From the NCBI GenBank assembly GCA_017406955.1, contig JAFQXM010000012.1, forward strand, positions 1 through 64,000: a DNA stretch of 64,000 nt, in the 5' to 3' direction. Shown here piece by piece: positions 1 to 64,000 of this stretch; the stretch's first letter is position 1; every line of letters begins with the position of its first letter. Position numbers and translations under genes: made by a program. The notes under the pieces are model-generated. The model was not told where the DNA came from, searched no databases, and saw only the letters and a program-made list of their open reading frames with translations. This DNA comes from Bacilli bacterium. GTDB lineage: Bacteria; Bacillota_I; Bacilli_A; RF39; UBA660.

Positions 1-134
1 GCATATGCATTATATTTCCTTGTTTTATTCCTTGCCATTAAATTATCTACTGCTGGTGCAGCTAATCCTATTAATATTCCCATTATTGTTATCGCTACTA
101 GTAGTTCTATTAATGTAAATCCTTTTTTATTCAT
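1..134 (-). CDS. Type IV pilin / pseudopilin, N-terminal part (cut by window edge)
   Basis: This is the first 44 or so residues of a type IV pilin-like protein. It begins ATG at 134 after a good AGGAGA ribosome binding site. The start reads MNKKGFTLIELLVAITIMG, a class III signal peptide: a short basic leader, the cleavage site after Gly5, mature Phe, and Glu at mature position 5, followed by a hydrophobic helix. Such proteins are cut by the prepilin peptidase, encoded here at 18725-19489, and assembled into a pilus or pseudopilus on the PilC platform, encoded at 19502-20911. The gene runs off the left edge, so I cannot say whether it is a major pilin or a ComGC-type pseudopilin. Confidence 0.85.
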   Translation of the reverse strand, partial: MNKKGFTLIELLVAITIMGILIGLAAPAVDNLMARNKTRKYNAY

Positions 135-179
135 ATACTTATTCTCCTACTATTCTATATTATAAATACATTATAACAT

Positions 180-209
180 AAAAAAATATCTAGTTTCAAC
201 TAGATATTT
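180..209 (-). terminator. Rho-independent terminator after ileS
   Basis: An 11-bp perfect stem (184-194 with 199-209) with a four-base loop is followed on the minus strand by a run of T. It sits just past the ileS stop codon. Confidence 0.85.
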
Positions 210-210
210 C

Positions 211-3200
211 TTATATCTTTTCTACTTTGATAGAAACTTTTTCATTATTAATATCTTCTAAGTTAGTTAAACTTTCATCTTTAACTATCTTTTCTCCTAA
301 AACTTCACCTTTTACATAGTCTTTATACATATCTAACATCTTATCAATAGCATCTGTTCCATTATAATAAACATTAATATGATCAGTTATAACAAAATTT
401 TCTTCTTTACGTAAAGCTTGTACATTTCTTACAAATTCACGAGCTAGTCCTTCTAATATTAACTCTTCTGTTAAATTAGTATCTAAAACTACACAAGTTT
501 TTTCATTACTACTAGAAGCATATCCTTCTTTTTGTTTTATAGATATTAATACCATATCACCAGTTAAAGTAAAGTCTTCTCCATCAAGTTTTATTTTTAA
601 TCCCTTAGAATTAATCTTATCTATTTCATTAACTGTTAATTTAGAAAGTATTCCTTGTAATTCTTTTATTTTAGGACCTAATTGTTTTCCTAATATTTTA
701 AAATTAGGTTTAACAATATACTCTATATATTTAGTCATATCCTCTTTAAATTCTACTTCTTTAACATTTAATTCTTCTTTAATTACTGGAAGTAGATCTC
801 CAATTATATTTTCATTATCTTTAGGAAGTATTAAACTACTAATAGGTTGTCTAACTTTAATATTAGCTTCTTCTCTAGCATACCTACCTAAAGAACATAC
901 ATCTCTAACTAAATCCATTCTTTCTTCACAAACTTCATCTATTAAAGATTCATCTGCTTTAGGGAAATCAGCTAAATGAACTGATTCTTCTCCTGTTAGT
1001 TTTTGATATAATTCCTCTGTTAAATATGGAGTTAGTGGAGCACATAATTTACATAATGTTACTAATACTTCATAAGTAGTTAAATAAACAGCTTTTTTAC
1101 TTTCTGTAAGACGACTATCCCAAAATCTTCTTCTATTACTTCTAATATACCAATTAGATAAATCATCATTTAAGAAAGGTACTATTAACTTAGCAACCCT
1201 ATGAAGATCATATTCTTCATATGCCAAAGTAACATCTTTAATTAATTTATTTAATTTAGAAAGTAACCATCTATCAATAAGTTCTCTATCTTTAACATCT
1301 ATATTATATTCTCTAGGATCAATATTATCAGCATTAGCATACATTTCAAAGAAAGAATATGCATTTTTCAAAGTAGATGTATATTTAGAATAAACTTCCT
1401 TTACACCTTCTTCATTAAATCTAAGTGGTGTCCATACAGGTGAAACATGAAGCATATAGAATCTAATAGTATCGGCACCATATTGTTCCATGATACCTAC
1501 TGGATCAACTGTATTACCCATAGATTTACTCATCTTCTTACCATTTTTATCTAACATCATATCATTAACTACAACATTTTTAAAACTAGATTCTCCAGAT
1601 ATAATTGTAGAAATAACTAATAATACATAGAACCATCCTCTAGTTTGATCTACTCCTTCAGCAATAAAGTCTGCTGGAAATTGATCTTCAAATAACTCTT
1701 TATTTTCAAATGGATAATGATACTGTGCATAAGGCATTGCTCCACTATCAAACCATACATCTAATACATCTTTAACTCTTTCCATTTTCTTACTACATTC
1801 TGGACATTCTATATGTAGTTCATCTACATATGGTCTATGTAGTTCTATATCTCTTACATTAACATCTTCTATTATCTTTTCTTGTAATTCATCAAGGGAA
1901 CCAATTACTTCTTTATGACCACAACTACATTCCCAAATAGGCATTGGACATCCCCAATATCTATTTCTAGAAATTCCCCAATCAACCATATTATCTAACC
2001 AATTAGCAAATCTCTTTTCTCCAACATATTCTGGATACCAATTAATTTTTTCATTAGCTTTTATTATTTTATCTTTATAAGCAGTAGTTTCTACATACCA
2101 TGCTGGTTTAGGATAAGAAATTAATGGACTCTTGCATCTCCAACAATGTGGATAATAATGTTTTATTTTTAATTTTTTAAATAACTTATCTTCACCCTTT
2201 AACCATTTAATAATATCAAGTTCTAACTCACTATCAGTAACAAGTCTTCCTTTCCATGGACCTTCTATGTAACATCCATCTGAACCAACTGGATTTACAT
2301 AACCAATACCGTTCTCACGAGCCGCTCTATTATCATCTTCACCAAATGCAGGCGCAATATGAACAATACCAGTACCATCTTCTGCAGTTACATAATTATC
2401 TGCAATTACTTCAAATGCTTTACCTTCAACATCAACAAAAGGCATTAATTGATCATATTTCATACCAACTAAATCAGTACCTTTATATCTTTCTAATTCT
2501 TCTACTTCTTCTCCTAATACTTGTTCTAAAAGACTTTCAGCTACTATAAATTTATATCCTTGAGATTCTACTTTTACATAATCTAATTCTGGATTAACAC
2601 ATAAAGCAACATTAGCCATTAAAGTCCAAGGAGTAGTTGTCCATACTAAGAAATATGTATCTTCATCACTTTTCTTAAATGGTAAAATTAATGAATTAAC
2701 AGAAGTTTCTTCATATCCTTGAGATACTTCATTAGCAGATAATTCTGTACCACATCTAGGACAATACCATAATACTTTATTACCATGATAGATTAATCCT
2801 TTTTTATCCATCTCTTTTAATATCCACCATTCAGACTCTATATAATCATTAGTACATGTAACATATGGATTATCTTGATCAATAAATTGACCCATCATAT
2901 CAGTAACTTTCTTAATCTCATCTATATTAGTAGCAGTTTCTTTATTACACTCTTTACAAAAGTTCTCTATACCAAACTTTTCAATATCTGCTTTAGATTC
3001 AAAACCTAACTTCTTTTCAACATTAACTTCTATAGGTAATCCATGAGTATCTAAACCTATTGTTCTAAGGACTCTATTACCCTGCATAGTTTTATATTTA
3101 CAAAAAGCATCTTTTATAGTTTTAGCAAATACATGATGAATACCAGGTTTAGCATTCGCATAAATTGGTCCATCATAAAATACCCACTTATCCTTACCTT

Positions 3201-3306
3201 CTCTTGTCTTTATACTTTTATCCAATATATCTATATTTTTCCAATTTTTTAATACTTTAGCTTCTACTTCATTTATTGTTCCTTGTTCTAATTTTTCAAA
3301 TTTCAT
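211..3306 (-). CDS. ileS: Isoleucyl-tRNA synthetase, type 2 (IleRS2)
   Basis: Class I synthetase that charges tRNA-Ile, in the cytoplasm. At 1031 residues it is longer than the usual bacterial IleRS1 (about 920-940). The segments GLDTHGLPIEVNVEKKLG and YIESEWW match the eukaryote-like IleRS2 branch. The ATP-binding HIGH signature is replaced by GIHH at residues 55-58, and KMSKS lies near 591. Zinc-type cysteine pairs (CPRCG, CWRC, CPEC) are present. The start has a GGAG site. The antiporter gene lies only 15 bases upstream, so the pair is probably co-transcribed from the T-box leader near 4.3-4.5 kb. IleRS2 enzymes are known as mupirocin-tolerant, and the swapped GXHH signature has been linked to very high tolerance. 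That phenotype is inferred here. Confidence 0.97.
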   Translation of the reverse strand: MKFEKLEQGTINEVEAKVLKNWKNIDILDKSIKTREGKDKWVFYDGPIYANAKPGIHHVFAKTIKDAFCKYKTMQGNRVLRTIGLDTHGLPIEVNVEKKLGFESKADIEKFGIENFCKECNKETATNIDEIKKVTDMMGQFIDQDNPYVTCTNDYIESEWWILKEMDKKGLIYHGNKVLWYCPRCGTELSANEVSQGYEETSVNSLILPFKKSDEDTYFLVWTTTPWTLMANVALCVNPELDYVKVESQGYKFIVAESLLEQVLGEEVEELERYKGTDLVGMKYDQLMPFVDVEGKAFEVIADNYVTAEDGTGIVHIAPAFGEDDNRAARENGIGYVNPVGSDGCYIEGPWKGRLVTDSELELDIIKWLKGEDKLFKKLKIKHYYPHCWRCKSPLISYPKPAWYVETTAYKDKIIKANEKINWYPEYVGEKRFANWLDNMVDWGISRNRYWGCPMPIWECSCGHKEVIGSLDELQEKIIEDVNVRDIELHRPYVDELHIECPECSKKMERVKDVLDVWFDSGAMPYAQYHYPFENKELFEDQFPADFIAEGVDQTRGWFYVLLVISTIISGESSFKNVVVNDMMLDKNGKKMSKSMGNTVDPVGIMEQYGADTIRFYMLHVSPVWTPLRFNEEGVKEVYSKYTSTLKNAYSFFEMYANADNIDPREYNIDVKDRELIDRWLLSKLNKLIKDVTLAYEEYDLHRVAKLIVPFLNDDLSNWYIRSNRRRFWDSRLTESKKAVYLTTYEVLVTLCKLCAPLTPYLTEELYQKLTGEESVHLADFPKADESLIDEVCEERMDLVRDVCSLGRYAREEANIKVRQPISSLILPKDNENIIGDLLPVIKEELNVKEVEFKEDMTKYIEYIVKPNFKILGKQLGPKIKELQGILSKLTVNEIDKINSKGLKIKLDGEDFTLTGDMVLISIKQKEGYASSSNEKTCVVLDTNLTEELILEGLAREFVRNVQALRKEENFVITDHINVYYNGTDAIDKMLDMYKDYVKGEVLGEKIVKDESLTNLEDINNEKVSIKVEKI

Positions 3307-3321
3307 ATTAACTCCTTCTTT

Positions 3322-4272
3322 CTATCCAAATATTACATAACTATAATAAGCTACAAAAACTAATAAAAACATTATTCCTTCTTTTTTAGAAATTTTATAA
3401 TCATTAAACGCAAATAACCATAATAACAAAGCTGATCCTATCATTACAATTAAATCTATATAACTAAATAATATAGTACCAACTCCACCAAGTATAGAAA
3501 CTGGTAGCCCAATAACTACACCTAAGTTAAATATATTACTTCCTACAACATTACCAATCGCGATATCATACTCTTTCTTTCTAGTTGCAACAACACTAGT
3601 AACTAATTCTGGTAGAGACGTTCCTAAAGCAACAATCGTTAAAGCAATCATTCTCTGACTAACTCCCATTAGAGTTGCTATTTTAGTTGCAGAATCAACT
3701 ACTACATTACTACCAAATATAATTGCAATTATTCCTAAAATAGTATATATAAAAGATTTAGGTAAAGATAATATTTTACTATCTTCTTCATCTTCTATCT
3801 TATTTCTCATCATAGATATTAAATAATATATAAATACACTAAAGAATAATAGTATAATTATTCCGTCTAATCTAGTAAATGTATTTTTCATATTTAAATC
3901 AAATAAACTATCTGAAAGTAATACTCCAAATAATATAGTAATAAGTAAAGTAATAGGTAATTCTTTTTTTACTGTATTATTTTTAACTGTTAATGGATGT
4001 ATTAATGATGATATTCCAAGTATTAATAAAATATTTAATATATTACTACCTATAACATTACCTAATGTAATATCTCCACTATGAGATAGTAATGACTTAA
4101 TACTTACCGCAAATTCTGGTGCACTAGTACCAAAAGATACTATAGTAAGCCCAATAAGCATTTTAGATACTTTAAAGTGTCTAGCTGTATTAGACGCTCC
4201 ATCTACAAAGAAATCTGCTCCTTTAATTAAAATAATAAACCCTATTATTAATAAAACTGTATTAATAATCAT
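3322..4272 (-). CDS. Sodium/calcium antiporter (CaCA family, YrbG-like)
   Basis: Integral membrane cation exchanger of 316 residues. The family's inverted duplication is visible: the alpha repeats read TIVSFGTSAPEFAVS (about residues 43-57) and TIVALGTSLPELVTS (about 211-225), each followed by a GNVIGSNI or GNVVGSNI segment. These acidic GTSxPE motifs form the ion-binding sites. About ten hydrophobic helices are evident, and a hydrophilic loop in the middle contains EDEEDSK. It is the first gene after the T-box leader and directly precedes ileS, so its transcription should respond to uncharged tRNA-Ile. Why an ion exchanger should be under that control is unclear; simple hitch-hiking is possible. 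Its substrate (Ca, Na or K) cannot be read from the sequence. Confidence 0.9.
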   Translation of the reverse strand: MIINTVLLIIGFIILIKGADFFVDGASNTARHFKVSKMLIGLTIVSFGTSAPEFAVSIKSLLSHSGDITLGNVIGSNILNILLILGISSLIHPLTVKNNTVKKELPITLLITILFGVLLSDSLFDLNMKNTFTRLDGIIILLFFSVFIYYLISMMRNKIEDEEDSKILSLPKSFIYTILGIIAIIFGSNVVVDSATKIATLMGVSQRMIALTIVALGTSLPELVTSVVATRKKEYDIAIGNVVGSNIFNLGVVIGLPVSILGGVGTILFSYIDLIVMIGSALLLWLFAFNDYKISKKEGIMFLLVFVAYYSYVIFG

Positions 4273-4503
4273 TTTATTCTCCTTTCATAATAAAAACTAT
4301 TCTCCTATAAGGACGAATAGTTCGCGGTACCACCTTAATTCATACATAATATATGCACTTAAAACTATAACGCGTTACCGTATTTATCTTATCCATAAAT
4401 CACAACTTGAAAGTGATCCGAAATATAATACTCATAATCTTATTTCACCAAACTAAGACTCTCTAAATATTTTCTCATATTTCCATCTTTCGCACTTGCT
4501 TTC
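4273..4503 (-). promoter_or_regulatory. T-box riboswitch (predicted isoleucine specifier)
   Basis: The leader RNA on the minus strand carries AGAGAG, the distal-loop GGTGAAA, and the T-box sequence AAGGTGGTACCGCG (4323-4336). A terminator hairpin follows (4297-4320, then T-rich 4289-4296). The helix GAAATAT/ATATTTC closes Stem I. The triplet just before its 3' strand is ATT (4427-4429), an Ile codon, which I take as the specifier. T-boxes read uncharged tRNA and prevent termination. The downstream genes are the antiporter and ileS. Confidence 0.9.
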
Positions 4504-4509
4504 CAAACT

Positions 4510-4538
4510 AATATACCATATTTTAATACTATTGACAA
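4510..4538 (-). promoter_or_regulatory. Sigma-A type promoter of the T-box/antiporter/ileS operon
   Basis: TTGTCA (4533-4538), a 17-base spacer, then TATATT (4510-4515), directly upstream of the T-box leader. Confidence 0.8.
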
Positions 4539-4542
4539 TATA

Positions 4543-4998
4543 TTATCTACTCTTACCTGTAGCATTCATAAGTTCATAAGAACTCCTAATTTCCATAGAT
4601 TTAGTACGTGCTTCCATCTGTAATAATTTTAATTGTTTAGACATTTTTTCTAATTCTTTTCTCTTTAGAAAATATCTATATTTATTTTTTATTTGAATTC
4701 TAAATCTTTCTATTTGATTTAAAGCTTCCATGTATGTTTCTCCACTCTCATCATCAGTTACTAATAACTCAGTTAGTAAAAATAATAGTTTCTCATATAA
4801 TGTTTTTACTTTTTTTGATACTATTGGATAAGCCATCTTTTTATTATTTATATTAATATTATTTATATTAATATCTAATGCAGTAAACTTTTTTTTACGA
4901 GAAGGCATAGAAACACCTATTAAGTTTTCTAAATTATTTAGTTTTAATTTAGTTCGTTTAGTTTTAGGAACTTTTACTTTTCTTAAACTATAAACCAT
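4543..4998 (-). CDS. Conserved-looking basic protein of unknown function
   Basis: I do not recognise this 151-residue protein. Its N-terminal third is very rich in Lys and Arg (VKVPKTKRTKLK), followed by an Asn/Ile-rich stretch (DININNININN). The C-terminal half is helical, with alternating Leu and charged residues typical of a coiled coil. There is no signal peptide or membrane segment. The ATG at 4998 is chosen because an AGGTGA site precedes it; a GTG nine bases earlier overlaps that site. It starts 12 bases after the trmD stop and so is probably the last gene of the trmD operon, which hints at RNA or ribosome binding, though this is only contextual inference. Confidence 0.65.
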   Translation of the reverse strand: MVYSLRKVKVPKTKRTKLKLNNLENLIGVSMPSRKKKFTALDININNININNKKMAYPIVSKKVKTLYEKLLFLLTELLVTDDESGETYMEALNQIERFRIQIKNKYRYFLKRKELEKMSKQLKLLQMEARTKSMEIRSSYELMNATGKSR

Positions 4999-5010
4999 AT
5001 TAATCACCTA

Positions 5011-5673
5011 CTAATCCAATAAATCTGGTCTTTTTAATTTGGTCCTTTTTAAACTTTCTTCTTTTCTATATTCTTCTATTTTCTTATGATCACCAGAAAC
5101 TAATACTTCCGGTACTTCTAATCCTCTAAAACTCCTCGGTTTAGTATATGTAGGATAATCAAGTAATTTATTATTAAATGATTCATTTATGTGAGATTTC
5201 TCTTCTATTACTCCAGGAATTAACCTAACAATAGAATCAACTATTACCATACTAGCAATCTCTCCACCAGTTAATATATAATCTCCTATACTAATCTCCA
5301 TATCACAAATAGTTCTAATTCTCTCATCAAAGCCTTCATAATGTCCACATATTAAAATTAAATGCTTTTCTTTACTTAAATCATACGCTATTTTTTGTTT
5401 ATAAGGAACTCCATCAGGTGTTAATAAAATAATTTTAGATTCTTTAGTCTTAATACTATCTATACAATCAAATATTGGTTGAGGCATTAATACCATACCT
5501 CCACCTCCACCATAAGGTGTATCATCAACCTTTTTATGAGGATCATCTGTATACTCCCTAAAATCATAAATATTGATTTCTACTTTTTCATCTTCTATAG
5601 CTCTTTTTATTATAGATTCAGAAAAAATACTATTAAACATATTTGGAAATATAGTTAATATATCAATTTTCAT
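5011..5673 (-). CDS. trmD: tRNA (guanine-N1-)-methyltransferase
   Basis: Makes m1G37 in tRNAs using S-adenosylmethionine, protecting the reading frame. The 220-residue length is normal for the family. It opens with MKIDILTIFPNMF. It shows the DDTPYGGGGGMVLMPQP segment near residues 50-66 and the knotted SAM site LICGHYEGFDERI and SIGDYILTGGE near 108-142. An AGAGGTGAT site precedes the ATG. It follows rimM by 11 bases; rimM-trmD is a classic pair. The usual neighbours rpsP and rplS are absent here. Confidence 0.97.
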   Translation of the reverse strand: MKIDILTIFPNMFNSIFSESIIKRAIEDEKVEINIYDFREYTDDPHKKVDDTPYGGGGGMVLMPQPIFDCIDSIKTKESKIILLTPDGVPYKQKIAYDLSKEKHLILICGHYEGFDERIRTICDMEISIGDYILTGGEIASMVIVDSIVRLIPGVIEEKSHINESFNNKLLDYPTYTKPRSFRGLEVPEVLVSGDHKKIEEYRKEESLKRTKLKRPDLLD

Positions 5674-5684
5674 GATATCACCTC

Positions 5685-6167
5685 TTATAATCCTTCTATT
5701 AAATCTACTATTACTTCTTTTTTATCTTTAGATATTTCTTTAATCATTGGCGAATTAAGAGGAATTAATACCTCTTTATCAAATTGTATTCTAATTATTT
5801 TATTTTTAGGACTAGCTAAAAATATTTCTTTTATTATTCCTTTTTTTCCATCACTTGTCAATACCCTATATTCTAATAATTCTTCATCAAGTATTTCATT
5901 ATCACTCAATAATAAACTTTCTTCATCAAAATAAACTTTCTTTTTCATTAAAAATAATACATCATTTATATCATTATAATTATCTAAAGTAACCATATCA
6001 TAATTTTTATGATGTCTATAAGATTTTATTTCATAATTAATATCATCAATAATTAGTTTATTACCAACTACAAATACTTTATCTTTAAACTGAAAATCAC
6101 TTATAATTTTTATCTCACCCTTAATACCATGAGTTGAAACTATTTTACCTATATAAATCTTATTCAT
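5685..6167 (-). CDS. rimM: 16S rRNA processing factor RimM
   Basis: Assembly factor for the 30S subunit head, binding ribosomal protein S19. The 160-residue product has the RimM N-terminal beta-barrel opening (KIYIGKIVSTHGIKGEIKI). Its C-terminal PRC-barrel part ends KNKIIRIQFDKEVLIPL...IVDLIEGL, the diagnostic LIPxxxx..V.V...GL pattern. It is slightly shorter than typical (about 170). It is flanked by trmD downstream and a TrmH-family gene 1 base upstream, so translation may be coupled. Its own ribosome binding site is weak (TAGGTA). Confidence 0.93.
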   Translation of the reverse strand: MNKIYIGKIVSTHGIKGEIKIISDFQFKDKVFVVGNKLIIDDINYEIKSYRHHKNYDMVTLDNYNDINDVLFLMKKKVYFDEESLLLSDNEILDEELLEYRVLTSDGKKGIIKEIFLASPKNKIIRIQFDKEVLIPLNSPMIKEISKDKKEVIVDLIEGL

Positions 6168-6168
6168 A

Positions 6169-6903
6169 TTAATTACCTAACTCATATAGAAGTATACTCA
6201 CAGCAACTCCTACATTTAAACTTTCTACTTTATCATTCATTTTTATATATAAATTTTTATCACATTCCATATTAACTGATTGTCTTAAACCATTTCCCTC
6301 ATTACCAATTACTAAAGCATATTTATTTTTATCACGTTTAGTTAAAGTTTTAACATCAGTACCAGATCTAACATTAGTACCATAGATAGGATATTTCATA
6401 TTTTTTAATACTTTTAACATAGTAACTACATCTTTTCTAATAATACTAATATGAAACATCATACCTTGTGTAGAACGTATTACTTTTGGATTATATAAAT
6501 CAACTGTATCATCTGATAAAACTATTGTATCAATATTAAAAGCTTTAGCACTTCTAATAATAGTACCCAAATTCCCTGGATCTTGTATTCCATCAAGTAC
6601 TAATACTTTATCTCCTATTTCTTCAGGCTCTTCAAACCTCTTACATAAAGCCATAACTTTAGATGGTGTTTCCATACTAGAAATTTTAGAAATAATTTCT
6701 TTAGTAACATAAACATATGGACATTCAAAAGGAAGATCTTCTCCTTCTTCTAAAATAAGTTCTATAATCATACCACATCTAAATGCTTCTAATACTGAAT
6801 GTAATCCCTCTACTATAAATTCATTATATAAATCTCTATATTTCTTTTTCTTTAATTTTTTATATTTTTTTACCTTATTGTTATCTAAACTACTAATAAC
6901 CAT
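6169..6903 (-). CDS. TrmH/SpoU-family RNA 2'-O-methyltransferase
   Basis: SAM-dependent RNA ribose methyltransferase with a trefoil-knot fold, 244 residues. The three SpoU motifs are present: motif 1 NLGTIIRSAKAFNIDTIVLS (about residues 111-130), motif 2 YALVIGNEGNGL (about 195-206) and motif 3 VESLNVGVAVSILLYE (about 226-241). The N-terminal 90 residues form a basic substrate-binding domain of the RlmB/TsnR type. The exact target, a 23S rRNA or tRNA ribose, cannot be decided. It lies between the YgjP-like gene and rimM in a tight string of translation genes. Confidence 0.92.
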   Translation of the reverse strand: MVISSLDNNKVKKYKKLKKKKYRDLYNEFIVEGLHSVLEAFRCGMIIELILEEGEDLPFECPYVYVTKEIISKISSMETPSKVMALCKRFEEPEEIGDKVLVLDGIQDPGNLGTIIRSAKAFNIDTIVLSDDTVDLYNPKVIRSTQGMMFHISIIRKDVVTMLKVLKNMKYPIYGTNVRSGTDVKTLTKRDKNKYALVIGNEGNGLRQSVNMECDKNLYIKMNDKVESLNVGVAVSILLYELGN

Positions 6904-6904
6904 A

Positions 6905-7543
6905 CTAAAACTCCTTCATTTCTTTTCTATACTTTTTATAATCTCCTATATTTTCTTCTACTAAGTTCCAAAAATCTCTAGAATGATTAGGATATATTAA
7001 ATGAGATAATTCATGTACAATAACATAATCTAAATATTTTATATCTCTTTTAATTAATTCCAAATTTAAAGTAACTACTTTTAATTTAGTATTACATACT
7101 CCCCATCTACTACTCATTTTTCTAATTCTTAAACTAGGATGAGGAATCTTTCTAGAAAAATTATTATACCAATAATCCAACCTTTCTTTAAATAACTTCT
7201 TAGCTTGTTTTTTATACCATTTATCTATATCAAAATTTTTATTTAAAAATACTTTTTCTTCCCCAATAGATATATCAGTATAATCTACATAGATAATATC
7301 ATATTTTTTACCTAAATAATTAAATCCCTCATTATTTTTATTTTTAACTTTCTGACTATCTATCATCCTAACTATATTATTAGAACTTTCTTCTAATAAA
7401 CTCTTAATATATCTATCAGTAGTTAACTTATTTGTAGTTACTAAAATAGATAAATCTTTCTTAACTCTTATATATGTATTACGATTACTTTTTTTTCTTT
7501 CAATAACAACTTTATAATCTCTATCATTATAAGTAAACTCCAT
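6905..7543 (-). CDS. YgjP-like zinc metallopeptidase-domain protein (DUF45/WLM)
   Basis: The 212-residue cytoplasmic protein carries the zinc signature VIVHELSHLIYPNHS near residues 176-190: HExxH with a third His seven residues on. The preceding segment KMSSRWGVCNTKLKVVTLN is the usual YgjP-family stretch just before the metal site. The N-terminal half is the basic beta-rich part (YTYIRVKKD) common to the group. These proteins resemble SprT and M48 peptidases, but the physiological substrate is unknown. It is the first gene of the group ending in trmD, with GGTGG before the ATG. Confidence 0.85.
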   Translation of the reverse strand: MEFTYNDRDYKVVIERKKSNRNTYIRVKKDLSILVTTNKLTTDRYIKSLLEESSNNIVRMIDSQKVKNKNNEGFNYLGKKYDIIYVDYTDISIGEEKVFLNKNFDIDKWYKKQAKKLFKERLDYWYNNFSRKIPHPSLRIRKMSSRWGVCNTKLKVVTLNLELIKRDIKYLDYVIVHELSHLIYPNHSRDFWNLVEENIGDYKKYRKEMKEF

Positions 7544-7573
7544 AATACCACCAACATCATTTTACTATAAATG

Positions 7574-7601
7574 ATAAAAAAAAGAAAGTTATAAACTTTC
7601 C
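7574..7601 (-). terminator. Terminator after the Rpn-like pseudogene
   Basis: The stem GAAAGT/ACTTTC (7584-7600) is followed on the minus strand by ten T (7574-7583). Confidence 0.7.
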
Positions 7602-7623
7602 CTAAATTAAAAATTAGTTTATT

Positions 7624-8441
7624 TTATAGAGACTTAATTATATCTATAGATAAACCTGTACATTCAGATATAATATTGATATCTACTTTCTTGGCTAATA
7701 ATGATTTTGCTATTTCTTTTGATTTAGTTAAAGACCCTTCTAATATTCCTTCCTCTTTTCCTGATGCTCTAGCAGATTCTTCTAGTAATTTTTGTTCTTC
7801 TGCCGCATCATATAATGCCCCAAAATACTTTTCTTTATTTAATCTTTCTAATTCACTCACGATTGCATTCAACTCCTCATCATTACCTGCAACTTTTTTT
7901 AGATCATCATATGTATCACATAAAAATAGTTTCAGTTTCTTCTCTATGTTATTAGTATAACACTTGTTTACAATTTTAGGAACATAAATATTATGAATTT
8001 TAAAAACTTCTTCTACTAAATCATTTTCTATATCTCTTAACATATATGTACTGACAGCAATATCTTTATTTTCTCTAGAGTAATAACAATTTATATTTAA
8101 TTGTATTACATCTATTTTATCTTTATATGTTTTATTGCTATAAGTATTTCCTATTATTCGATGTAGATATTTCTATTTCGTTTTGGTATATAATCTTTAT
8201 ACTCTCTATTTAATTCTACATTTAATATAATATTTTTATCTTTATTTATTAATATACTATCTAATCTATAAGTAATACCATTACTACTATTTATTTCATT
8301 ATCTATAAAATCAAACTCACTAACATCTATATCTGTATAATATTTAATTATTTCTTCAAAAAAACCTCTAGTTTTAGGATTTTTAAATAAGTATTTAAAA
8401 GTTATATCATTTGCTAAATAATAAAATTTTCTTTTTTCCAA
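7624..8441 (-). pseudogene. Rpn/PD-(D/E)XK nuclease-family transposase-like gene, frameshifted
   Basis: Two reading frames together make one protein of the Rpn (recombination-promoting nuclease / PD-(D/E)XK transposase-like) family. The upstream part (TTG at 8441 behind GGAGGAGG) reads through NDITFKYLFKNPKTRGFFEEII and a nuclease core with LDSILINKDKNIILNVELNREYK (D..., then ExN). It meets TAA at 8154. The same protein continues in another frame from about 8160 (GNTYSNKTYKDKIDVIQLNIN) through MLRDIENDLVEEVFKIHNIYVPKI and a C-terminal helical tail to 7624. One small indel near 8160 explains the break. The gene is therefore probably dead unless programmed frameshifting occurs; no slippery site stands out. 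Such genes are often mobile and present in many copies. Confidence 0.8.
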
Positions 8442-8630
8442 ATTCCTCCTCCTTATATATTTTCGTCCAGACGTATAGGCACTATAACAAAAGATAATTA
8501 TTATTACAAATGACTAATTAAACAAATTAAAAGAAGAAATTTATTAGTTTTATATTTTCTATTTATTATATTTTTACTTTTTGAAACTATAGTAATTTTA
8601 AATGCTTAATTCAATAAATTTTTATAAAAT

Positions 8631-8660
8631 GTATAATACTTAATTATTTTACTCATTATA
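8631..8660 (+). promoter_or_regulatory. Candidate SigG-type (forespore) promoter of sspI
   Basis: GTATA (8631-8635), 18 bases, CATTATA (8654-8660) fits the forespore consensus GNATR-N18-CATNNTA. The gene product is a forespore protein. A caution: transcription would begin near the ribosome binding site (about 8667), leaving a very short leader. Confidence 0.45.
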
Positions 8661-8678
8661 TAGTTAGGAGATGATTAT

Positions 8679-8915
8679 ATGAATATAAGTATTAGAGAAC
8701 ACATTATAAATAACTTTAAAGGAGATAATTATGAAACTTTAAAACAGGCAATTGATGAATCAGTATCATCTGGAGATGAAGTTACTCTACCAGGACTTGG
8801 AGTATTTTTAGAAATAATATGGGAAAATGCTGATATGGAATTAAAGAATAAATTGATAGATATCATTAAAACAAGAGTTGAAAAAGGTTTAGAACAAGAA
8901 AAAGAAGATAATTAA
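8679..8915 (+). CDS. sspI: Small acid-soluble spore protein, SspI family
   Basis: Short 78-residue protein that matches the SspI family throughout: NISIREHIINNFKGDN, then SGDEVTLPGLGVFLEIIW, the family hallmark LPGLGVxxExxW. Length is near the family norm (about 70), with an acidic tail EKGLEQEKEDN. SspI is a minor spore-core protein made in the forespore. TAGGAGA precedes the ATG. It stands alone on the plus strand with its own candidate forespore promoter and terminator. This is the clearest single sign in the window that the organism makes endospores. Confidence 0.9.
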   Translation: MNISIREHIINNFKGDNYETLKQAIDESVSSGDEVTLPGLGVFLEIIWENADMELKNKLIDIIKTRVEKGLEQEKEDN

Positions 8916-8928
8916 TATCTTCTTTTTT
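8901..8928 (+). terminator. Terminator of sspI, probably bidirectional
   Basis: The stem AAAGAAGATA/TATCTTCTTT holds the sspI stop codon in its loop and is followed by T. It also lies at the end of the converging Hpt-REC gene. Confidence 0.8.
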
Positions 8929-9719
8929 TAATTCATTTTATTAAATTCAATTGTTTTTTCTACAACTCTTTTTACATCTTGTTCATTAAATGGTTTACCT
9001 AACATATCAATAATTTTATAAGTAAACGCTTTATCTATTGTCTCTTTAGATGAATCACCTGATATTATGGATACTGGAATTTTAGAGAATAAATCATTAT
9101 CTCTCATATAATCAAGAACTGCAAATCCATCTACTTTAGGCATATTTAAATCTAACAGAATTGCTTTAATATAATCATTATCTTTATTAGCCTTTATTAT
9201 ATTTATAGCTTCTTCACCATCTTTAGCAATACCAACAATATATTCATCTTTAAAAATACGTGATACAAAGTTTCTTATAATATTAGAATCATCTACTACT
9301 AATATAGTTTTATCATTATATGCTAATTCTTCTAGATTTATAGAAGTATCATTTGCACTAGTATTATCGCTCTTATAATCTTTTATTAGTTTAGTAACCC
9401 TATCTATTTCATTTATCAAATTATCAAAGTCACTTTGAATAAAATAAAGATCTCCTTCTTTACTCTTAGTTTCATGATTGTAAGCTATTTCTTCTAATTT
9501 AGTAAAACCAAAATATCTAGCGTCAGCTTTTATTGAATGAGCATATATAGAATAATTATTCATATCATTATTGTTCTTATATTGAATTAGTTTTGGTACT
9601 TTATCAGCCACTCCTACTAGAAAATCTCCTACTGTTGAATTATAAGTTTCAATATCTCCAAATAATTCTAAACTCTTATCTACATTAACGCCATTATCTT
9701 TTAGAAAGTTGATATCCAT
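8928..9719 (-). CDS. Hpt-domain and response-regulator-receiver fusion
   Basis: A two-domain phosphorelay protein of 263 residues. The first 120 residues look like a histidine phosphotransfer (Hpt) helical bundle with AHSIKADARYFGF, placing the phospho-His at residue 61. Residues 137-260 form a receiver domain with the acidic pair DD at 143-144, the phospho-acceptor Asp190 in AILLDLNMPKVDGF, Ser220, and Lys242 in GKPF. No DNA-binding or enzymatic output domain is present. No sensor kinase is encoded nearby. It could act as a phosphate relay or sink for a kinase elsewhere, for example in chemotaxis, motility or sporulation signalling. It converges with sspI. Confidence 0.88.
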   Translation of the reverse strand: MDINFLKDNGVNVDKSLELFGDIETYNSTVGDFLVGVADKVPKLIQYKNNNDMNNYSIYAHSIKADARYFGFTKLEEIAYNHETKSKEGDLYFIQSDFDNLINEIDRVTKLIKDYKSDNTSANDTSINLEELAYNDKTILVVDDSNIIRNFVSRIFKDEYIVGIAKDGEEAINIIKANKDNDYIKAILLDLNMPKVDGFAVLDYMRDNDLFSKIPVSIISGDSSKETIDKAFTYKIIDMLGKPFNEQDVKRVVEKTIEFNKMN

Positions 9720-9794
9720 CTAACAACACCATCCCTATCATATACTAACTAAATTATATCATATTTGTAAATAAAAAAAAAGAAAACTTTATTT

Positions 9795-10475
9795 TTATTT
9801 TCTTTTATTGTAAATAATTGGATACAAACTTCCATATTGTTCTACTTCAGCCTCTTTTAACTCACCTAAATTATACTTCTTAACTAACTTCTTAGTATTA
9901 CTAATTAGTTCATTTTGTAAAGAACCAAACTCATATTCATTTGCGAATTCATTACCTTCTAAATCTCCTAATGCAATCATAAAATCAATATTGTTTCGAC
10001 AGGCAGTTTCAATTATAGTTTCAGTACCACCATATGGCTGTACCCCAATAATTAAATCACATTCGTTTGGTAGTTTATCCATAGTAAATTTTTCTTTTAC
10101 TAATATAAATTTATTATTATTAGTTTCAGTATAAGCAAGTCTAGGATCATAAACTGTTATAGATCCATTTTTTTGTTTTAAAGAAATTCTACTAGATAAT
10201 CTTGGTAAAATTCCCCCTCCTATTTCTAATATATCTTTATTTAATCCAAACTCTTTTTTTAATAATTTAATAAAACCTAAATATAAATTATTTTGTTTTT
10301 TAATAATACCTAATTCATCATAAATCTCTCGCAACATATATCCATAAAAATTATTATTATCAATCCAACCAATATCTTTTAAAATTCTATCTTTTTCTTC
10401 ATCGCTATATGCATCTGGATACTTGTCAAAAATATTAATAACTTTAGATACAACTTCATCTGTAATTAAATTCAT
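9795..10475 (-). CDS. Putative SAM-dependent methyltransferase-like protein
   Basis: A 226-residue protein that I do not recognise by name. The centre has a Rossmann-like pattern: DILEIGGGILPRLSSRI resembles motif I (hhExGxGxG), TVYDPRLAY the acidic end of strand 2, and NECDLIIGVQPYGGTETII a motif IV-like DLIhxxxP. This suggests an AdoMet-binding fold without a clear target. The ATG at 10475 follows AGGGGTG; a longer TTG frame overlapping obg is less likely. It lies downstream of obg. Function is unassigned. Confidence 0.6.
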   Translation of the reverse strand: MNLITDEVVSKVINIFDKYPDAYSDEEKDRILKDIGWIDNNNFYGYMLREIYDELGIIKKQNNLYLGFIKLLKKEFGLNKDILEIGGGILPRLSSRISLKQKNGSITVYDPRLAYTETNNNKFILVKEKFTMDKLPNECDLIIGVQPYGGTETIIETACRNNIDFMIALGDLEGNEFANEYEFGSLQNELISNTKKLVKKYNLGELKEAEVEQYGSLYPIIYNKRK

Positions 10476-10533
10476 GTCACTAAACACCCCTAACGAAATA
10501 CATATTCTACAATACTTATTACTTTTTGTAAAG

Positions 10534-11814
10534 CTAATTTTTATAATCAAAATAGAAATCTAATATTCGCACCTGTTCGCCTTCTTTAGCACCTAATTCT
10601 TCTAGTCTTTGATCTATTCCCATTCTTCTTAGCTTTTTAGCAAATCTATAAACTGCTTCATCAGATGAAAACTTAGTCATTTTAAATATTTTTTCTATTT
10701 CCTTACCAGATATAACCCATATACCATCACTATCTTTCGTAATCGTAAATGGTTCTTCTTTTTTAAATTTATAAAGTACATGAGACTCTATTTGAGATTC
10801 ATCATAAAGTGGATCATTAGGTGCTTCATCAACTAAGTCCGCTAAAGTATCTACTACTACTTGTAATCCTTTATTAGTAGCAGCACTTACTTCAAATATT
10901 TTAATATTTGTATCTATTTTTTTCTTAAATTCTTTTAATTTATCTAGACTACCTGATATATCCATTTTATTAGCAATTATTATTTGTGGTTTCTTTATTA
11001 ATTTTTCATTAAACTCTTTTAATTCTTTATTTATTAGAAGATAATCTTCATATGGATCTCTTCCCTCACTACCAGACATATCTATAACATGAGCAATTAC
11101 TTTAGTTCTCTCTATATGTTTTAAAAATTTATCTCCTAAACCTTCACCATGTGAAGCTCCTTCTATTAGTCCAGGAAGATCTGCAATTACATAACTTCTT
11201 CCATCAGTAGACTTAGTTACTCCTAAATTGGGAGTTAAAGTTGTAAAGTGATATGCAGCTATTTTTGGTTTAGATTTAGATACCATTGATATAAAAGTAC
11301 TTTTCCCTACACTAGGTAATCCTACTAAACCTACATCCGCAAGCATTTTAACTTCTACTTTTAAATTTTTATGTTCTCCTTCTTCTCCATTTTCAGAATA
11401 ATCTGGTGCCGTATTAGTTTGAGTTTTAAACGCAGTATTTCCTCTACCACCACGTCCACCTTTAGCAATTAATTCACTTTGGTTCTTTTTAGATAAATCA
11501 GCTATTATTAATCCTGTATCTAAATCAGTTACTACTGTACCTAAAGGTACTTTTACTACTACTGGATCTGCACCCTTACCATGTTGATTTTTACCTTTTC
11601 CATTTTCACCTTTTTTACCTTTAATAGTTTTTTGATATCTTAAGTCAAGTAATGTATGCAAACCTTCATCTACTTTAAATATAATATCTGATCCATGACC
11701 ACCATTACCACCATAAGGTCCACCCATCGCAACATATTTCTCACGACGAAAAGCGCAACAGCCATCTCCACCATTACCAGCTTCTACTTTAATTTCTACT
11801 TCATCAACAAACAT
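10534..11814 (-). CDS. obg: GTPase Obg (CgtA)
   Basis: Essential GTPase of 50S assembly and the stringent and sporulation responses. Order of domains: a glycine-rich Obg fold at residues 1-158 (MFVDEVEIKVEAGNGGDG); the G domain with P-loop GLPSVGKST near 165-173, switch region HFTTLTPNLG, G3 DLPGLIEGA and G4 NKMD; then a C-terminal OCT domain from about 345 (FTITKDSDGIWVISG). The 426-residue length is normal. The ATG at 11814 is preferred over a GTG three codons earlier because it matches the family start MFVD and is spaced from GAGGTGAT. The gene follows a 124-residue unknown gene by five bases, in the rplU-prp-rpmA-X-obg order. Confidence 0.97.
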   Translation of the reverse strand: MFVDEVEIKVEAGNGGDGCCAFRREKYVAMGGPYGGNGGHGSDIIFKVDEGLHTLLDLRYQKTIKGKKGENGKGKNQHGKGADPVVVKVPLGTVVTDLDTGLIIADLSKKNQSELIAKGGRGGRGNTAFKTQTNTAPDYSENGEEGEHKNLKVEVKMLADVGLVGLPSVGKSTFISMVSKSKPKIAAYHFTTLTPNLGVTKSTDGRSYVIADLPGLIEGASHGEGLGDKFLKHIERTKVIAHVIDMSGSEGRDPYEDYLLINKELKEFNEKLIKKPQIIIANKMDISGSLDKLKEFKKKIDTNIKIFEVSAATNKGLQVVVDTLADLVDEAPNDPLYDESQIESHVLYKFKKEEPFTITKDSDGIWVISGKEIEKIFKMTKFSSDEAVYRFAKKLRRMGIDQRLEELGAKEGEQVRILDFYFDYKN

Positions 11815-11819
11815 ACATA

Positions 11820-12194
11820 TCACCTCTTTTTTTCTTCATCGTTTTCTTTTAAATCTTTATAAAAAGTTAACATATATGTAATACCATCTTCCAAATATTT
11901 AATGGCACTATCAATTTTATTACTATCATATAAAAACTTTTGTAGTTGATCAATTTCTCTTGCTTTCTGCCCAAATATTAAATAATCATCACTAACACTT
12001 AAATTATCATTTACAAGTAACGTAATATCATTATATATATTATTAAACAATTTATTAGTAGCTTTATATCTTTCTTCTAATTTTAATTTAGTTAAATCTA
12101 TAACATCATCATTGGTATAATCTTCAAATTCTTTATCCCACATTATAGACATATTAGTTAAATCGTAATTATTATCATTAATTATAACTTTCAT
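11820..12194 (-). CDS. Unknown protein between rpmA and obg (positional equivalent of spo0B)
   Basis: A 124-residue acidic, mostly helical cytoplasmic protein with no motif that I recognise. It occupies the place that spo0B holds in Bacillus (rpmA-spo0B-obg) but shows no visible Spo0B signature: there is no H-box and it is much shorter. The sequence begins MKVIINDNNYDLTN and ends in a charged helix (KENDEEKKR). The ribosome binding site is TAGGAGTGG. It is separated from rpmA by a terminator but is almost contiguous with obg, so the two are probably co-transcribed. Confidence 0.7.
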   Translation of the reverse strand: MKVIINDNNYDLTNMSIMWDKEFEDYTNDDVIDLTKLKLEERYKATNKLFNNIYNDITLLVNDNLSVSDDYLIFGQKAREIDQLQKFLYDSNKIDSAIKYLEDGITYMLTFYKDLKENDEEKKR

Positions 12195-12222
12195 AAAACC
12201 ACTCCTATTAAAGTAATTATAT

Positions 12223-12248
12223 CAAAAAAAGAAGCCTTATAAAAGGCT
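12223..12248 (-). terminator. Terminator between rpmA and the obg transcript
   Basis: Stem AGCCTT/AAGGCT (12233-12248) followed by TCTTTTTTT on the minus strand. It should separate the rplU-prp-rpmA and obg units or reduce read-through. Confidence 0.8.
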
Positions 12249-12254
12249 CTTTAA

Positions 12255-12545
12255 TTATTCACTTACTGGATAACAAGAAGCTTGTTTTTTACTTCTTCCT
12301 AAACGTTCAAATTTTACTACTCCATCAACTGTAGTATATAATGAATCATCATTACCACGACGAACATTTACACCAGGAAAAATCTTAGTTCCACGTTGAC
12401 GATATATAATAGAACCAGCTTTAATAAACTCACCATCAGCTGCTTTAGCACCTAATCTACGACCAATAGAATCACGTCCATTAGATGTTGAACCTTGCCC
12501 TTTATGATGAGCAAATAATTGTATATCTAATTTTAATAAATTCAT
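12255..12545 (-). CDS. rpmA: 50S ribosomal protein L27 with Prp-cleaved leader
   Basis: L27 lies at the peptidyl-transferase centre of the 50S subunit. The 96-residue product starts with the leader [12 protein letters not shown], followed by mature [14 protein letters not shown]. This matches the Bacillota leader in which the Prp protease cuts after FA to expose the flexible L27 N terminus. The remainder ([26 protein letters not shown]) is standard L27. It lies directly after prp in the rplU-prp-rpmA operon. The same LDIQ-x-FA leader motif reappears in L32 at 23880-24089. Confidence 0.97.
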
Positions 12546-12556
12546 ACTTTTCCTCC

Positions 12557-12859
12557 TTATTTTACTTCAATATTTTCTTTATAATTCTTTTCAAGTTCTT
12601 TTAAAAGACTAACCATATTATTAATTAGTAATTGTGTAGTACTATCATTAGACTTAATATCTATAGACATACCCTTCTTACTAACTAAATAACTTAGACT
12701 ACCTTTATCAAGAGACAAAATACCATTTACAGTAGTAGTAACTATACTACTAGCTGCAGCACATACTATATCTTTACCATAATCATCATACATTGCATGA
12801 CCTAATATAGTAATCTTTTTATATTTAGCATTTTGTTTTTCTATTTTTACTTTAATCAT
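12557..12859 (-). CDS. prp: Ribosomal-processing cysteine protease Prp (YsxB)
   Basis: Small cysteine protease that trims the N-terminal leader of L27. The 100-residue protein shows the catalytic pattern [18 protein letters not shown], with His21 and Cys33 (Asp30 between them), as in characterised Prp. It sits between rplU and rpmA, the universal place in Bacillota. Given the L27-like leader on L32 in this genome, it may have a second ribosomal substrate; that is inference. Confidence 0.96.
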
Positions 12860-12861
12860 AA

Positions 12862-13161
12862 TTAACCAATCTTAGTAATTTTAATTTTAGTATAAGGTTG
12901 TCTATGTCCTTGCTTCTTACGGTTAGATCTGTCTTTAGATTTATATTTAAAAACAGTTATTTTTTTATTCTTACCATTCTTTAAAACTTCTCCAAGAACT
13001 GTAACATCAGTAAGATAAGGACTTCCTACTTTTCCATCAACCATTAATACTTGGTCAAAACTAATTTCATCACCTTCGTTAGCATTAATCTTTTCTACAA
13101 AAATTTCACTACCTTCAGTAACATAATATTGTTTCCCACCAACTTTAATAACAGCGTTCAT
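12862..13161 (-). CDS. rplU: 50S ribosomal protein L21
   Basis: Primary 23S rRNA-binding protein of 99 residues. MNAVIKVGGKQYYVTEG, VLMVDGKVGSPYL and the C-terminal KKQGHRQPYTKIKITKI are all typical. ATG at 13161 is chosen because AAAGGAGG precedes it; a TTG one codon earlier is not needed. It heads the rplU-prp-rpmA operon behind a strong promoter and an L21 leader RNA. Confidence 0.97.
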   Translation of the reverse strand: MNAVIKVGGKQYYVTEGSEIFVEKINANEGDEISFDQVLMVDGKVGSPYLTDVTVLGEVLKNGKNKKITVFKYKSKDRSNRKKQGHRQPYTKIKITKIG

Positions 13162-13260
13162 CAATATACCTCCTTTATATAAACTTAAGACTCGCTCTTA
13201 AGGTACAAGTAATCTTGTTTATAAACCTTTTCAATGCGGTTTGAGCATGAGGCGTCAAAC
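13162..13260 (-). promoter_or_regulatory. Ribosomal protein L21 leader RNA (probable)
   Basis: About 100 bases between the promoter and rplU contain conserved-looking paired segments (for example GACGCCTC, and CTTAAGAGCGAGTCTTAAG as a hairpin at about 13185-13205). The position matches the L21 leader known in Bacillota, thought to mediate autoregulation. The structure was judged by eye only. Confidence 0.6.
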
Positions 13261-13266
13261 ATAGAG

Positions 13267-13295
13267 ATTATATCATATTGATATAACTATGTCAA
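13267..13295 (-). promoter_or_regulatory. Strong sigma-A promoter of rplU operon
   Basis: TTGACA (13290-13295), 17 bases, TATAAT (13267-13272): consensus at every position. It begins directly after the addA stop codon. Confidence 0.92.
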
Positions 13296-16200
13296 CTAAT
13301 TTACTTTTCTATACTCCTCATCAAGTATTGAATATAAATAACAGTCTACATCCATACCTAATTTATTCTTAATAAATTCTCTATATCCATTTAATTGTTT
13401 ATCATATTCTATATCACTAATATTTTTTAATTTATAATCTATTATAATAATCTTATTATCAGATTCTATCATTAAATCAATAATACCATGAGATAATATA
13501 TTATCTTTACTATATATAAACTCATATTCTTTATACATTTTATTATTAATATTATTTTTTATTAAACTACTATTTAAAAACTTATCAATCTTAAATTTAA
13601 TCTCATCAGTAATATCAAATAAAGAATAATCCGGATTTTTAAAATCAATAAGCTCTAATACTTCATGCACTTTACTACCAAAATCCATTAATTCTTTTTC
13701 TTCCTTAGTAATTAAATGTAGATTATCTTTAGAATAATGATTCTCTTCTTTTATTACTTTACCTATAGAAACTTCTTCTACTTTTAAAGTATCAGATATT
13801 TTATCTAACTTATCATTATTTTTACCATATAAATATTCTTTAGATGCATCTACTTCTACTTCTTTAACATAAGGAAGTAATAAACTATATATACTTTTTA
13901 ATATATCTAAGAAAGAATTATACTTTTCTTTAACTTCATCTGGTATTATATCTAATACTTCTTTTTCTTCTTCTATTTTAGGTATTACTATAATCATCTT
14001 TTCTTCAACTCTAGTTAACGCAACATAAAGTAATCTAATTTCTTCAGATATTTCTTCTTTTTTAATATTATTCTTAACTAATGTCTTTATAATAGTATCC
14101 TTATAATAACCATCTACTTTAGGGATAACTATTCCATACTTATTATCATAAAGTATTCTTTTTTTAGTCTCATCTAAATTAAATCTAGTAAATAATGAAG
14201 CATAATAACATATTGGAAACTCTAATCCCTTAGATTTATGAATAGTCATTATCTTACAACTATTACTATTATCTGTATTAGTATTAAATTTTAAATCTAA
14301 ATCATTACGGGAGATATTATCTAAGTGTTCTACAAAATCATATATAGTATTACCACTATCTTCTAATTCTTTAACTAAATTAAATAAATATTCTCTTCTT
14401 ACCCTATGTTCTAAGATATTAGATATAGTAATTAATTTATAATCATAATCAAAACAATCCAATACATAATTTAAGTAACTAGAAGGACTCATAATATCTA
14501 TATTATCTATTAGTTCTAAACACTTCTTATATAAAGATGATTCACATATTTTATCATTCACTATATATTCATATATTTCACGATCTTTATAATCACTTAA
14601 GAAACTTCTTCCAATAGATACAAAACTATATTTATCTATATCTTTATTTTTAATAGAAATAATAAACTTTAATAAATTTTTTATTACTAATATATCTTTA
14701 TCATTACTTAAAGAATCATCTTGCCATATAGTAATAGGAATACCTAAGTACTTAAATACTTTATTATAAAGTTCAAAATTCCAAGATCTATCTAATAATA
14801 TGGATATATCACTATATTTAATATCTCTTAATATATTTTTATCTTTATCAAAGATTTGATATTTAGAATTAATCTTATCTTTTATATCATTACCAATAAT
14901 AAAAGCTTCTATTTCTTCTTTCTTTAAATCACTCTCTTCATAAGTTAATACATCTAAATTATAGTTATTATCTTTATACTCATCATATAACTTATTACCA
15001 TATATCATCCTATGTGATTCTTTATAATTAGCTCCTCCTATATCATCACTCATAATATAGTTAAATATTAAATTAATATTATTAAGTACTTCTTCTCTAG
15101 ATCTAAAGTTATCAAGTAAATCTATTTTATAACCAATATCACTATTAGTATATAAATCATATTTATTTTTAAATATATATGGATTAGCATTCCTAAATCT
15201 ATAAATTGATTGTTTAATATCTCCAACCATATATAAATTATTGTTAGAAATTAAACTAATAAACTTCTCTTGGGTATCAGAAGTATCTTGATATTCATCT
15301 AATAATATTTCATTATAACTATTAGTAAGTTCTTCTTTTATATTAGAGTTATCTTCTACTAATTTAATAGATAAATGAGCTATATCAGTATAAGTATATA
15401 TATCATTTTCTTTTTTATAATCTTCTAATAACTTATTTAATTCTTTTAATATACTAATAATCATACTTATAGAAGACTTAGTAGATTCTATTTCTTCTTT
15501 CATAGAATCTAGGCTATCATAAATAACTAATTCTTTTAACTCTTTCGCAGTATTAAATATATCTGTTTTTATTTGTTTACCAATATCACTAGAACCTCTA
15601 GGTACTTTAATACTTTCATAGTTAATTGATTTAACTACATCACTATATTCTTTAGAATTAATTAAATCTTTAAAATTATTTTCTATTCTTTCAACAAAAT
15701 CATCTTCAAAATAATCAGGTAATTCTTTAATTAAATTCTTAATATAAGATATCTTACTAAATATTAAATCAATATATTCTTTAATAAAATTATCTATATT
15801 ATAGTTATCTATATAATTATCTAAATATTTATCTTTATCATATTTTAATTCTATTTTCTTATAACAATCTAATATATAAGTCTTTAAGTTTTCATCATCT
15901 TTTAAACAAAAATCTCTAATTAATTTATTAAACTCTTCAGTAGGAGTTAAATAATATTTATCAAATATTTTATCTAATAATTCTTTCTTTTTTAAGTTAA
16001 TAATTACTTCATCTGTTATTTTAATATTATTAGTTATATTTAAATGTGTATGATGTTTTTTAACTATACTTAAAGCATATGAATCAAAAGTAGTTATATA
16101 AGAACTATCTATAAGATCTAATTCATCTTTTAAATTACTATCTTTCTTAATAGCCTTTCTAATACGTTCTTTCATTTCATTCGCAGCCGCATTAGTAAAA

Positions 16201-16358
16201 GTTAATATTAATAAACGGTTTATATGTATACCACTTTTTAGTTTTCTAATAACTCTTTCAGTAAGTACAGCTGTTTTACCAGAACCTGCTCCTGCAGAAA
16301 CAATAATATTTTTACCTTCTAGGTTAATAGCATTTTCTTGTTCCTTAGTCCACTTCAT
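13296..16358 (-). CDS. addA: ATP-dependent helicase/nuclease AddA
   Basis: UvrD-like helicase and nuclease subunit of the AddAB (RecBCD-like) double-strand-break repair complex. At 1020 residues it is somewhat shorter than Bacillus AddA (about 1230). Walker A is SAGAGSGKTAVL (residues 21-32), motif II LLDEYQDTSDTQE near 352-364, GDIKQSIYRFR just after, and motif V-VI MTIHKSKGLEFPICYY and LLYVALTRVEEKM. The C-terminal RecB-type nuclease has GSKVHEVLE and IIIIDYKLKN, the catalytic D-x-K. It overlaps addB by one base. It supports both repair and recombination of DNA taken up. Confidence 0.96.
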   Translation of the reverse strand: MKWTKEQENAINLEGKNIIVSAGAGSGKTAVLTERVIRKLKSGIHINRLLILTFTNAAANEMKERIRKAIKKDSNLKDELDLIDSSYITTFDSYALSIVKKHHTHLNITNNIKITDEVIINLKKKELLDKIFDKYYLTPTEEFNKLIRDFCLKDDENLKTYILDCYKKIELKYDKDKYLDNYIDNYNIDNFIKEYIDLIFSKISYIKNLIKELPDYFEDDFVERIENNFKDLINSKEYSDVVKSINYESIKVPRGSSDIGKQIKTDIFNTAKELKELVIYDSLDSMKEEIESTKSSISMIISILKELNKLLEDYKKENDIYTYTDIAHLSIKLVEDNSNIKEELTNSYNEILLDEYQDTSDTQEKFISLISNNNLYMVGDIKQSIYRFRNANPYIFKNKYDLYTNSDIGYKIDLLDNFRSREEVLNNINLIFNYIMSDDIGGANYKESHRMIYGNKLYDEYKDNNYNLDVLTYEESDLKKEEIEAFIIGNDIKDKINSKYQIFDKDKNILRDIKYSDISILLDRSWNFELYNKVFKYLGIPITIWQDDSLSNDKDILVIKNLLKFIISIKNKDIDKYSFVSIGRSFLSDYKDREIYEYIVNDKICESSLYKKCLELIDNIDIMSPSSYLNYVLDCFDYDYKLITISNILEHRVRREYLFNLVKELEDSGNTIYDFVEHLDNISRNDLDLKFNTNTDNSNSCKIMTIHKSKGLEFPICYYASLFTRFNLDETKKRILYDNKYGIVIPKVDGYYKDTIIKTLVKNNIKKEEISEEIRLLYVALTRVEEKMIIVIPKIEEEKEVLDIIPDEVKEKYNSFLDILKSIYSLLLPYVKEVEVDASKEYLYGKNNDKLDKISDTLKVEEVSIGKVIKEENHYSKDNLHLITKEEKELMDFGSKVHEVLELIDFKNPDYSLFDITDEIKFKIDKFLNSSLIKNNINNKMYKEYEFIYSKDNILSHGIIDLMIESDNKIIIIDYKLKNISDIEYDKQLNGYREFIKNKLGMDVDCYLYSILDEEYRKVN

Positions 16359-18667
16359 TATGCTTCACCCCCTAGAAAAGATAAATCATCTACATCTTCT
16401 AAATACTTAATATTTTTATCATTCATATAACATAAGTCTTTAAATTTACAGTATTTACAAGATATATTTTTTTCCTTATATACTTTAGGATTTATAGAAA
16501 AATCTCTATCTAGTATTTCATCTGTTTTATTATCTATATGTTTTTTAGTAAACTTAACTAAATTATATAACGTATTATTATCAAGTACTTTAGAATATCT
16601 TCCAAATTTATCATTATAAGACATACCCTTTATTAATCTACTATCTTTATATGTTTTATCAAACTTACTTAATATATCTATATCATCCGTAGAATATCCT
16701 TTAAGTAAATATAAATCGCACTTTTCTTTATCTAACTTTTTAGACCAAGGTAGGTAATCAAATAGAATATTTTGATAGTATATTCCACTAAATATTGGAC
16801 TCTTAAATATTTTAGAATAATGTATTAAGTATAAATATACAGGTAATTGCATATTCAAGCCATGTTTCATAGGTAATATAGAAGTATCTATTTTACCTGT
16901 TTTATAATCTATTATAGAAAAATATACATCTTCTATATTTTTATAAAACATTATTTTATCTATATAACCAACAAACTCTACAGAAATATCTTTATCTAAT
17001 TTAACAGAAACTTTCTTTTCAAAATAATATTCTTTGTAATTAGTATATTCTTCTTGCATCTTTATTTTAGAAATAATATTTTCTAAATCTTTTTTTAATC
17101 TAATAAGTAAGAACTTCTCTTTTAAAGATAAATATCTAGTTTTTAAATAATTATTATATTCTTTATCTAAATCAAAATTACTATTTTTATATAAAGATAA
17201 TATCTTATGATAAAGTGATCCAATAAAAGCCCCAAATGTATCTTCGTAATCATCTAGTTTTAATACATATTTAATATAATATTTAAACTTACATTCGTTA
17301 TAACTATTAAGTGATGTATAAGATAAATTTAATGGATAATCTAAGTTTTCTAAATAAGTATTTTTATTTATATTAGTATAGTTATTATCATATGTATTAT
17401 ATAAACTATTATAATGACTATTTAGTTTTAATAAATTATCATCTTTAAGTCCATATAAGTTATATAAATCTAATTTTTCACCTAATCTAATTTCATTATA
17501 AATATTAGATTTATTATATAAATCATTATTATATTTAATTATATTTAAACCTAAATCATCTATTAAACTAGATCTATAATAAGTAGAAAAAGAACTACTT
17601 AATTTATAGGATAAGAATAAATTTTTTATATTACCCAAGATATTACTAAGTAGAAGTTTTTCTCTTTTATTCAAATAAGCAGTATCATATAAATCTATTT
17701 CTTTTTTATCTTTATCAGTAATATAATCTATATCTTTATATATTTTAGGTAATATATCTTGATTAAAACCTAATACAAAGACATATTCGTCATCCATAAA
17801 CTCTTCATCATATAAATTCTTAATATTAACTGCATCTACATACTTAGTACTTGGTATATAAGTATGTTTTAATTTATCTATTAATAATTTATTATAAATA
17901 GGATCTTTCTCATCAATAAAAGATAATTCACTAATTACATTAATTAGCTTTTTATTAATTATATTTTTATTAGAATTATCTAAATCTATTATTTCATTAT
18001 CTAAATAATCTTTAACTACTTTAGTAGAATAAATACTATTTTTAAAATCTATATTAATTGGAATATTATAATAACTAAATAATTTATAAATAGTATATAA
18101 ATAATCATCACTTATATTAGTCAAATATATTTTATTTATATCTATACCTTTATCTAATAAATCTATTATTTTTAAACATACATAATTAACTTCATCTTCT
18201 AAAGTGTTACACTCTATAACATTACTATTAAATTTATTTAATTTATAATTAACTTTATAATTAAGTACTTTTTCTTCATAAGAATCCAAATCATAATAGT
18301 TTTTAACTACAATATCATATTTAGAAATACTATTTCTAAAAGCTTTATTAAATATTAATAAATTATTATCTATTAATTCTCTTTTTAATTCTTTTAAGAA
18401 ATTTAATTTAGAATTATTATAATTCTTATTTTCATCTACAAAATATAAATTATCTAAATATACTTTTACTACATCTATATCATAATTATATTTATTGATT
18501 AGGTAATATATAGTTTTTAAATCATACTTAAAATAATAACTATCAAGAAATTCTTTTTTAGTCATAAATTTAATATTATATAGTTTATCTTTATTAATAG
18601 AATCTAATATTTTTAGTTTTTCTTCACTTGGACATACTATTAATAAATCGTCTTTACTATTAACCAT
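16358..18667 (-). CDS. addB: AddB/RexB-type exonuclease subunit, short form
   Basis: Second subunit of the AddAB recombination nuclease, about 769 residues against about 1160 in Bacillus. The C-terminal nuclease is intact: ECKFKYYIKYVL (about residues 460-471), IIDYKTGKID, and the closing CKYCKFKDLC, whose C-x2-C-x5-C spacing with the earlier Cys matches the AddB iron-sulfur staple. The N-terminal helicase-like part has no visible Walker A, unlike the Bacillus protein, so it is probably purely structural or Chi-recognising. ATG at 18667 follows AGTGGTGG; a GTG four codons upstream overlaps that site. addB and addA are translationally coupled. Confidence 0.85.
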   Translation of the reverse strand: MVNSKDDLLIVCPSEEKLKILDSINKDKLYNIKFMTKKEFLDSYYFKYDLKTIYYLINKYNYDIDVVKVYLDNLYFVDENKNYNNSKLNFLKELKRELIDNNLLIFNKAFRNSISKYDIVVKNYYDLDSYEEKVLNYKVNYKLNKFNSNVIECNTLEDEVNYVCLKIIDLLDKGIDINKIYLTNISDDYLYTIYKLFSYYNIPINIDFKNSIYSTKVVKDYLDNEIIDLDNSNKNIINKKLINVISELSFIDEKDPIYNKLLIDKLKHTYIPSTKYVDAVNIKNLYDEEFMDDEYVFVLGFNQDILPKIYKDIDYITDKDKKEIDLYDTAYLNKREKLLLSNILGNIKNLFLSYKLSSSFSTYYRSSLIDDLGLNIIKYNNDLYNKSNIYNEIRLGEKLDLYNLYGLKDDNLLKLNSHYNSLYNTYDNNYTNINKNTYLENLDYPLNLSYTSLNSYNECKFKYYIKYVLKLDDYEDTFGAFIGSLYHKILSLYKNSNFDLDKEYNNYLKTRYLSLKEKFLLIRLKKDLENIISKIKMQEEYTNYKEYYFEKKVSVKLDKDISVEFVGYIDKIMFYKNIEDVYFSIIDYKTGKIDTSILPMKHGLNMQLPVYLYLIHYSKIFKSPIFSGIYYQNILFDYLPWSKKLDKEKCDLYLLKGYSTDDIDILSKFDKTYKDSRLIKGMSYNDKFGRYSKVLDNNTLYNLVKFTKKHIDNKTDEILDRDFSINPKVYKEKNISCKYCKFKDLCYMNDKNIKYLEDVDDLSFLGGEA

Positions 18668-18698
18668 ATATACCACCACTTATATTATATAATTTATA

Positions 18699-18726
18699 TA
18701 AAAAAAAAGAAAGTATATACTTTCTT
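18699..18726 (-). terminator. Terminator of the pilC-pilD unit
   Basis: The 20-base palindrome AAGAAAGTATATACTTTCTT (18707-18726) followed by eight T on the minus strand. Confidence 0.85.
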
Positions 18727-19489
18727 ATACAGTTAACCAATTAAGTATAATATGAGAATTTATCCCTGTAAAGTAAATAAGTGTAAATGCAAGTAACAGG
18801 AATGGTCCAAATGGTATAACTTTATTTCTATTTGTTTTCATAAAAAATAAAGATATAGGTAAAGCCAATATACTACCTAAAAATATTGTAATAATACCAA
18901 GAAGCGGATCTAAAACTATTCCAAATAGGAACATAAGCTTTATATCACCACCACCTAAACTTTCTTTCTTAAATACACTATCACCTATTAACATAATTGT
19001 ATACATTACTATAAATAATAATATACCAATCAATATATGTTCTATAGTTTGATTTAATCCAAGCCTTAAATACTGTAATATAATAAAGTATCCACTAAAA
19101 AAAATTAAAACTTCATCTGGAATTATTAAATACGATATATCACTAATACATATTATAACCAAAAGAGATATAATACCTAAACCTATTAATAGTTCATATG
19201 AAAAACCATAAAGATAGTAAGTAAACATGAAAAGTATTCCTGTTAATAACTCAGTAATAGGATACTTTAATCCTATTTTTTTCTTACAATATCGACATTT
19301 ACCTTTTAAGAAAATATATGAAAATATTGGAATAATCTCAAAGAATCTCAATTTATGAAAACAAGTATCACAATGACTTTTAGCAAATAAATTTTCATTA
19401 TCTAATGATAATCTATTAGCAACAATACCAAATATTTCACCCATTATTATTCCTAAAAGAAAAAATAGAATAAAATAGATTATATTCAT
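18725..19489 (-). CDS. pilD: Type IV prepilin peptidase (leader peptidase / N-methyltransferase)
   Basis: Membrane aspartyl protease that cleaves class III leaders and methylates the new N terminus, 254 residues with about eight membrane helices. The N-terminal domain has the two cysteine pairs CDTC and CRYC of the methylase/zinc part, between helices 1 and 2. The catalytic aspartates are in CISDISYLIIPDE (first) and LGGGDIKLMFLFG (second, GGGDxK). Its obvious substrate is the pilin at 1-134. pilC lies 12 bases upstream. Confidence 0.95.
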   Translation of the reverse strand: MNIIYFILFFLLGIIMGEIFGIVANRLSLDNENLFAKSHCDTCFHKLRFFEIIPIFSYIFLKGKCRYCKKKIGLKYPITELLTGILFMFTYYLYGFSYELLIGLGIISLLVIICISDISYLIIPDEVLIFFSGYFIILQYLRLGLNQTIEHILIGILLFIVMYTIMLIGDSVFKKESLGGGDIKLMFLFGIVLDPLLGIITIFLGSILALPISLFFMKTNRNKVIPFGPFLLLAFTLIYFTGINSHIILNWLTV

Positions 19490-19501
19490 AAACTATCACC
19501 C

Positions 19502-20911
19502 CTATTTTATTTGACCATAAATACTAAACATAGGCTCTACAATTGATAAAAGTATAATACCAACAATACCGGCTAAAGCCATAATCATTAGTGGTTCCAT
19601 CAAACTTTTCATTTGATCAATAAGAGTCTTATGTAAAGATTGAAAATGATCTGCAACCTTTTCCATCATTAATCCTAATTGTCCAGTACTTTCACCAGTA
19701 ACTAACATTTCATATGCAACAACTGGAAAAGCCCATTCACCTTTAAAAGCTTCTGAAATAGAATCTCCTTTTCCTAAAGACGTTAAACAATTTTTAATTA
19801 TCTCTTTATAAACTTCATTATTAGTAACTTTAGATAAAACTTCCATACTGTCAGTTATAAATACTCCGTGATTTAAAAGAGAGGCAAATGTCTTTGTAAA
19901 ATTAGAAACTTGACTATAAATAATAATATCTTTAATAATAGGTATATGCATTAGTATAATCTGTATAAATTTTCTAAAAGGCTGAACTTTTTTATACATA
20001 ACAACAAATACAACTATTATAAATATTAATCCTAATAATAGTGTAATAAAATTATCTTTAACAAAATTACTAACATTTAGAATTGCTAATGTTAAAGCAG
20101 GTAATTTTGCATTGTTTTCTTCAAACATAACTGCAAACTGTGGCACTAAATATGTAAGCATAAACACTAAAACACCAAAAGCAACTGTAAGTACTACAAC
20201 AGGATATGTCATTGCACTAATCATTTGTTTTCTAGTTTGTTCCATAGATGTATAATACTCTGACATATCATCTAATATAGATGCTAAATCTCCTGTTAAT
20301 TCAGCTGTCTTAACCATATTAACTAACAAATTAGGATATACTTTATTTTGTTTTTTCATGGCACCAGATAAATTTTCACCATTTAAAAGTTCATATACTA
20401 ATCTTTGAAATGATCTTTTTAAAGCAACTTTTTTAGTTTGTTTTTCTAATATCTTAACTGCATCTACTAATGGTATTCCAGATTTAATATAAGTAGATAA
20501 TTGAGTTAATGAAAAAGCTAAATCTTTAGATTTCATTTTCTGATAATCATTAATTTCAATATCATAAGCAGCTCTTAGTTTTACTGATACTACTTGATAA
20601 TCTTGAGCAAGCAAGAAATTTTTTACTTCTGATTCATTTTCAGCTTCAAAGATTCCTGTTTCTTTTCTATTCATTGAATTAATAACTACATATCTATATT
20701 TCTTTAATGGTCTATCTTTTTTATCTTCATCTTTATTTTTCATAAGACCACTCTTATGTTCATTAGGTAACTTATCATTATCATGTAACTCTTTTCTATC
20801 TTTTGCTTCAATAATTTTATCTTCAGTTTTACTAAATAAGGCAACAGGAAAGCTAAATACTTTACGTACTACATGATAAATGCCTATAAATGGTTTCATT
20901 AATACATTCAT
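19502..20911 (-). CDS. pilC: Type IV pilus / type II secretion inner-membrane platform protein PilC
   Basis: The platform protein couples the assembly ATPase to pilin subunits. Two T2SSF domains are visible: residues about 140-265 (LAFSLTQLSTYIKSGIPLVDAVKIL) and about 340-465 (VSNFTKTFASLLNHGVFITDSMEVL), each ending in hydrophobic helices. An N-terminal extension of about 65 residues, basic and charged (KNKDEDKKDRP), precedes the usual YRYVVINSMNRKETG start of PilC. The ATG at 20911 is preferred: an ATG six codons upstream lies in front of, and its frame covers, the AGGAGGG ribosome binding site. It pairs with pilD. Confidence 0.93.
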   Translation of the reverse strand: MNVLMKPFIGIYHVVRKVFSFPVALFSKTEDKIIEAKDRKELHDNDKLPNEHKSGLMKNKDEDKKDRPLKKYRYVVINSMNRKETGIFEAENESEVKNFLLAQDYQVVSVKLRAAYDIEINDYQKMKSKDLAFSLTQLSTYIKSGIPLVDAVKILEKQTKKVALKRSFQRLVYELLNGENLSGAMKKQNKVYPNLLVNMVKTAELTGDLASILDDMSEYYTSMEQTRKQMISAMTYPVVVLTVAFGVLVFMLTYLVPQFAVMFEENNAKLPALTLAILNVSNFVKDNFITLLLGLIFIIVVFVVMYKKVQPFRKFIQIILMHIPIIKDIIIYSQVSNFTKTFASLLNHGVFITDSMEVLSKVTNNEVYKEIIKNCLTSLGKGDSISEAFKGEWAFPVVAYEMLVTGESTGQLGLMMEKVADHFQSLHKTLIDQMKSLMEPLMIMALAGIVGIILLSIVEPMFSIYGQIK

Positions 20912-21025
20912 ACTAGCCCTCCTATTCATCCTATTATAAGTATAACATATATAACAATAGTTTTAAATAATTAATTATTAACTTTTTTAATATTTTTGAC
21001 ATAGTATATATAAAGAGGTGGTATA

Positions 21026-21302
21026 GTGTATAATTACCCATATATAAGACCTAGCATTTTATCTCGAGGATTAGAATTAGTTAGAGGAATAAAATGGGGG
21101 AGTTTACTAGATGGTACTCAAAAAACTCTGGGAGTTATTAATCAAGCAATTCCCATTGTTTATCAAGTAAAACCAATTATGAATAATGCTAAAACTCTTT
21201 TTAAAATTGCTGACTCATTTAAAAATGTTGATCTTGATAATACCAATAATAAAAACACATCAATAAAAAATAGTTATGAAAATAAACCTATTTTTTATAT
21301 AT

Positions 21303-21304
<2 letters not shown>
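21026..21304 (+). CDS. yqfQ: YqfQ/VrrA-like spore protein
   Basis: A 92-residue protein starting at GTG behind AAAGAGGTGG. The central segment LLDGTQKTLGVINQAIPIVYQVKPIMNNAKTLFKI matches the conserved core of YqfQ/VrrA proteins (FLNNTQKVLNxxQQxxPxVQQYxPxxKN). The Gly/Ala-rich repeats seen in Bacillus relatives are missing. YqfQ is a spore-associated protein of unclear function. The tail is Asn-rich. A CATAGTA box (21000-21006) 19 bases upstream resembles a sporulation-sigma -10, but its -35 is not convincing. The gene is divergent from pilC and convergent with tgt. Confidence 0.7.
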
Positions 21305-22444
<1,140 letters not shown>

Positions 22445-22464
22445 TCACATCTATATAATTATAA

Positions 22465-22492
22465 CAAAAAAAGATAAGTATTTCTACTTATC
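22465..22492 (-). terminator. Terminator of the 22491-23795 surface-protein gene
   Basis: Stem GATAAGTA/TACTTATC (22473-22492) followed by T on the minus strand. Confidence 0.85.
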
Positions 22493-23795
22493 AATAACTT
22501 ATATTACTCTTTTCTACTTCTATTATCGGGCGAACACCAAGAACACCATTAGATGATGAACCATAATTATTTATACGACGGTTACTACCATGCACATACA
22601 TAGCATTATAAGCATTATTTGAACTAATGTTTTCTAACCATAACCCATATTTTAATGAACTATTTGAATATTTAGTGTTTTCTAACATATATTTGCATGA
22701 ATCTAAATATCCAGTTGAACTAGATGTTCCAGTTCCACAGGCTGATACTACTTCTTGATATGTGAGTAATCTTGCAGCTCTTCCTGTATATGTAAAGTCT
22801 ATATATTCTGCTCCATTTTGATCTTTTATCTTTCTTGTTTGATTACTTAAACTTACATTCTTCCATTGAGTTGTACTTGGTAATTGTGGTAATAATGTTA
22901 CCGGCCCATTATCTCTTGGTGCATTTTCAGAATCATAGGCATATGTTGCTGCTTCGTTAGGTTCTCCTTCACTTACATTATTATAATATATTAATACACC
23001 ATAATTATTATCTGTATCTAAACTATTTACATAATAGAATCTTTCTGTTTCAGAATTATATTCTCTATCACCATTTACATCACAATCAAACGCATCTCCA
23101 CCTGCTAATGTTCCTGCTGTTCCTAAGTTTCCATATGTTATTTTGTCTCCTATATTATATCCTGCTCCTGTAGATGCACATCCATTTTCATTATTACACG
23201 TCTCTGTATGAAGAGTTGTTGCTCTTCTACAGGTTGGATTGTTTATTGTTACTGCTGTATCATTTTTTTGTACATAATTCATGTTTAACGTTAAATTAAG
23301 TACTTTCTCTTCGCTTGGTAAATCACTAACGTTTATATCATATCTATATCTTACTGTTACTCTTATTCGCTCTTTTGAATTTGCTTTTAATTCTTGTTTT
23401 TCTGCTATATCCACTCCTGAATCATAAGTTGCACTATATGTCATATATTTCTTCTGTTCAGAAGTTAATCCTGTATTTGATATACCACTTATCATTGCAT
23501 CTATACTTCCTGCATTTTTTACATCTACACTAAATTCATAATAATCTCCTGGTTTATCTAGTGTTACTGTATATGTGATATTTGTTCCATTAGAAATTGT
23601 TGGTGTAGTTGCAGAAACACTTCCACTTGTTACATTTAAGTTTTCAAAGTGTATATTCCATGTATTATCTTTTATATTTGTGCTTCCTGCAATATTTAGA
23701 TTATTACTTAATATAGCATATCCTATACCTATTACTAGGGCTACTACAAATACTATTAATAAATACATATTTCTTTTCTTCTTTATTTTATTCAT
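22491..23795 (-). CDS. Membrane-anchored surface protein: TasA-like domain plus DUF6273-like C terminus
   Basis: A 434-residue exported protein. A basic start (NKIKKKR) and one hydrophobic segment (about residues 10-32) anchor or export it. Residues about 38-180 form a beta-rich module (GYAILSNNLNIAGSTNIKDNTWNIHFENL, with VKNAGSIDAMISGI) of the type found in TasA/CalY-like and other Gram-positive surface proteins. The C-terminal half contains cysteines and ends in a WLENIS...YVHGSNRRI...GVLGVRPIIEV pattern like DUF6273/FISUMP-type modules, which close in GVRPVI. The function is probably cell-surface display or adhesion; this is inferred. It is monocistronic, between tgt and rpmF. Confidence 0.7.
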   Translation of the reverse strand: MNKIKKKRNMYLLIVFVVALVIGIGYAILSNNLNIAGSTNIKDNTWNIHFENLNVTSGSVSATTPTISNGTNITYTVTLDKPGDYYEFSVDVKNAGSIDAMISGISNTGLTSEQKKYMTYSATYDSGVDIAEKQELKANSKERIRVTVRYRYDINVSDLPSEEKVLNLTLNMNYVQKNDTAVTINNPTCRRATTLHTETCNNENGCASTGAGYNIGDKITYGNLGTAGTLAGGDAFDCDVNGDREYNSETERFYYVNSLDTDNNYGVLIYYNNVSEGEPNEAATYAYDSENAPRDNGPVTLLPQLPSTTQWKNVSLSNQTRKIKDQNGAEYIDFTYTGRAARLLTYQEVVSACGTGTSSSTGYLDSCKYMLENTKYSNSSLKYGLWLENISSNNAYNAMYVHGSNRRINNYGSSSNGVLGVRPIIEVEKSNISY

Positions 23796-23851
23796 ACTAT
23801 CACCTATATTCTTATACTTTAATTATATATTATATATTTTTTTATTACAAT

Positions 23852-23872
23852 AAAAAAAGACACTTAAGTGTC
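23852..23872 (-). terminator. Terminator of the yceD-rpmF transcript
   Basis: Palindrome GACACTTAAGTGTC (23859-23872) followed by seven T on the minus strand. Confidence 0.87.
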
Positions 23873-23879
23873 AAATAAA

Positions 23880-24089
23880 TTATTCAGCTTCTTTAGTTTC
23901 TACAACATTTTTTCCTTTATATGCTCCACACTTAGGACATACTCTATGTGGCTTAATCATTTCTCCACAACTTGGACATTTAGTCATTCCTGGAATATCC
24001 TTAGCATTATGAGCCCTTCTCATTCTTTTTCTTGTTTTTGAAACTTTACGAGCAGGAACTGCGAACATTTGAATATCTAATTCCATCAT
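23880..24089 (-). CDS. rpmF: 50S ribosomal protein L32 with an L27-like cleavable leader
   Basis: Zinc-ribbon ribosomal protein of 69 residues. The body [18 protein letters not shown] and [18 protein letters not shown] (four zinc cysteines) are standard. The unusual part is the N terminus: [10 protein letters not shown] precedes VPARK, where ordinary L32 begins (M)AVPxRKxS. The motif LDIQMFA copies the leader LDIQLFA of L27 in this same window, which Prp cleaves after FA. Cleavage here would give VPARK, one residue short of the normal mature L32. GAGGAG precedes the tandem ATGATG. It follows yceD, as is typical. Confidence 0.95.
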
Positions 24090-24095
24090 ATATAA

Positions 24096-24560
24096 TCACT
24101 CCTCTTTAAAATCCTTCAATAAATCATTAAATGGATTATTATTTTTTATTAGTTCATCTTCACTAACTAATTTCCATCCATCCCCTTTATATTCACTAAA
24201 ATCTTCTACTTTACTATAGTGCATGGGAATCTCTAGTACAATATTTTCCCACAAAAACGAAAATATATCAAGTACCTTTTCACTTTTTTTCCAATTTTCT
24301 TCTATTTTATCATCATATTCTATAGAAATTGGATAATTTAATGCCTCAAGTGATACAGAATCTTCTATTTCTATATTACCTTCTATACTACAATTAATCT
24401 TCTCTACATCATTATCAATATATATTTTTCCATATACTTTTATATTTTTTATAGACTTTACTAAACTTTTATCAATATATTCATCTGGTATATTATAAAC
24501 ACCATTTATTGGAATTTCATCAACAGTATTACTTTGTAATAAAGATAAATCTATATCCAT
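24096..24560 (-). CDS. yceD: YceD/DUF177-family protein
   Basis: A 154-residue cytoplasmic protein in the conserved pair yceD-rpmF, separated by six bases. The DUF177 pattern is present: an internal VYGKIYIDNDVEKINCSIEGNIEI (the G.i.....l.C.R.l module) and the C-terminal KGDGWKLVSEDELIKNNNPFNDLLKDF, close to the family's GDGWxLxSEEE..DPRxxxL ending. The family is linked to rRNA accumulation, partly by context and partly by plant homologues. Only one of the usual cysteines is kept. Confidence 0.82.
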   Translation of the reverse strand: MDIDLSLLQSNTVDEIPINGVYNIPDEYIDKSLVKSIKNIKVYGKIYIDNDVEKINCSIEGNIEIEDSVSLEALNYPISIEYDDKIEENWKKSEKVLDIFSFLWENIVLEIPMHYSKVEDFSEYKGDGWKLVSEDELIKNNNPFNDLLKDFKEE

Positions 24561-24568
24561 ATACCCTC

Positions 24569-25141
24569 CTATTTAGCTTTGGCTATATCACTATTTTCTT
24601 CAACAATTTGAATTTTTCCATGATAATGAAGATCTTCACTTGCAGTCGCATCATTATTAGTCCATATTCTAACTGTATAATCTTTTTCTCCTAAAGCTTT
24701 TATTTTAGTAGTTTTTAAAGTGTTATCTTCTAAAGTATTTAAACCATATATTTTATTATTTTTACCATCTTTTAAAGACACTTTAATTACTTCTTTTGGT
24801 ATTTGTTTTTCTCCACAATTATCATCAGTAATTGCTTCTACATCTTCTACTAATTTTATTTTATAATTAACTGGTATAGTTAAATTATTCTTAACAGTAA
24901 ATGTATAAGATTTAGATGATAACCCAACTGCATCTGTAACAGGAATAACTTTAGTTAAAGAAACTTGATCACCACTTTTTTCATGAAAAGTAATTTCAAG
25001 TGATGAAGAATTATAATCAACAGTTCTTTCTTTTCTAAACTTATAATATATTTTATATGTTGCGAAAACTGCAAATAATAAAATTAATGCTATAATAATA
25101 ACATTTTTAATAATTAACTTTTTATAATAATTTTTATACAT
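24569..25141 (-). CDS. Membrane-anchored TasA-like extracytoplasmic protein, unknown
   Basis: A 190-residue protein with a basic N terminus and a single hydrophobic segment (about residues 11-30), then an extracytoplasmic beta-rich domain. The pattern KSYTFTVKNNLTIPVNYKIKLVED and KDYTVRIWTNNDATASEDLHYHGKIQIVEE resembles the Ig-like fold of TasA/camelysin-type proteins. It is the first gene of the unit that continues into yceD and rpmF, behind its own promoter, an odd placement. Similar modules occur at 22491-23795 and 45683-46189. Function unknown. Confidence 0.65.
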   Translation of the reverse strand: MYKNYYKKLIIKNVIIIALILLFAVFATYKIYYKFRKERTVDYNSSSLEITFHEKSGDQVSLTKVIPVTDAVGLSSKSYTFTVKNNLTIPVNYKIKLVEDVEAITDDNCGEKQIPKEVIKVSLKDGKNNKIYGLNTLEDNTLKTTKIKALGEKDYTVRIWTNNDATASEDLHYHGKIQIVEENSDIAKAK

Positions 25142-25157
25142 AATACACCTCTTAATA

Positions 25158-25186
25158 ATGATAATATTTTGTTTAAATTAAGTCAA
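25158..25186 (-). promoter_or_regulatory. Sigma-A type promoter for 24569/yceD/rpmF
   Basis: TTGACT (25181-25186), 17 bases, TATCAT (25158-25163), followed by AAGAGGTG and the ATG at 25141. Confidence 0.7.
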
Positions 25187-25213
25187 GAATTTGAAAAAAT
25201 TAAGTGTAAAGTA

Positions 25214-25702
25214 TTAATAACCTAATACCTTATCTAGACTTTCATCATTATTTATAAATTCTTCAACTAATATCTTAGTATACTTAGTTTTAGTATCTCT
25301 AATTATAACTTCTTTAATACCTGCATTTATAATCATTCTTTTACATAGTGCACATGGTCTGGCTTTTTCTACATATTTATTATCATTATAGTTTTTACCA
25401 ACTAAATATAAAGTAGAATCTATCATACTCTTTCTATCAGCACTTATAATTGCATTTTGTTCTGCATGTACACTTCTACATAATTCATATCGTTCTCCAC
25501 GCGGAACATTTAATTTTTCACGAGTACAATATTTTAAATCACAACAATTCTTTCTACCTCTAGGAGCACCTACATACCCAGTAGAAATAATTTCATCATT
25601 TTTAACTATAATAGCTCCAAAATTTCTTCTAAGACATGTACCTCTTTCAAGTACTGATTCAGCAATATCTAAATAATAATTAGGCTTATCTACTCTTTTC
25701 AT
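25214..25702 (-). CDS. comEB: Deoxycytidylate deaminase (ComEB-like)
   Basis: Converts dCMP to dUMP for thymidylate synthesis. The 162-residue protein has zinc-site residues in SVHAEQNAI (His and catalytic Glu) and PCALCKRMI (two Cys), preceded by NFGAIIVKNDEIISTGYVGAPRG. An additional CDLKYC region suits the two-zinc dCMP deaminase subtype. ATG at 25702 follows AGAGGTGAT. In Bacillus the same gene is comEB beside comEA/comEC; here it is far from that locus. Allosteric dCTP control is family knowledge only. Confidence 0.93.
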   Translation of the reverse strand: MKRVDKPNYYLDIAESVLERGTCLRRNFGAIIVKNDEIISTGYVGAPRGRKNCCDLKYCTREKLNVPRGERYELCRSVHAEQNAIISADRKSMIDSTLYLVGKNYNDNKYVEKARPCALCKRMIINAGIKEVIIRDTKTKYTKILVEEFINNDESLDKVLGY

Positions 25703-25772
25703 ATTATCACCTCTTTGGTAATAATATTTTATCATATTATTAAGAAAATCTATATAATTTAATTTATTTATA

Positions 25773-26861
25773 TCAGTTATTTACATTTCTACTTATATTT
25801 AAAAGTATTCCCATAGATACCATACTAATAAGTAAACTACTTCCTCCATAAGAAATAAATGGTAATGTTACTCCTGTTACTGGAATTAATCCTATTACAA
25901 CCATTAAATTCATAAGAGTTTGAAATATTATTTGAAATATCATACCAAATGCTAAATACTTAGAAAAACTATCTTTAGTATTAAGGGCTATTTTAATACC
26001 ACAATAAAGTATAATAGAAAATAATCCCACTATTATAAAACAACCTACTACACCAAATTCTTCAGATATAATTGAAAAAATAAAATCCGTTTGTGGTTCT
26101 GGTAAGTAAAATTGTTTTTGAATAGAATTACCAAATCCATTACCTAAAAGTCCTCCAGGACCTATTGCATATAAACTTTGTATTATCTGAAAACCAGTAC
26201 CTAAAGGATCATTCCAAGGATTAACAAATGATGTTATTCTATCCATTCTATAAGGAGCAATTATAATTAGAAGTATTATTCCAATTAATCCTATTATTCC
26301 AATACCAAAAAAGAATTTCATATTTACACCAGCTATAAATAATAAAGATATAATTGATAATACTAAGATGACTCCAGTACCTAAGTCAGGTTGTAACATA
26401 ATAAGAGCAAATAATATTAATAGTATGCCTAGTATTGGAAATACACCCTTTTTATAACTTTTTAAGAATTTATTACTATTAGTTAAATATTTACTAGTAA
26501 ATATAATCATACCTAGTTTAGCAGCTTCACTAGGTTGGATTCCTAAAGGCCCTATACCAAACCAACTTCTACTACCATTTCTAATACTTCCTATACCTGG
26601 TATTAAGACTAGTATTAATAATATAAAACATATTAATAATATTTTATTAGAATTTTTATAATAAACTTTATAATCTATTTTAGATATAAATATCATTAAA
26701 ATAATTCCAAGTATTAAGAAAATAAATTGATACTTTAAATAATGAAAACTATCATTAAACTTATAATTAGCCCATATACTAGAAGCTGAATATATCATAA
26801 TAAGACCAAATATTGATATTAATATTACTGATAAAAATAAGATTTTATCATATTTTTTCAT
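25773..26861 (-). CDS. ftsW: FtsW/RodA/SpoVE-family lipid II polymerase
   Basis: SEDS-family peptidoglycan glycosyltransferase, 362 residues with about ten membrane helices. Typical segments are GIGSIRNGSRSWFGIGPLGIQPSEAAKLG (near residues 87-115), NPWNDPLGTGFQIIQSLYAIGPGGLLGNG (about 213-241), PEPQTDFIFSIISEEFG and the C-terminal PVTGVTLPFISYGGSS. The extra IGxGG..G..YLPEPQTDFIF matches the FtsW/SpoVE rather than the RodA branch. It is downstream of mraY. Together with the SpoVD-like PBP nearby it could be the sporulation-specific SpoVE or the vegetative FtsW; the sequence does not decide. Confidence 0.93.
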   Translation of the reverse strand: MKKYDKILFLSVILISIFGLIMIYSASSIWANYKFNDSFHYLKYQFIFLILGIILMIFISKIDYKVYYKNSNKILLICFILLILVLIPGIGSIRNGSRSWFGIGPLGIQPSEAAKLGMIIFTSKYLTNSNKFLKSYKKGVFPILGILLILFALIMLQPDLGTGVILVLSIISLLFIAGVNMKFFFGIGIIGLIGIILLIIIAPYRMDRITSFVNPWNDPLGTGFQIIQSLYAIGPGGLLGNGFGNSIQKQFYLPEPQTDFIFSIISEEFGVVGCFIIVGLFSIILYCGIKIALNTKDSFSKYLAFGMIFQIIFQTLMNLMVVIGLIPVTGVTLPFISYGGSSLLISMVSMGILLNISRNVNN

Positions 26862-26892
26862 GTAATCACCTAATAAATTATATTTAGTGACA

Positions 26893-26917
26893 ATAAAAAA
26901 AAGACTTTAAAGTCTTT
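26893..26917 (-). terminator. Terminator after mraY
   Basis: Palindrome AAAGACTTTAAAGTCTTT (26900-26917) followed by T on the minus strand. Confidence 0.85.
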
Positions 26918-27896
26918 ATAACCAAACACCAAAGATTATTCCAGCCATAGCAAGTATTAATCCACCTACCCAGAACAATTTAACTATATCAGTCTCACTC
27001 CATCCTAGTTTTTCAAAATGATGATGTAGTGGTGTCATTAAGAATAGTTTTTTCTTAAATACATATAACCAAAACACTTGAATAATAACACTTAATGTTT
27101 CAATAACAAAAATACCCGCAACTACTAATAAAGTTAACTCTCTATGAGTAAGTATCGCAATAGCTCCCATCACAGCACCTAGTGCAAGAGAACCAGTATC
27201 TCCCATAAATATCTTTGCTGGATGGGTATTATAAATTAAGAAACCTACAATAGATCCAACTAATATTAAACTAAATACTCCAATATCTTCAAAACCAACC
27301 ATTAAAGATATCAAACTAAAAGCTATAAAAGCTATAGCGGAAAGTCCCCCTGCAAGCCCATCTAATCCATCTGTTAAATTAACTGCATTAGATGCCCCTA
27401 CTAATACAAATAATATGAATAATCCGTATAACCAACTCATTTCAAAATCTAAATGTAGTGTTCCAACGACCCATGATGTTTGCCCACCATTTCTCATATA
27501 GATATAGAAAAATCCAATCGCAATTAATACTTGCATTAATAGCTTCTGATAATCAGTTAATCCTTCGTTTTTTCCTCTTCTAATAGATAAGAAATCATCT
27601 AAAAATCCAATACATGCATAACCAATAAATACCAATAATACTATTCCCAAGTTAGATGTATAATCAATCTTATGAGTAATAAGTAAAAACAAAGTAGCAA
27701 ATACTGTAGGAAGGATAAATATTAAACCTCCCATAGTAGGAGTTCCTTCTTTTTTACGATGTGCATCTCTAACAAAGACACTTATTTTTTGACCTATATT
27801 TAACTTTTTTAATAATGGAACTAAAATTAGTCCTAATACTGCTGATGATAAAAATCCCAACATTATAGCAACAATTGCTTTAGTTAATAATAGCAT
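26916..27896 (-). CDS. mraY: Phospho-MurNAc-pentapeptide translocase
   Basis: Makes lipid I at the inner face of the membrane. The 326-residue protein has about ten helices. Catalytic aspartates are in GFLDDFLSIRRGKNEGL (the DD pair near residues 99-100), NLTDGLDGLAGG near 173-184, and HHHFEKLGWSE (the HHH loop) near 291-301. It also shows the RDAHRKKEGTPTMGG opening near 43-57. mraY is separated from mraZ-pbpB, and from murD/murF, which are not in the window. A plausible -10 (TATAAT) lies at about 27926-27931. Confidence 0.97.
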   Translation of the reverse strand: MLLLTKAIVAIMLGFLSSAVLGLILVPLLKKLNIGQKISVFVRDAHRKKEGTPTMGGLIFILPTVFATLFLLITHKIDYTSNLGIVLLVFIGYACIGFLDDFLSIRRGKNEGLTDYQKLLMQVLIAIGFFYIYMRNGGQTSWVVGTLHLDFEMSWLYGLFILFVLVGASNAVNLTDGLDGLAGGLSAIAFIAFSLISLMVGFEDIGVFSLILVGSIVGFLIYNTHPAKIFMGDTGSLALGAVMGAIAILTHRELTLLVVAGIFVIETLSVIIQVFWLYVFKKKLFLMTPLHHHFEKLGWSETDIVKLFWVGGLILAMAGIIFGVWL

Positions 27897-27997
27897 TTTT
27901 TCAACTCCATTCCTCTTGCAATATTATATCATAAATAATTATACATTATGAAAGAATAAACTAATTTAGACAAAAGTTTACACAAGTTACTTGTAAA

Positions 27998-29101
27998 TTA
28001 TAAATACCAAATTTTTTCATTATTTTTTCTAACTTCTTTAATAATTCCTCCACCAAGACATTCTTCACCATTATATAAAACACATGCTTGTCCAGGAGTA
28101 ACTGATTTAAATCCTTGTGGATATTTAACTAATATTTCATCATTATCTAACCATTCAAGTTCAACATCTACATCTTTAGATCTATACCTAAATTTAGCAG
28201 TGCATTTAGTTATCTTTTTATCACCTAAATAGTTTATTTCATTAATAATACAACTATCACTAATTAAATATTCTTCATTACCAGTACAAATATATAAAAT
28301 ATTTTTATCTAAATCTTTACCTACTACAAACATTCTGTCAGGAGTACCACCAATATTTAGACCTCTTCTTTGTCCAATAGTATAATTCATTAAACCAACA
28401 TGTTTGCCAACTACTTCATTAGTATCTATATTAACTATGTCACCAGGCTGATTGGGTAAATAATTACTTAAAAAGCTTCTAAAATTTCTTTCTCCAATAA
28501 AACATATTCCAGTAGAATCTTTTTTATCTGCAGTTACTAAATCATATTCTTCTGCAATCTTTCTTACTTCTTTCTTTTTCATATCTCCTATTGGAAATAA
28601 TACATTTTCAAATTGTTCTTTACTAACTTGTGACAAAAAATAAGTTTGATCTTTATTATCATCTACTCCTCTTAATAATTTATCATCTTCTAGTCTTGCA
28701 TAATGACCAGTAGCAATATAATCTGCTCCTAGTTTTTCTGCTTCTTCTTTAAACATATCAAATTTAATATATTTATTACACATAATATCTGGATTTGGAG
28801 TACGACCTTTTTTTAATTCATCAAGAAAATAAGTAAATACATAATCCCAGTATTCCTTTATAAAATCCTTTCTATATAATTTAATATTTAACTTTTCACA
28901 TACTTTTTTAGCATCTTCATAATCAACTTCTTGTGGACAAATTCCTTGTTCAGTAGTTGGAGCACCCTCTAGTTCTCCATCTGCTAAAGAATCCCAGTTT
29001 CTCATAAATAAACCAATTACTTCATATCCTTGTTTTTGAAGAATAATAGCCGCAACAGAACTATCTACTCCTCCAGACATACCTATCACTACTTTTTTCA
29101 T
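27998..29101 (-). CDS. mnmA: tRNA-specific 2-thiouridylase MnmA
   Basis: Adds sulfur at U34 of Lys, Glu and Gln tRNAs. The 367-residue protein has the PP-loop GMSGGVDSSVAA (residues 7-18), first catalytic Cys in NPDIMCNKYIKF near 109, second Cys in STGICFIGERNFRSFLS near 200, and a C-terminal beta barrel with GQRRGLNIGG. All key residues are visible. GGTGAT precedes ATG. It lies 4 bases downstream of the nucleotidase-like gene and shares its promoter. Confidence 0.97.
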   Translation of the reverse strand: MKKVVIGMSGGVDSSVAAIILQKQGYEVIGLFMRNWDSLADGELEGAPTTEQGICPQEVDYEDAKKVCEKLNIKLYRKDFIKEYWDYVFTYFLDELKKGRTPNPDIMCNKYIKFDMFKEEAEKLGADYIATGHYARLEDDKLLRGVDDNKDQTYFLSQVSKEQFENVLFPIGDMKKKEVRKIAEEYDLVTADKKDSTGICFIGERNFRSFLSNYLPNQPGDIVNIDTNEVVGKHVGLMNYTIGQRRGLNIGGTPDRMFVVGKDLDKNILYICTGNEEYLISDSCIINEINYLGDKKITKCTAKFRYRSKDVDVELEWLDNDEILVKYPQGFKSVTPGQACVLYNGEECLGGGIIKEVRKNNEKIWYL

Positions 29102-29105
29102 ATTA

Positions 29106-29678
29106 TCACCTTATTTTATCATATATATCATACCAACTATATACTCTAGTTACGTTATCATTATCAATATCTTTATTATATGGATGATCATAACAAAATA
29201 CTGGTATGATTTTAGATACTTCTTCTATATTTTTTACATTATCTTCTATTAATAAATCAATATTTAATTTTTTTACTACATCAACCTTTTTATAATTAAA
29301 TATAATATCATCATATTTAACATTATTTTTTTCTAACCAATTTTTAGTTTTTTCATGAATAGTCAATTGATTTTCATTTTCAAATTTTGGTAAGTATCTA
29401 GCAGTTATAAAATATATTTCATGACCTTCATCTTTTAATTTATTAATTACTTCTTTGGAATAATCTCTCATAGATACATGATCTAAGTAATCAATTAATC
29501 TATCATCATAAAAATTACTACATTCTTCTTCACTTGCATTAAATACTTCGCAAAAATCACTTCCACCATAATTAATACTATATTTTCTATTATGATCAGA
29601 AAAATATTTAGATCCATGATCTATTATATATTGATATTCATTTGTTAAAACTCCATCTATGTCTATACCTATTCTCAT
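29106..29678 (-). CDS. HAD-superfamily 5'-nucleotidase-like phosphatase (NT5C type)
   Basis: A 190-residue cytoplasmic hydrolase. HAD motif I is GIDIDGVLT with nucleophile Asp6 and acid Asp8; motif II/III follow as FITAR near residues 91-95 and LLIEDNVKNIEEV near 146-158 (conserved Lys in FNYKKVDVVKK before it). This arrangement matches the small 5'(3')-deoxyribonucleotidase/YqfW group. The real substrate is unknown. It is first in a two-gene unit with mnmA. Confidence 0.8.
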   Translation of the reverse strand: MRIGIDIDGVLTNEYQYIIDHGSKYFSDHNRKYSINYGGSDFCEVFNASEEECSNFYDDRLIDYLDHVSMRDYSKEVINKLKDEGHEIYFITARYLPKFENENQLTIHEKTKNWLEKNNVKYDDIIFNYKKVDVVKKLNIDLLIEDNVKNIEEVSKIIPVFCYDHPYNKDIDNDNVTRVYSWYDIYDKIR

Positions 29679-29709
29679 AAAATCAACTCCATAAGTTTTA
29701 AACTCAGTT

Positions 29710-29738
29710 ATTATACAATTATTATATCATGTTTTCAA
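29710..29738 (-). promoter_or_regulatory. Sigma-A promoter for the nucleotidase-mnmA unit
   Basis: TTGAAA (29733-29738), 17 bases, TATAAT (29710-29715). Confidence 0.82.
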
Positions 29739-29741
29739 GTT

Positions 29742-29775
29742 TATAAAAATAGTATTCAAATATTGAATACTATTT
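29742..29775 (-). terminator. Terminator of the 29774-30619 gene
   Basis: Stem AAATAGTATTCAA/TTGAATACTATTT (29747-29775) followed on the minus strand by T-rich sequence. Confidence 0.8.
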
Positions 29776-30619
29776 ATTCTTTTGTTTTCTTATAAACTAA
29801 TACTCCAGATCTTGTATCTTTAAATTGATCTATTTTATAATTTGGTCTTTTGAATGTATCTCTTACTACTGAATTAATACCATTTAAATATGTTAAAGCT
29901 ATACCATCTTCTGTTAGTTTTAAATCTTTCATTAATTCCTTATAGTCGTTAAGATTATGACTATTCTCATATAAATATTTAATTATATTAGAAAGATATA
30001 CTAAATCATATTTTGTTTTAAAAGCCTTAGCTATTTCTAATATATCACCTTCATAAATATTTATATCTACATCAGTAATTAATCCTTTTAATTTTTTATA
30101 ATAATCTTTTCTTAAATATTTATTTTGACTTTTTACATATGGAGGTGAAATAACCTCATTAGAAAACAATGAAGAGTTTGATATTTCATTCCAATCATAG
30201 AAATTAAATAGACCATCCCAAAATTCTTTATCTCTATCATCTAAATTCTTTCTAAGTTCATCATAAATATTATCATATACATTTCCTTTTTTATTTCCTT
30301 CATAGAAAAAATTTACATATTCATCCCTATCTAGTAAAGATACTCCTGCTAATTTTAAACCTAATAAATATTTAGGAAATCTACTAATATCATAAACATC
30401 TAATTCTTTAGTACCTCCAAGTATCATATTAAGTATCTGATCAGAAGATCCTATTACACTTAAAACTTTTTCTCTGTTTTCTAAATATTTTTGATAATTT
30501 TTTATTAGTTCGTTAGATTTCATATAAATAAATGAATCTTTATGAAACATCTTGTCATTATGATTATAATATGGGTCAGACATTATTTTTTGCGCGATTA
30601 ATAAATCATTCTTTGACAT
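29774..30619 (-). CDS. DUF3419/BtaA-like SAM-dependent methyltransferase-like protein
   Basis: A 281-residue cytoplasmic protein. The stretch VLSVIGSSDQILNMILGGTKELDVYDISRFPKYLLGLKLAG resembles motif I and strand 2 of DUF3419-type methyltransferases (GxxDNxLxLLxxxxxxhxxVDhNPxQ...LKhAA), and YDLVYLSNIIKYL a motif IV. Family members use AdoMet for lipid or other modifications; nothing here fixes the substrate. It sits alone between the SpoVD-like gene and the nucleotidase gene, with an AGGGGG site before its ATG. The assignment rests on pattern, not on identified catalytic residues. Confidence 0.55.
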   Translation of the reverse strand: MSKNDLLIAQKIMSDPYYNHNDKMFHKDSFIYMKSNELIKNYQKYLENREKVLSVIGSSDQILNMILGGTKELDVYDISRFPKYLLGLKLAGVSLLDRDEYVNFFYEGNKKGNVYDNIYDELRKNLDDRDKEFWDGLFNFYDWNEISNSSLFSNEVISPPYVKSQNKYLRKDYYKKLKGLITDVDINIYEGDILEIAKAFKTKYDLVYLSNIIKYLYENSHNLNDYKELMKDLKLTEDGIALTYLNGINSVVRDTFKRPNYKIDQFKDTRSGVLVYKKTKE

Positions 30620-30664
30620 ATATACTCCCCCTTGATGGCTTTATATTATACCATTAAAGAGTTA

Positions 30665-32569
30665 TTATTTCAACATTAATCTTATAGTACCCTCTTCTTC
30701 TAATTTTTCACCCGGATTTGGTGATTGAGATACTATAGTTTTACCACTACCTGAATATTCTATATGAAAATGTTTAGTCTTTTTCTTAATAGACTTTACA
30801 TCTTTACCTATTAAATTAGGTACTTTATAAGTAGGTTTATCAGTCCATTCTAAGTCTTTAGTTAACTCTCCTTTTTGTTTTTTAATATGTAGTGCTTCTA
30901 TGATATCTAGAAGTATTCTACGAGCTATAGGAGTAGTTGTATAACTAGAAAGTAAAGCTGTATCTTTAGGATTATCAATTGCTAAATATAGGACTGCTTT
31001 TGGATTATTAGAAGGTACTACTGCCATAAAAGACATAATATAATTAGCATCTAAATATTTACCATCTTTAACTTTTTGAGCTGTACCTGTTTTACCTCCT
31101 ACTCTATAACCTTCAATATAGGCACTTTTTCCTCCACCTTTTGCAACAACACTTTCAAGTCCATATCTCATAATAGAAGATGTTCTTTTACTAATTACTT
31201 TTCTAATATTCTTAGTTTTATATTCTTTAATTACACTATTAGCCTCTTTTTCAGAAATACTTTTTACTATATAAGGTCTATTTAAATAACCTCCATTAAC
31301 TACTGCAGAAACAGCAGAAACTTGTTGTATAGGAGTAACACTAACTCCTTGACCAAAAGCACTAGTAGCTAACTCTACATTACCTACCTGATTTAATTTA
31401 AATATAATTCCTTGTCCTTCGCCGTTTAAATCAATTCCTGTTTTATCTCCAAAACCAAATTTATCAATATATGAAAACAATCTTTCTTTACCAAGTAATT
31501 GTCCCATCTTAACAAATCCTGGATTACAAGAATTTTGTAATACTTGTAGAAAAGTTTGTTCTCCATGACCTCCAGCTTTCCAACATTTTAAAACTGATCC
31601 ATCTACATTAACACTACCACTATCATAAAACTTATCTTTTTCTAAATCTACTACATTTTCTTCTACAGCAGCAGATGTTGTAATTACTTTAAAAGTAGAT
31701 CCAGGTTCATATGATGCCCATATAGGTAGATTTCTACTTAATATTTTTTTAGAAAATTTCTGATAGTTATTAGGATCATAGTCAGGACGTGAACCCATTC
31801 CTAGAATTTCTCCAGTATTTGGATCCATTACAATAGCAAGTGCCATTTCTGGTTTAAACATATCTACTATATTATTTAATTCTCTTTCAATACTTTTTTG
31901 AATATTAATATCAATTGTTAAATTTATATTTAAACCATCTTGTGGTTCTACATAAACATCACTTAAATTTAGTTGATTTCCTTTCGCATCAGAAAAGTAT
32001 TTAATAGCTCCACTCTTACCAGTTAAATACTTATTATATTCTAACTCTAATCCAGATAATCCTTGATTATCTATACCTACATAACCTAATGTATGTGACA
32101 ATATATTTTTATTTGGATAATTTCTTTTAGCTTCTTTTACTAAGTATACTCCATCATAATCTAAATTAGATATTTTATCAGCTACTTCAAAAGATAATCT
32201 TCTTCCTTCAGGATGAACTCTTTCTATAGAAGTTTTTTTATAAACATGTTTTTTCATTTCATTATAATTAACATTTAATATATTAGCTAAATCTTTAGTA
32301 ACTTTCTTTTTATTTTTGATTTGATTAGGTATTAATACTAGTGAAGTAGTAGTTAGATTATCGGCAAGTACTTCTCCATTTCTATCTAAAATTTTTCCTC
32401 TATTAGCTTCTATAGGTAGATTTCTACTCCATAAATCAGATGCATATTTATTTAGTTTTTTATAATCAACCATTTGTATATAAAATACTCTAAGTATTAT
32501 AAAAATAAATAACAATAACATAATTAAAAATACTACTCTTATTCTTTCATCAATTTTTTTGAAAAACAT
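30665..32569 (-). CDS. spoVD: Class B penicillin-binding protein with one PASTA domain (SpoVD-like)
   Basis: Peptidoglycan transpeptidase, 634 residues. Order: short cytoplasmic part, one membrane helix (about residues 12-32), a dimerisation domain with NRGKILDRNGEVLADN, and the transpeptidase domain with the active Ser in EPGSTFKVIT near 290, SCN near 346, and GKTGTAQK near 496. One C-terminal PASTA repeat covers about 583-634 (YKVPNLIGKDVKSIKK). A length near 640 and a single PASTA repeat match SpoVD, the sporulation PBP, and differ from the 715-residue two-PASTA PBP at 47066-49213. SpoVD works with SpoVE, whose candidate lies at 25773. No clear promoter is seen in the 60 bases upstream. 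Confidence 0.85.
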   Translation of the reverse strand: MFFKKIDERIRVVFLIMLLLFIFIILRVFYIQMVDYKKLNKYASDLWSRNLPIEANRGKILDRNGEVLADNLTTTSLVLIPNQIKNKKKVTKDLANILNVNYNEMKKHVYKKTSIERVHPEGRRLSFEVADKISNLDYDGVYLVKEAKRNYPNKNILSHTLGYVGIDNQGLSGLELEYNKYLTGKSGAIKYFSDAKGNQLNLSDVYVEPQDGLNINLTIDINIQKSIERELNNIVDMFKPEMALAIVMDPNTGEILGMGSRPDYDPNNYQKFSKKILSRNLPIWASYEPGSTFKVITTSAAVEENVVDLEKDKFYDSGSVNVDGSVLKCWKAGGHGEQTFLQVLQNSCNPGFVKMGQLLGKERLFSYIDKFGFGDKTGIDLNGEGQGIIFKLNQVGNVELATSAFGQGVSVTPIQQVSAVSAVVNGGYLNRPYIVKSISEKEANSVIKEYKTKNIRKVISKRTSSIMRYGLESVVAKGGGKSAYIEGYRVGGKTGTAQKVKDGKYLDANYIMSFMAVVPSNNPKAVLYLAIDNPKDTALLSSYTTTPIARRILLDIIEALHIKKQKGELTKDLEWTDKPTYKVPNLIGKDVKSIKKKTKHFHIEYSGSGKTIVSQSPNPGEKLEEEGTIRLMLK

Positions 32570-32600
32570 ATTTCACCTCTACAATTTAATATGTTTTTTT

Positions 32601-32631
32601 ATATAAAAAAAGAACAAATATATGTATTTGT
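32601..32631 (-). terminator. Minus-strand terminator between the TA modules and the SpoVD-like gene
   Basis: Stem CAAATA/TATTTG (about 32615-32630) followed by TTCTTTTTTT on the minus strand. It would stop leftward antisense transcription from entering the PBP gene. Confidence 0.65.
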
Positions 32632-32635
32632 TTGA

Positions 32636-32664
32636 TTGTTTTGTGTGTTAATTAGTAGTATACT
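32636..32664 (+). promoter_or_regulatory. Promoter of toxin-like mRNA 1
   Basis: TTGTTT (32636-32641), 17 bases, TATACT (32659-32664). The same elements recur in module 2. Confidence 0.75.
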
Positions 32665-32731
32665 CATATTAGGAACATTTAATTGTTGGGTGTCTACCTC
32701 TTATCTTCTAGAAGAAAGGAGGTTTGATAAG

Positions 32732-32824
32732 GTGAACAAACGAGTTTACTATATTAAACTTTGTAGGTACATCTGTATCATTTTATCACTTCTTACCATA
32801 TTGGTATTGGTTATAAAAAAATGA
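32732..32824 (+). CDS. Small hydrophobic peptide, putative type I toxin 1
   Basis: A 30-residue peptide starting at GTG, nine bases after a perfect AAGGAGG. It begins with a basic part (NKRVYYIKLCR), followed by a single membrane segment (ICIILSLLTILVLVI) and KK at the C terminus. Size and layout resemble Fst/TxpA/BsrG-type toxins that depolarise or damage the membrane, but there is no clear sequence match. An ACCTC segment at 32696-32700 can pair with GAGGT (32719-32723) and hide the ribosome binding site, a usual control in these systems. A longer TTG-initiated frame from 32636 starts within the promoter and is not credible. Confidence 0.7.
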   Translation: MNKRVYYIKLCRYICIILSLLTILVLVIKK

Positions 32825-32920
32825 CACTTAAGCATAGCTTAAATGTCTAACCCTTAATTGAGGTAGGCATTCAATAAAACTGAATGTTCCTCTTTTTTAT
32901 TATATGCAAGTTTCCTTGAC
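32814..32920 (-). ncRNA. Antisense RNA, putative type I antitoxin 1
   Basis: A minus-strand promoter TTGACA (32950-32955), 17 bases, TACTAT (32927-32932) should start an RNA near 32920. A hairpin with stem GACA...TTAAGC/GCTTAA...TGTC (32823-32847), followed by ATTTTTTT (32814-32822), should end it. The roughly 105-base RNA is fully complementary to the 3' untranslated part and the last codon of the toxin-1 mRNA. This is the convergent arrangement of known type I systems. Confidence 0.75.
32868..32898 (+). terminator. Terminator of toxin-like mRNA 1
   Basis: Stem CATTCA/TGAATG followed by TTCCTCTTTTTT on the plus strand. Confidence 0.7.
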
Positions 32921-32926
32921 AAATAC

Positions 32927-32955
32927 ATAGTACCATAAATGCCCCATTTTGTCAA
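32927..32955 (-). promoter_or_regulatory. Promoter of antisense RNA 1
   Basis: TTGACA-N17-TACTAT on the minus strand, stronger than the opposing toxin promoter, as usual for antitoxin RNAs. Confidence 0.8.
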
Positions 32956-32975
32956 AATAAACACTCTATATCAGG

Positions 32976-33004
32976 TTGTTTTATATGTTAATTAGTAGTA
33001 TACT
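32976..33004 (+). promoter_or_regulatory. Promoter of toxin-like mRNA 2
   Basis: TTGTTT (32976-32981), 17 bases, TATACT (32999-33004), the same as module 1. Confidence 0.75.
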
Positions 33005-33068
33005 CATATTAGGAATACTTAATAGTTGGGTGCTACCTCTACTCTTTTAAAGAATGGAGGTGATGCAT

Positions 33069-33152
33069 ATGAGTAAAAAAGATTTTCTAATCTCACTTTT
33101 ACTTATTATAATCCTTTTACTTGTAGCATTACTTTTTGTAATACTAAAATAA
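33069..33152 (+). CDS. Small hydrophobic peptide, putative type I toxin 2
   Basis: A 27-residue peptide: ATG at 33069, eight bases after GGAGG. A nearer ATG at 33063 is too close to that site. The peptide is MSKKD followed by about 20 nearly uninterrupted Leu, Ile, Val, Phe and Ala residues, and ends in a single Lys. It is a bare transmembrane helix with a short charged head. ACCTC (33035-33039) can pair with GAGGT (33057-33061), as in module 1, so the start region is probably masked in the full-length mRNA. No homologue is recognised; the assignment as toxin comes from architecture. Confidence 0.7.
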   Translation: MSKKDFLISLLLIIILLLVALLFVILK

Positions 33153-33256
33153 AAAGATGCACCTAACTAAAGCTAGTTAGGTGAATCCAAACATTTGGTA
33201 ACACTCAAGTGCTAAAATTAAGTGTTCCTTTTTTATTGTATGCAAGTTTCCTTGAC
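33150..33256 (-). ncRNA. Antisense RNA, putative type I antitoxin 2
   Basis: Minus-strand promoter TTGACA (33286-33291), 17 bases, TATTAT (33263-33268); expected start near 33256. It ends at a 10-bp hairpin, CACCTAACTA/TAGTTAGGTG (33160-33183), followed by CATCTTTTTA on the minus strand. The length of about 105 bases equals antisense RNA 1. It covers the stop codon and 3' region of toxin mRNA 2. Confidence 0.75.
33200..33235 (+). terminator. Terminator of toxin-like mRNA 2
   Basis: Stem AACACT/AGTGTT (33200-33226) followed by CCTTTTTT on the plus strand. Confidence 0.7.
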
Positions 33257-33262
33257 AAATAC

Positions 33263-33291
33263 ATAATACCATAAATACCCTATTTTGTCAA
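33263..33291 (-). promoter_or_regulatory. Promoter of antisense RNA 2
   Basis: TTGACA-N17-TATTAT on the minus strand. Confidence 0.8.
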
Positions 33292-33331
33292 AATAGATAA
33301 GTTATTACATATACTTATATAGAGGTGATTT

Positions 33332-34006
33332 ATGAATTACACTGTTAAAGCTGGTGATACAATTTATGGTATTAGTAAACAATTTGGAGTATCCGCAATG
33401 GATATATATAATCTAAATAATTTAACTACTTCTAATATAAAAGTTGGACAAGTATTAAAAATACCTACTAATAGTGGTACTAATCCATCTAATATGTTTA
33501 ATTATACTGTTAAAAAAGGTGATAGTTTATATAGTATTGCTAGGATATATAATACTACAGTTGATGAAATAATAAAATTAAATAATTTAAAAAATACTAA
33601 TTTATCTATTGGTCAAGTATTAAGAATACCTGAGACTAATGAATCTGTTACCACTATGCCCCCTTCTTTTACTAGTTATACAGTAAAACGTGGCGATACT
33701 TTATATAGTATTGCTAAAAACTATGGGATAAGTGTAGATACTATTATTCAGGATAATGCATTAAACTCTAATACTTTATCGATTGGACAAGTATTAAAAA
33801 TAAGAACAGGATCTGGTACTGGTAGTGAGATAGTTGAAGAATGTTTTGGAGATAGTTATGTAGATAATTCTACTACTTATACTGTTAAAAAAGGAGATAA
33901 CTTGTATTCTATTGCTAAAAAATATAATACTAGTGTATCTAGTATAATTAATAAAAATAATTTAAAAAGTACTAATTTGTCTATTGGACAAGTTTTAAAA
34001 ATATAA
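33332..34006 (+). CDS. Four-LysM-domain peptidoglycan-binding protein
   Basis: The 224-residue protein consists almost only of four LysM domains (about residues 1-45, 54-98, 112-156 and 180-224), each with YTVKxGDxxYxIxxxYxxxxxxIxxxNxLxxxxLxxGQVLxIP. They are joined by short Thr/Ser/Gly linkers. There is no signal peptide, so it is probably not secreted by Sec. Spore-coat and spore-cortex LysM proteins made in the mother cell also lack one. It leads a three-gene plus-strand operon with a carboxypeptidase-regulatory-like protein and a SpoIID-like protein. A CATATACT box (33308-33315) could be a SigE-type -10, with a poor -35. Confidence 0.9.
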   Translation: MNYTVKAGDTIYGISKQFGVSAMDIYNLNNLTTSNIKVGQVLKIPTNSGTNPSNMFNYTVKKGDSLYSIARIYNTTVDEIIKLNNLKNTNLSIGQVLRIPETNESVTTMPPSFTSYTVKRGDTLYSIAKNYGISVDTIIQDNALNSNTLSIGQVLKIRTGSGTGSEIVEECFGDSYVDNSTTYTVKKGDNLYSIAKKYNTSVSSIINKNNLKSTNLSIGQVLKI

Positions 34007-34017
34007 GGAGGAATTTT

Positions 34018-34416
34018 ATGAATGATGTTAATGTAGATGATGAAATTTTAAAAAATGATCCTAGTTATCAAGAGTTTTTAAATAATAATCCTGGATTTGG
34101 TTATTTAAAAATTAGAGCTTCTTCTATTAATGAAGCTATTCCTGTTAGTGGGATTAATATAAAGGTTAGTAAAGTTATTGGTAGTAATAATGTGGTTTTT
34201 TTTGAAGGAGCTACTGATGAATCTGGAATGATTAATGATATAGTACTTCCTGCTCCTAAAGCAATTACTAGTGACGAAGAAGTACCTAACTTTACAGAAT
34301 ATAAATTAGAAGCTAAAGGTGATAATGTTGATGAGGAATATACTATATCTATTTGTTGTTCTATAACAATTATTCAATATATTAATGTTAAACCCAATAT
34401 TGGAGATGTTTCTTAA
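34018..34416 (+). CDS. Carboxypeptidase-regulatory-like beta-sandwich protein
   Basis: A 132-residue protein with GYLKIRASSINEAIPVSGINIKVSKV...FFEGATDESGMINDIVLPAPK, which fits the prealbumin/carboxypeptidase-regulatory-like fold (GxLxVxVxxxxxxxPVxGAxVxV...TDxxGxxxxLxLPxP). In many clostridial genomes a gene of this pattern stands just before a gene like the next one. The C terminus (EYTISICCSITIIQYINVKPN) keeps the expected beta strands but is Cys- and Ile-rich. It overlaps the next gene by one base, so translation is coupled. Likely a structural module of a spore or cell-wall assembly; function inferred. Confidence 0.7.
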   Translation: MNDVNVDDEILKNDPSYQEFLNNNPGFGYLKIRASSINEAIPVSGINIKVSKVIGSNNVVFFEGATDESGMINDIVLPAPKAITSDEEVPNFTEYKLEAKGDNVDEEYTISICCSITIIQYINVKPNIGDVS

Positions 34417-35759
34417 TGGCTATAAGATACCCTATTATACCTAATGAAATAACTATTCATCTAGGTAAACCTGATGAAGCAGCTTCTAATATAACCGTTC
34501 CATTTGTAGATTATATTGCTAATGTTGCATCTAGTGAATTATATCCTACTTGGCCAACAGATTCTTTAAAAGCTAATATATTAACTATTATATCTTTTGC
34601 TATGAATAGAATTTATAATGAATGGTATCATACTAAAGGTTATAGTTTTGATATAACGTCTAGCCCTATATATGATCAAACTTATATACCTAATAGAAGT
34701 ATTTATGAGAATATTAATAATATAGTTTCTGATATATTTAATAATTATGTAGTTAAAGGTGATCAAGTACAACCATACTTCACAAGATATTGTGATGGAA
34801 GACAAACTACTTGTAATGGACTTTCTCAATGGGGTACTGTTACTCTTGCTAATCAAGGTAAAAATCCATTACAAATACTTAAATATTATTATGGAAATGA
34901 TGTAAATATAAAATATAATGCTCCTGTAGGAGATGCCATAGTTAGTTATCCTGGTTATGAAGTTGGTTTAGGTGATGTTGGTAATCCTGTTAGAGCTATT
35001 CAAAGGGACTTAAAAAGAATTAAATTAAACTATCCTGCTATACCTGAAATAACTGGTGAAGAAGGGGCTTACGATGCATCTACTGAAGCTGCAGTTAGAA
35101 AGTTTCAAGAAATCTTTTCTCTGCCTGTAACTGGTATAGTAGATAAAGCTACATGGTATAGAATTAAATATATTTATAATAGTGTTAAAAAACTATCTGA
35201 TATATATTCAGAAGGATTATCTCCTGAAGAAGCAGACTTTTCTTTTAAAGATGTCGTTAAGTATGGAGATACTGGTATAGAAGTAGAATTTATTCATTAT
35301 TATTTAGGAGCCATTGCATTTTTAGATAATGATATACCTAATTTAAAAACTAATTCAGTTTATAATGATAATACTAGGACAATGGTTACTGCCTTTCAAA
35401 ATAAATATGGACTAACTCCTACTGGAGAAGTTACTTATACTGATTGGAATGCATTAAGAACTACTTATGATAAATTATTAAAAACTATACCTAGTGAGTA
35501 TGCAGAGTTTGCAAATGAACTTTATCCAGGATATTTTTTAAGTAAAGGTATGAGTGGTAATGATATATTAAGATTACAAAGATTTTTACTTACAATATGT
35601 AGATATGATAAATCAATACCTGGTATACGCGTTAATGGAACATTTGATGATTTAACAGAACAATCTATTAGAAAAATACAAAATGATTATGATATTATAG
35701 AAACAGGTTTAGTAGGACCCTTATCTTGGGAAAAGATAGTAGAACTTTCTAAAAGATAA
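34416..35759 (+). CDS. SpoIID/LytB-like domain protein with three peptidoglycan-binding repeats
   Basis: A 447-residue protein. The N-terminal 180 residues begin YPIIPNEITIHLGKPDEAASNITVPFVDYIANVASSELYPTWP and continue to FTRYCDGRQTTCNGLSQWG, a SpoIID/LytB (amidase-enhancer) type pattern: VxxVxxSEhxxxWPxxxLKA and the CxGxxxxxxGLSQWG motif. Three PG_binding_1-like repeats follow: about residues 193-250 (VGNPVRAIQRDLKRI), 283-350 (EVEFIHYYLGAI) and 377-445 (DILRLQRFLLTI). No signal peptide is seen. The domain set suggests remodelling of spore or cell-wall peptidoglycan. It ends the LysM operon. Confidence 0.8.
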   Translation: MAIRYPIIPNEITIHLGKPDEAASNITVPFVDYIANVASSELYPTWPTDSLKANILTIISFAMNRIYNEWYHTKGYSFDITSSPIYDQTYIPNRSIYENINNIVSDIFNNYVVKGDQVQPYFTRYCDGRQTTCNGLSQWGTVTLANQGKNPLQILKYYYGNDVNIKYNAPVGDAIVSYPGYEVGLGDVGNPVRAIQRDLKRIKLNYPAIPEITGEEGAYDASTEAAVRKFQEIFSLPVTGIVDKATWYRIKYIYNSVKKLSDIYSEGLSPEEADFSFKDVVKYGDTGIEVEFIHYYLGAIAFLDNDIPNLKTNSVYNDNTRTMVTAFQNKYGLTPTGEVTYTDWNALRTTYDKLLKTIPSEYAEFANELYPGYFLSKGMSGNDILRLQRFLLTICRYDKSIPGIRVNGTFDDLTEQSIRKIQNDYDIIETGLVGPLSWEKIVELSKR

Positions 35760-35760
35760 A

Positions 35761-35793
35761 ATAAAAGAATGATACTTATTATCATTCTTTTAT
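35761..35793. terminator. Bidirectional terminator between the SpoIID-like gene and trxB
   Basis: Stem AAAAGAATGATA/TATCATTCTTTT (35763-35791), A-rich before and T-rich after. It holds the trxB stop codon. Confidence 0.85.
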
Positions 35794-36675
35794 TTCATTA
35801 ATAGCAGTAGTAGCAGCAATACTACCATCACTAACAGCAGTAGTTAATTGTCTTAAAGATTTAACTCTATTATCTCCTGCGACATAAATATTATCTATAT
35901 TAGTATGAACTCCATCACTTGATTTAATATAACCATTACTATCTAAATCAATAACATCTTCAAATACTTTATTATTAGGGTCTTGACCAATAGCTATAAA
36001 TAAACCATTTACTTTAATATTTTTAATATTATTATCTTTATCTTTTATCTCTATACTTTCTAAAGTATCTTCTCCATTAATCTTACTAACATTAGAATTT
36101 AATACTAATTCTATATTATCTTTAGATTTAACTTCTTCTAAATACTTTTCTTCTCCTCTAAAGCTATCTCTTCTATGAATTAAATATACTTTATTTACAA
36201 TATTAGATAAATAAATACTATCTTCTAAAGCAGTATTTCCTCCACCTACTACTGCGACATCTTTATCTTTATAAAAAGCTCCATCACAAGTAGCACAATA
36301 TGATATACCTTTTCCAATAAAATCTAATTCTTTATCCATACCTAATTTTCTATTTTCAGTACCAGTCGCTATTATTATAGCTTTAGATTTATATTTATCT
36401 TTATTAGTTTCTATTTCTTTATCTTTAGTAATTTTAACTACTTTTTCAAATTTTATTTCTCCATTTAAATCTTTTACTTGATTATATAGATTAGTAGCAT
36501 AATCATATCCTGAAATATTTTTAATACCTGGATAATTCTCTATCTTATCAGTATTAACAATTTTTCCTCCATAAGTATTAGACTCTAATACTAAAACTTT
36601 TTTATTAGCACGTAGTGCATATATAGCTGCAGTTAAACCTGCAGGTCCTGCTCCTATAATTATAATATCGTACAT
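35782..36675 (-). CDS. trxB: Thioredoxin-disulfide reductase
   Basis: FAD/NADPH enzyme that reduces thioredoxin, 297 residues. FAD motif IIGAGPAGLTAAIYALRA (residues 5-22), redox pair CATCDGAF near 127-134, NADPH motif VAVVGGGNTALEDSIYLS with HRRDSFR following, and the C-terminal FAD motif NIYVAGDNRVKSLRQLTTAVSDGSIAA. Length and order are as in low-molecular-weight TrxR. It is downstream of the MYG1-family gene (11 bases) under a common promoter. Confidence 0.96.
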   Translation of the reverse strand: MYDIIIIGAGPAGLTAAIYALRANKKVLVLESNTYGGKIVNTDKIENYPGIKNISGYDYATNLYNQVKDLNGEIKFEKVVKITKDKEIETNKDKYKSKAIIIATGTENRKLGMDKELDFIGKGISYCATCDGAFYKDKDVAVVGGGNTALEDSIYLSNIVNKVYLIHRRDSFRGEEKYLEEVKSKDNIELVLNSNVSKINGEDTLESIEIKDKDNNIKNIKVNGLFIAIGQDPNNKVFEDVIDLDSNGYIKSSDGVHTNIDNIYVAGDNRVKSLRQLTTAVSDGSIAATTAINEIKE

Positions 36676-36686
36676 ATAATCCCTCC

Positions 36687-37583
36687 TTACTTTAAAGCTT
36701 TTTTTACTAATTTTAATATAGCTTCTTTAGTTTTAGCAGTTGCGATAAATCTATTATTGTGACAAAACATTGCTCCTTTTACTTTAGTTACTTCTTCTAA
36801 TTCTTTATCTGCAAGTCCTGCCCATTTTTTTGGAAGTAATAGTCTATCAGTATGATCTTCTAATGATTTAGATATAGTTTTTATTGCATATCCTCCTCTG
36901 TTAGATGGATATACTACAAACATTATATTTTCTCCTTTAGGATTAGTTAGAATAGCTTCTTCATATGGTAAATATTCTTCTAATTCTAAATACATTTCTT
37001 CATTCTTATCTATTAGTTTATTTACTATATCTTTAGCTTTTAACTTACCTACTACATTATATAATGTTTCTATAAATATTTCTTTAGCTAATTTAACTGC
37101 TTTTAAGAATTGTTTATTTTCATCTTCTTCTGTAAAAAAACTTGGATTAAATATTTTTATAATATCACTTATAGTTTTTACCTTATAGTTAGCTTCTATT
37201 TCTGGGAATATTCCATTATCAATGGCATCTAGTCCTTCTATTAGTTCTTTATCCATAGCTTTAAATACTTCATCTATTTCTTCTATATTATTTTTCTTTA
37301 GGTAGTCTTTACCATATTCTCTCCAAAGAAGTCCAATAGATGAATATTTAATACCATTTTCTCTTGTTTTTCCATCTTCCTGATGATGGTCAAACTTACC
37401 TCTACCTATATCATAAATAATTGTATCTTTTGATAAGTTTTCTTCTACTTTATTTACTCTTATTAATTTTATATCTTTTTTATATAATTCTAAGAACGCA
37501 GTTGCGAATACTTCATCAGCATGCATAGTACCACTATGAGTGATACAATTTGCATCCCCCTGTTTTTTTACTAATTTAATCAT
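36687..37583 (-). CDS. MYG1/UPF0160-family metal-dependent protein
   Basis: The 298-residue protein shows the MYG1 signature ITHSGTMHADEVFATAFLEL (residues 14-33; His21 and Asp23 probably bind metal) and GRGKFDHHQEDG near 60-72, a DHH-like pair. RGGYAIKTI and PKKWAGLADKELEEVTKVKGAMFCHNNRFIA near the end are also typical. Eukaryotic MYG1 is reported as a 3'-5' exonuclease; bacterial members are uncharacterised. It leads the two-gene unit with trxB. A cytoplasmic nuclease role is inference. Confidence 0.87.
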   Translation of the reverse strand: MIKLVKKQGDANCITHSGTMHADEVFATAFLELYKKDIKLIRVNKVEENLSKDTIIYDIGRGKFDHHQEDGKTRENGIKYSSIGLLWREYGKDYLKKNNIEEIDEVFKAMDKELIEGLDAIDNGIFPEIEANYKVKTISDIIKIFNPSFFTEEDENKQFLKAVKLAKEIFIETLYNVVGKLKAKDIVNKLIDKNEEMYLELEEYLPYEEAILTNPKGENIMFVVYPSNRGGYAIKTISKSLEDHTDRLLLPKKWAGLADKELEEVTKVKGAMFCHNNRFIATAKTKEAILKLVKKALK

Positions 37584-37606
37584 TTTATTCCTCTTTTCTA
37601 ATAATT

Positions 37607-37636
37607 ATTATACAATATTTATATTTTTTATGTAAA
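37607..37636 (-). promoter_or_regulatory. Sigma-A promoter of MYG1-like/trxB unit
   Basis: TTTACA (37631-37636), 18 bases, TATAAT (37607-37612). Confidence 0.75.
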
Positions 37637-37703
37637 GTAGATAATTTAATATAGAAATTATTATAATTAATGATATAATATCTATAGTATATGGGGTGTA
37701 TAT

Positions 37704-40295
37704 ATGTATAAAAAGAATATAGAAGAGGTTTTTAAAGAGTTAAATTCTTCTATAAAAGGACTTGATAGTAAACAAGTTACTAGAAGAAAAAAAGAATTTG
37801 GTTCAAATAAAATAGAAAATAAAAATAAATCTACTAAATGGAAATTATTTATAAATCAATTTGATAATTTAATGATTAAATTATTATTAATAGTTTCTGT
37901 TATTTCTGGTATTTATTCAGTAATGGCAGGAGAAAGTCTTACTGATACTATTTTAATAATTATAATTGTATTATTAAATGTAATTATGGGATATATTCAA
38001 GAAGCTAAAGCTGAAGCTTCTATTGCGTCACTTCAAAAAATAGAAAGATTTAATTGTAAGGTAAGAAGAGATGGTAAGGATATTATTATTAATGTTGAAA
38101 ATTTATTACCTGGAGATATCTTATACTTAGAAGCTGGAGATAAAATACCTGCAGATGCTAGAATCATAGAATGTAGTAATTTAGCTGTTAATGAATCATT
38201 ACTTACTGGTGAAAGTGTTCCAGTTACTAAAGATGAAAAAGTAATTAAAAATGAAGTATTAATTAATGATAGATATAATATGGTATATTCTGGATGTGAT
38301 GTTACATCTGGAAAAGGAATTGCAATTGTTACCGATATTGGTATGAAAACAGAACTTGGTAAAATAGCTAATACATTAACTGAAAAAAAAGATGTTCCTA
38401 CTCCACTACAAAAGAAGATTACTGAGATTAGCGAAGGATTAACTAAGATAATAAGTATTATTATTGTATTTGTAGTAGCTTACAACATATTTGTTTTAAA
38501 AAATAGTTTGATTAGTGTAGTAATGTTGGCTATTAGTTTAATGGTATCTGCGGTACCTGAAGGATTGCCAGCCGTTATTACTATTTCATTATCTATAGGA
38601 GTTAATTCACTAGCAAAGAAAAAAACAATTGCTAGAACCCTATCTTCTGTTGAAACACTTGGTAATGTAGAAGTTATATGTTCTGATAAGACAGGTACTA
38701 TTACTCAGAATAAAATGACTGTAACTAAAATATTTATTAATGATAAAATCATTGATGCAGATGATTATATATATGATAAAGATGATTTATTAATAAAATC
38801 CATGATACTTGCTAATGATACTAGTTATATTAATAAAAAACTTATTGGTGACCCAACTGAAACTGCATTAATAGATTGTGCAATAAATCACAAAATTAGT
38901 TATGAGCAAATGATAACTCATAATAGAAGAGTTGGTGATATACCATTTGATTCTATTAGAAAGATGATGAGTGCTTTATATACTAATGGTAAGGATATGA
39001 GGCTTTATTCTAAAGGTAGCCTAGAATCTATTATTTCAAAAAGTAAATATATATTAATTAATGGTAAGAAAGAAAAATTAGATAAAAAGAAAAAAGAAGA
39101 GCTATTTAAAGTAGAAAAGAAATTATCTAGTAAGGCTTTAAGGGTATTAGCTTTTGCTTATAAAGATACAGCTGATTTAGATGAAAAAGATCTTATATTT
39201 ATAGGTATGATAGGAATGATAGATCCTCCAAGGGATACCGTTAAACATTCCATTGAAACATGCAAGGTATGTGGTATTACACCTATTATGATCACTGGAG
39301 ATAATCTAACTACAGCTATGGAAATAGCAAAAAATGTTGGCTTAGCTAATGAAGATTCAGTTGGTATTGAAGGAAAAGATATTGCGAAGCTTTCTGATTT
39401 AGAACTTACTCATGTTGTATTAAAATATAGCGTGTATGCTAGAGTATCACCTGAAGACAAAGTAAGAATTGTTACAGCGTTACAACATAATAATAAAGTA
39501 GTTGCTATGACTGGTGATGGAGTTAATGATGCTCCTTCTATAAAACTAGCTGATATTGGTATTGGTATGGGTAAAACAGGTACTGAAGTTACTAAAAGCA
39601 CTGCTGATATTCTTTTATTAGATGATAGTTTCTCTACTATTGTAGATGCTAATTATGAAGGTAGAAGAATATTTGATAACATTAGAAATGTTATTATTTA
39701 TTCATTATCTAGTAACTTTGCTGAAATATTTATAGTAGTAGCTGGTATGTTCTTGTCAGTAACTGCTTTACTACCTATTCACATTTTATATATTGATTTA
39801 GTTACTGATGCAGGATTATCTGTATTACTTGCTTTTGAAAAAGCCTCCAGCGATGTAATGAAAAGACCTCCTAGAAAGAGTACAAGTAAATTCTTTACAC
39901 CATGGGTAAATGCTTCACTTATATTCTCAGCTTTTTTAGAAGGTCTAATAGTATTTATTTGCTTCTTATTTGGACTTAATTATGGATTAGCAGTTGCACA
40001 AACAATGGCATTACTTTGTTTAATAGTTCAAGAAACATTTTATGCAATTAACTGTCGCAACTTAAAACAACCAATATATAAACAAGGTTTATTCTCAAAT
40101 AAATATTTTAATATCGGACTTATTGCTATTATAATTATTCAAGTATTAACATTCATAACACCAATTAAAAATTTATTACATATTGAGATGTTAAACATTA
40201 CACAAGTAAGTTTTATATTTATATCTAATCTAATTATATTTATTTTAGTAGAACTATCTAAACCAATAATAAATAAATTCTTTAAAGATGAATAA
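37704..40295 (+). CDS. P-type calcium-type cation ATPase (P2)
   Basis: Membrane pump of 863 residues. N-terminal cation-ATPase domain; actuator motif LTGESVPV near residue 170; helix M4 with PEGLPA near 285, the calcium-site signature of P2 ATPases; phosphorylation site CSDKTGTITQNKMT with Asp near 329; nucleotide-binding and hinge motifs GDPTETAL, MITGDN and MTGDGVNDAPSIK near 602-615. M5 has NFAEIFI and M6 IDLVTDAG, consistent with Ca (NxxE / DxxTD). Two further C-terminal helix pairs follow. It is transcribed alone with GGGGTG before ATG. Ca export is most likely; Na or K is less likely. Confidence 0.92.
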   Translation: MYKKNIEEVFKELNSSIKGLDSKQVTRRKKEFGSNKIENKNKSTKWKLFINQFDNLMIKLLLIVSVISGIYSVMAGESLTDTILIIIIVLLNVIMGYIQEAKAEASIASLQKIERFNCKVRRDGKDIIINVENLLPGDILYLEAGDKIPADARIIECSNLAVNESLLTGESVPVTKDEKVIKNEVLINDRYNMVYSGCDVTSGKGIAIVTDIGMKTELGKIANTLTEKKDVPTPLQKKITEISEGLTKIISIIIVFVVAYNIFVLKNSLISVVMLAISLMVSAVPEGLPAVITISLSIGVNSLAKKKTIARTLSSVETLGNVEVICSDKTGTITQNKMTVTKIFINDKIIDADDYIYDKDDLLIKSMILANDTSYINKKLIGDPTETALIDCAINHKISYEQMITHNRRVGDIPFDSIRKMMSALYTNGKDMRLYSKGSLESIISKSKYILINGKKEKLDKKKKEELFKVEKKLSSKALRVLAFAYKDTADLDEKDLIFIGMIGMIDPPRDTVKHSIETCKVCGITPIMITGDNLTTAMEIAKNVGLANEDSVGIEGKDIAKLSDLELTHVVLKYSVYARVSPEDKVRIVTALQHNNKVVAMTGDGVNDAPSIKLADIGIGMGKTGTEVTKSTADILLLDDSFSTIVDANYEGRRIFDNIRNVIIYSLSSNFAEIFIVVAGMFLSVTALLPIHILYIDLVTDAGLSVLLAFEKASSDVMKRPPRKSTSKFFTPWVNASLIFSAFLEGLIVFICFLFGLNYGLAVAQTMALLCLIVQETFYAINCRNLKQPIYKQGLFSNKYFNIGLIAIIIIQVLTFITPIKNLLHIEMLNITQVSFIFISNLIIFILVELSKPIINKFFKDE

Positions 40296-40330
40296 AAAAT
40301 ATGAGTAATTATCTACTCATATTTTTTTTA
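40294..40330. terminator. Bidirectional terminator between the P-type ATPase and the 1058-residue gene
   Basis: Stem ATATGAGTA/TACTCATAT (40299-40322), A-rich before and T-rich after. Confidence 0.87.
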
Positions 40331-43300
40331 TCAGTTGAATCTTCTGAATAATGATTTAACTTATCTGCTTGGAAAACCATAAATTCTGTATATTTATCAC
40401 TATCAGTATTTCCTTTATTAGTAATTTTTCCATCCTTAGTTAAATGAAAACCTTTTGGTATCTTTATATCTGTAATATTTCCATCGACAATAACAACATT
40501 TCCATGTTGACTAGTAGCAACACTAATATTATCATTATTTGATTCTAATTCTTTAGCAACAGATTTACTATCTACTAAATTTTTTACACTTTTCTTAACT
40601 GAAGCTAAATCAGGAGAATCAGATTTATTATCTTCTTCCAAATTTTCATCATATATAGGAGAAACAGGTTCTGTTATAATTCTCTTAACTTTTCTAAGAG
40701 CATCTTTTACCCTTTCCTTTTTACTAATAGAGTTTTCTTCTTTGTATACTTCATCATCATAAATTTCATTTTCTTCTTCAATTTCATTATCATAATTACT
40801 ATCTACTACAATTTCGTCATCATATTCATCATCATATTTTTCTATATTAGAAAATTTATCTTGTTCTATAGATTTTTCTATTCTATCTATAGCAGAATTT
40901 CCGTAGCCATAGTCACCATACTTAGTACTTAAAGTATTACCACCTATAGCACTATTAACTATCATAGTTCCAGCAACTCCTGCTTGTATTAATACTTCTT
41001 TAAGATTATCAGATATACCAGATATAGCATTTACCTTTTCAACAGATAAATTTTGTAAAGCTTCAACCGCATATGTATTATTTAAAGAAGTAACATTCAT
41101 ATCTGCAATATCCTTAACATGATGTTTAAGATATGCCATAGAATCTAGGCAACTATCTAATTCAATACTTGAATGTCTCGCAGCATATGCTTTAGCAATT
41201 CCCATTGAATCATTAATAGCATCTGCAAAAGAATTATTATATTTATGTGCAAGATTAGTAAATAGACTTGGATCAACTGCATTACCATTTTTAGCTAATT
41301 TTTCTATTTTTCCTAGCTCTTTAGCAAGATCATCACCAAGTTTTTCCATTAAACCATGATTAGCATGATCAGAGTTATGATAAATAGAACTTGCAATATT
41401 CCAATCCGAACCATCTAGACTTGCTCTTTCTCGTACATTGAATCCATTTAATAAGTCACTATTAGCTTGAGCTTCCATTCCCTTTTGAATTTTTCCTCTA
41501 GTTTTAACTACATCATGAGCAACATTATTAACATAATCTATATTACCTTTATTTTTATTATTAGCAATTTCTACATTATGATTATAATCAGCAATATTCT
41601 TACCATTTACAATACTATTTGTAACTGCTTTCCCAACATTCCAAACAGTCAAAATTGATCCTACTGTCATAATTATATCTCTAACCAATGTATCATCACT
41701 ATAATCTAAATCCTTTACTAGTGGATCAAAATATCTTTTACCAACAGATCTAGTTCCTAAAGCTGTACGTTCAATTTTTGTATTTTCAATTTCTAATTGT
41801 TCAAATTCTACAAACTTTCTTAGAGAAACCTCATCATCTTTATTATTTAGAGCTTCTATTATATCTTCTTTTAATTCAGATTCAACTTTACCAAGTAAAG
41901 AATCATAACTATAACCTTTAGAAAGTCTTTTACCAATTTTAGAACCCCTATTACGTAAAGCTTTATTAGTCTGAGATTGAGCTTGTGGTCCTTTATTATC
42001 ATTAAATAGCTTTTTACCTTCTTCATTTATTTCATAATATCTACTTATTAACTCAGCTTTACCTTTTAATGCTTCATTTTTACTATCTAAAATATTTTTT
42101 CTTTCTTCTTCAGATAAATTTTCATCTTCTAATTTCTTATCTGCTATTTTCACTATTTCATAAGCATCATAAATTTTATTATGTATATCGACGATTTCTT
42201 CATTTATTCTACCAACTTTGTCTAATACAATTTCTCTCTTTCTTTCTTCAAGAATAGTATTAAATATTAATGGTACTCCTAAATTCAAAGCATCATTTCC
42301 ACTATACCACTCAGAAAAACTAAGAACTTGCTCATCACTCCAGTTATTAATACGTTCTTTTAGTTCTTTATACATATTCATATCTTCTTCTGTAGTAGTT
42401 AATTGAGCTTTTTTCTTCGACAACCTCATAGCTGCAGATATTACTCCACCCCTAACAACAGAAACTGCATTTAGAATAAAGTTACCATTATGAACTCTAT
42501 CATAAAAACTATTTTTACATTTATAATTTATAGCCTTATATTTATTATCATCTTTTCTAAAGCTTAAATCTCCTAATCCATCCATAGTCTTTTTTATTAA
42601 CTCTTCAAAATTTTCAGGAATATAAATTTTATCACTTTGATTATTATCTTCTAATTCTTCTTTTTCTTCTTTAGAGTTATCTTTCAATTCACTATCATCA
42701 ACTAACTCTTCTTTACCATCATTATCTACAACTGGAACTATATTACTCTCTTCATTAGATTTTTCTTCAATCTTCTTTTTTTTCTTAGAAAAATCCGCCC
42801 CATATAAATCAGTCAATACTTGTTTAATATCAATTAAATCATCTTGACCTTTTTGTAATTGTTGTAGCTTTTCAAAAACTTCTTTTCTTAATTTTTCTTT
42901 TTCTTCTTTCACTACTTTACTTCTACTTTTTATATTAATTCCTTTTGCTTCAGCTACTCTATTAAATATTCTAGGATTACTAATCGCATTAGTTATATGT
43001 TCCATTTGTTCTTTAGTTAAAACAATCTTCTTAGCTAGTTTTACCTCTTTAACTTTAGATAAATCATTAGTATTTTTAAGTTCAATATTATTAAAATTAG
43101 TTATACGCTCTAGTAACTCAGCTTTAGCTAATATTTTTTCATTAAGTCTACTAATCTTTTTATTATAAGCATCAACTGATTTATTAAGTGCGCTAAGTAC
43201 ATCCTCATCATCTTCATCAGCCATTAATTCATTTTCAATAAGATTTATCTTACTTTTAGCTTTTTCTACATCACTAAACAAATCATTTAAGTCTTTTTTT

Positions 43301-43485
43301 AAGCCTTTAGTCATATCGATTTGTATTAGTAGTGCCTCTTCTTCTTTATTTAATTCAGCTAAAGAAGTTAACTCTTCTCCATTATTATATCTATTTCTCA
43401 TTAGTTCTATAGTATCCTCTAAATTTGATACATATTCATCTAATATTTCTTCATAATTATCCAACATATTAATAATCTCCCCCAA
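40309..43485 (-). CDS. Very large, mostly coiled-coil protein of unknown function
   Basis: A 1058-residue acidic protein that I do not recognise. Residues about 1-260 are heptad-rich coiled coil (LNKEEEALLIQIDMTKGLKKDLNDLF); about 240-290 is a low-complexity Glu/Asp/Lys linker. The middle (about 350-720) has mixed helices and two weakly hydrophobic stretches (DIIMTVGSILTVWNVGKAV and VAGTMIVNSAIGG). Residues about 880-960 are again very acidic (DDEYDDEIVVD). The end has a small folded-looking module, VIVDGNITDIKIPKGFHLTKDGKI. There is no signal peptide. It follows a DUF1292 gene by 3 bases and shares its promoter. A scaffold or cytoskeletal role is a guess from composition only. Confidence 0.65.
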   Translation of the reverse strand: MGEIINMLDNYEEILDEYVSNLEDTIELMRNRYNNGEELTSLAELNKEEEALLIQIDMTKGLKKDLNDLFSDVEKAKSKINLIENELMADEDDEDVLSALNKSVDAYNKKISRLNEKILAKAELLERITNFNNIELKNTNDLSKVKEVKLAKKIVLTKEQMEHITNAISNPRIFNRVAEAKGINIKSRSKVVKEEKEKLRKEVFEKLQQLQKGQDDLIDIKQVLTDLYGADFSKKKKKIEEKSNEESNIVPVVDNDGKEELVDDSELKDNSKEEKEELEDNNQSDKIYIPENFEELIKKTMDGLGDLSFRKDDNKYKAINYKCKNSFYDRVHNGNFILNAVSVVRGGVISAAMRLSKKKAQLTTTEEDMNMYKELKERINNWSDEQVLSFSEWYSGNDALNLGVPLIFNTILEERKREIVLDKVGRINEEIVDIHNKIYDAYEIVKIADKKLEDENLSEEERKNILDSKNEALKGKAELISRYYEINEEGKKLFNDNKGPQAQSQTNKALRNRGSKIGKRLSKGYSYDSLLGKVESELKEDIIEALNNKDDEVSLRKFVEFEQLEIENTKIERTALGTRSVGKRYFDPLVKDLDYSDDTLVRDIIMTVGSILTVWNVGKAVTNSIVNGKNIADYNHNVEIANNKNKGNIDYVNNVAHDVVKTRGKIQKGMEAQANSDLLNGFNVRERASLDGSDWNIASSIYHNSDHANHGLMEKLGDDLAKELGKIEKLAKNGNAVDPSLFTNLAHKYNNSFADAINDSMGIAKAYAARHSSIELDSCLDSMAYLKHHVKDIADMNVTSLNNTYAVEALQNLSVEKVNAISGISDNLKEVLIQAGVAGTMIVNSAIGGNTLSTKYGDYGYGNSAIDRIEKSIEQDKFSNIEKYDDEYDDEIVVDSNYDNEIEEENEIYDDEVYKEENSISKKERVKDALRKVKRIITEPVSPIYDENLEEDNKSDSPDLASVKKSVKNLVDSKSVAKELESNNDNISVATSQHGNVVIVDGNITDIKIPKGFHLTKDGKITNKGNTDSDKYTEFMVFQADKLNHYSEDSTDKKNMSR

Positions 43486-43488
43486 TTA

Positions 43489-43782
43489 CTATACTTCATT
43501 TTGTATTTTATTTAAGACATCACTTATCATATTATACTCTTCTTCAGTCTCAATTGGTTCCAAATAACCTGGCCCTAATTTTTTTTTGTAACGACCTACA
43601 AGTATCCTAGTCTTACCATTTTCATCTAATTGATTATCAGTATAACCAACATAAACATTGTCATTAATATCTGCTTCAAATGAAAACAATAAATCACATT
43701 TTACATCTTTACCTTCAATATTAACAGTTATTGTTTCATTTTCATCAATAGTACCATTTTTTTTAATACGATCATTATCCAT
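43489..43782 (-). CDS. DUF1292 family protein (YrzB-like)
   Basis: The 97-residue cytoplasmic protein has the DUF1292 pattern: an acidic beta-rich core LLFSFEADINDNVYVGYTD, then RILVGRY and PIETEEEYNMISDVLNKI. Bacillus YrzB and its relatives usually accompany yrrK/yrzL, which are not here. The ATG at 43782 follows TTGGAGGA; an upstream TTG lies inside the promoter and is rejected. The stop codon is TAG. It is co-transcribed with the 1058-residue gene. Function unknown. Confidence 0.78.
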   Translation of the reverse strand: MDNDRIKKNGTIDENETITVNIEGKDVKCDLLFSFEADINDNVYVGYTDNQLDENGKTRILVGRYKKKLGPGYLEPIETEEEYNMISDVLNKIQNEV

Positions 43783-43806
43783 AAAATCCTCCAAAATAAC
43801 ACGCAT

Positions 43807-43835
43807 ATTATAACACAAATTACCAACTTCTTCAA
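43807..43835 (-). promoter_or_regulatory. Sigma-A promoter of DUF1292/large-protein unit
   Basis: TTGAAG (43830-43835), 17 bases, TATAAT (43807-43812). Confidence 0.8.
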
Positions 43836-43838
43836 GTA

Positions 43839-44306
43839 TTAAGTAGTTATTTTTACTTTTATTTGTTTATTTTCTATTTTTTTATTGGCTCTGATCCTAA
43901 CCACATAAATATCACTAGCTTTATTTCCACCATTTATCTTTAAATTTTCTACTTTTAAATCATCATTCAATAAGTTATTTTTACTTTTATATTTATATAA
44001 ACTTAAACTTAATTCACTATCAGAAATAAATTCAATATTATAGTTAATATCTTTTTTATTTATTTTGTTTTTTCTAAAATTACTTATTTTAATATAATAA
44101 TTATACTCATCATCTTTTCCCATTTTATCAACAAGTATATTAAAATTAATATTATCATTCATCCTAATAACAGGAACAACTATATTAGAGAGTTTCTTAT
44201 GAGCTCTTTCCCTACTTAAAATACATAACTTAATTACAAATATTAGTATAACTAATACTAATACTGAATATATACAAATATAAATTATTTTAGTCTTTTT
44301 CTTCAT
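43839..44306 (-). CDS. Single-pass membrane-anchored protein, unknown
   Basis: A 155-residue protein with a basic start (KKKTK), one membrane helix (about residues 7-27, IYICIYSVLVLVILIFVIKL) and a Lys/Asn-rich outside domain of alternating beta strands (YNYYIKISNFRKNKINKKDINYNIEF). It ends in IYVVRIRANKKIENKQIKVKIT. The pattern recalls the TasA-like anchored domains elsewhere in the window. It is the last gene of a string of four anchored proteins downstream of pbpB; eight bases separate it from its upstream neighbour. Confidence 0.6.
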   Translation of the reverse strand: MKKKTKIIYICIYSVLVLVILIFVIKLCILSRERAHKKLSNIVVPVIRMNDNINFNILVDKMGKDDEYNYYIKISNFRKNKINKKDINYNIEFISDSELSLSLYKYKSKNNLLNDDLKVENLKINGGNKASDIYVVRIRANKKIENKQIKVKITT

Positions 44307-44314
44307 ACCTACTC

Positions 44315-45619
44315 CTATTTTCTAATATTATCTATTATATTGTTTATTTTATTATTAATTTTATCTTTAGTATCACTATCTAAACTACTATTTAAGTGAG
44401 ATTTAGAAATATCCTCTCTTATTTTCTCTGCATCACTAATCTTATTTTTAATAATCATATTAACATTATATATGTCTTTATTATTATCAGTTCCCGATAT
44501 TAATATTTTTACATCTTTTTTATAAGAATTTTTTTTAATTTGATGTTTATTAATATTTATATTTATAGTATTTTTCATATTATTATCATTCATATAGAAT
44601 AATATTTTTTTATTATTTTTCTTTTTAGTAATATTAAGATTCCCAATCTTTTTATCTCTATTATTTAAAAAACTAATATTCAGTCTATTACTACTATCAA
44701 CAATTTCTCCTTTTATTTTTAGTTTGTTATTCTTATAAAAATTAAAATTCCCTTTACTATAAACAAACTTATCATTATTTAAAATAATTTCATATTTATA
44801 AATATTATATAATATATTATCAGTATAAAAATTAAAAGATAATTTATCATCTTTATTCAAAAATTTAATCTTTTTCTTATTTTTCTTAAAGAAATCTCTA
44901 TCATATCCCATCAATATTTCTCTAGATCTATTATCTTGTTTTAAACCGTTAATAACTTTTTTGTAAATTTTATTTAATTTATTATTATCTAAGTTTAAAG
45001 TAATTACAGTATAACCCTTAGATGTAGTTTTAATAAAATAATTATTATCCACTTCTTTTTTTAATAAAGTACTAATATGTGAATTTAAATACTTAATATT
45101 ATCTTCTTCAGAAATACTATTACTTATAGATTCAAAATAAGTATTATTACCATTATTAATATATGTAGGAGTTAACCCATTTACATAGTAATACTCAGTA
45201 TTATCTTCAATCAAATATTTACCTGAAATTAAATTATCATTATTATTTTTACTATCATAATTAATAAATAAACTTTTTTTATTTAAATTTTTTGTATAAT
45301 CAATTTTTACATTTGTCTGATTATAATTTTTAATTATATTTGAAATATATTTATAATAAAAATTATCATTTACCTTATATCCCTTTAAATCACCATTAGC
45401 CCTTATTTCTACATTAGAATTAATAGTGTGATTACTATAATCTAAATCTAAATACTCAAACTTATTTAATCGTGAGTTTATATTATTAATAGCTTGAGAA
45501 AATATTCTTTTAGGATTACTTAAATAAAGTAAATATGTTCCAGCTAATATTACAAAAATACTTATTATAATTAAAAATAATATTATTTTCTTATTACTTT
45601 TTTTCTTCTTTTTCTTCAT
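44315..45619 (-). CDS. Membrane-anchored extracytoplasmic protein, unknown
   Basis: A 434-residue protein that starts MKKKKKKSNKK, has a single hydrophobic helix (about residues 12-33), and continues as a Lys/Asn/Ile/Tyr-rich extracytoplasmic region. Long beta-strand repeats are visible (KGYTVITLNLDNNKLNKIYKKV, KLSFNFYTDNILYNIYKYEI). The layout resembles secreted DUF-type proteins that follow a lipocalin- or LolA-like meandering sheet, but I find no diagnostic motif. A terminator separates it from the preceding gene. Confidence 0.6.
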   Translation of the reverse strand: MKKKKKKSNKKIILFLIIISIFVILAGTYLLYLSNPKRIFSQAINNINSRLNKFEYLDLDYSNHTINSNVEIRANGDLKGYKVNDNFYYKYISNIIKNYNQTNVKIDYTKNLNKKSLFINYDSKNNNDNLISGKYLIEDNTEYYYVNGLTPTYINNGNNTYFESISNSISEEDNIKYLNSHISTLLKKEVDNNYFIKTTSKGYTVITLNLDNNKLNKIYKKVINGLKQDNRSREILMGYDRDFFKKNKKKIKFLNKDDKLSFNFYTDNILYNIYKYEIILNNDKFVYSKGNFNFYKNNKLKIKGEIVDSSNRLNISFLNNRDKKIGNLNITKKKNNKKILFYMNDNNMKNTINININKHQIKKNSYKKDVKILISGTDNNKDIYNVNMIIKNKISDAEKIREDISKSHLNSSLDSDTKDKINNKINNIIDNIRK

Positions 45620-45653
45620 ATTTTACACTCCCACTATATACAAAATTATATCA

Positions 45654-45682
45654 GAAAAAAAGAGTTTTGTCGACAAAACCCT
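45654..45682 (-). terminator. Terminator after the 45683-46189 gene
   Basis: Palindrome GTTTTGTCGACAAAAC (45664-45679) followed by TCTTTTTTT on the minus strand. Confidence 0.85.
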
Positions 45683-46189
45683 TTACTTAATATTAGAAGT
45701 TAAAATTGTAGCTTGATAATCCAAATCTTTAGATAATATACTTCCTTTAGGTGAATTAATACTTAAACTTAATTCTACCTCATCACCTGGTTCTATAATA
45801 TCACCGATTACATCATTATACTTAATATCTAACATATCACTTTGATAATTAGACTTCTCTATTATATTATCTATTTGAGCTGGAAGTGTACCTGTATTTT
45901 TAATTACCACAGTATATGAAATAAAATCTTTATTATCTTTTAAATTAAATTTAAACTTAATAGTTTTATTTCCGTCAGCAAGTTCATAATCAGTTTTAAC
46001 TCCTTTATTACTTCCACTTATTACAGTTTCTTTTACCACTTTTACTATCTTAACTTCATATTTATTTTTAGTATTACTGCATGTATTAAGTTTTATAGAT
46101 AAATACATAAATCCTATCGCTATAAATATTATAGTAACGCTTAATACTAAAATAATAACATTTCCAAATTTCATATTCTTATTTTTCAT
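45683..46189 (-). CDS. Membrane-anchored TasA/CalY-like domain protein
   Basis: A 168-residue protein with a membrane helix (about residues 8-30) and a beta-rich outside domain. KFKFNLKDNKDFISYTVVIKNTGTLPAQIDNI followed by IEPGDEVELSLSI is typical of the TasA/camelysin-like or DUF11-like fold (xVxxxNTGxxPAxI). The ATG at 46189 follows AGGGAG; an ATG six codons earlier lies upstream of, and covers, that site. It overlaps the preceding gene by 11 bases. It is probably a matrix or envelope factor; unproven. Confidence 0.65.
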   Translation of the reverse strand: MKNKNMKFGNVIILVLSVTIIFIAIGFMYLSIKLNTCSNTKNKYEVKIVKVVKETVISGSNKGVKTDYELADGNKTIKFKFNLKDNKDFISYTVVIKNTGTLPAQIDNIIEKSNYQSDMLDIKYNDVIGDIIEPGDEVELSLSINSPKGSILSKDLDYQATILTSNIK

Positions 46190-47054
46190 ACTCACAACTC
46201 CCTTCATTAAAGTTTTCTACTGAACCAGTATAGCATATATCATATATCCCATTTTTAAACACAAATCTAATATATGCATATAATCTATTATCTTTTATAT
46301 AATACCAACTATCGTTATCGGGATATATATTATCAGAAGCTGGAATATTATATATTTTAAATTTTGAATCATTAATATCTTGATTAACTATATTATTAAC
46401 AGATTTATATTTTTCTAGTTTATTATAAACAACTTTTGAATACTCTTTATAATCATCAATATCTATTTTTTTATTTACTACTCTATCTTTTTTCTTAGAT
46501 TCATTAATTACTTCAGATGAATACATATTTAGCATTATAATTATTCTATTATACTTAGTTTCTTTTATATTTAATTTCTTCGCTTTAGATATAAGTTTAG
46601 ACTTTTTCTGTTTAATATTAATATCAATATTATTATTCAAATTATTCTTTACTTTATTAGTAGTATTATTCATCAAACTATAATTATCATAATAAGTAAT
46701 AGTAATATCATTATTTATACTATCAGTTTCATATAATTTTTTAAATATAATATTGATTGATTTTTTATAATTTATATTATCTATATTTTTATTATTAATA
46801 ATTATTGATTTATCATTAAAACATAAGTGAGTTAATACTTTATTATTTCTGTCTAATACAATTGCGAAATCAGGACCATCTTTAATATCAAATTCTATCA
46901 TAGTTTTATAATTTTTATAATGTAAAACATTATTAAGACCAAAATTTGATATAACTTTTGGTAACTTAGTAATTATTGGATATAATATGAATCCAATAAT
47001 TACTAAAACAACAAATATAGAAGATAACTTTTTTTCTAATTTTTCTAAATCCAT
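46179..47054 (-). CDS. Membrane-anchored protein downstream of pbpB, unknown
   Basis: A 291-residue protein with an N-terminal helix (about residues 12-31, IFVVLVIIGFILYPIITKL) and a long outside region rich in Asn, Lys and Ile. Residues 56-75 (FDIKDGPDFAIVLDRNNKVL) look like a conserved beta hairpin. The C terminus (SWYYIKDNRLYAYIRFVFKNGIYDICYTGSVENF) has two Cys in the last 20 residues. It follows pbpB by 11 bases in the division operon, so a role in the division-site envelope is possible but not shown. Confidence 0.6.
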   Translation of the reverse strand: MDLEKLEKKLSSIFVVLVIIGFILYPIITKLPKVISNFGLNNVLHYKNYKTMIEFDIKDGPDFAIVLDRNNKVLTHLCFNDKSIIINNKNIDNINYKKSINIIFKKLYETDSINNDITITYYDNYSLMNNTTNKVKNNLNNNIDINIKQKKSKLISKAKKLNIKETKYNRIIIMLNMYSSEVINESKKKDRVVNKKIDIDDYKEYSKVVYNKLEKYKSVNNIVNQDINDSKFKIYNIPASDNIYPDNDSWYYIKDNRLYAYIRFVFKNGIYDICYTGSVENFNEGSCEYEK

Positions 47055-47065
47055 AATATCACCAT

Positions 47066-49213
47066 CTACTCAGAAAACTTAGGGTTTAAAGATAGTGTTA
47101 TTTCCATGCCCTTAGTAATTTCAGTACCAGCAGTTACACTTTGACTAGTTACATATCCTACACCATCTAAATTAACTTTTAATCCCAATAATTCTAAGAC
47201 ATTTTTAGCAACCTTAGAAGATAATCCGCTAACATCTGGCACTTTTTGATGAAGATCATTTGTTATTAAGAAAACACAATCATCATTATTAATTACTTTC
47301 TTAGCCTCTGGATACTGTTTAATTGTCTTTCTACCAGATCCAATAATTCTATAATTGACTCCATTACTATTTAAAATATTTTTTATATTATCAATATCCT
47401 TATTTATTAAACTAGGTAATTTATAATTTTTAACTTCATTAGGACTACTAACAGTGTCATGGCCGTAATATTTAGAAATATTATTAACAATATCTTTTAC
47501 TGCAGTTGATATAGGTGTTTGGCTTCCCCCACCTGGTTTTTTTATTGAAGCATATATTATAATTTGTGGATCGCTTTTAGGATAAATACCTGAAAAAGAT
47601 GAAATAACATTTTCTTTTCCTTCTAGATAACCACCACCATTTTTCTTAGCTATTTGGGCAGTACCTGTTTTACCAATTAATTCTCCACTATCTATTCTAT
47701 ACCCACTACCAGTATTTCCAATTCCATTAACACAATCATTCATTAAACTTATTATCTTTTGAATAGTATTACTAGAAGCAACTCTCTCTATTTTTTTCTT
47801 TTTATTTTTTAAAACTACTTCTTTAGTATCAGGATCTACAATTTTATCAACTATATAAGGTTCTAATACCATTCCATCATTAGTAAGAGGAGTTAATGCC
47901 TTAGCATTTTGTATAGGAGTTGTAGTAATTCCTTGACCAAAGCCTGCATTATAAATTTCAGTTTCATATTTAAAATTAATATTACCTGCTTCCTCATATG
48001 GTAATGCAATACCAGTTTTTTTACCAAAACCTAACTTTCTAAAATATCTTCTTAACATAATACTACTCATATGTCTATTAATTAAATTAATTACACCAAC
48101 ATTACTACTCATAGCATATCCTTTATCAAAAGTAATATCGCCCCAACCATTACGATCCCAGTCACCTATTTCCGTTCCATCACTTGTTTTATAGACTCCT
48201 GAACGATAAGTTTCAGCACCATTATATACACCATTTTCCATGGCAGCCATATATGTAAAAGTTTTCATAGTAGAACCTGGCTCATATGGAGATGATACTG
48301 TATAATCTAAGTAATTTTTTATATCTTTTTTATTAGGATCAAAGGATGGTGCAGTAGCAGCAGCAAGTACAGCTCCTGTTTTAGCATCCATTATAGTAAT
48401 ATGGAACCATTCAAATCCATATGTTTGTTCTGCAGTTTTAATAGCTTGTTCTACAAAGAATTGTATATTACTATCAATTGTCAAATATATGTCTTTTCCT
48501 TGAGTAGCATCTTTTTTATACTCTTTAGTATCAGCTATCTTATAACCTTTTAAATCCTTTTGATAAGTAACATATCCTTCTTCACCTCTAAGTATTTTAT
48601 CATAATACTTTTCAATTCCCATCTCACCAGTAGTATTATCAGTATTATTTACTTCATCAACTTTAGTAGTTGCATAACCAACAGTGTATGATGCAAAGTC
48701 TCCTTTAGGATAATACCTTTTATAACTTTCTATAAAATCTAAACCTGGTAAATTTAAATCAACTATTTTATTCTTAGTTATTTCATTTAAATTTCTTCCT
48801 TTAGAACCAAACTCTGTCTGATAAACATTTTCTTTACTTAAATACTTTAAAACACTATTCTTACTCATACCTAAAATAGGCGCTAAAGCTTCTGCAGTTT
48901 CTTCCTTATTAACTACATGTTGTGGTTTCTTTTTATCAGTAGTCCTTTTAGGACTTAAATATGCAATCAGTTTATATGATGCAACATTTTGAGCCAAAGC
49001 ATCTTTATCATGAGAATATATACTACCTCTTTCTGCAGGAAGTATATCTTTTTTTGTAGTTCTTTTACTGGCTAATTTTTTTAAATTAATACCATCTATT
49101 TTTGTAGATAATCCAAGTTGAGCTAATCTTCCAATCATTAAAACAAATAAAAGAAGAGAAACTAATATAACAATTTTTGAATATTTTACATTATTTCTCT
49201 TCTTCTTTTTCAT
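47066..49213 (-). CDS. pbpB: Division-specific class B PBP with two PASTA domains (PBP2B/FtsI)
   Basis: Septal transpeptidase of 715 residues. Basic start and membrane helix (about residues 12-31), dimerisation domain with PAERGSIYSHDKDALAQN, transpeptidase with Ser in EPGSTMKTFTY near 315, SSN near 369 and GKTGTAQIA near 517. Two C-terminal PASTA repeats lie at about 588-645 and 650-713. It follows ftsL by 15 bases in mraZ-rsmH-ftsL-pbpB, the classical start of the division and cell-wall cluster. It is distinct from the SpoVD-like PBP at 30665-32569. Confidence 0.95.
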   Translation of the reverse strand: MKKKKRNNVKYSKIVILVSLLLFVLMIGRLAQLGLSTKIDGINLKKLASKRTTKKDILPAERGSIYSHDKDALAQNVASYKLIAYLSPKRTTDKKKPQHVVNKEETAEALAPILGMSKNSVLKYLSKENVYQTEFGSKGRNLNEITKNKIVDLNLPGLDFIESYKRYYPKGDFASYTVGYATTKVDEVNNTDNTTGEMGIEKYYDKILRGEEGYVTYQKDLKGYKIADTKEYKKDATQGKDIYLTIDSNIQFFVEQAIKTAEQTYGFEWFHITIMDAKTGAVLAAATAPSFDPNKKDIKNYLDYTVSSPYEPGSTMKTFTYMAAMENGVYNGAETYRSGVYKTSDGTEIGDWDRNGWGDITFDKGYAMSSNVGVINLINRHMSSIMLRRYFRKLGFGKKTGIALPYEEAGNINFKYETEIYNAGFGQGITTTPIQNAKALTPLTNDGMVLEPYIVDKIVDPDTKEVVLKNKKKKIERVASSNTIQKIISLMNDCVNGIGNTGSGYRIDSGELIGKTGTAQIAKKNGGGYLEGKENVISSFSGIYPKSDPQIIIYASIKKPGGGSQTPISTAVKDIVNNISKYYGHDTVSSPNEVKNYKLPSLINKDIDNIKNILNSNGVNYRIIGSGRKTIKQYPEAKKVINNDDCVFLITNDLHQKVPDVSGLSSKVAKNVLELLGLKVNLDGVGYVTSQSVTAGTEITKGMEITLSLNPKFSE

Positions 49214-49228
49214 AAATTAAATCACGTC

Positions 49229-49528
49229 CTATTTATCCTCAATTACTGTCTTAATATTACTATTATTATAACTCAATCCTTCCATATCTGCAACTTCTTG
49301 AATTTTCGTAAGTGAGGCTAATTCATTTATAGTCATTGCTAAACTTTCATTAGTCTTTTCTTGTTTTTCTATTTTTTGTTTCTGTTTTTCTACTTGATAA
49401 TTAACACTAGCAAGTGTTGCTTTAGAAAAAACTATAGATACTGGTGATATTACCAATAAAAAAATTGCTAAAGTATAAATTAATCTTTCAAATTTTGACA
49501 TTTTTAACCTCTTCTTTACTTTTCTCAT
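49229..49528 (-). CDS. ftsL: Cell division protein FtsL
   Basis: A 99-residue bitopic protein: basic cytoplasmic start (RKVKKRLKMSKFER), one membrane helix (about residues 15-36), then a periplasm-side heptad coiled coil (VNYQVEKQKQKIEKQEKTNESLAMTINELAS). FtsL holds FtsB/DivIC and PBP2B at the septum. Sequence conservation in this family is low; the call rests on size, topology and place between rsmH and pbpB. Confidence 0.87.
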   Translation of the reverse strand: MRKVKKRLKMSKFERLIYTLAIFLLVISPVSIVFSKATLASVNYQVEKQKQKIEKQEKTNESLAMTINELASLTKIQEVADMEGLSYNNSNIKTVIEDK

Positions 49529-49543
49529 ATTTTATCACCCTTT

Positions 49544-50473
49544 TTATCTTATTTTTTCTATTACTCTTAGTTTTGCACTTCTAGAGCGCGGATTATTACT
49601 AAGTTCTTCTTTGCTAGGCTTTATAGCCTTATTAATGACTAATTTAAAGTTAGGTAGATATTCATCTGGTATATCAGGTAATCCTTGTACCCTTTTATCT
49701 ACCGCCACTTTTTCTTTAAATATATTTTTTACAATTCTATCTTCCAAAGAATGAAATGTAATTACTGCAACCCTGCCACCTATTTTAATTAAGTCTAACG
49801 CTTGTTCTAAAGCTATAGGAATTACATCTAATTCTTTATTAACTTCAATTCTAATAGCTTGAAATATTTGTTTAGCTGGATGTTTATCAATTCTAAACTT
49901 CATAGGTACAGCACTCTTTATAATATCAACTAATTCTAAAGTAGACTCTATTTCTTTATTTTCTCTATACTCTACTATTTTTTTAGCTATATTTCTAGCA
50001 AATTTAGCTTCTCCATACTTACTAAAAATAGTAGATAATTCTTCTTTAGAATAGTTATTAACTATTTCTTTTGCAGTTATAGGATTATCTTTATCCATTC
50101 TCATATCTAAGACTGCATCCTTATGATATGAAAAACCTCTACTAGTATCATCTAGTTGCGGAGAAGATACTCCTAAATCAAATAATATACTATCTACTTC
50201 ATTAACATCTCTTTTTTTTAATTCTTCTTTCATATTAGAAAAATTACTTTTAATGATAGTGAAGTTAGTACTAATAGACTTAAGTCTATCAGTACTATGC
50301 CGAATTGCTTCACTATCTTGGTCGAAGGCGAATAAGTGCCCCCTAGATATTCTTTTCAAGATGCAACTACTGTGTCCTCCATAGCCCAATGTAGCATCTA
50401 CAACTATACTATCTTCTTTCAAATTTAAAGATTCAATTGATTCGTTTTTAAGCACACTAATATGTTTTTCCAT
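49544..50473 (-). CDS. rsmH: 16S rRNA (cytosine1402-N4)-methyltransferase RsmH (MraW)
   Basis: Makes m4C1402 in 16S rRNA with AdoMet. 309 residues with the usual HISVLKNESIESL start, SAM motif VDATLGYGGHSSCIL (residues 25-39), the DQDSEAI segment, LFDLGVSSPQLDDTSRGFSY near 105-124, and the closing NPRSRSAKLRVIEKI. It overlaps the mraZ stop by one base (TAATG). Confidence 0.97.
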   Translation of the reverse strand: MEKHISVLKNESIESLNLKEDSIVVDATLGYGGHSSCILKRISRGHLFAFDQDSEAIRHSTDRLKSISTNFTIIKSNFSNMKEELKKRDVNEVDSILFDLGVSSPQLDDTSRGFSYHKDAVLDMRMDKDNPITAKEIVNNYSKEELSTIFSKYGEAKFARNIAKKIVEYRENKEIESTLELVDIIKSAVPMKFRIDKHPAKQIFQAIRIEVNKELDVIPIALEQALDLIKIGGRVAVITFHSLEDRIVKNIFKEKVAVDKRVQGLPDIPDEYLPNFKLVINKAIKPSKEELSNNPRSRSAKLRVIEKIR

Positions 50474-50910
50474 TATAGATCTACGCTCTCGTTAAATAAA
50501 TTTTCAGCTATATCAGACATGTTGTCCTTAGCAGAATCAAAATAAGTATTCCATGAATCAAGTGACCATATTTCTAACCGATCTCCTGTACCAATAACAA
50601 CACAATCTTTATTAATATCAGCATAAGAGATTAAAGGGGAGGTAATATTAATACGGCCCTGCTTATCAAATTCTGCCACAGTGGCACCAGATAAAAAGAA
50701 TCTTGTAAAATTACGAGCATCTTTTTTAGTAAAAGGTAGTGTTTCTAGTTTATTAACAATTCTTTCAAAAGAATCTTTAGGATAAACAAAAAGACAATGT
50801 TCTATACCACGAGTTACAATAAATTCATTTCCTAAATCTTTACGAAATTTAGAAGGAATAATAAGTCTTCCTTTATCATCAATAGAATGATGATATTCAC
50901 CCATAAACAT
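50473..50910 (-). CDS. mraZ: Transcriptional regulator MraZ
   Basis: DNA-binding repressor of its own operon. The 145-residue protein consists of two SpoVT/AbrB-like halves, with MFMGEYHHSIDDKGRLIIPSKFR (start) and ATVAEFDKQGRINI (middle) as the two DxxGR motifs. ATG at 50910 gives the canonical MFMGEY start and follows GGGGGA; upstream frames read through the operator. Three AGTGG repeats just ahead of the gene are its likely operator. Confidence 0.97.
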   Translation of the reverse strand: MFMGEYHHSIDDKGRLIIPSKFRKDLGNEFIVTRGIEHCLFVYPKDSFERIVNKLETLPFTKKDARNFTRFFLSGATVAEFDKQGRINITSPLISYADINKDCVVIGTGDRLEIWSLDSWNTYFDSAKDNMSDIAENLFNESVDL

Positions 50911-50919
50911 AGAAATCCC

Positions 50920-50944
50920 CCACTTTCTACCACTTGTCACCACT
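50920..50944 (-). promoter_or_regulatory. mraZ: MraZ operator: three 10-bp-spaced AGTGG repeats
   Basis: AGTGG occurs at 50940-50944, 50930-50934 and 50920-50924, one helical turn apart. The last overlaps the ribosome binding site. MraZ proteins are known to bind such direct repeats in front of the cluster. A TATAAT -10 lies just upstream (about 50951-50956). Confidence 0.8.
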
Positions 50945-51022
50945 GACTAATTATATTCTACCGAATATAAAATAAAAAGTAAATACGAAATAAAAAAAAT
51001 ATTAAAATTTTACACTTCTTTA

Positions 51023-51052
51023 CAAAAAAATAAGTTAATAACTATTAACTCA
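51023..51052 (-). terminator. Terminator after the sigma-factor gene
   Basis: Stem AGTTAAT/ATTAACT (51033-51050) followed by T on the minus strand. Confidence 0.8.
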
Positions 51053-51058
51053 TTTTTA

Positions 51059-51991
51059 TTATCTAATTTTAATATTTTGTTCATCATTATATTTATCTTC
51101 TTTAGCTAAATTAATTTCTTTTGACTCCATGTTCAAAAAATCATAAATACTACCCTTTTCATTTTGCTTTTTTACGCTATTTTTCAATTTTTCTAAAGAT
51201 CTAAGTTCTAGTTGTCGAATCCTAGTTTTTGTGAGATCAAATATTTGAGCAACCTCTTGCAAAGTCCTAAATTGACCATCCTTTAATCCATATCTAAGTA
51301 TTAACAATTCTTTTTCCCTATCATTTAAAACATCAAACATCTTCTCTACTTCTTTTTTTAATTGTTGTCTAAAAACTTCACTTTCTACACTATCACTTAC
51401 CACTAAATTATCATTATACTCTTCCATATTATTGATCCAGTAGTATTCCTTTAATTTTTTTAAACGTTCTTCACTTATAGATAACGCTTTAGCCAAGTCT
51501 TTATCAGCTGGTGTATAACCTAACTCACTATTAAGCATATTATCCATTCTTTTCATTCTAGTAATTTCATCATATATATGTTCTGGATATGGTGATAATT
51601 CTTTTATTTGTTTAAGCATTCTACGTTTTAAAGCATTATAAGCATAATGCGTAAATGGAACTCCTCTATCAAGACTATAATTATCTATACAATAACCAAG
51701 GGCTTCATAACCAGTTTGAACTAAATCACTAAATTCAACAATAGAATTATTTGGTATATAAATACTAAAAGTAACATATACAGCAAATTTCATATTCCCA
51801 ACAATAATTTGTTCCTTGATAGCTCTTTTTTTGTCTACATCAGTCTCTTCTTTATATAATTTAATTAATCTATTAGTTTCCTTATTACTCAATGTATCAG
51901 GAAGATTTTGATAATAAGTAGTTTTATAAATAGAATTATTTCTATCTAATTGTTCATAACTATCTTCATATATAGATTTAATATAAATCAC
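51059..51991 (-). CDS. RNA polymerase sigma-70 family factor (type unassigned)
   Basis: A 310-residue sigma factor. Region 1.2-2.1 (LSNKETNRLIKLY...KEQIIVGNMKFAVYVTFSIYIP, about residues 34-84), region 2 core (FSDLVQTGYEALGYCIDNYSLDRGVPFTHYAYNALKRRM, about 87-125), region 3 (ELGYTPADKDLAKALSISEERLKKL, about 156-180), and region 4 with helix-turn-helix RTLQEVAQIFDLTKTRIRQLELRSLEKL (about 244-271). It lacks region 1.1 of SigA, has an N-terminal extension and an acidic C-terminal tail. The promoter-reading part (YNALKRRMLKQI) resembles neither the SigA consensus nor a named spore sigma clearly. It lies 3 bases downstream of thrS. Confidence 0.85.
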   Translation of the reverse strand: MIYIKSIYEDSYEQLDRNNSIYKTTYYQNLPDTLSNKETNRLIKLYKEETDVDKKRAIKEQIIVGNMKFAVYVTFSIYIPNNSIVEFSDLVQTGYEALGYCIDNYSLDRGVPFTHYAYNALKRRMLKQIKELSPYPEHIYDEITRMKRMDNMLNSELGYTPADKDLAKALSISEERLKKLKEYYWINNMEEYNDNLVVSDSVESEVFRQQLKKEVEKMFDVLNDREKELLILRYGLKDGQFRTLQEVAQIFDLTKTRIRQLELRSLEKLKNSVKKQNEKGSIYDFLNMESKEINLAKEDKYNDEQNIKIR

Positions 51992-51994
51992 CTA

Positions 51995-53749
51995 CTATTT
52001 TTTTGTTTTAATAACATCTTTTATATAGTTTACAAACTCTGTAATTGGAACAGTTGTAGTCTCTTTTTCTCCATGTAATCTATAACTAATAGATTCACTA
52101 TCTTTTTCTTTGTCACCTAATATTAAAGTATATGGTACTTTAGCAGTTTGAGCTTCTCTTAATCTATAACCTAATTTTTCATTACGATTATCTAATTCCA
52201 CTCTTACATCTTCTTCATGTAATAAATTATATACTTTTTCAGCATATTCTCCTTGGAATTCTGCATTAACAGGTATTACTCTAACTTGAATTGGAGCAAG
52301 CCAAGTTGGTAAATTACCTTTTGTTTCTTCTAGGTAGTAAGCAATAAATCTATCAATTGAACCAAATACCGCCCTATGAAGAACAACTGGTGTTTTCTTA
52401 CTACCATCTTTATCTACATAAGTTAAATCAAATTTAGCCGGTAAACAGAAATCTAATTGACAAGTAGATATAGTTATTTCATTACCTACTGCTGGTTTTA
52501 CTTGAACATCAAGCTTAGGTCCATAGAAAGCTGCCTCTCCTATTTTTTCTTCATAATCAATATTTAAATCATTTAAAACTTTTCTTAACATATCTTCTGC
52601 TTCATCCCACATTTTATCATCAGGATGATATTTAACTTTATCTTCAGGATCTCTTAAAGAAAGTTCACAATGATAATTAGTTATATTTAACTCATCATAA
52701 CATTCTAATATTAAATCAACTACTCCTTTAAATTCTGAAGCTACTTGTTCTAAAGTACAGAAAATATGAGAATCATTTTGACAGAAAGATCTAACTCTTT
52801 CTATTCCCTTTAAAGCTCCACTAGCTTCATATCTACAATCTCTTGCAATCTCAGCTATTCTTAAAGGTAAGTCTCTATATGAGTGAATATCATTACCATA
52901 TATAACCATATGATGAGGACAATTCATTGGACGAAGTACATATTCTTCATCTTCAACCTCCATAATAGGAAACATTGAATCTCTATAATGATCTAAATGC
53001 CCACTTGTTTTATATAACTCTACATTACCTAAAGGTGGAGTTTGTACATGTTTATATCCTCTTTTTATCTCTTTGTTTCTAATATAAGTTTCTAATTCAT
53101 TCCATAATGTAAATCCATTAGGTAAATACATTGGTAATCCTCTACCTACTAAATCACTCATCATATAGATACCTAAATCTTTACCTATTTTTCTATGATC
53201 TCTTTCTTTAGCTTCTTCTAATTCTTTTAAATGTTTTTCTAAATCTTCTGGATTTTCAAAACATATACCATAAATTCTTTGAAGCATTTTATTTTTAGCA
53301 TCACCTTTCCAATAAGCTCCACTAACTTTTAATAATTTAAAATTCTTTAACTGCTTTACTGTATCTAGATGTGGTCCTCTACATAAATCAGTAAAGTCTC
53401 CCTGAGTATAACAACTAATTACGTTTTCTTCTTCATCCATTCTAGATATTAAATCTATTTTATATGGATCATCTTTAAACATTTCTAATGCTTCTTCTTT
53501 AGATATTTCATTTCTAACTATTCTTTTTCCATCTTTAGCAATCTTTCTCATTTCTTTTTCGATTTTAGGTAAGTCGTCTTCTGTAATAACCCCTTCTCCT
53601 AAATCAATATCATAATAGAATCCTTCTTCTATTACAGGTCCAACCCAAAACTTAGCATCTTTATATAAATGCTTTACAGCTTGCGCAAGTAAGTGTGCAC
53701 ATGAATGATTCATTACACTTAATTTTTCATCTTCTTTAATATTTATCAT
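51995..53749 (-). CDS. thrS: Threonyl-tRNA synthetase lacking the TGS domain
   Basis: Class II synthetase of 584 residues. It starts directly at the editing domain (MNHSCAHLLAQAVKHLYK, residues 13-30, with HxxxH and a later CRGPHL zinc/editing site). The N-terminal TGS (N1) domain of about 60 residues is missing. Catalytic domain: PMNCPHHMVIY (zinc Cys), RIAEIARDCRYEASGALKGIERVRSFCQNDSHIFC (motif 2 area) and VLHRAVFGSIDRFIAYYLE (motif 3). Anticodon domain from about 480. The start overlaps the stop of the small upstream gene in ATGA. A threonine T-box controls the unit. Confidence 0.95.
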   Translation of the reverse strand: MINIKEDEKLSVMNHSCAHLLAQAVKHLYKDAKFWVGPVIEEGFYYDIDLGEGVITEDDLPKIEKEMRKIAKDGKRIVRNEISKEEALEMFKDDPYKIDLISRMDEEENVISCYTQGDFTDLCRGPHLDTVKQLKNFKLLKVSGAYWKGDAKNKMLQRIYGICFENPEDLEKHLKELEEAKERDHRKIGKDLGIYMMSDLVGRGLPMYLPNGFTLWNELETYIRNKEIKRGYKHVQTPPLGNVELYKTSGHLDHYRDSMFPIMEVEDEEYVLRPMNCPHHMVIYGNDIHSYRDLPLRIAEIARDCRYEASGALKGIERVRSFCQNDSHIFCTLEQVASEFKGVVDLILECYDELNITNYHCELSLRDPEDKVKYHPDDKMWDEAEDMLRKVLNDLNIDYEEKIGEAAFYGPKLDVQVKPAVGNEITISTCQLDFCLPAKFDLTYVDKDGSKKTPVVLHRAVFGSIDRFIAYYLEETKGNLPTWLAPIQVRVIPVNAEFQGEYAEKVYNLLHEEDVRVELDNRNEKLGYRLREAQTAKVPYTLILGDKEKDSESISYRLHGEKETTTVPITEFVNYIKDVIKTKK

Positions 53750-53934
53750 TTTTTAATTCCTCCTCTTTCTTTTTCTTTTATTTCATTAATCATTTCTTTA
53801 GCCATTTCTCTCTTAAACTCCTTTAATTCTTCTTTTAATTCATAATATTTTTCAAAATCATGAGCCATTCTTGCATATTCCATATCACGTCGAAGATTAA
53901 ATAATTTATCTCTTAACTCTTTTTTGATTTTCAT
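53746..53934 (-). CDS. Short coiled-coil protein co-translated with thrS
   Basis: A 62-residue, highly charged, helical protein (KIKKELRDKLFNLRRDMEYARM, then EYKELKEELKEF-type repeats). It lies between the T-box leader and thrS, with an ATGA overlap to thrS. The ribosome binding site is AGGTGAT. It resembles the UvrB/UvrC-motif-like short helix pairs (DMEYARMAHDFEKYYELKEEL), though no zinc or catalytic residue exists. Because thrS here lacks its TGS domain, a role as a helper of ThrRS is conceivable but speculative. Confidence 0.65.
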   Translation of the reverse strand: MKIKKELRDKLFNLRRDMEYARMAHDFEKYYELKEELKEFKREMAKEMINEIKEKERGGIKK

Positions 53935-54146
53935 AAATCACCTCTTAAAACAAAAAGGATAGTACAGGAGTGCATAAGCACGGTACCATCCTTTGTTTAG
54001 CTTAATCTTATAACGGCATTACCGGAATTACTTTTCATAATTCTACTCGAAAGGTAGTAATAAACTAATCTTTAATTCGTTTTCACCAACCACGAACTCT
54101 CTAAATAAAGTTATTAATTTATCTTATCCTCTGTCTTTGTATTTAT
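53935..54146 (-). promoter_or_regulatory. T-box riboswitch (threonine)
   Basis: The minus-strand leader contains AGAGAG, the distal-loop GGTGAAA, and AAAGGATGGTACCGTG (53979-53994), the T-box. A terminator whose stem pairs AAAGGAT with ATCCTTT (53952-53994), then TTTTTGTTTT, follows. The segment ACTACC at 54053-54058 lies where the specifier is expected; both ACT and ACC are Thr codons. It controls the 62-residue gene and thrS. Confidence 0.9.
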
Positions 54147-54152
54147 AAATTA

Positions 54153-54180
54153 ATTATAACACTATTTTTAGTATTTTCAA
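54153..54180 (-). promoter_or_regulatory. Sigma-A promoter of the thrS T-box operon
   Basis: TTGAAA (54175-54180), 16 bases, TATAAT (54153-54158), directly after the end of the M23 gene. Confidence 0.78.
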
Positions 54181-54185
54181 CTTTT

Positions 54186-54956
54186 TTATCTATTATTCCA
54201 AGAAAGTGGAACATTCATTACAGATTGTAATCCATAAAAACCTTGTGTATATCTCATTCTACCATAACTAAAGAAACTACCTAAATCACTACATCTATTA
54301 TCATTAGTAAATGAATTACAATCAAGTAAAGCTAAATGTAGATGTGTTCCATACGCAACACCAGTTGATCCCATATAACCTAACTTATCATTAATAGTTA
54401 CTTCCTTGCCTACATATATGCCACTTTCATATCTAGATAAATGAACATATTGAGAAGTATATAAATTACCATCAATATTGTGATTAACAGTTACAATTAA
54501 AGCTCCTGCATAATCTGTATAAATGCTAGAAATAACCCCATTAGCAACAGGATATACTGCTTCAGCTTCTCCTCTTGGACTAACTATATCTAAAGCATAA
54601 TGTGAATAATTAATTCCTCCACTAATAGCACCCATCTCACAAGGTAGATACCATACTTTATCTTCATTAACAATATTTTTACTTATAACTGGTAAATCTA
54701 CAGCTTGAGGAACCTCACTATTTACTTGTTTTTGATAATTATCTATAATACCAGAAATACCACTCTTCTCTACTTCTTTTTTATTTCCTACATTAGCAAC
54801 TGCCATATCTTTAACATTAATATTTTGATATGTTATATCATAAATATTATCTTCTTGATATAAATATACAAGTATTCCTCCAGAAATAATTATAAGTAAA
54901 ATAGAAAAAGTAATAATAATTTTTCCTCTTAAAATATACTTATCCATCTTAGACAT
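54186..54956 (-). CDS. M23 (LytM-type) zinc peptidase, membrane-anchored
   Basis: Peptidoglycan endopeptidase or a degenerate regulator, 256 residues. One membrane helix (about residues 13-33), then a spacer and the M23 domain (about 115-235). Zinc ligands are seen in NYSHYALDI (HxxxD) and GTHLHLAL (HxH), with QYVHLSRY (His) in between, so the site appears complete. ATG at 54956 follows GGGGTG; a longer frame upstream is not supported. It lies between the RNB-like gene and the T-box. It could be a spore-related protein (SpoIIQ-like), a guess from genome context. Confidence 0.85.
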   Translation of the reverse strand: MSKMDKYILRGKIIITFSILLIIISGGILVYLYQEDNIYDITYQNINVKDMAVANVGNKKEVEKSGISGIIDNYQKQVNSEVPQAVDLPVISKNIVNEDKVWYLPCEMGAISGGINYSHYALDIVSPRGEAEAVYPVANGVISSIYTDYAGALIVTVNHNIDGNLYTSQYVHLSRYESGIYVGKEVTINDKLGYMGSTGVAYGTHLHLALLDCNSFTNDNRCSDLGSFFSYGRMRYTQGFYGLQSVMNVPLSWNNR

Positions 54957-55000
54957 AAAAACACCCCACCGGAATAGGGCATATACTAACATAACTTAAT

Positions 55001-56893
55001 TTATTTGTCAAAATTTAATGTTCTTATTTTCTTCTTTATATTAGCTTTTTCTGCATTAGATATAATATTAGAAGTATTATATACTTTATTATTTAACTTA
55101 CTACAAATACTATCTAATCTAGTCTCTAAATAATTTTTAGTATTATTATCTAACTTTTTATGATCAACTAAATATGTATTAATCAACATCTGATTAATTA
55201 AAGCTTCTATCTTTCTTAATGGAGAATATATTTTAAAATTAAACTTATATAGATCAGATACTTCATCATTACCAATAGTACATATACTAGGATAATTTAT
55301 TTTTTTATCATATTTAAAGAAACTTAAATCAATACCATATATATCTTCTTTATAATTAATAAATTCTGATACATCTTGTCTATTAACTCTAGTATATATA
55401 ACCGGTAAATTTTTAGATATAGTATATTTAGCTATTTCACTTGCAGTTTTAGTATTAATAAAACTAAGCATAGAGTCAGCTATATTATTATTTGTCTCAT
55501 TAATATTTATATAAGGATACGTAATATCTAATAGATTACCTATAGCATCTATTGTTTTTCTATTTTTTATTTTATTTAAATTATTAAAATCTGAAAATTT
55601 TAAATTATCTTTAACATTAACAAGTCCTCTTTTAAAATCAAAATATAATATATTAAAACTTTCATCTACTAAATATTGATAAGCAATTACATCTACATCT
55701 CTACCTTTTTCTAATTTACAATGATTATGTTTATATTTTTTACCAAATAAATTCTTTTTATTTAAAGTTTCTAAAATACTTTTATACTTATCCTTCTCTT
55801 TCATTTTATTATCACTAATAAAACTAGATATATCAGTGGCATATATAGTTAATAAATACGTGTTATTATCTCTTTTCTCAATAGAAATAGCATTTTCAAA
55901 CATCTTAGCTTCATCATTATCAATAGTAATAACATGTCTATCTTTCATATCAATTCTAGAATAATCTTTATCTATACCAACTAAACTACTGATCGCATCA
56001 AAATCTATATTTTTATAGTACTCATCATCTTTATCATCTAAAAAATCTACTTTAGTACCTATTTCATATCTTCTAATTCTCTCTATAATATCTGCGATAA
56101 TATAATCCCTTTTATCCTCATCATAATCCTTTAATACTATAGAATTTATAAAACTTCTCATCTTTTTATAAAAAGTTTCATCTATTACATGATCAGTAGC
56201 TAAAGAAATATTTAATGAAAATAAATCTATTACTTTATCATAATATATTTTTTTATAATAATTATTTGAATTAACTAAATTATTATAATATTTATCTAAT
56301 ATTTTTTCAAAAACAAATACATCATCATAATCTTTAATAAAACTAATATTAGGAAAATTATTAAATAATGATTCAAGTAATGAAATATTCTTAATATCAA
56401 AAACTACATCTTTTAATAAAGAAGATAATTTATTTTCACTTATAACTTCTATTTTATTATCATAATCTATCATACCTTTTAAATTATCTATTATTTCTTC
56501 TATTTGATAATTAATAGTTAAAAGTAATACACTATTATCTATACTATTTTTAGTAGGATCATCTTTAACATTATTAGTGGTTTCTACAATTATTTTTTTA
56601 CTAATATTAAAAAGATTATCTATTAGTCTCATAGTATAATCTTCACATAAATTTATTTTACCCGGACTGTAACCAAAATATTTAATAACTTTAGATAAAT
56701 ACTTATTATTCTTAACTTCACTTTCAAAATTATAATTATCTAATTTTTTACTAAAATATTCAATTAAAAAATCCATTAAATCTATATCTTTTTTTAGATT
56801 AAAATGGTTCTTTAAATCTTTAAAGTTATAGTTAGTTTTTTGTTTTAAGAGTTTGTCTAATTCTTTAGTATTGTTGGTAGAAGTAGATTCCAT
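55001..56893 (-). CDS. RNB-fold (RNase II/R-like) protein with lost catalytic aspartates
   Basis: A 630-residue protein. Residues 1-310 are helical and unassigned. From about 313 an RNase II/R catalytic domain is recognisable: RIDMKDRHVITIDNDEAK...NAISIE (compare R.D.R...TID..DAKDFDDAIS). Later come RDVDVIAYQYL (compare DRLALS), MLSFINTKTASEIAKYTISKNLPVIYTRVN, and YSPLRKIEALINQML (compare TSPIRRYxDLxxHR). Of the four catalytic Asp, only Asp325 survives; the others are Met331, Glu333 and Asn334. S1 and cold-shock domains are absent. The protein is probably not an exonuclease and may bind RNA. It starts three bases after dnaI. Confidence 0.7.
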   Translation of the reverse strand: MESTSTNNTKELDKLLKQKTNYNFKDLKNHFNLKKDIDLMDFLIEYFSKKLDNYNFESEVKNNKYLSKVIKYFGYSPGKINLCEDYTMRLIDNLFNISKKIIVETTNNVKDDPTKNSIDNSVLLLTINYQIEEIIDNLKGMIDYDNKIEVISENKLSSLLKDVVFDIKNISLLESLFNNFPNISFIKDYDDVFVFEKILDKYYNNLVNSNNYYKKIYYDKVIDLFSLNISLATDHVIDETFYKKMRSFINSIVLKDYDEDKRDYIIADIIERIRRYEIGTKVDFLDDKDDEYYKNIDFDAISSLVGIDKDYSRIDMKDRHVITIDNDEAKMFENAISIEKRDNNTYLLTIYATDISSFISDNKMKEKDKYKSILETLNKKNLFGKKYKHNHCKLEKGRDVDVIAYQYLVDESFNILYFDFKRGLVNVKDNLKFSDFNNLNKIKNRKTIDAIGNLLDITYPYININETNNNIADSMLSFINTKTASEIAKYTISKNLPVIYTRVNRQDVSEFINYKEDIYGIDLSFFKYDKKINYPSICTIGNDEVSDLYKFNFKIYSPLRKIEALINQMLINTYLVDHKKLDNNTKNYLETRLDSICSKLNNKVYNTSNIISNAEKANIKKKIRTLNFDK

Positions 56894-56895
56894 TA

Positions 56896-57801
56896 TTAAT
56901 TCCTCCTGTTTTTACTAACCAACTCCATATTTTCTGTTAATTGTTTTATTCTTTCTATTATTCTTCTAGCTTTAACTTTATCTACTCCTGAAGTTGTAAT
57001 AGATAAAGATTTTTCTAATTCTTTTAATGTTAAATTAGAAGTAAAAAATGTAGGTAAATTACTTTCCATACGATATTGAAGTATTGGTCCCAAAACTTCA
57101 TCTCTAGACCAACTACTACAATTTTCTGCCCCTATATCATCAAGTAATAATAATGAAACTTTCTTAATATATTCAAACTTTTCTTTGTAATCAGTTTGAA
57201 AAGATGCTTTTAAACTTCTTAAAAATTCTGGATAATAAACAAGTACAGATTTAACATCTTTTTTAGCCATTTCATTAAATAAAGCTGCAATTAAATAAGT
57301 TTTACCTGATCCAAATGATCCATTTAAATATAATCCTTTAGGTTTATCCTTTTTATCATAATTCTTCATAAACTCATTAAAATATTTAAGTATAGGAAGT
57401 CTAGCAGAATCATCTTTATATACATCTTTAAATGAAGCTTCACTAATTTCTTTAGGCATATCAAATAATTCTATATTTTCTTTATATAAATTAGCTTTAA
57501 TTTCTTTTTGTTTTTTAGGACATGCGATATATGAAAAAGTAATCATATTATTATCTACTTCTGGTTCATATCTATATCCACACATTTTATTTTTACAAGT
57601 AGTAATACTTCTACATTTACTACAATTTTTATATTCAACGAAACTATCTTCTAGGCTAGATGTATATTTCATTAATATATCATCTTTTAAATTTATACTA
57701 TCAACATACTTTTTAAATTCTTTATCACTACAAGCATCTTGATAGTCATGCTTTAAAGCAGTTTCATCTACTCTATCAATAACATTTTTTACTTTCTTCA
57801 T
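56896..57801 (-). CDS. dnaI: Helicase loader DnaI
   Basis: AAA+ ATPase that loads the DnaB/DnaC helicase. 301 residues. N-terminal zinc-binding part with C60, C63, C69 and C74 (CSKCRSITTCKNKMC). AAA+ domain from about 125 with Walker A GSFGSGKT (161-168), Walker B LLLLDDIG (217-224), sensor 1 FTSNLT, and RRIIERI near the end. Length matches Bacillus DnaI (311). In Bacillus dnaI lies upstream of thrS as well, with ytxBC between; here an RNB-like gene and an M23 gene take that place. Confidence 0.95.
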   Translation of the reverse strand: MKKVKNVIDRVDETALKHDYQDACSDKEFKKYVDSINLKDDILMKYTSSLEDSFVEYKNCSKCRSITTCKNKMCGYRYEPEVDNNMITFSYIACPKKQKEIKANLYKENIELFDMPKEISEASFKDVYKDDSARLPILKYFNEFMKNYDKKDKPKGLYLNGSFGSGKTYLIAALFNEMAKKDVKSVLVYYPEFLRSLKASFQTDYKEKFEYIKKVSLLLLDDIGAENCSSWSRDEVLGPILQYRMESNLPTFFTSNLTLKELEKSLSITTSGVDKVKARRIIERIKQLTENMELVSKNRRN

Positions 57802-57835
57802 AATATCACCACTTATAATTTAATTTTATCTAACT

Positions 57836-58492
57836 TTATTTTATTTGTCTACTATTTATATTAATCTCTTCATATTTAGGATCTATATAACTATTATAAT
57901 CATAATCTTTTAATAATTTAAGAGCTAATTCTTTTTCATCTGCTATAGTATGAACTCCTAGAAAGTGAGCATTCTCCCCTTTTGCAAATACATAATAACC
58001 TCTAGGATAATTATTATTAGTATTATCATAATTATCATATACTATATGATATGTAGGATCATATAAATACCATTTATTATTTACATATATTTCTAAAAAT
58101 ATATGTCCTCTCATAATTTCTTTATCTTCTAAATCTAAATCTATACTTTTTAACCAATCAATATGAGCAGTTTCTACATAAATAGTAGGAATGTTTTTTT
58201 CTCTTAGAATAGAGCATATCATAAAACCAATATCAGAACATCCTGAAAAAGTTTTACTATTAAATATATCTATAACAGTTCTTTCAAATTTTATAGTACT
58301 AGTATCTCTTGTAAAAGTATTATAAAATATTTTATCTAATTCTACTAAGTCATTAATATTATTTATATCAGGAATACATTTACAAAATTCTTTTATTTCG
58401 TCATTAATTTTACTTTGTCCATTATTGGTTAAATATTTATTATTCATACAACCACATCCTACAGATATTATATCATAAAATTTAATTATCAT
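57836..58492 (-). CDS. Transglutaminase-like superfamily protein
   Basis: A 218-residue protein with the Cys-His-Asp triad of the transglutaminase/cysteine-protease fold: FSGCSDIGFMICSILRE (Cys about 89), MRGHIFLEIYVNNKWYLYDPTY (His about 134, Asp about 149). Bacterial members are mostly uncharacterised peptidases. ATG at 58492 overlaps the stop of the upstream dinD frame (ATGA). An alternative ATG at 58447 with TAGGATG before it would give 203 residues and a more ordinary start. No signal peptide. Confidence 0.75.
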   Translation of the reverse strand: MIIKFYDIISVGCGCMNNKYLTNNGQSKINDEIKEFCKCIPDINNINDLVELDKIFYNTFTRDTSTIKFERTVIDIFNSKTFSGCSDIGFMICSILREKNIPTIYVETAHIDWLKSIDLDLEDKEIMRGHIFLEIYVNNKWYLYDPTYHIVYDNYDNTNNNYPRGYYVFAKGENAHFLGVHTIADEKELALKLLKDYDYNSYIDPKYEEININSRQIK

Positions 58493-59307
58493 TTTAAATT
58501 TTTATTTCCTTTTTCTAATTCTTTTAAACTCCTATTAGGAGTTGGTAAATCTTCTGGCATAGTACCTCCTAATCTTTTAATACTATTTCTAATCTCTTTA
58601 CCTACTTCATAGTGAACAGAATTTGCAGTATATTCATTATCAACATTACACCTTCTTAATTTAGCATCTGTTTGAGCAATTCTAAATATATTATCTGCAA
58701 GTTCTTCGCTTCCCATATTATCAAGTATATCTTCTCTGTATCTCAATCTTTTCCTTTTAAATATATCATCTGCTGTTTCACCATTATAAAGCCCTTTATA
58801 CCCTGCATTATGAAATCTAGCTAAGTCTTTTACTCCACTTTTAACTGCGGTTTTATTTAGACTATAATTACCGCTTTTTGCTTGTCTTCTCCTATATATT
58901 CTCTTTTCATCTTCGGTAAGTTTATTATATTCTCTTTCACTTAATTCTTGTTTTCTTGTTTGAAGAGCAAAATATGTTTTAGCTAAAGCAATTACTTTTT
59001 TTCTAGGATCACAATTTAAAACTATTAAGTAACATGCATATCTTGATAACCTATAATCTTGTATTTTTCTTTTTGCATTCTTAGCTAATTTTATCAATTT
59101 ATTGGTGTCAATAAAATGATAAGAAACATCATAATTACTGTTTTTACAATTATCCATAGCAATTTTAATAATTCTATGAAAATTTTGCCACAATGAATAT
59201 TCTAACACTTCCATTAACTATCTAGCATACCAATATTCATTACCTTCTTTATCTATATGTTTAATATCTTCAAATATTTTATCTGTATATCCTTTTATTT
59301 TATCCAT
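58489..59307 (-). pseudogene. dinD: dinD (DNA-damage-inducible protein D) interrupted by an in-frame TAG
   Basis: From ATG at 59307 (AGGAGGT before it) the frame reads MDKIKGYTDKIFEDIKHIDK...NEYWYAR, then TAG at 59218-59220, then continues in the same frame as LMEVLEYSLWQNFHRII. Downstream it is a full DinD: RKIQDYRLSRYACYLIVLN, AKTYFALQTRKQELS, GYKGLYNGETADDIF, ILDNMGSEELADNIFRI, and GGTMPEDLPTP. The stop replaces the Glu of the usual YWSARELxxxLxY, so a single base change (GAG to TAG) suffices. ATG at 59214 is three bases after the stop and could restart translation. DinD of E. coli opposes RecA activity. The gene begins next to the comEC stop. Confidence 0.85.
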
Positions 59308-61380
59308 TCAACCTCCTATAGTTATATGTTTATTATTTAAATTTATTGTAATTGTTCCTAGTTTATCTGTTCTTAAATAATTAATATTATATTTATTTAG
59401 TCTATTTATTATTTCTTTATGTGGATGACCAAACTTATTATTTCTACCACAAGAAATAAGGGCTAGTTTAGGATTAGTTTCTTTTAATAATTCTTTACTT
59501 GTAGATGTTTTAGATCCATGATGTCCTAATTTTAATATATCAATATTTCCTAAATTATAATTACTAAGTATATATTCTTCACTTTTAATAGATGCATCTC
59601 CTGTGAATAACATTTTTAAATTATTATAAGTAATATAATATACTGAACTACTATCATTTTCGTCTTTTAAATCAGTATTTAATTCTATTAAATTAAACTT
59701 ACCTACTTTTATATTAGTACCTTCTTTAGATATAAATATATTATTAGCTTTCTTTATAATCTTTCTTTCTAAATAATTAATATTATTATCATTTATATAA
59801 ACTTTATCTACATAGAAATTATCCATTAAAGTTAATGTTTCTCCTAAATGATCATAGTCTCCATGAGTTAATATTAAATAATCTATTTTCTTAATACCTA
59901 AACTTTTAAGTAATGGTATTGTTATATTCTTTACTATAGAACTATTATTTTTCTTCTTCATCCACTTATCTTTAATAAAAGACATTTTACCTCCTGTATC
60001 AATAAGTATAGTTTTATTATTAGAATGTAATAAAAAAGAATCGCCTTGTCCCACATCTATCATTTTTATATAATCATTATTATTTATATATGGATATAAA
60101 TAATGACTTATTATTAACATAATTAAAGGTATAAAGTATTTCTTATTAGATTTATTTAATCCAATAAAAAAGATTATTATAAAGATAAAATATAATATAT
60201 AAATAATAATATTAAGTTTAGGAAAAATAAGCTTAAAAGTATTGATCTTATTTAAATAAATAGAAGTAGTTTCTAAAACAGAAATAAATATACTATAGAT
60301 AGGTTCTAAGAATTTAAATATATATGTAAGTAAAGATAAAGGAAATATTATAATACTTACTAATGGTACATAGAATAAATTATATATAATGCTTAATAGG
60401 TTTACTTGATAGAAGTTATATAGAGTAATTGGTAAAGAAGCTATAAAAGATAGTAAGGATGTGATTAATAATTTTTTTAAATACTTATTATATTTATTTA
60501 TATAATTACTCATTAGTATTAAAGTTAAACTAATAGTAAATGAATACCAAAAAGCTACCTCATATAAATAAAAAGGATTTATAAGTAGTGATATAGATAG
60601 TATTAATATAAATATATTAAAACTCTTTATATAAAAGTAATATACCCTATTAATAGAAAATAATATAAAGAATAATACTCCTCTAAGTATAGAGGGAGAT
60701 AATCCTGTTAATAAAAGGTATAATACTAAGATAATACTAGTAATAAAATATCTTTTAGATTCATATATGTTTAGTTTTTTTAGAATATATAGAATTATTC
60801 CTCCAATTAAACTTATATGGAGTCCGCTGATTGCGAATAGATGAGATATTCCATTATTTTGATATGTTTCTTTTATCTCTTGTTTTAAGTATCTTTTATC
60901 TCCTAGTATAAATGTATATAAGTATGGATTATTATTTAAACCATTAATTATACTTTGTTTTAATAAATAATAAATATTATTAGTATTAGATATTTTCTTA
61001 ATAGAATCTATTCTTACTATATAATATATATTTTTATATTCTAAATACTTTTTATAATTAAATATATTTTTAGTATTAGTATTATCTATTTCTTTTATAG
61101 TTCCTTCTATACTTATTTTATCTCCTAAGTTAAAACTATTTTTATAATAGTTTAATTCTTCTTTAGTTTTAAAATAATAAATACCCTTAAATTTATGATT
61201 AGATTTTAATGTTAAATTTAAACTATTACCATCTATAAAACTGTCTACTATAGTTATATTATTTGTACTTATTAATTCTTTTTTATTTATATTAATTCTA
61301 ATTATAGATATTATTAATACTAATACTAGTATAGTTATATATAAACTATTATAAAGTAAGACGGTCCTTAATTTTATCAA
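59308..61380 (-). CDS. comEC: DNA uptake channel ComEC
   Basis: Membrane channel for single-stranded DNA during transformation, 690 residues. A short N-terminal part with an OB-like segment (residues 40-125), a central competence domain with helices (HLFAISGLHISLIGGIILYIL near 180-200), and a C-terminal metallo-beta-lactamase domain with LTHGDYDHLGE near 504-514 and LKLGHHGSKTS near 620-630. The start TTG at 61380 follows TAGGAG by nine bases and overlaps the end of comEA by 32 bases. Its stop abuts the dinD ATG. Confidence 0.93.
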   Translation of the reverse strand: MIKLRTVLLYNSLYITILVLVLIISIIRININKKELISTNNITIVDSFIDGNSLNLTLKSNHKFKGIYYFKTKEELNYYKNSFNLGDKISIEGTIKEIDNTNTKNIFNYKKYLEYKNIYYIVRIDSIKKISNTNNIYYLLKQSIINGLNNNPYLYTFILGDKRYLKQEIKETYQNNGISHLFAISGLHISLIGGIILYILKKLNIYESKRYFITSIILVLYLLLTGLSPSILRGVLFFILFSINRVYYFYIKSFNIFILILSISLLINPFYLYEVAFWYSFTISLTLILMSNYINKYNKYLKKLLITSLLSFIASLPITLYNFYQVNLLSIIYNLFYVPLVSIIIFPLSLLTYIFKFLEPIYSIFISVLETTSIYLNKINTFKLIFPKLNIIIYILYFIFIIIFFIGLNKSNKKYFIPLIMLIISHYLYPYINNNDYIKMIDVGQGDSFLLHSNNKTILIDTGGKMSFIKDKWMKKKNNSSIVKNITIPLLKSLGIKKIDYLILTHGDYDHLGETLTLMDNFYVDKVYINDNNINYLERKIIKKANNIFISKEGTNIKVGKFNLIELNTDLKDENDSSSVYYITYNNLKMLFTGDASIKSEEYILSNYNLGNIDILKLGHHGSKTSTSKELLKETNPKLALISCGRNNKFGHPHKEIINRLNKYNINYLRTDKLGTITINLNNKHITIGG

Positions 61381-62041
61381 ATATAGCGTCTCCTATACCT
61401 TTTATATTTTTAATATCTTCAATCTTACTAAATGGACCATTACTATTTCTATAATTTATTATATCATCAGCTTTTGCTTCTCCAATACCTGTTAAAGTCA
61501 TTAATTCTTCTTTAGTAGCACTATTTATATTTACTTTAGAATTACTATCTTTACTAGTCTTATTATCACCATCTATACAAGCTCCATTTTCTAATGAATT
61601 AGCATCTTTTTGCTTACATTGTGCTATTAAACTAGCTTCTAATTCTTTAGTTTTCTTAAAATCTTTAACTTCTTTATTACTATAAATTATAATTACCATC
61701 TCATCAGTTATCTTTTTACTTAGATTAATTACAGTAGTATTAGCATTCTCAGTTAAACCTCCTGCCATTTCTATAACATCAACTACTCTAGAATTAGCTT
61801 TTAATTTATATATACCTGGATTATATACCTCTCCTTTTATATCTACTATATATTTAGTATTTTTATTAATTTTTTCTTTCTTTATATTACTCTTTCTAGA
61901 TAATAAAACTTCTTTATTAGAATTATTTTTGGATTTAGTATTTAATATTTTAGTAACCGTAAATATAGTAGTAGATATAAATAATATAAAAATAGTTATT
62001 CCTATAGCTATTTGTTTTCTATAACGATATTTAAAAGTAAT
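61349..62041 (-). CDS. comEA: DNA-binding competence protein ComEA, with non-standard start codon
   Basis: Receptor for incoming DNA. The complete frame has about 230 residues: a membrane helix (about residues 11-31), an SLBB-type domain (YIVDIKGEVYNPGIYKLKANS, VVDVIEMAGGL, about 64-107) and a C-terminal double helix-hairpin-helix (VNINSATKEELMTLTGIGEAKADDIINYR, about 167-195). The frame has no ATG, GTG or TTG before the internal ATG at 61768, which would remove the membrane anchor and part of the SLBB. AGGAGG at 62049-62054 is followed, seven bases on, by ATT (62039-62041) and an in-frame TGA lies just upstream. ATT initiation is therefore the best reading; a mutated ATG is the alternative. 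Confidence 0.85.
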   Translation of the reverse strand: MTFKYRYRKQIAIGITIFILFISTTIFTVTKILNTKSKNNSNKEVLLSRKSNIKKEKINKNTKYIVDIKGEVYNPGIYKLKANSRVVDVIEMAGGLTENANTTVINLSKKITDEMVIIIYSNKEVKDFKKTKELEASLIAQCKQKDANSLENGACIDGDNKTSKDSNSKVNINSATKEELMTLTGIGEAKADDIINYRNSNGPFSKIEDIKNIKGIGDAIFDKIKDRLTL

Positions 62042-62069
62042 AATTACACCTCCTCATTTAAATTATTAT

Positions 62070-62098
62070 AAAAAAAAAGAAAAGTTCTACACTTTTCT
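62070..62098 (-). terminator. Terminator after the DHH phosphoesterase gene
   Basis: Stem AGAAAAGT/ACTTTTCT (62078-62098) followed by T on the minus strand, just ahead of comEA. Confidence 0.85.
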
Positions 62099-63181
62099 AG
62101 GTTTTTTTACTAATTGTTTAGCATCTTCTTTAGGAAGTCCCCATTCTATTTGTTGCATTAACTCTTTTTCTACTTCAAAAATATCTTCTGGATTTTCTAT
62201 TCTACAAGCAGCACTTCTGATGCCTCCTCCACCATCCATATGTCTCATTATTTCTCCTACATCTATTTTACCCTTACTTCTTCCTGAGATACAAATAGTA
62301 TTAGGATTAACATAACTTAAAACAAAGGAAGCATCAAGAGTTCTAAAACCAATCATTCTATCAGCAGTTTGCGCTAAAACTACTTTTTTGTATTCTTTCA
62401 TTGGATCTGTTCTATTTAAAGTAAAAGATACATTATAACCTTTAAGTAATATGTTATCACGATCAAAATTAGGATCCCCATATTCTACAATTCTAGTATT
62501 ATGATCATCATGTATAAGCAAAGATATGTCTTTATCCACATCAATTTCTGATGCAAATAAATCTTCTACATAATCAACATCTGCACCTCTATGAAGTAGT
62601 TTTTTAACTGCATCATAAGTATTAGCTGAAGTATTCTTTTTGAACCTTTTAGTATCCAGTCTAATACCAGAGAGTAAATAATTAGCTGTATCTTTACTAT
62701 ATTTAACTTTAAAAGAATTAAGTAAATTTGTAACTATTTCACTAGCACTAGATGAATCTAAATCTATATGCTTTTTATCTGTATCAATAGTTCTAGCACT
62801 TTCATCATGATGATCTATTATTAAAATATCTTTAAACTCTTCTAAATAATCTCTTACAGATACTAAACCTTGATTATTAGTATCAGTAGTAATTAAAGAA
62901 GCTGTATTATCCATTAATTCTTCAAATCTATCTAAATTAATAATATTACACCTATCTTTTTCTTTATCTATAATTTGTTTAACACCTGGTTCTAATTCTA
63001 TATCATTATCATTAACTATTATATATGACTCTATACCAACATTTTGGCACAATTCACTAAGACCTATTGCAGACGCAATAGCATCATAATCTGGTTCATC
63101 ATGACCTACAATAAATATTTTGGTTGATTTTTGATAAATATCAGAAAACATATTAGCCAAACACTTTACTGACTTTCCCAT
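62087..63181 (-). CDS. DHH-DHHA1 family phosphoesterase (NrnA-like)
   Basis: Metal-dependent phosphoesterase of 364 residues. DHH domain motifs: FIVGHDEPDYDAIASAIG (about residues 22-39), TTDTNN, LIIDHHDES (the DHH motif, near 122-130); DHHA1 end with HMDGGGGIRSAACRI. NrnA relatives degrade nano-RNA and pAp; other members cleave cyclic dinucleotides, and the sequence cannot decide. ATG at 63181 follows GGGGGAT; an upstream frame is not needed. It has a TAG stop and its own terminator, upstream of comEA. Confidence 0.88.
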   Translation of the reverse strand: MGKSVKCLANMFSDIYQKSTKIFIVGHDEPDYDAIASAIGLSELCQNVGIESYIIVNDNDIELEPGVKQIIDKEKDRCNIINLDRFEELMDNTASLITTDTNNQGLVSVRDYLEEFKDILIIDHHDESARTIDTDKKHIDLDSSSASEIVTNLLNSFKVKYSKDTANYLLSGIRLDTKRFKKNTSANTYDAVKKLLHRGADVDYVEDLFASEIDVDKDISLLIHDDHNTRIVEYGDPNFDRDNILLKGYNVSFTLNRTDPMKEYKKVVLAQTADRMIGFRTLDASFVLSYVNPNTICISGRSKGKIDVGEIMRHMDGGGGIRSAACRIENPEDIFEVEKELMQQIEWGLPKEDAKQLVKKPRKV

Positions 63182-63230
63182 AATAATCCCCCTATTTGAG
63201 CTCATATTATACCACAAAATAAGAAAAAAA

Positions 63231-64000
63231 TCAATTTTTAGCTATCATTTCAGCTTGTTTTATACCATCAATTGCGGATGTAGTAATACCTCCAGAATAT
63301 CCTGCACCTTCACCACATGGATATATTCCAGATATATTAGAAACACCTTTATCATTACGTTTAATCTTAATAGGAGATGAAGTCCTAGATTCAATTCCTA
63401 ACATAATAGTATCATCTCTATCAAAACCATTTATCTTCTTCCCAAACATTGGCAAAGCTTCCTTTATGGAATTAGAAACATAGTCTGGCAATAATTTGTT
63501 TAAATCAGTAAAAGTATATTTACCTTTAATACAAGGTTCGTAATTAAATTTATTACTAATAATACCTTCTTTAAAATCTTTATATAACTGCACTGGTATA
63601 TTACCATTACCTAATTTGTAAGCTTTTTGTTCTAAATCTCTTTGAAATTTTAATCCATCAAATATATCTTCTCCAAAGTCTTTTTTACTGACAGTTACAA
63701 CAATTGCACTATTAGAGTTAAGACTCTCTCTTTTATAATTACTCATTCCATTAATTACTAATCCATCTTCTTCAGTAGAGGAATTTACTACATATCCTCC
63801 TGGACACATACAAAAAGAATATACTCCTCTACCTTTTTTTGTATTATATGTTAATTTATAACTAGCTGGTTCTAATTTTTTATAACTATCTCCATATTGA
63901 CTTTTATTAATCATATCTTGAGGATGTTCTACACGTAGTCCTACTGCGAATGGCTTAGACTCCATATCTAATCCTTTTTTATATAACATCTCATATGTAT
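63231..64000 (-). CDS. FAD-dependent dehydrogenase (COG2509 type), C-terminal part
   Basis: The frame is open to the window's right edge, so the N-terminal FAD-binding half is missing. The visible 257 residues include KPFAVGLRVEHPQDMINKSQYG, YSFCMCPGGYVVNSSTEEDG, MLGIESRTSSPIKI and the closing IYPCGEGAGYSGGITTSAIDGIKQAE, all diagnostic of the COG2509 NAD(P)/FAD-dependent oxidoreductases. The first ATG seen (63989) is internal, not the start. Its substrate is unknown. The downstream DHH gene is 49 bases away. Confidence 0.9.
   Translation of the reverse strand, partial: TYEMLYKKGLDMESKPFAVGLRVEHPQDMINKSQYGDSYKKLEPASYKLTYNTKKGRGVYSFCMCPGGYVVNSSTEEDGLVINGMSNYKRESLNSNSAIVVTVSKKDFGEDIFDGLKFQRDLEQKAYKLGNGNIPVQLYKDFKEGIISNKFNYEPCIKGKYTFTDLNKLLPDYVSNSIKEALPMFGKKINGFDRDDTIMLGIESRTSSPIKIKRNDKGVSNISGIYPCGEGAGYSGGITTSAIDGIKQAEMIAKN

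Follow-up and report, generated by a model that had tools for sequence, protein, structure and literature searches.

An RNase R-derived family of putative pseudonucleases, mostly encoded behind dnaI, in uncultured Bacilli

Here, we describe a protein family of uncultured Bacilli (GTDB family UBA660, RF39) in which a copy of the exoribonuclease RNase R has probably become a pseudonuclease that no longer cuts and works as an RNA-binding or adaptor protein. The member analysed in detail is encoded in the window, by which we mean the whole 64,000-nucleotide stretch of contig JAFQXM010000012.1 that was examined. The descent, architecture, active-site loss and synteny of the family are documented below, and a role with DnaI is suggested by gene position alone.

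The open reading frame comprises 630 codons on the minus strand, from an ATG at 56893 to 55001, and the ATG lies 2 nt after the dnaI stop codon, with a perfect ribosome-binding site upstream (Table 1). The original prediction had described a long frame with a good start, situated between the helicase loader and a wall peptidase, and both descriptions agree with the annotation obtained here. For the downstream M23 peptidase gene, the ATG at 54956 is more likely the start than the mechanically assigned 54992. Upstream of dnaI, window positions 58489-59214 encode a homologue of DNA damage-inducible protein D (NF008573, 289 bits), adjoined by a comEC-like gene. No RNA elements were found near the pseudo-RNase R gene, the sole match in the window being an L21 leader elsewhere (RF00559, 13178-13251, minus strand, 37.5 bits). 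A phage origin of the gene was rejected after a tblastn search against 50,697 phage records returned no match. The 1.14 Mb genome also encodes a Spo0A C-terminal domain (G000:C7:14128-14439, 143 bits), which makes a sporulation-type programme possible in the host; no observation links the pseudo-RNase R gene to such a programme.

Table 1 Features of the pseudo-RNase R locus in the window.
Feature	Position	Strand	Basis or remark
dnaI-adjacent pseudo-RNase R gene, 630 aa	55001..56893	-	ORF; family profile E 2.7e-164; clade of 53
N-terminal region (aa 1-304), all-helical by prediction, standing where RNase R has its cold-shock domains	55982..56893	-	
RNB core, residues 305-605	55079..55981	-	Pfam, RNase R profile match, Foldseek matches to RNase R, Dis3 and Ssd1
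Former active-site motif, residues 325-334	55892..55921	-	D-N-D-E-A-K-M-F-E-N vs DxxxxxDxDD
Arg560, equivalent of the conserved SPxRR Arg (R500)	55214..55216	-	kept in 51/53 members
Shine-Dalgarno AGGAGG, perfect	56902..56907	-	within dnaI 3' end, 8 nt 5' of the pseudo-RNase R ATG
dnaI (helicase loader), upstream neighbour	56896..57801	-	NF006505 286.7 bits, cut-off 228
M23 peptidase gene, downstream	54186..54956	-	PF01551
Terminator-like hairpin, pseudo-RNase R/M23 interval	54961..54982	-	weak: 1 found vs 0.8 expected
thrS, far-side landmark in many relatives (dnaB-dnaI-X-thrS)	51995..53749	-	

The Pfam scan of the window protein placed RNB (PF00773) at residues 313-446 with 44.5 bits (cut-off 29.3) and gave no other domain at E<=1. 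RNB was matched in all 22 family members scanned, the window protein among them, and neither cold-shock (CSD) nor S1 domains appeared in any of the 22; the RNB core and the missing S1/CSD modules that the original prediction had read from the letters were thus recovered by profile. A family profile of 22 relatives matched B. subtilis RNase R (8cdu), its best match among solved structures, over positions 284-652 (E 2e-77), and profile-profile comparison with RNase R extended from the linker preceding RNB to the end of RNB (100%, E 1.5e-74). The same genome encodes an intact RNase R on another contig, with CSDs, RNB, S1 and the signature D-D-D-D.

The approximately 300 residues before the core, which the original prediction did not mention, constitute a separate region conserved along the family. 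The model of this region from a relative is all helical (pLDDT 78), and searches for a matching fold stayed within the chance range for helical models (Foldseek best E 0.057, VIA-align best Z 8.8). Ankyrin or HEAT-like repeats were considered and found no support in the structure searches. Some RNase R sequences match family profile positions 7-45, but any likeness between the opening ~50 residues and the helix-turn-helix (HTH) of RNase R is suggestive at most (hhalign 22%). A full-length structure model from 7 sequences was poor (pLDDT 55).

Of the four catalytic Asp in RNB enzymes, the first, third and fourth (D201, D209 and D210) are thought to coordinate Mg, and the 3'OH is contacted by the second; an enzyme missing any one of them is predicted to be inactive as a nuclease (PMC8097288, PMC12320835). 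Replacing one Asp with Asn inactivates B. subtilis RNase R (PMC10901742). All four were present in 37/37 aligned RNase R sequences. The window protein keeps the first as D325 and carries Met331, Glu333 and Asn334 in place of the others, as originally predicted, and its active site points to a protein that is very probably not nuclease-active. Across the 53 members, the first Asp (D201 column) is invariant and ranks first in conservation among 277 core columns, the Arg equivalent to R500 ranks third, and the second Asp (D207 column) falls to rank 198. The latter position holds Asp in 2 members, Glu in 18 and neither in 33, and parsimony on the tree requires ~8 changes among Asp, Glu and other residues. 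The resulting signatures are DxDD (20), DEDD (18), DxEx (6, the window type), DxED (6), DDDD (2) and DxDx (1).

The branch with D-M/L-E-N, formed by the window protein, same-genus L050 and L051 from another genus, has some of the most eroded sites: the clamp tyrosine equivalent to Y253 is lost, and the equivalent of Y313 is Phe in 2/3. As to whether the substitutions would be conserved in relatives, loss of the second Asp is conserved across many genera, whereas the exact M/L-E-N pattern is confined to the nearest relatives, with D-L-E-N in L050, L051 and L058 (the last two from other genera). The original prediction had further held that relatives keeping all four Asp would speak against it; there are two such among the 53, neither beside dnaI.

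A FastTree phylogeny of RNB cores placed the 53 members in a single clade (support 0.997), apart from 42 other RNB sequences, among them RNase R of the same GTDB family and of further families in the class. Because the clade stands separate in the RNB tree, one origin from RNase R in the UBA660 lineage is the simplest reading. A protein search of the window's GTDB family, sampled at about one genome per genus, recovered relatives measuring 590-690 aa over their full length, headed by a same-genus orthologue with 54% identity, and a profile search added further relatives. At the class level (296 genomes, 22 other families included), the full-length family at E<=1e-60 was seen, among the matches listed, in the window's GTDB family only; the listed matches from elsewhere were RNase R-type and started at profile position >=85, nearly all after 190. 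Five proteins of 767-858 aa directly behind dnaI (L118, L128, L135, L136, L139) had no or weak Pfam matches and no recognisable Asp motif, and are remote homologues of the family as a group (hhalign 99.65%); the profile comparison makes them an extreme offshoot of the family's gene. Near dnaI, two long RNB proteins outside the clade keep DDDD (L130:2114-4438, 775 aa; L115:1818-4322, 835 aa). A 666 aa RNB protein, likewise outside the clade (L047:3068-5065), has DTDD and appears to have lost its second Asp independently.

The dnaI neighbourhood of the window turned out to be conserved in relatives: 42/53 members, from many genera, lie directly behind dnaI, mostly at a spacing of -19 to +28 nt, and in all 42 the second position is occupied by a residue other than Asp. 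The common order is dnaB-dnaI-X-(M23)-thrS, with dnaB assigned by position and sequence. In the 141-genome family sample, 132 genomes have dnaI, and a full-length member directly follows it in at least about 35 of the 132, the downstream sequence having been examined in ~90. The other 11 members are found away from dnaI, two of them directly behind lepA with DCDD (L109:4534-6360, L111:3972-5795). One locus has dnaI, then a 576-aa pseudo member and, 7 nt on, an intact 694-aa RNase R with DDDD (L116:980-4795), and another has two tandem members of 503 and 651 aa behind dnaI (L039:2450-5929). Two same-genus genomes, G002 and G003 (the latter 93% complete), keep comEC-dnaI-M23 with dnaI-M23 intervals of 52 and 90 bases and are missing the gene, which is therefore dispensable there. 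Eight genomes of the GTDB family (L114, L119, L131, L137, L138, L143, L148, L153) have a 971-978 aa gene ~280-380 nt after dnaI, and the one scanned encodes the DNA polymerase III alpha subunit (dnaE).

Frames are intact in all 53 members, which span about 500-690 aa (498-690). Between the window gene and its same-genus orthologue, dS was 0.84 and dN 0.34, giving a dN/dS of 0.41 (N-terminal part 0.34, RNB-containing half 0.47), compared with 0.17 for DnaI, 0.33 for M23 and 0.10 for ThrS; other within-genus pairs are near saturation at synonymous sites. The pseudo-RNase R gene is thus fast-evolving yet constrained. Intact frames together with this dN/dS indicate that it is not a pseudogene, and on these grounds we reject decay as the main explanation; the original prediction had also argued against decay.

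The explanation that we favour is an RNase R-derived pseudonuclease. Early in the history of the GTDB family, an RNase R copy lost both cold-shock domains and S1; a helical region of ~300 residues precedes its core, and its gene now mostly follows dnaI in close translational proximity. Nearly all members have lost the second catalytic Asp, and the window's branch the third and fourth as well. Because the ligands of the 3'OH and of the catalytic metal are missing from this branch, it would no longer degrade RNA from the 3' end; the original description of a catalytically dead RNB protein fits the D-M-E-N site at the level of sequence. Less certainly, the retained RNB funnel, whose D325 is invariant and whose R560 is nearly so, may still bind a ligand that is RNA or resembles a nucleic acid, and docking on a partner may fall to the helical N-terminus, so that a non-cutting RNA-binding or adaptor protein would be made together with DnaI. 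Against RNA binding, we count that the usual RNA-binding modules are gone and that the full-length model is poor, and the absence of the gene from two sister genomes counts against the explanation as a whole.

A different possibility is that the protein acts in replication as a partner of DnaI/DnaB at helicase loading, the RNB fold being reused for single-stranded DNA, for example by binding the unwound strand or by contacting the loader through the helical N-terminus. The tight and widespread linkage to dnaI, often as dnaB-dnaI-X-thrS, is consistent with such a factor, as is the presence of dnaE next to dnaI at other loci of the GTDB family. We nevertheless consider it unlikely, given that 11 members lie elsewhere, including the two behind lepA, and that dnaI occurs without the gene in many genomes, the two of the same genus included; the retention of dnaI and M23 in these two argues against an essential replication role. 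Moreover, in B. subtilis the dnaI-thrS interval is occupied by ytxB-ytxC, which is no replication gene pair (PMC8208703), so a position there need not mean a role in replication. Recruitment of the RNase R-derived pseudonuclease family as a nucleic-acid-binding regulator that controls helicase loading or the DnaI operon, with all stages of active-site loss preserved in extant relatives, seems similarly doubtful to us.

It is rather improbable that the protein is still a nuclease with an altered 3'-end preference, one in which the missing second Asp has cost it the recognition of the 3'OH and the metal site is left in place. The DEDD and DxDD members retain the metal-binding Asp, the Arg and mostly the clamp tyrosines, and fungal Dss1, an active enzyme, carries Glu instead of the second Asp (PMC8097288), a pattern shared with the 18 DEDD members. 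Part of the family may therefore still cut: DEDD members may be active, and a changed nuclease specificity is possible in DxDD and DEDD members. The window branch, however, also has D209E and D210N, besides the loss at Y253 and the Phe at Y313, and these extra losses make activity unlikely there; in B. subtilis RNase R, one Asp-to-Asn change suffices to abolish it. We judge it very improbable that the gene is a disappearing relic with relaxed constraint, retained only because it is translated with dnaI. The gene does evolve faster than its neighbours (identity between G000 and G001 is 54%, against 76% for DnaI and 87% for ThrS), is missing in sister genomes, and in a few genomes (L132, L156) is represented after dnaI by short or broken versions. 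A relic is nonetheless hard to reconcile with the open frames of all 53 members and the measured dN/dS, with two core residues that stay nearly invariant while the catalytic ones drift, or with the perfect ribosome-binding site.

Among known systems, RNase R (domains HTH, CSD1, CSD2, RNB and S1) is the parent by tree and shares the RNB core and the preceding linker with the clade, which differs in having no CSDs or S1, a new helical N-terminus and lost active-site Asp. The fungal Ssd1/Sts5 proteins (Dis3L2 branch; 7am1) likewise have an RNase II-family fold whose catalytic Asp were lost repeatedly while the gene was retained (PMC8097288, PMC8934651). Ssd1, however, keeps the cold-shock domains thought to carry its non-nuclease function, and the window family is without them; it is bacterial, RNase R-derived and dnaI-linked, and has an independent origin. 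It is not Ssd1 proper, as it has no CSD and its nearest affinity in profile comparisons is to bacterial RNase R. The mitochondrial exoribonuclease Dss1 (DxxxxxELDD) resembles the DEDD members at the second Asp, but Dss1 is active and the window protein is without two further Asp. Finally, YtxB-YtxC occupy the same dnaI-thrS interval in the B. subtilis operon dnaB-dnaI-ytxB-ytxC-thrS (PMC8208703). YtxC as the N-terminal part was rejected, with no PF08812 match at E<=1 in the 22 members scanned, including the window protein, and no YtxC was found in 149 genomes of the class.

RNase II-family pseudonucleases have been described for fungi, and we found no bacterial one in the literature searched. 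Sites within the clade grade from intact (DDDD) via conservatively changed (DEDD) to fully lost, a natural series that lets one ask when the RNB fold stopped cutting and what replaced cutting. If the dnaI link is functional, a large group of uncultured Bacilli would have an unrecognised player beside the replicative helicase loader.
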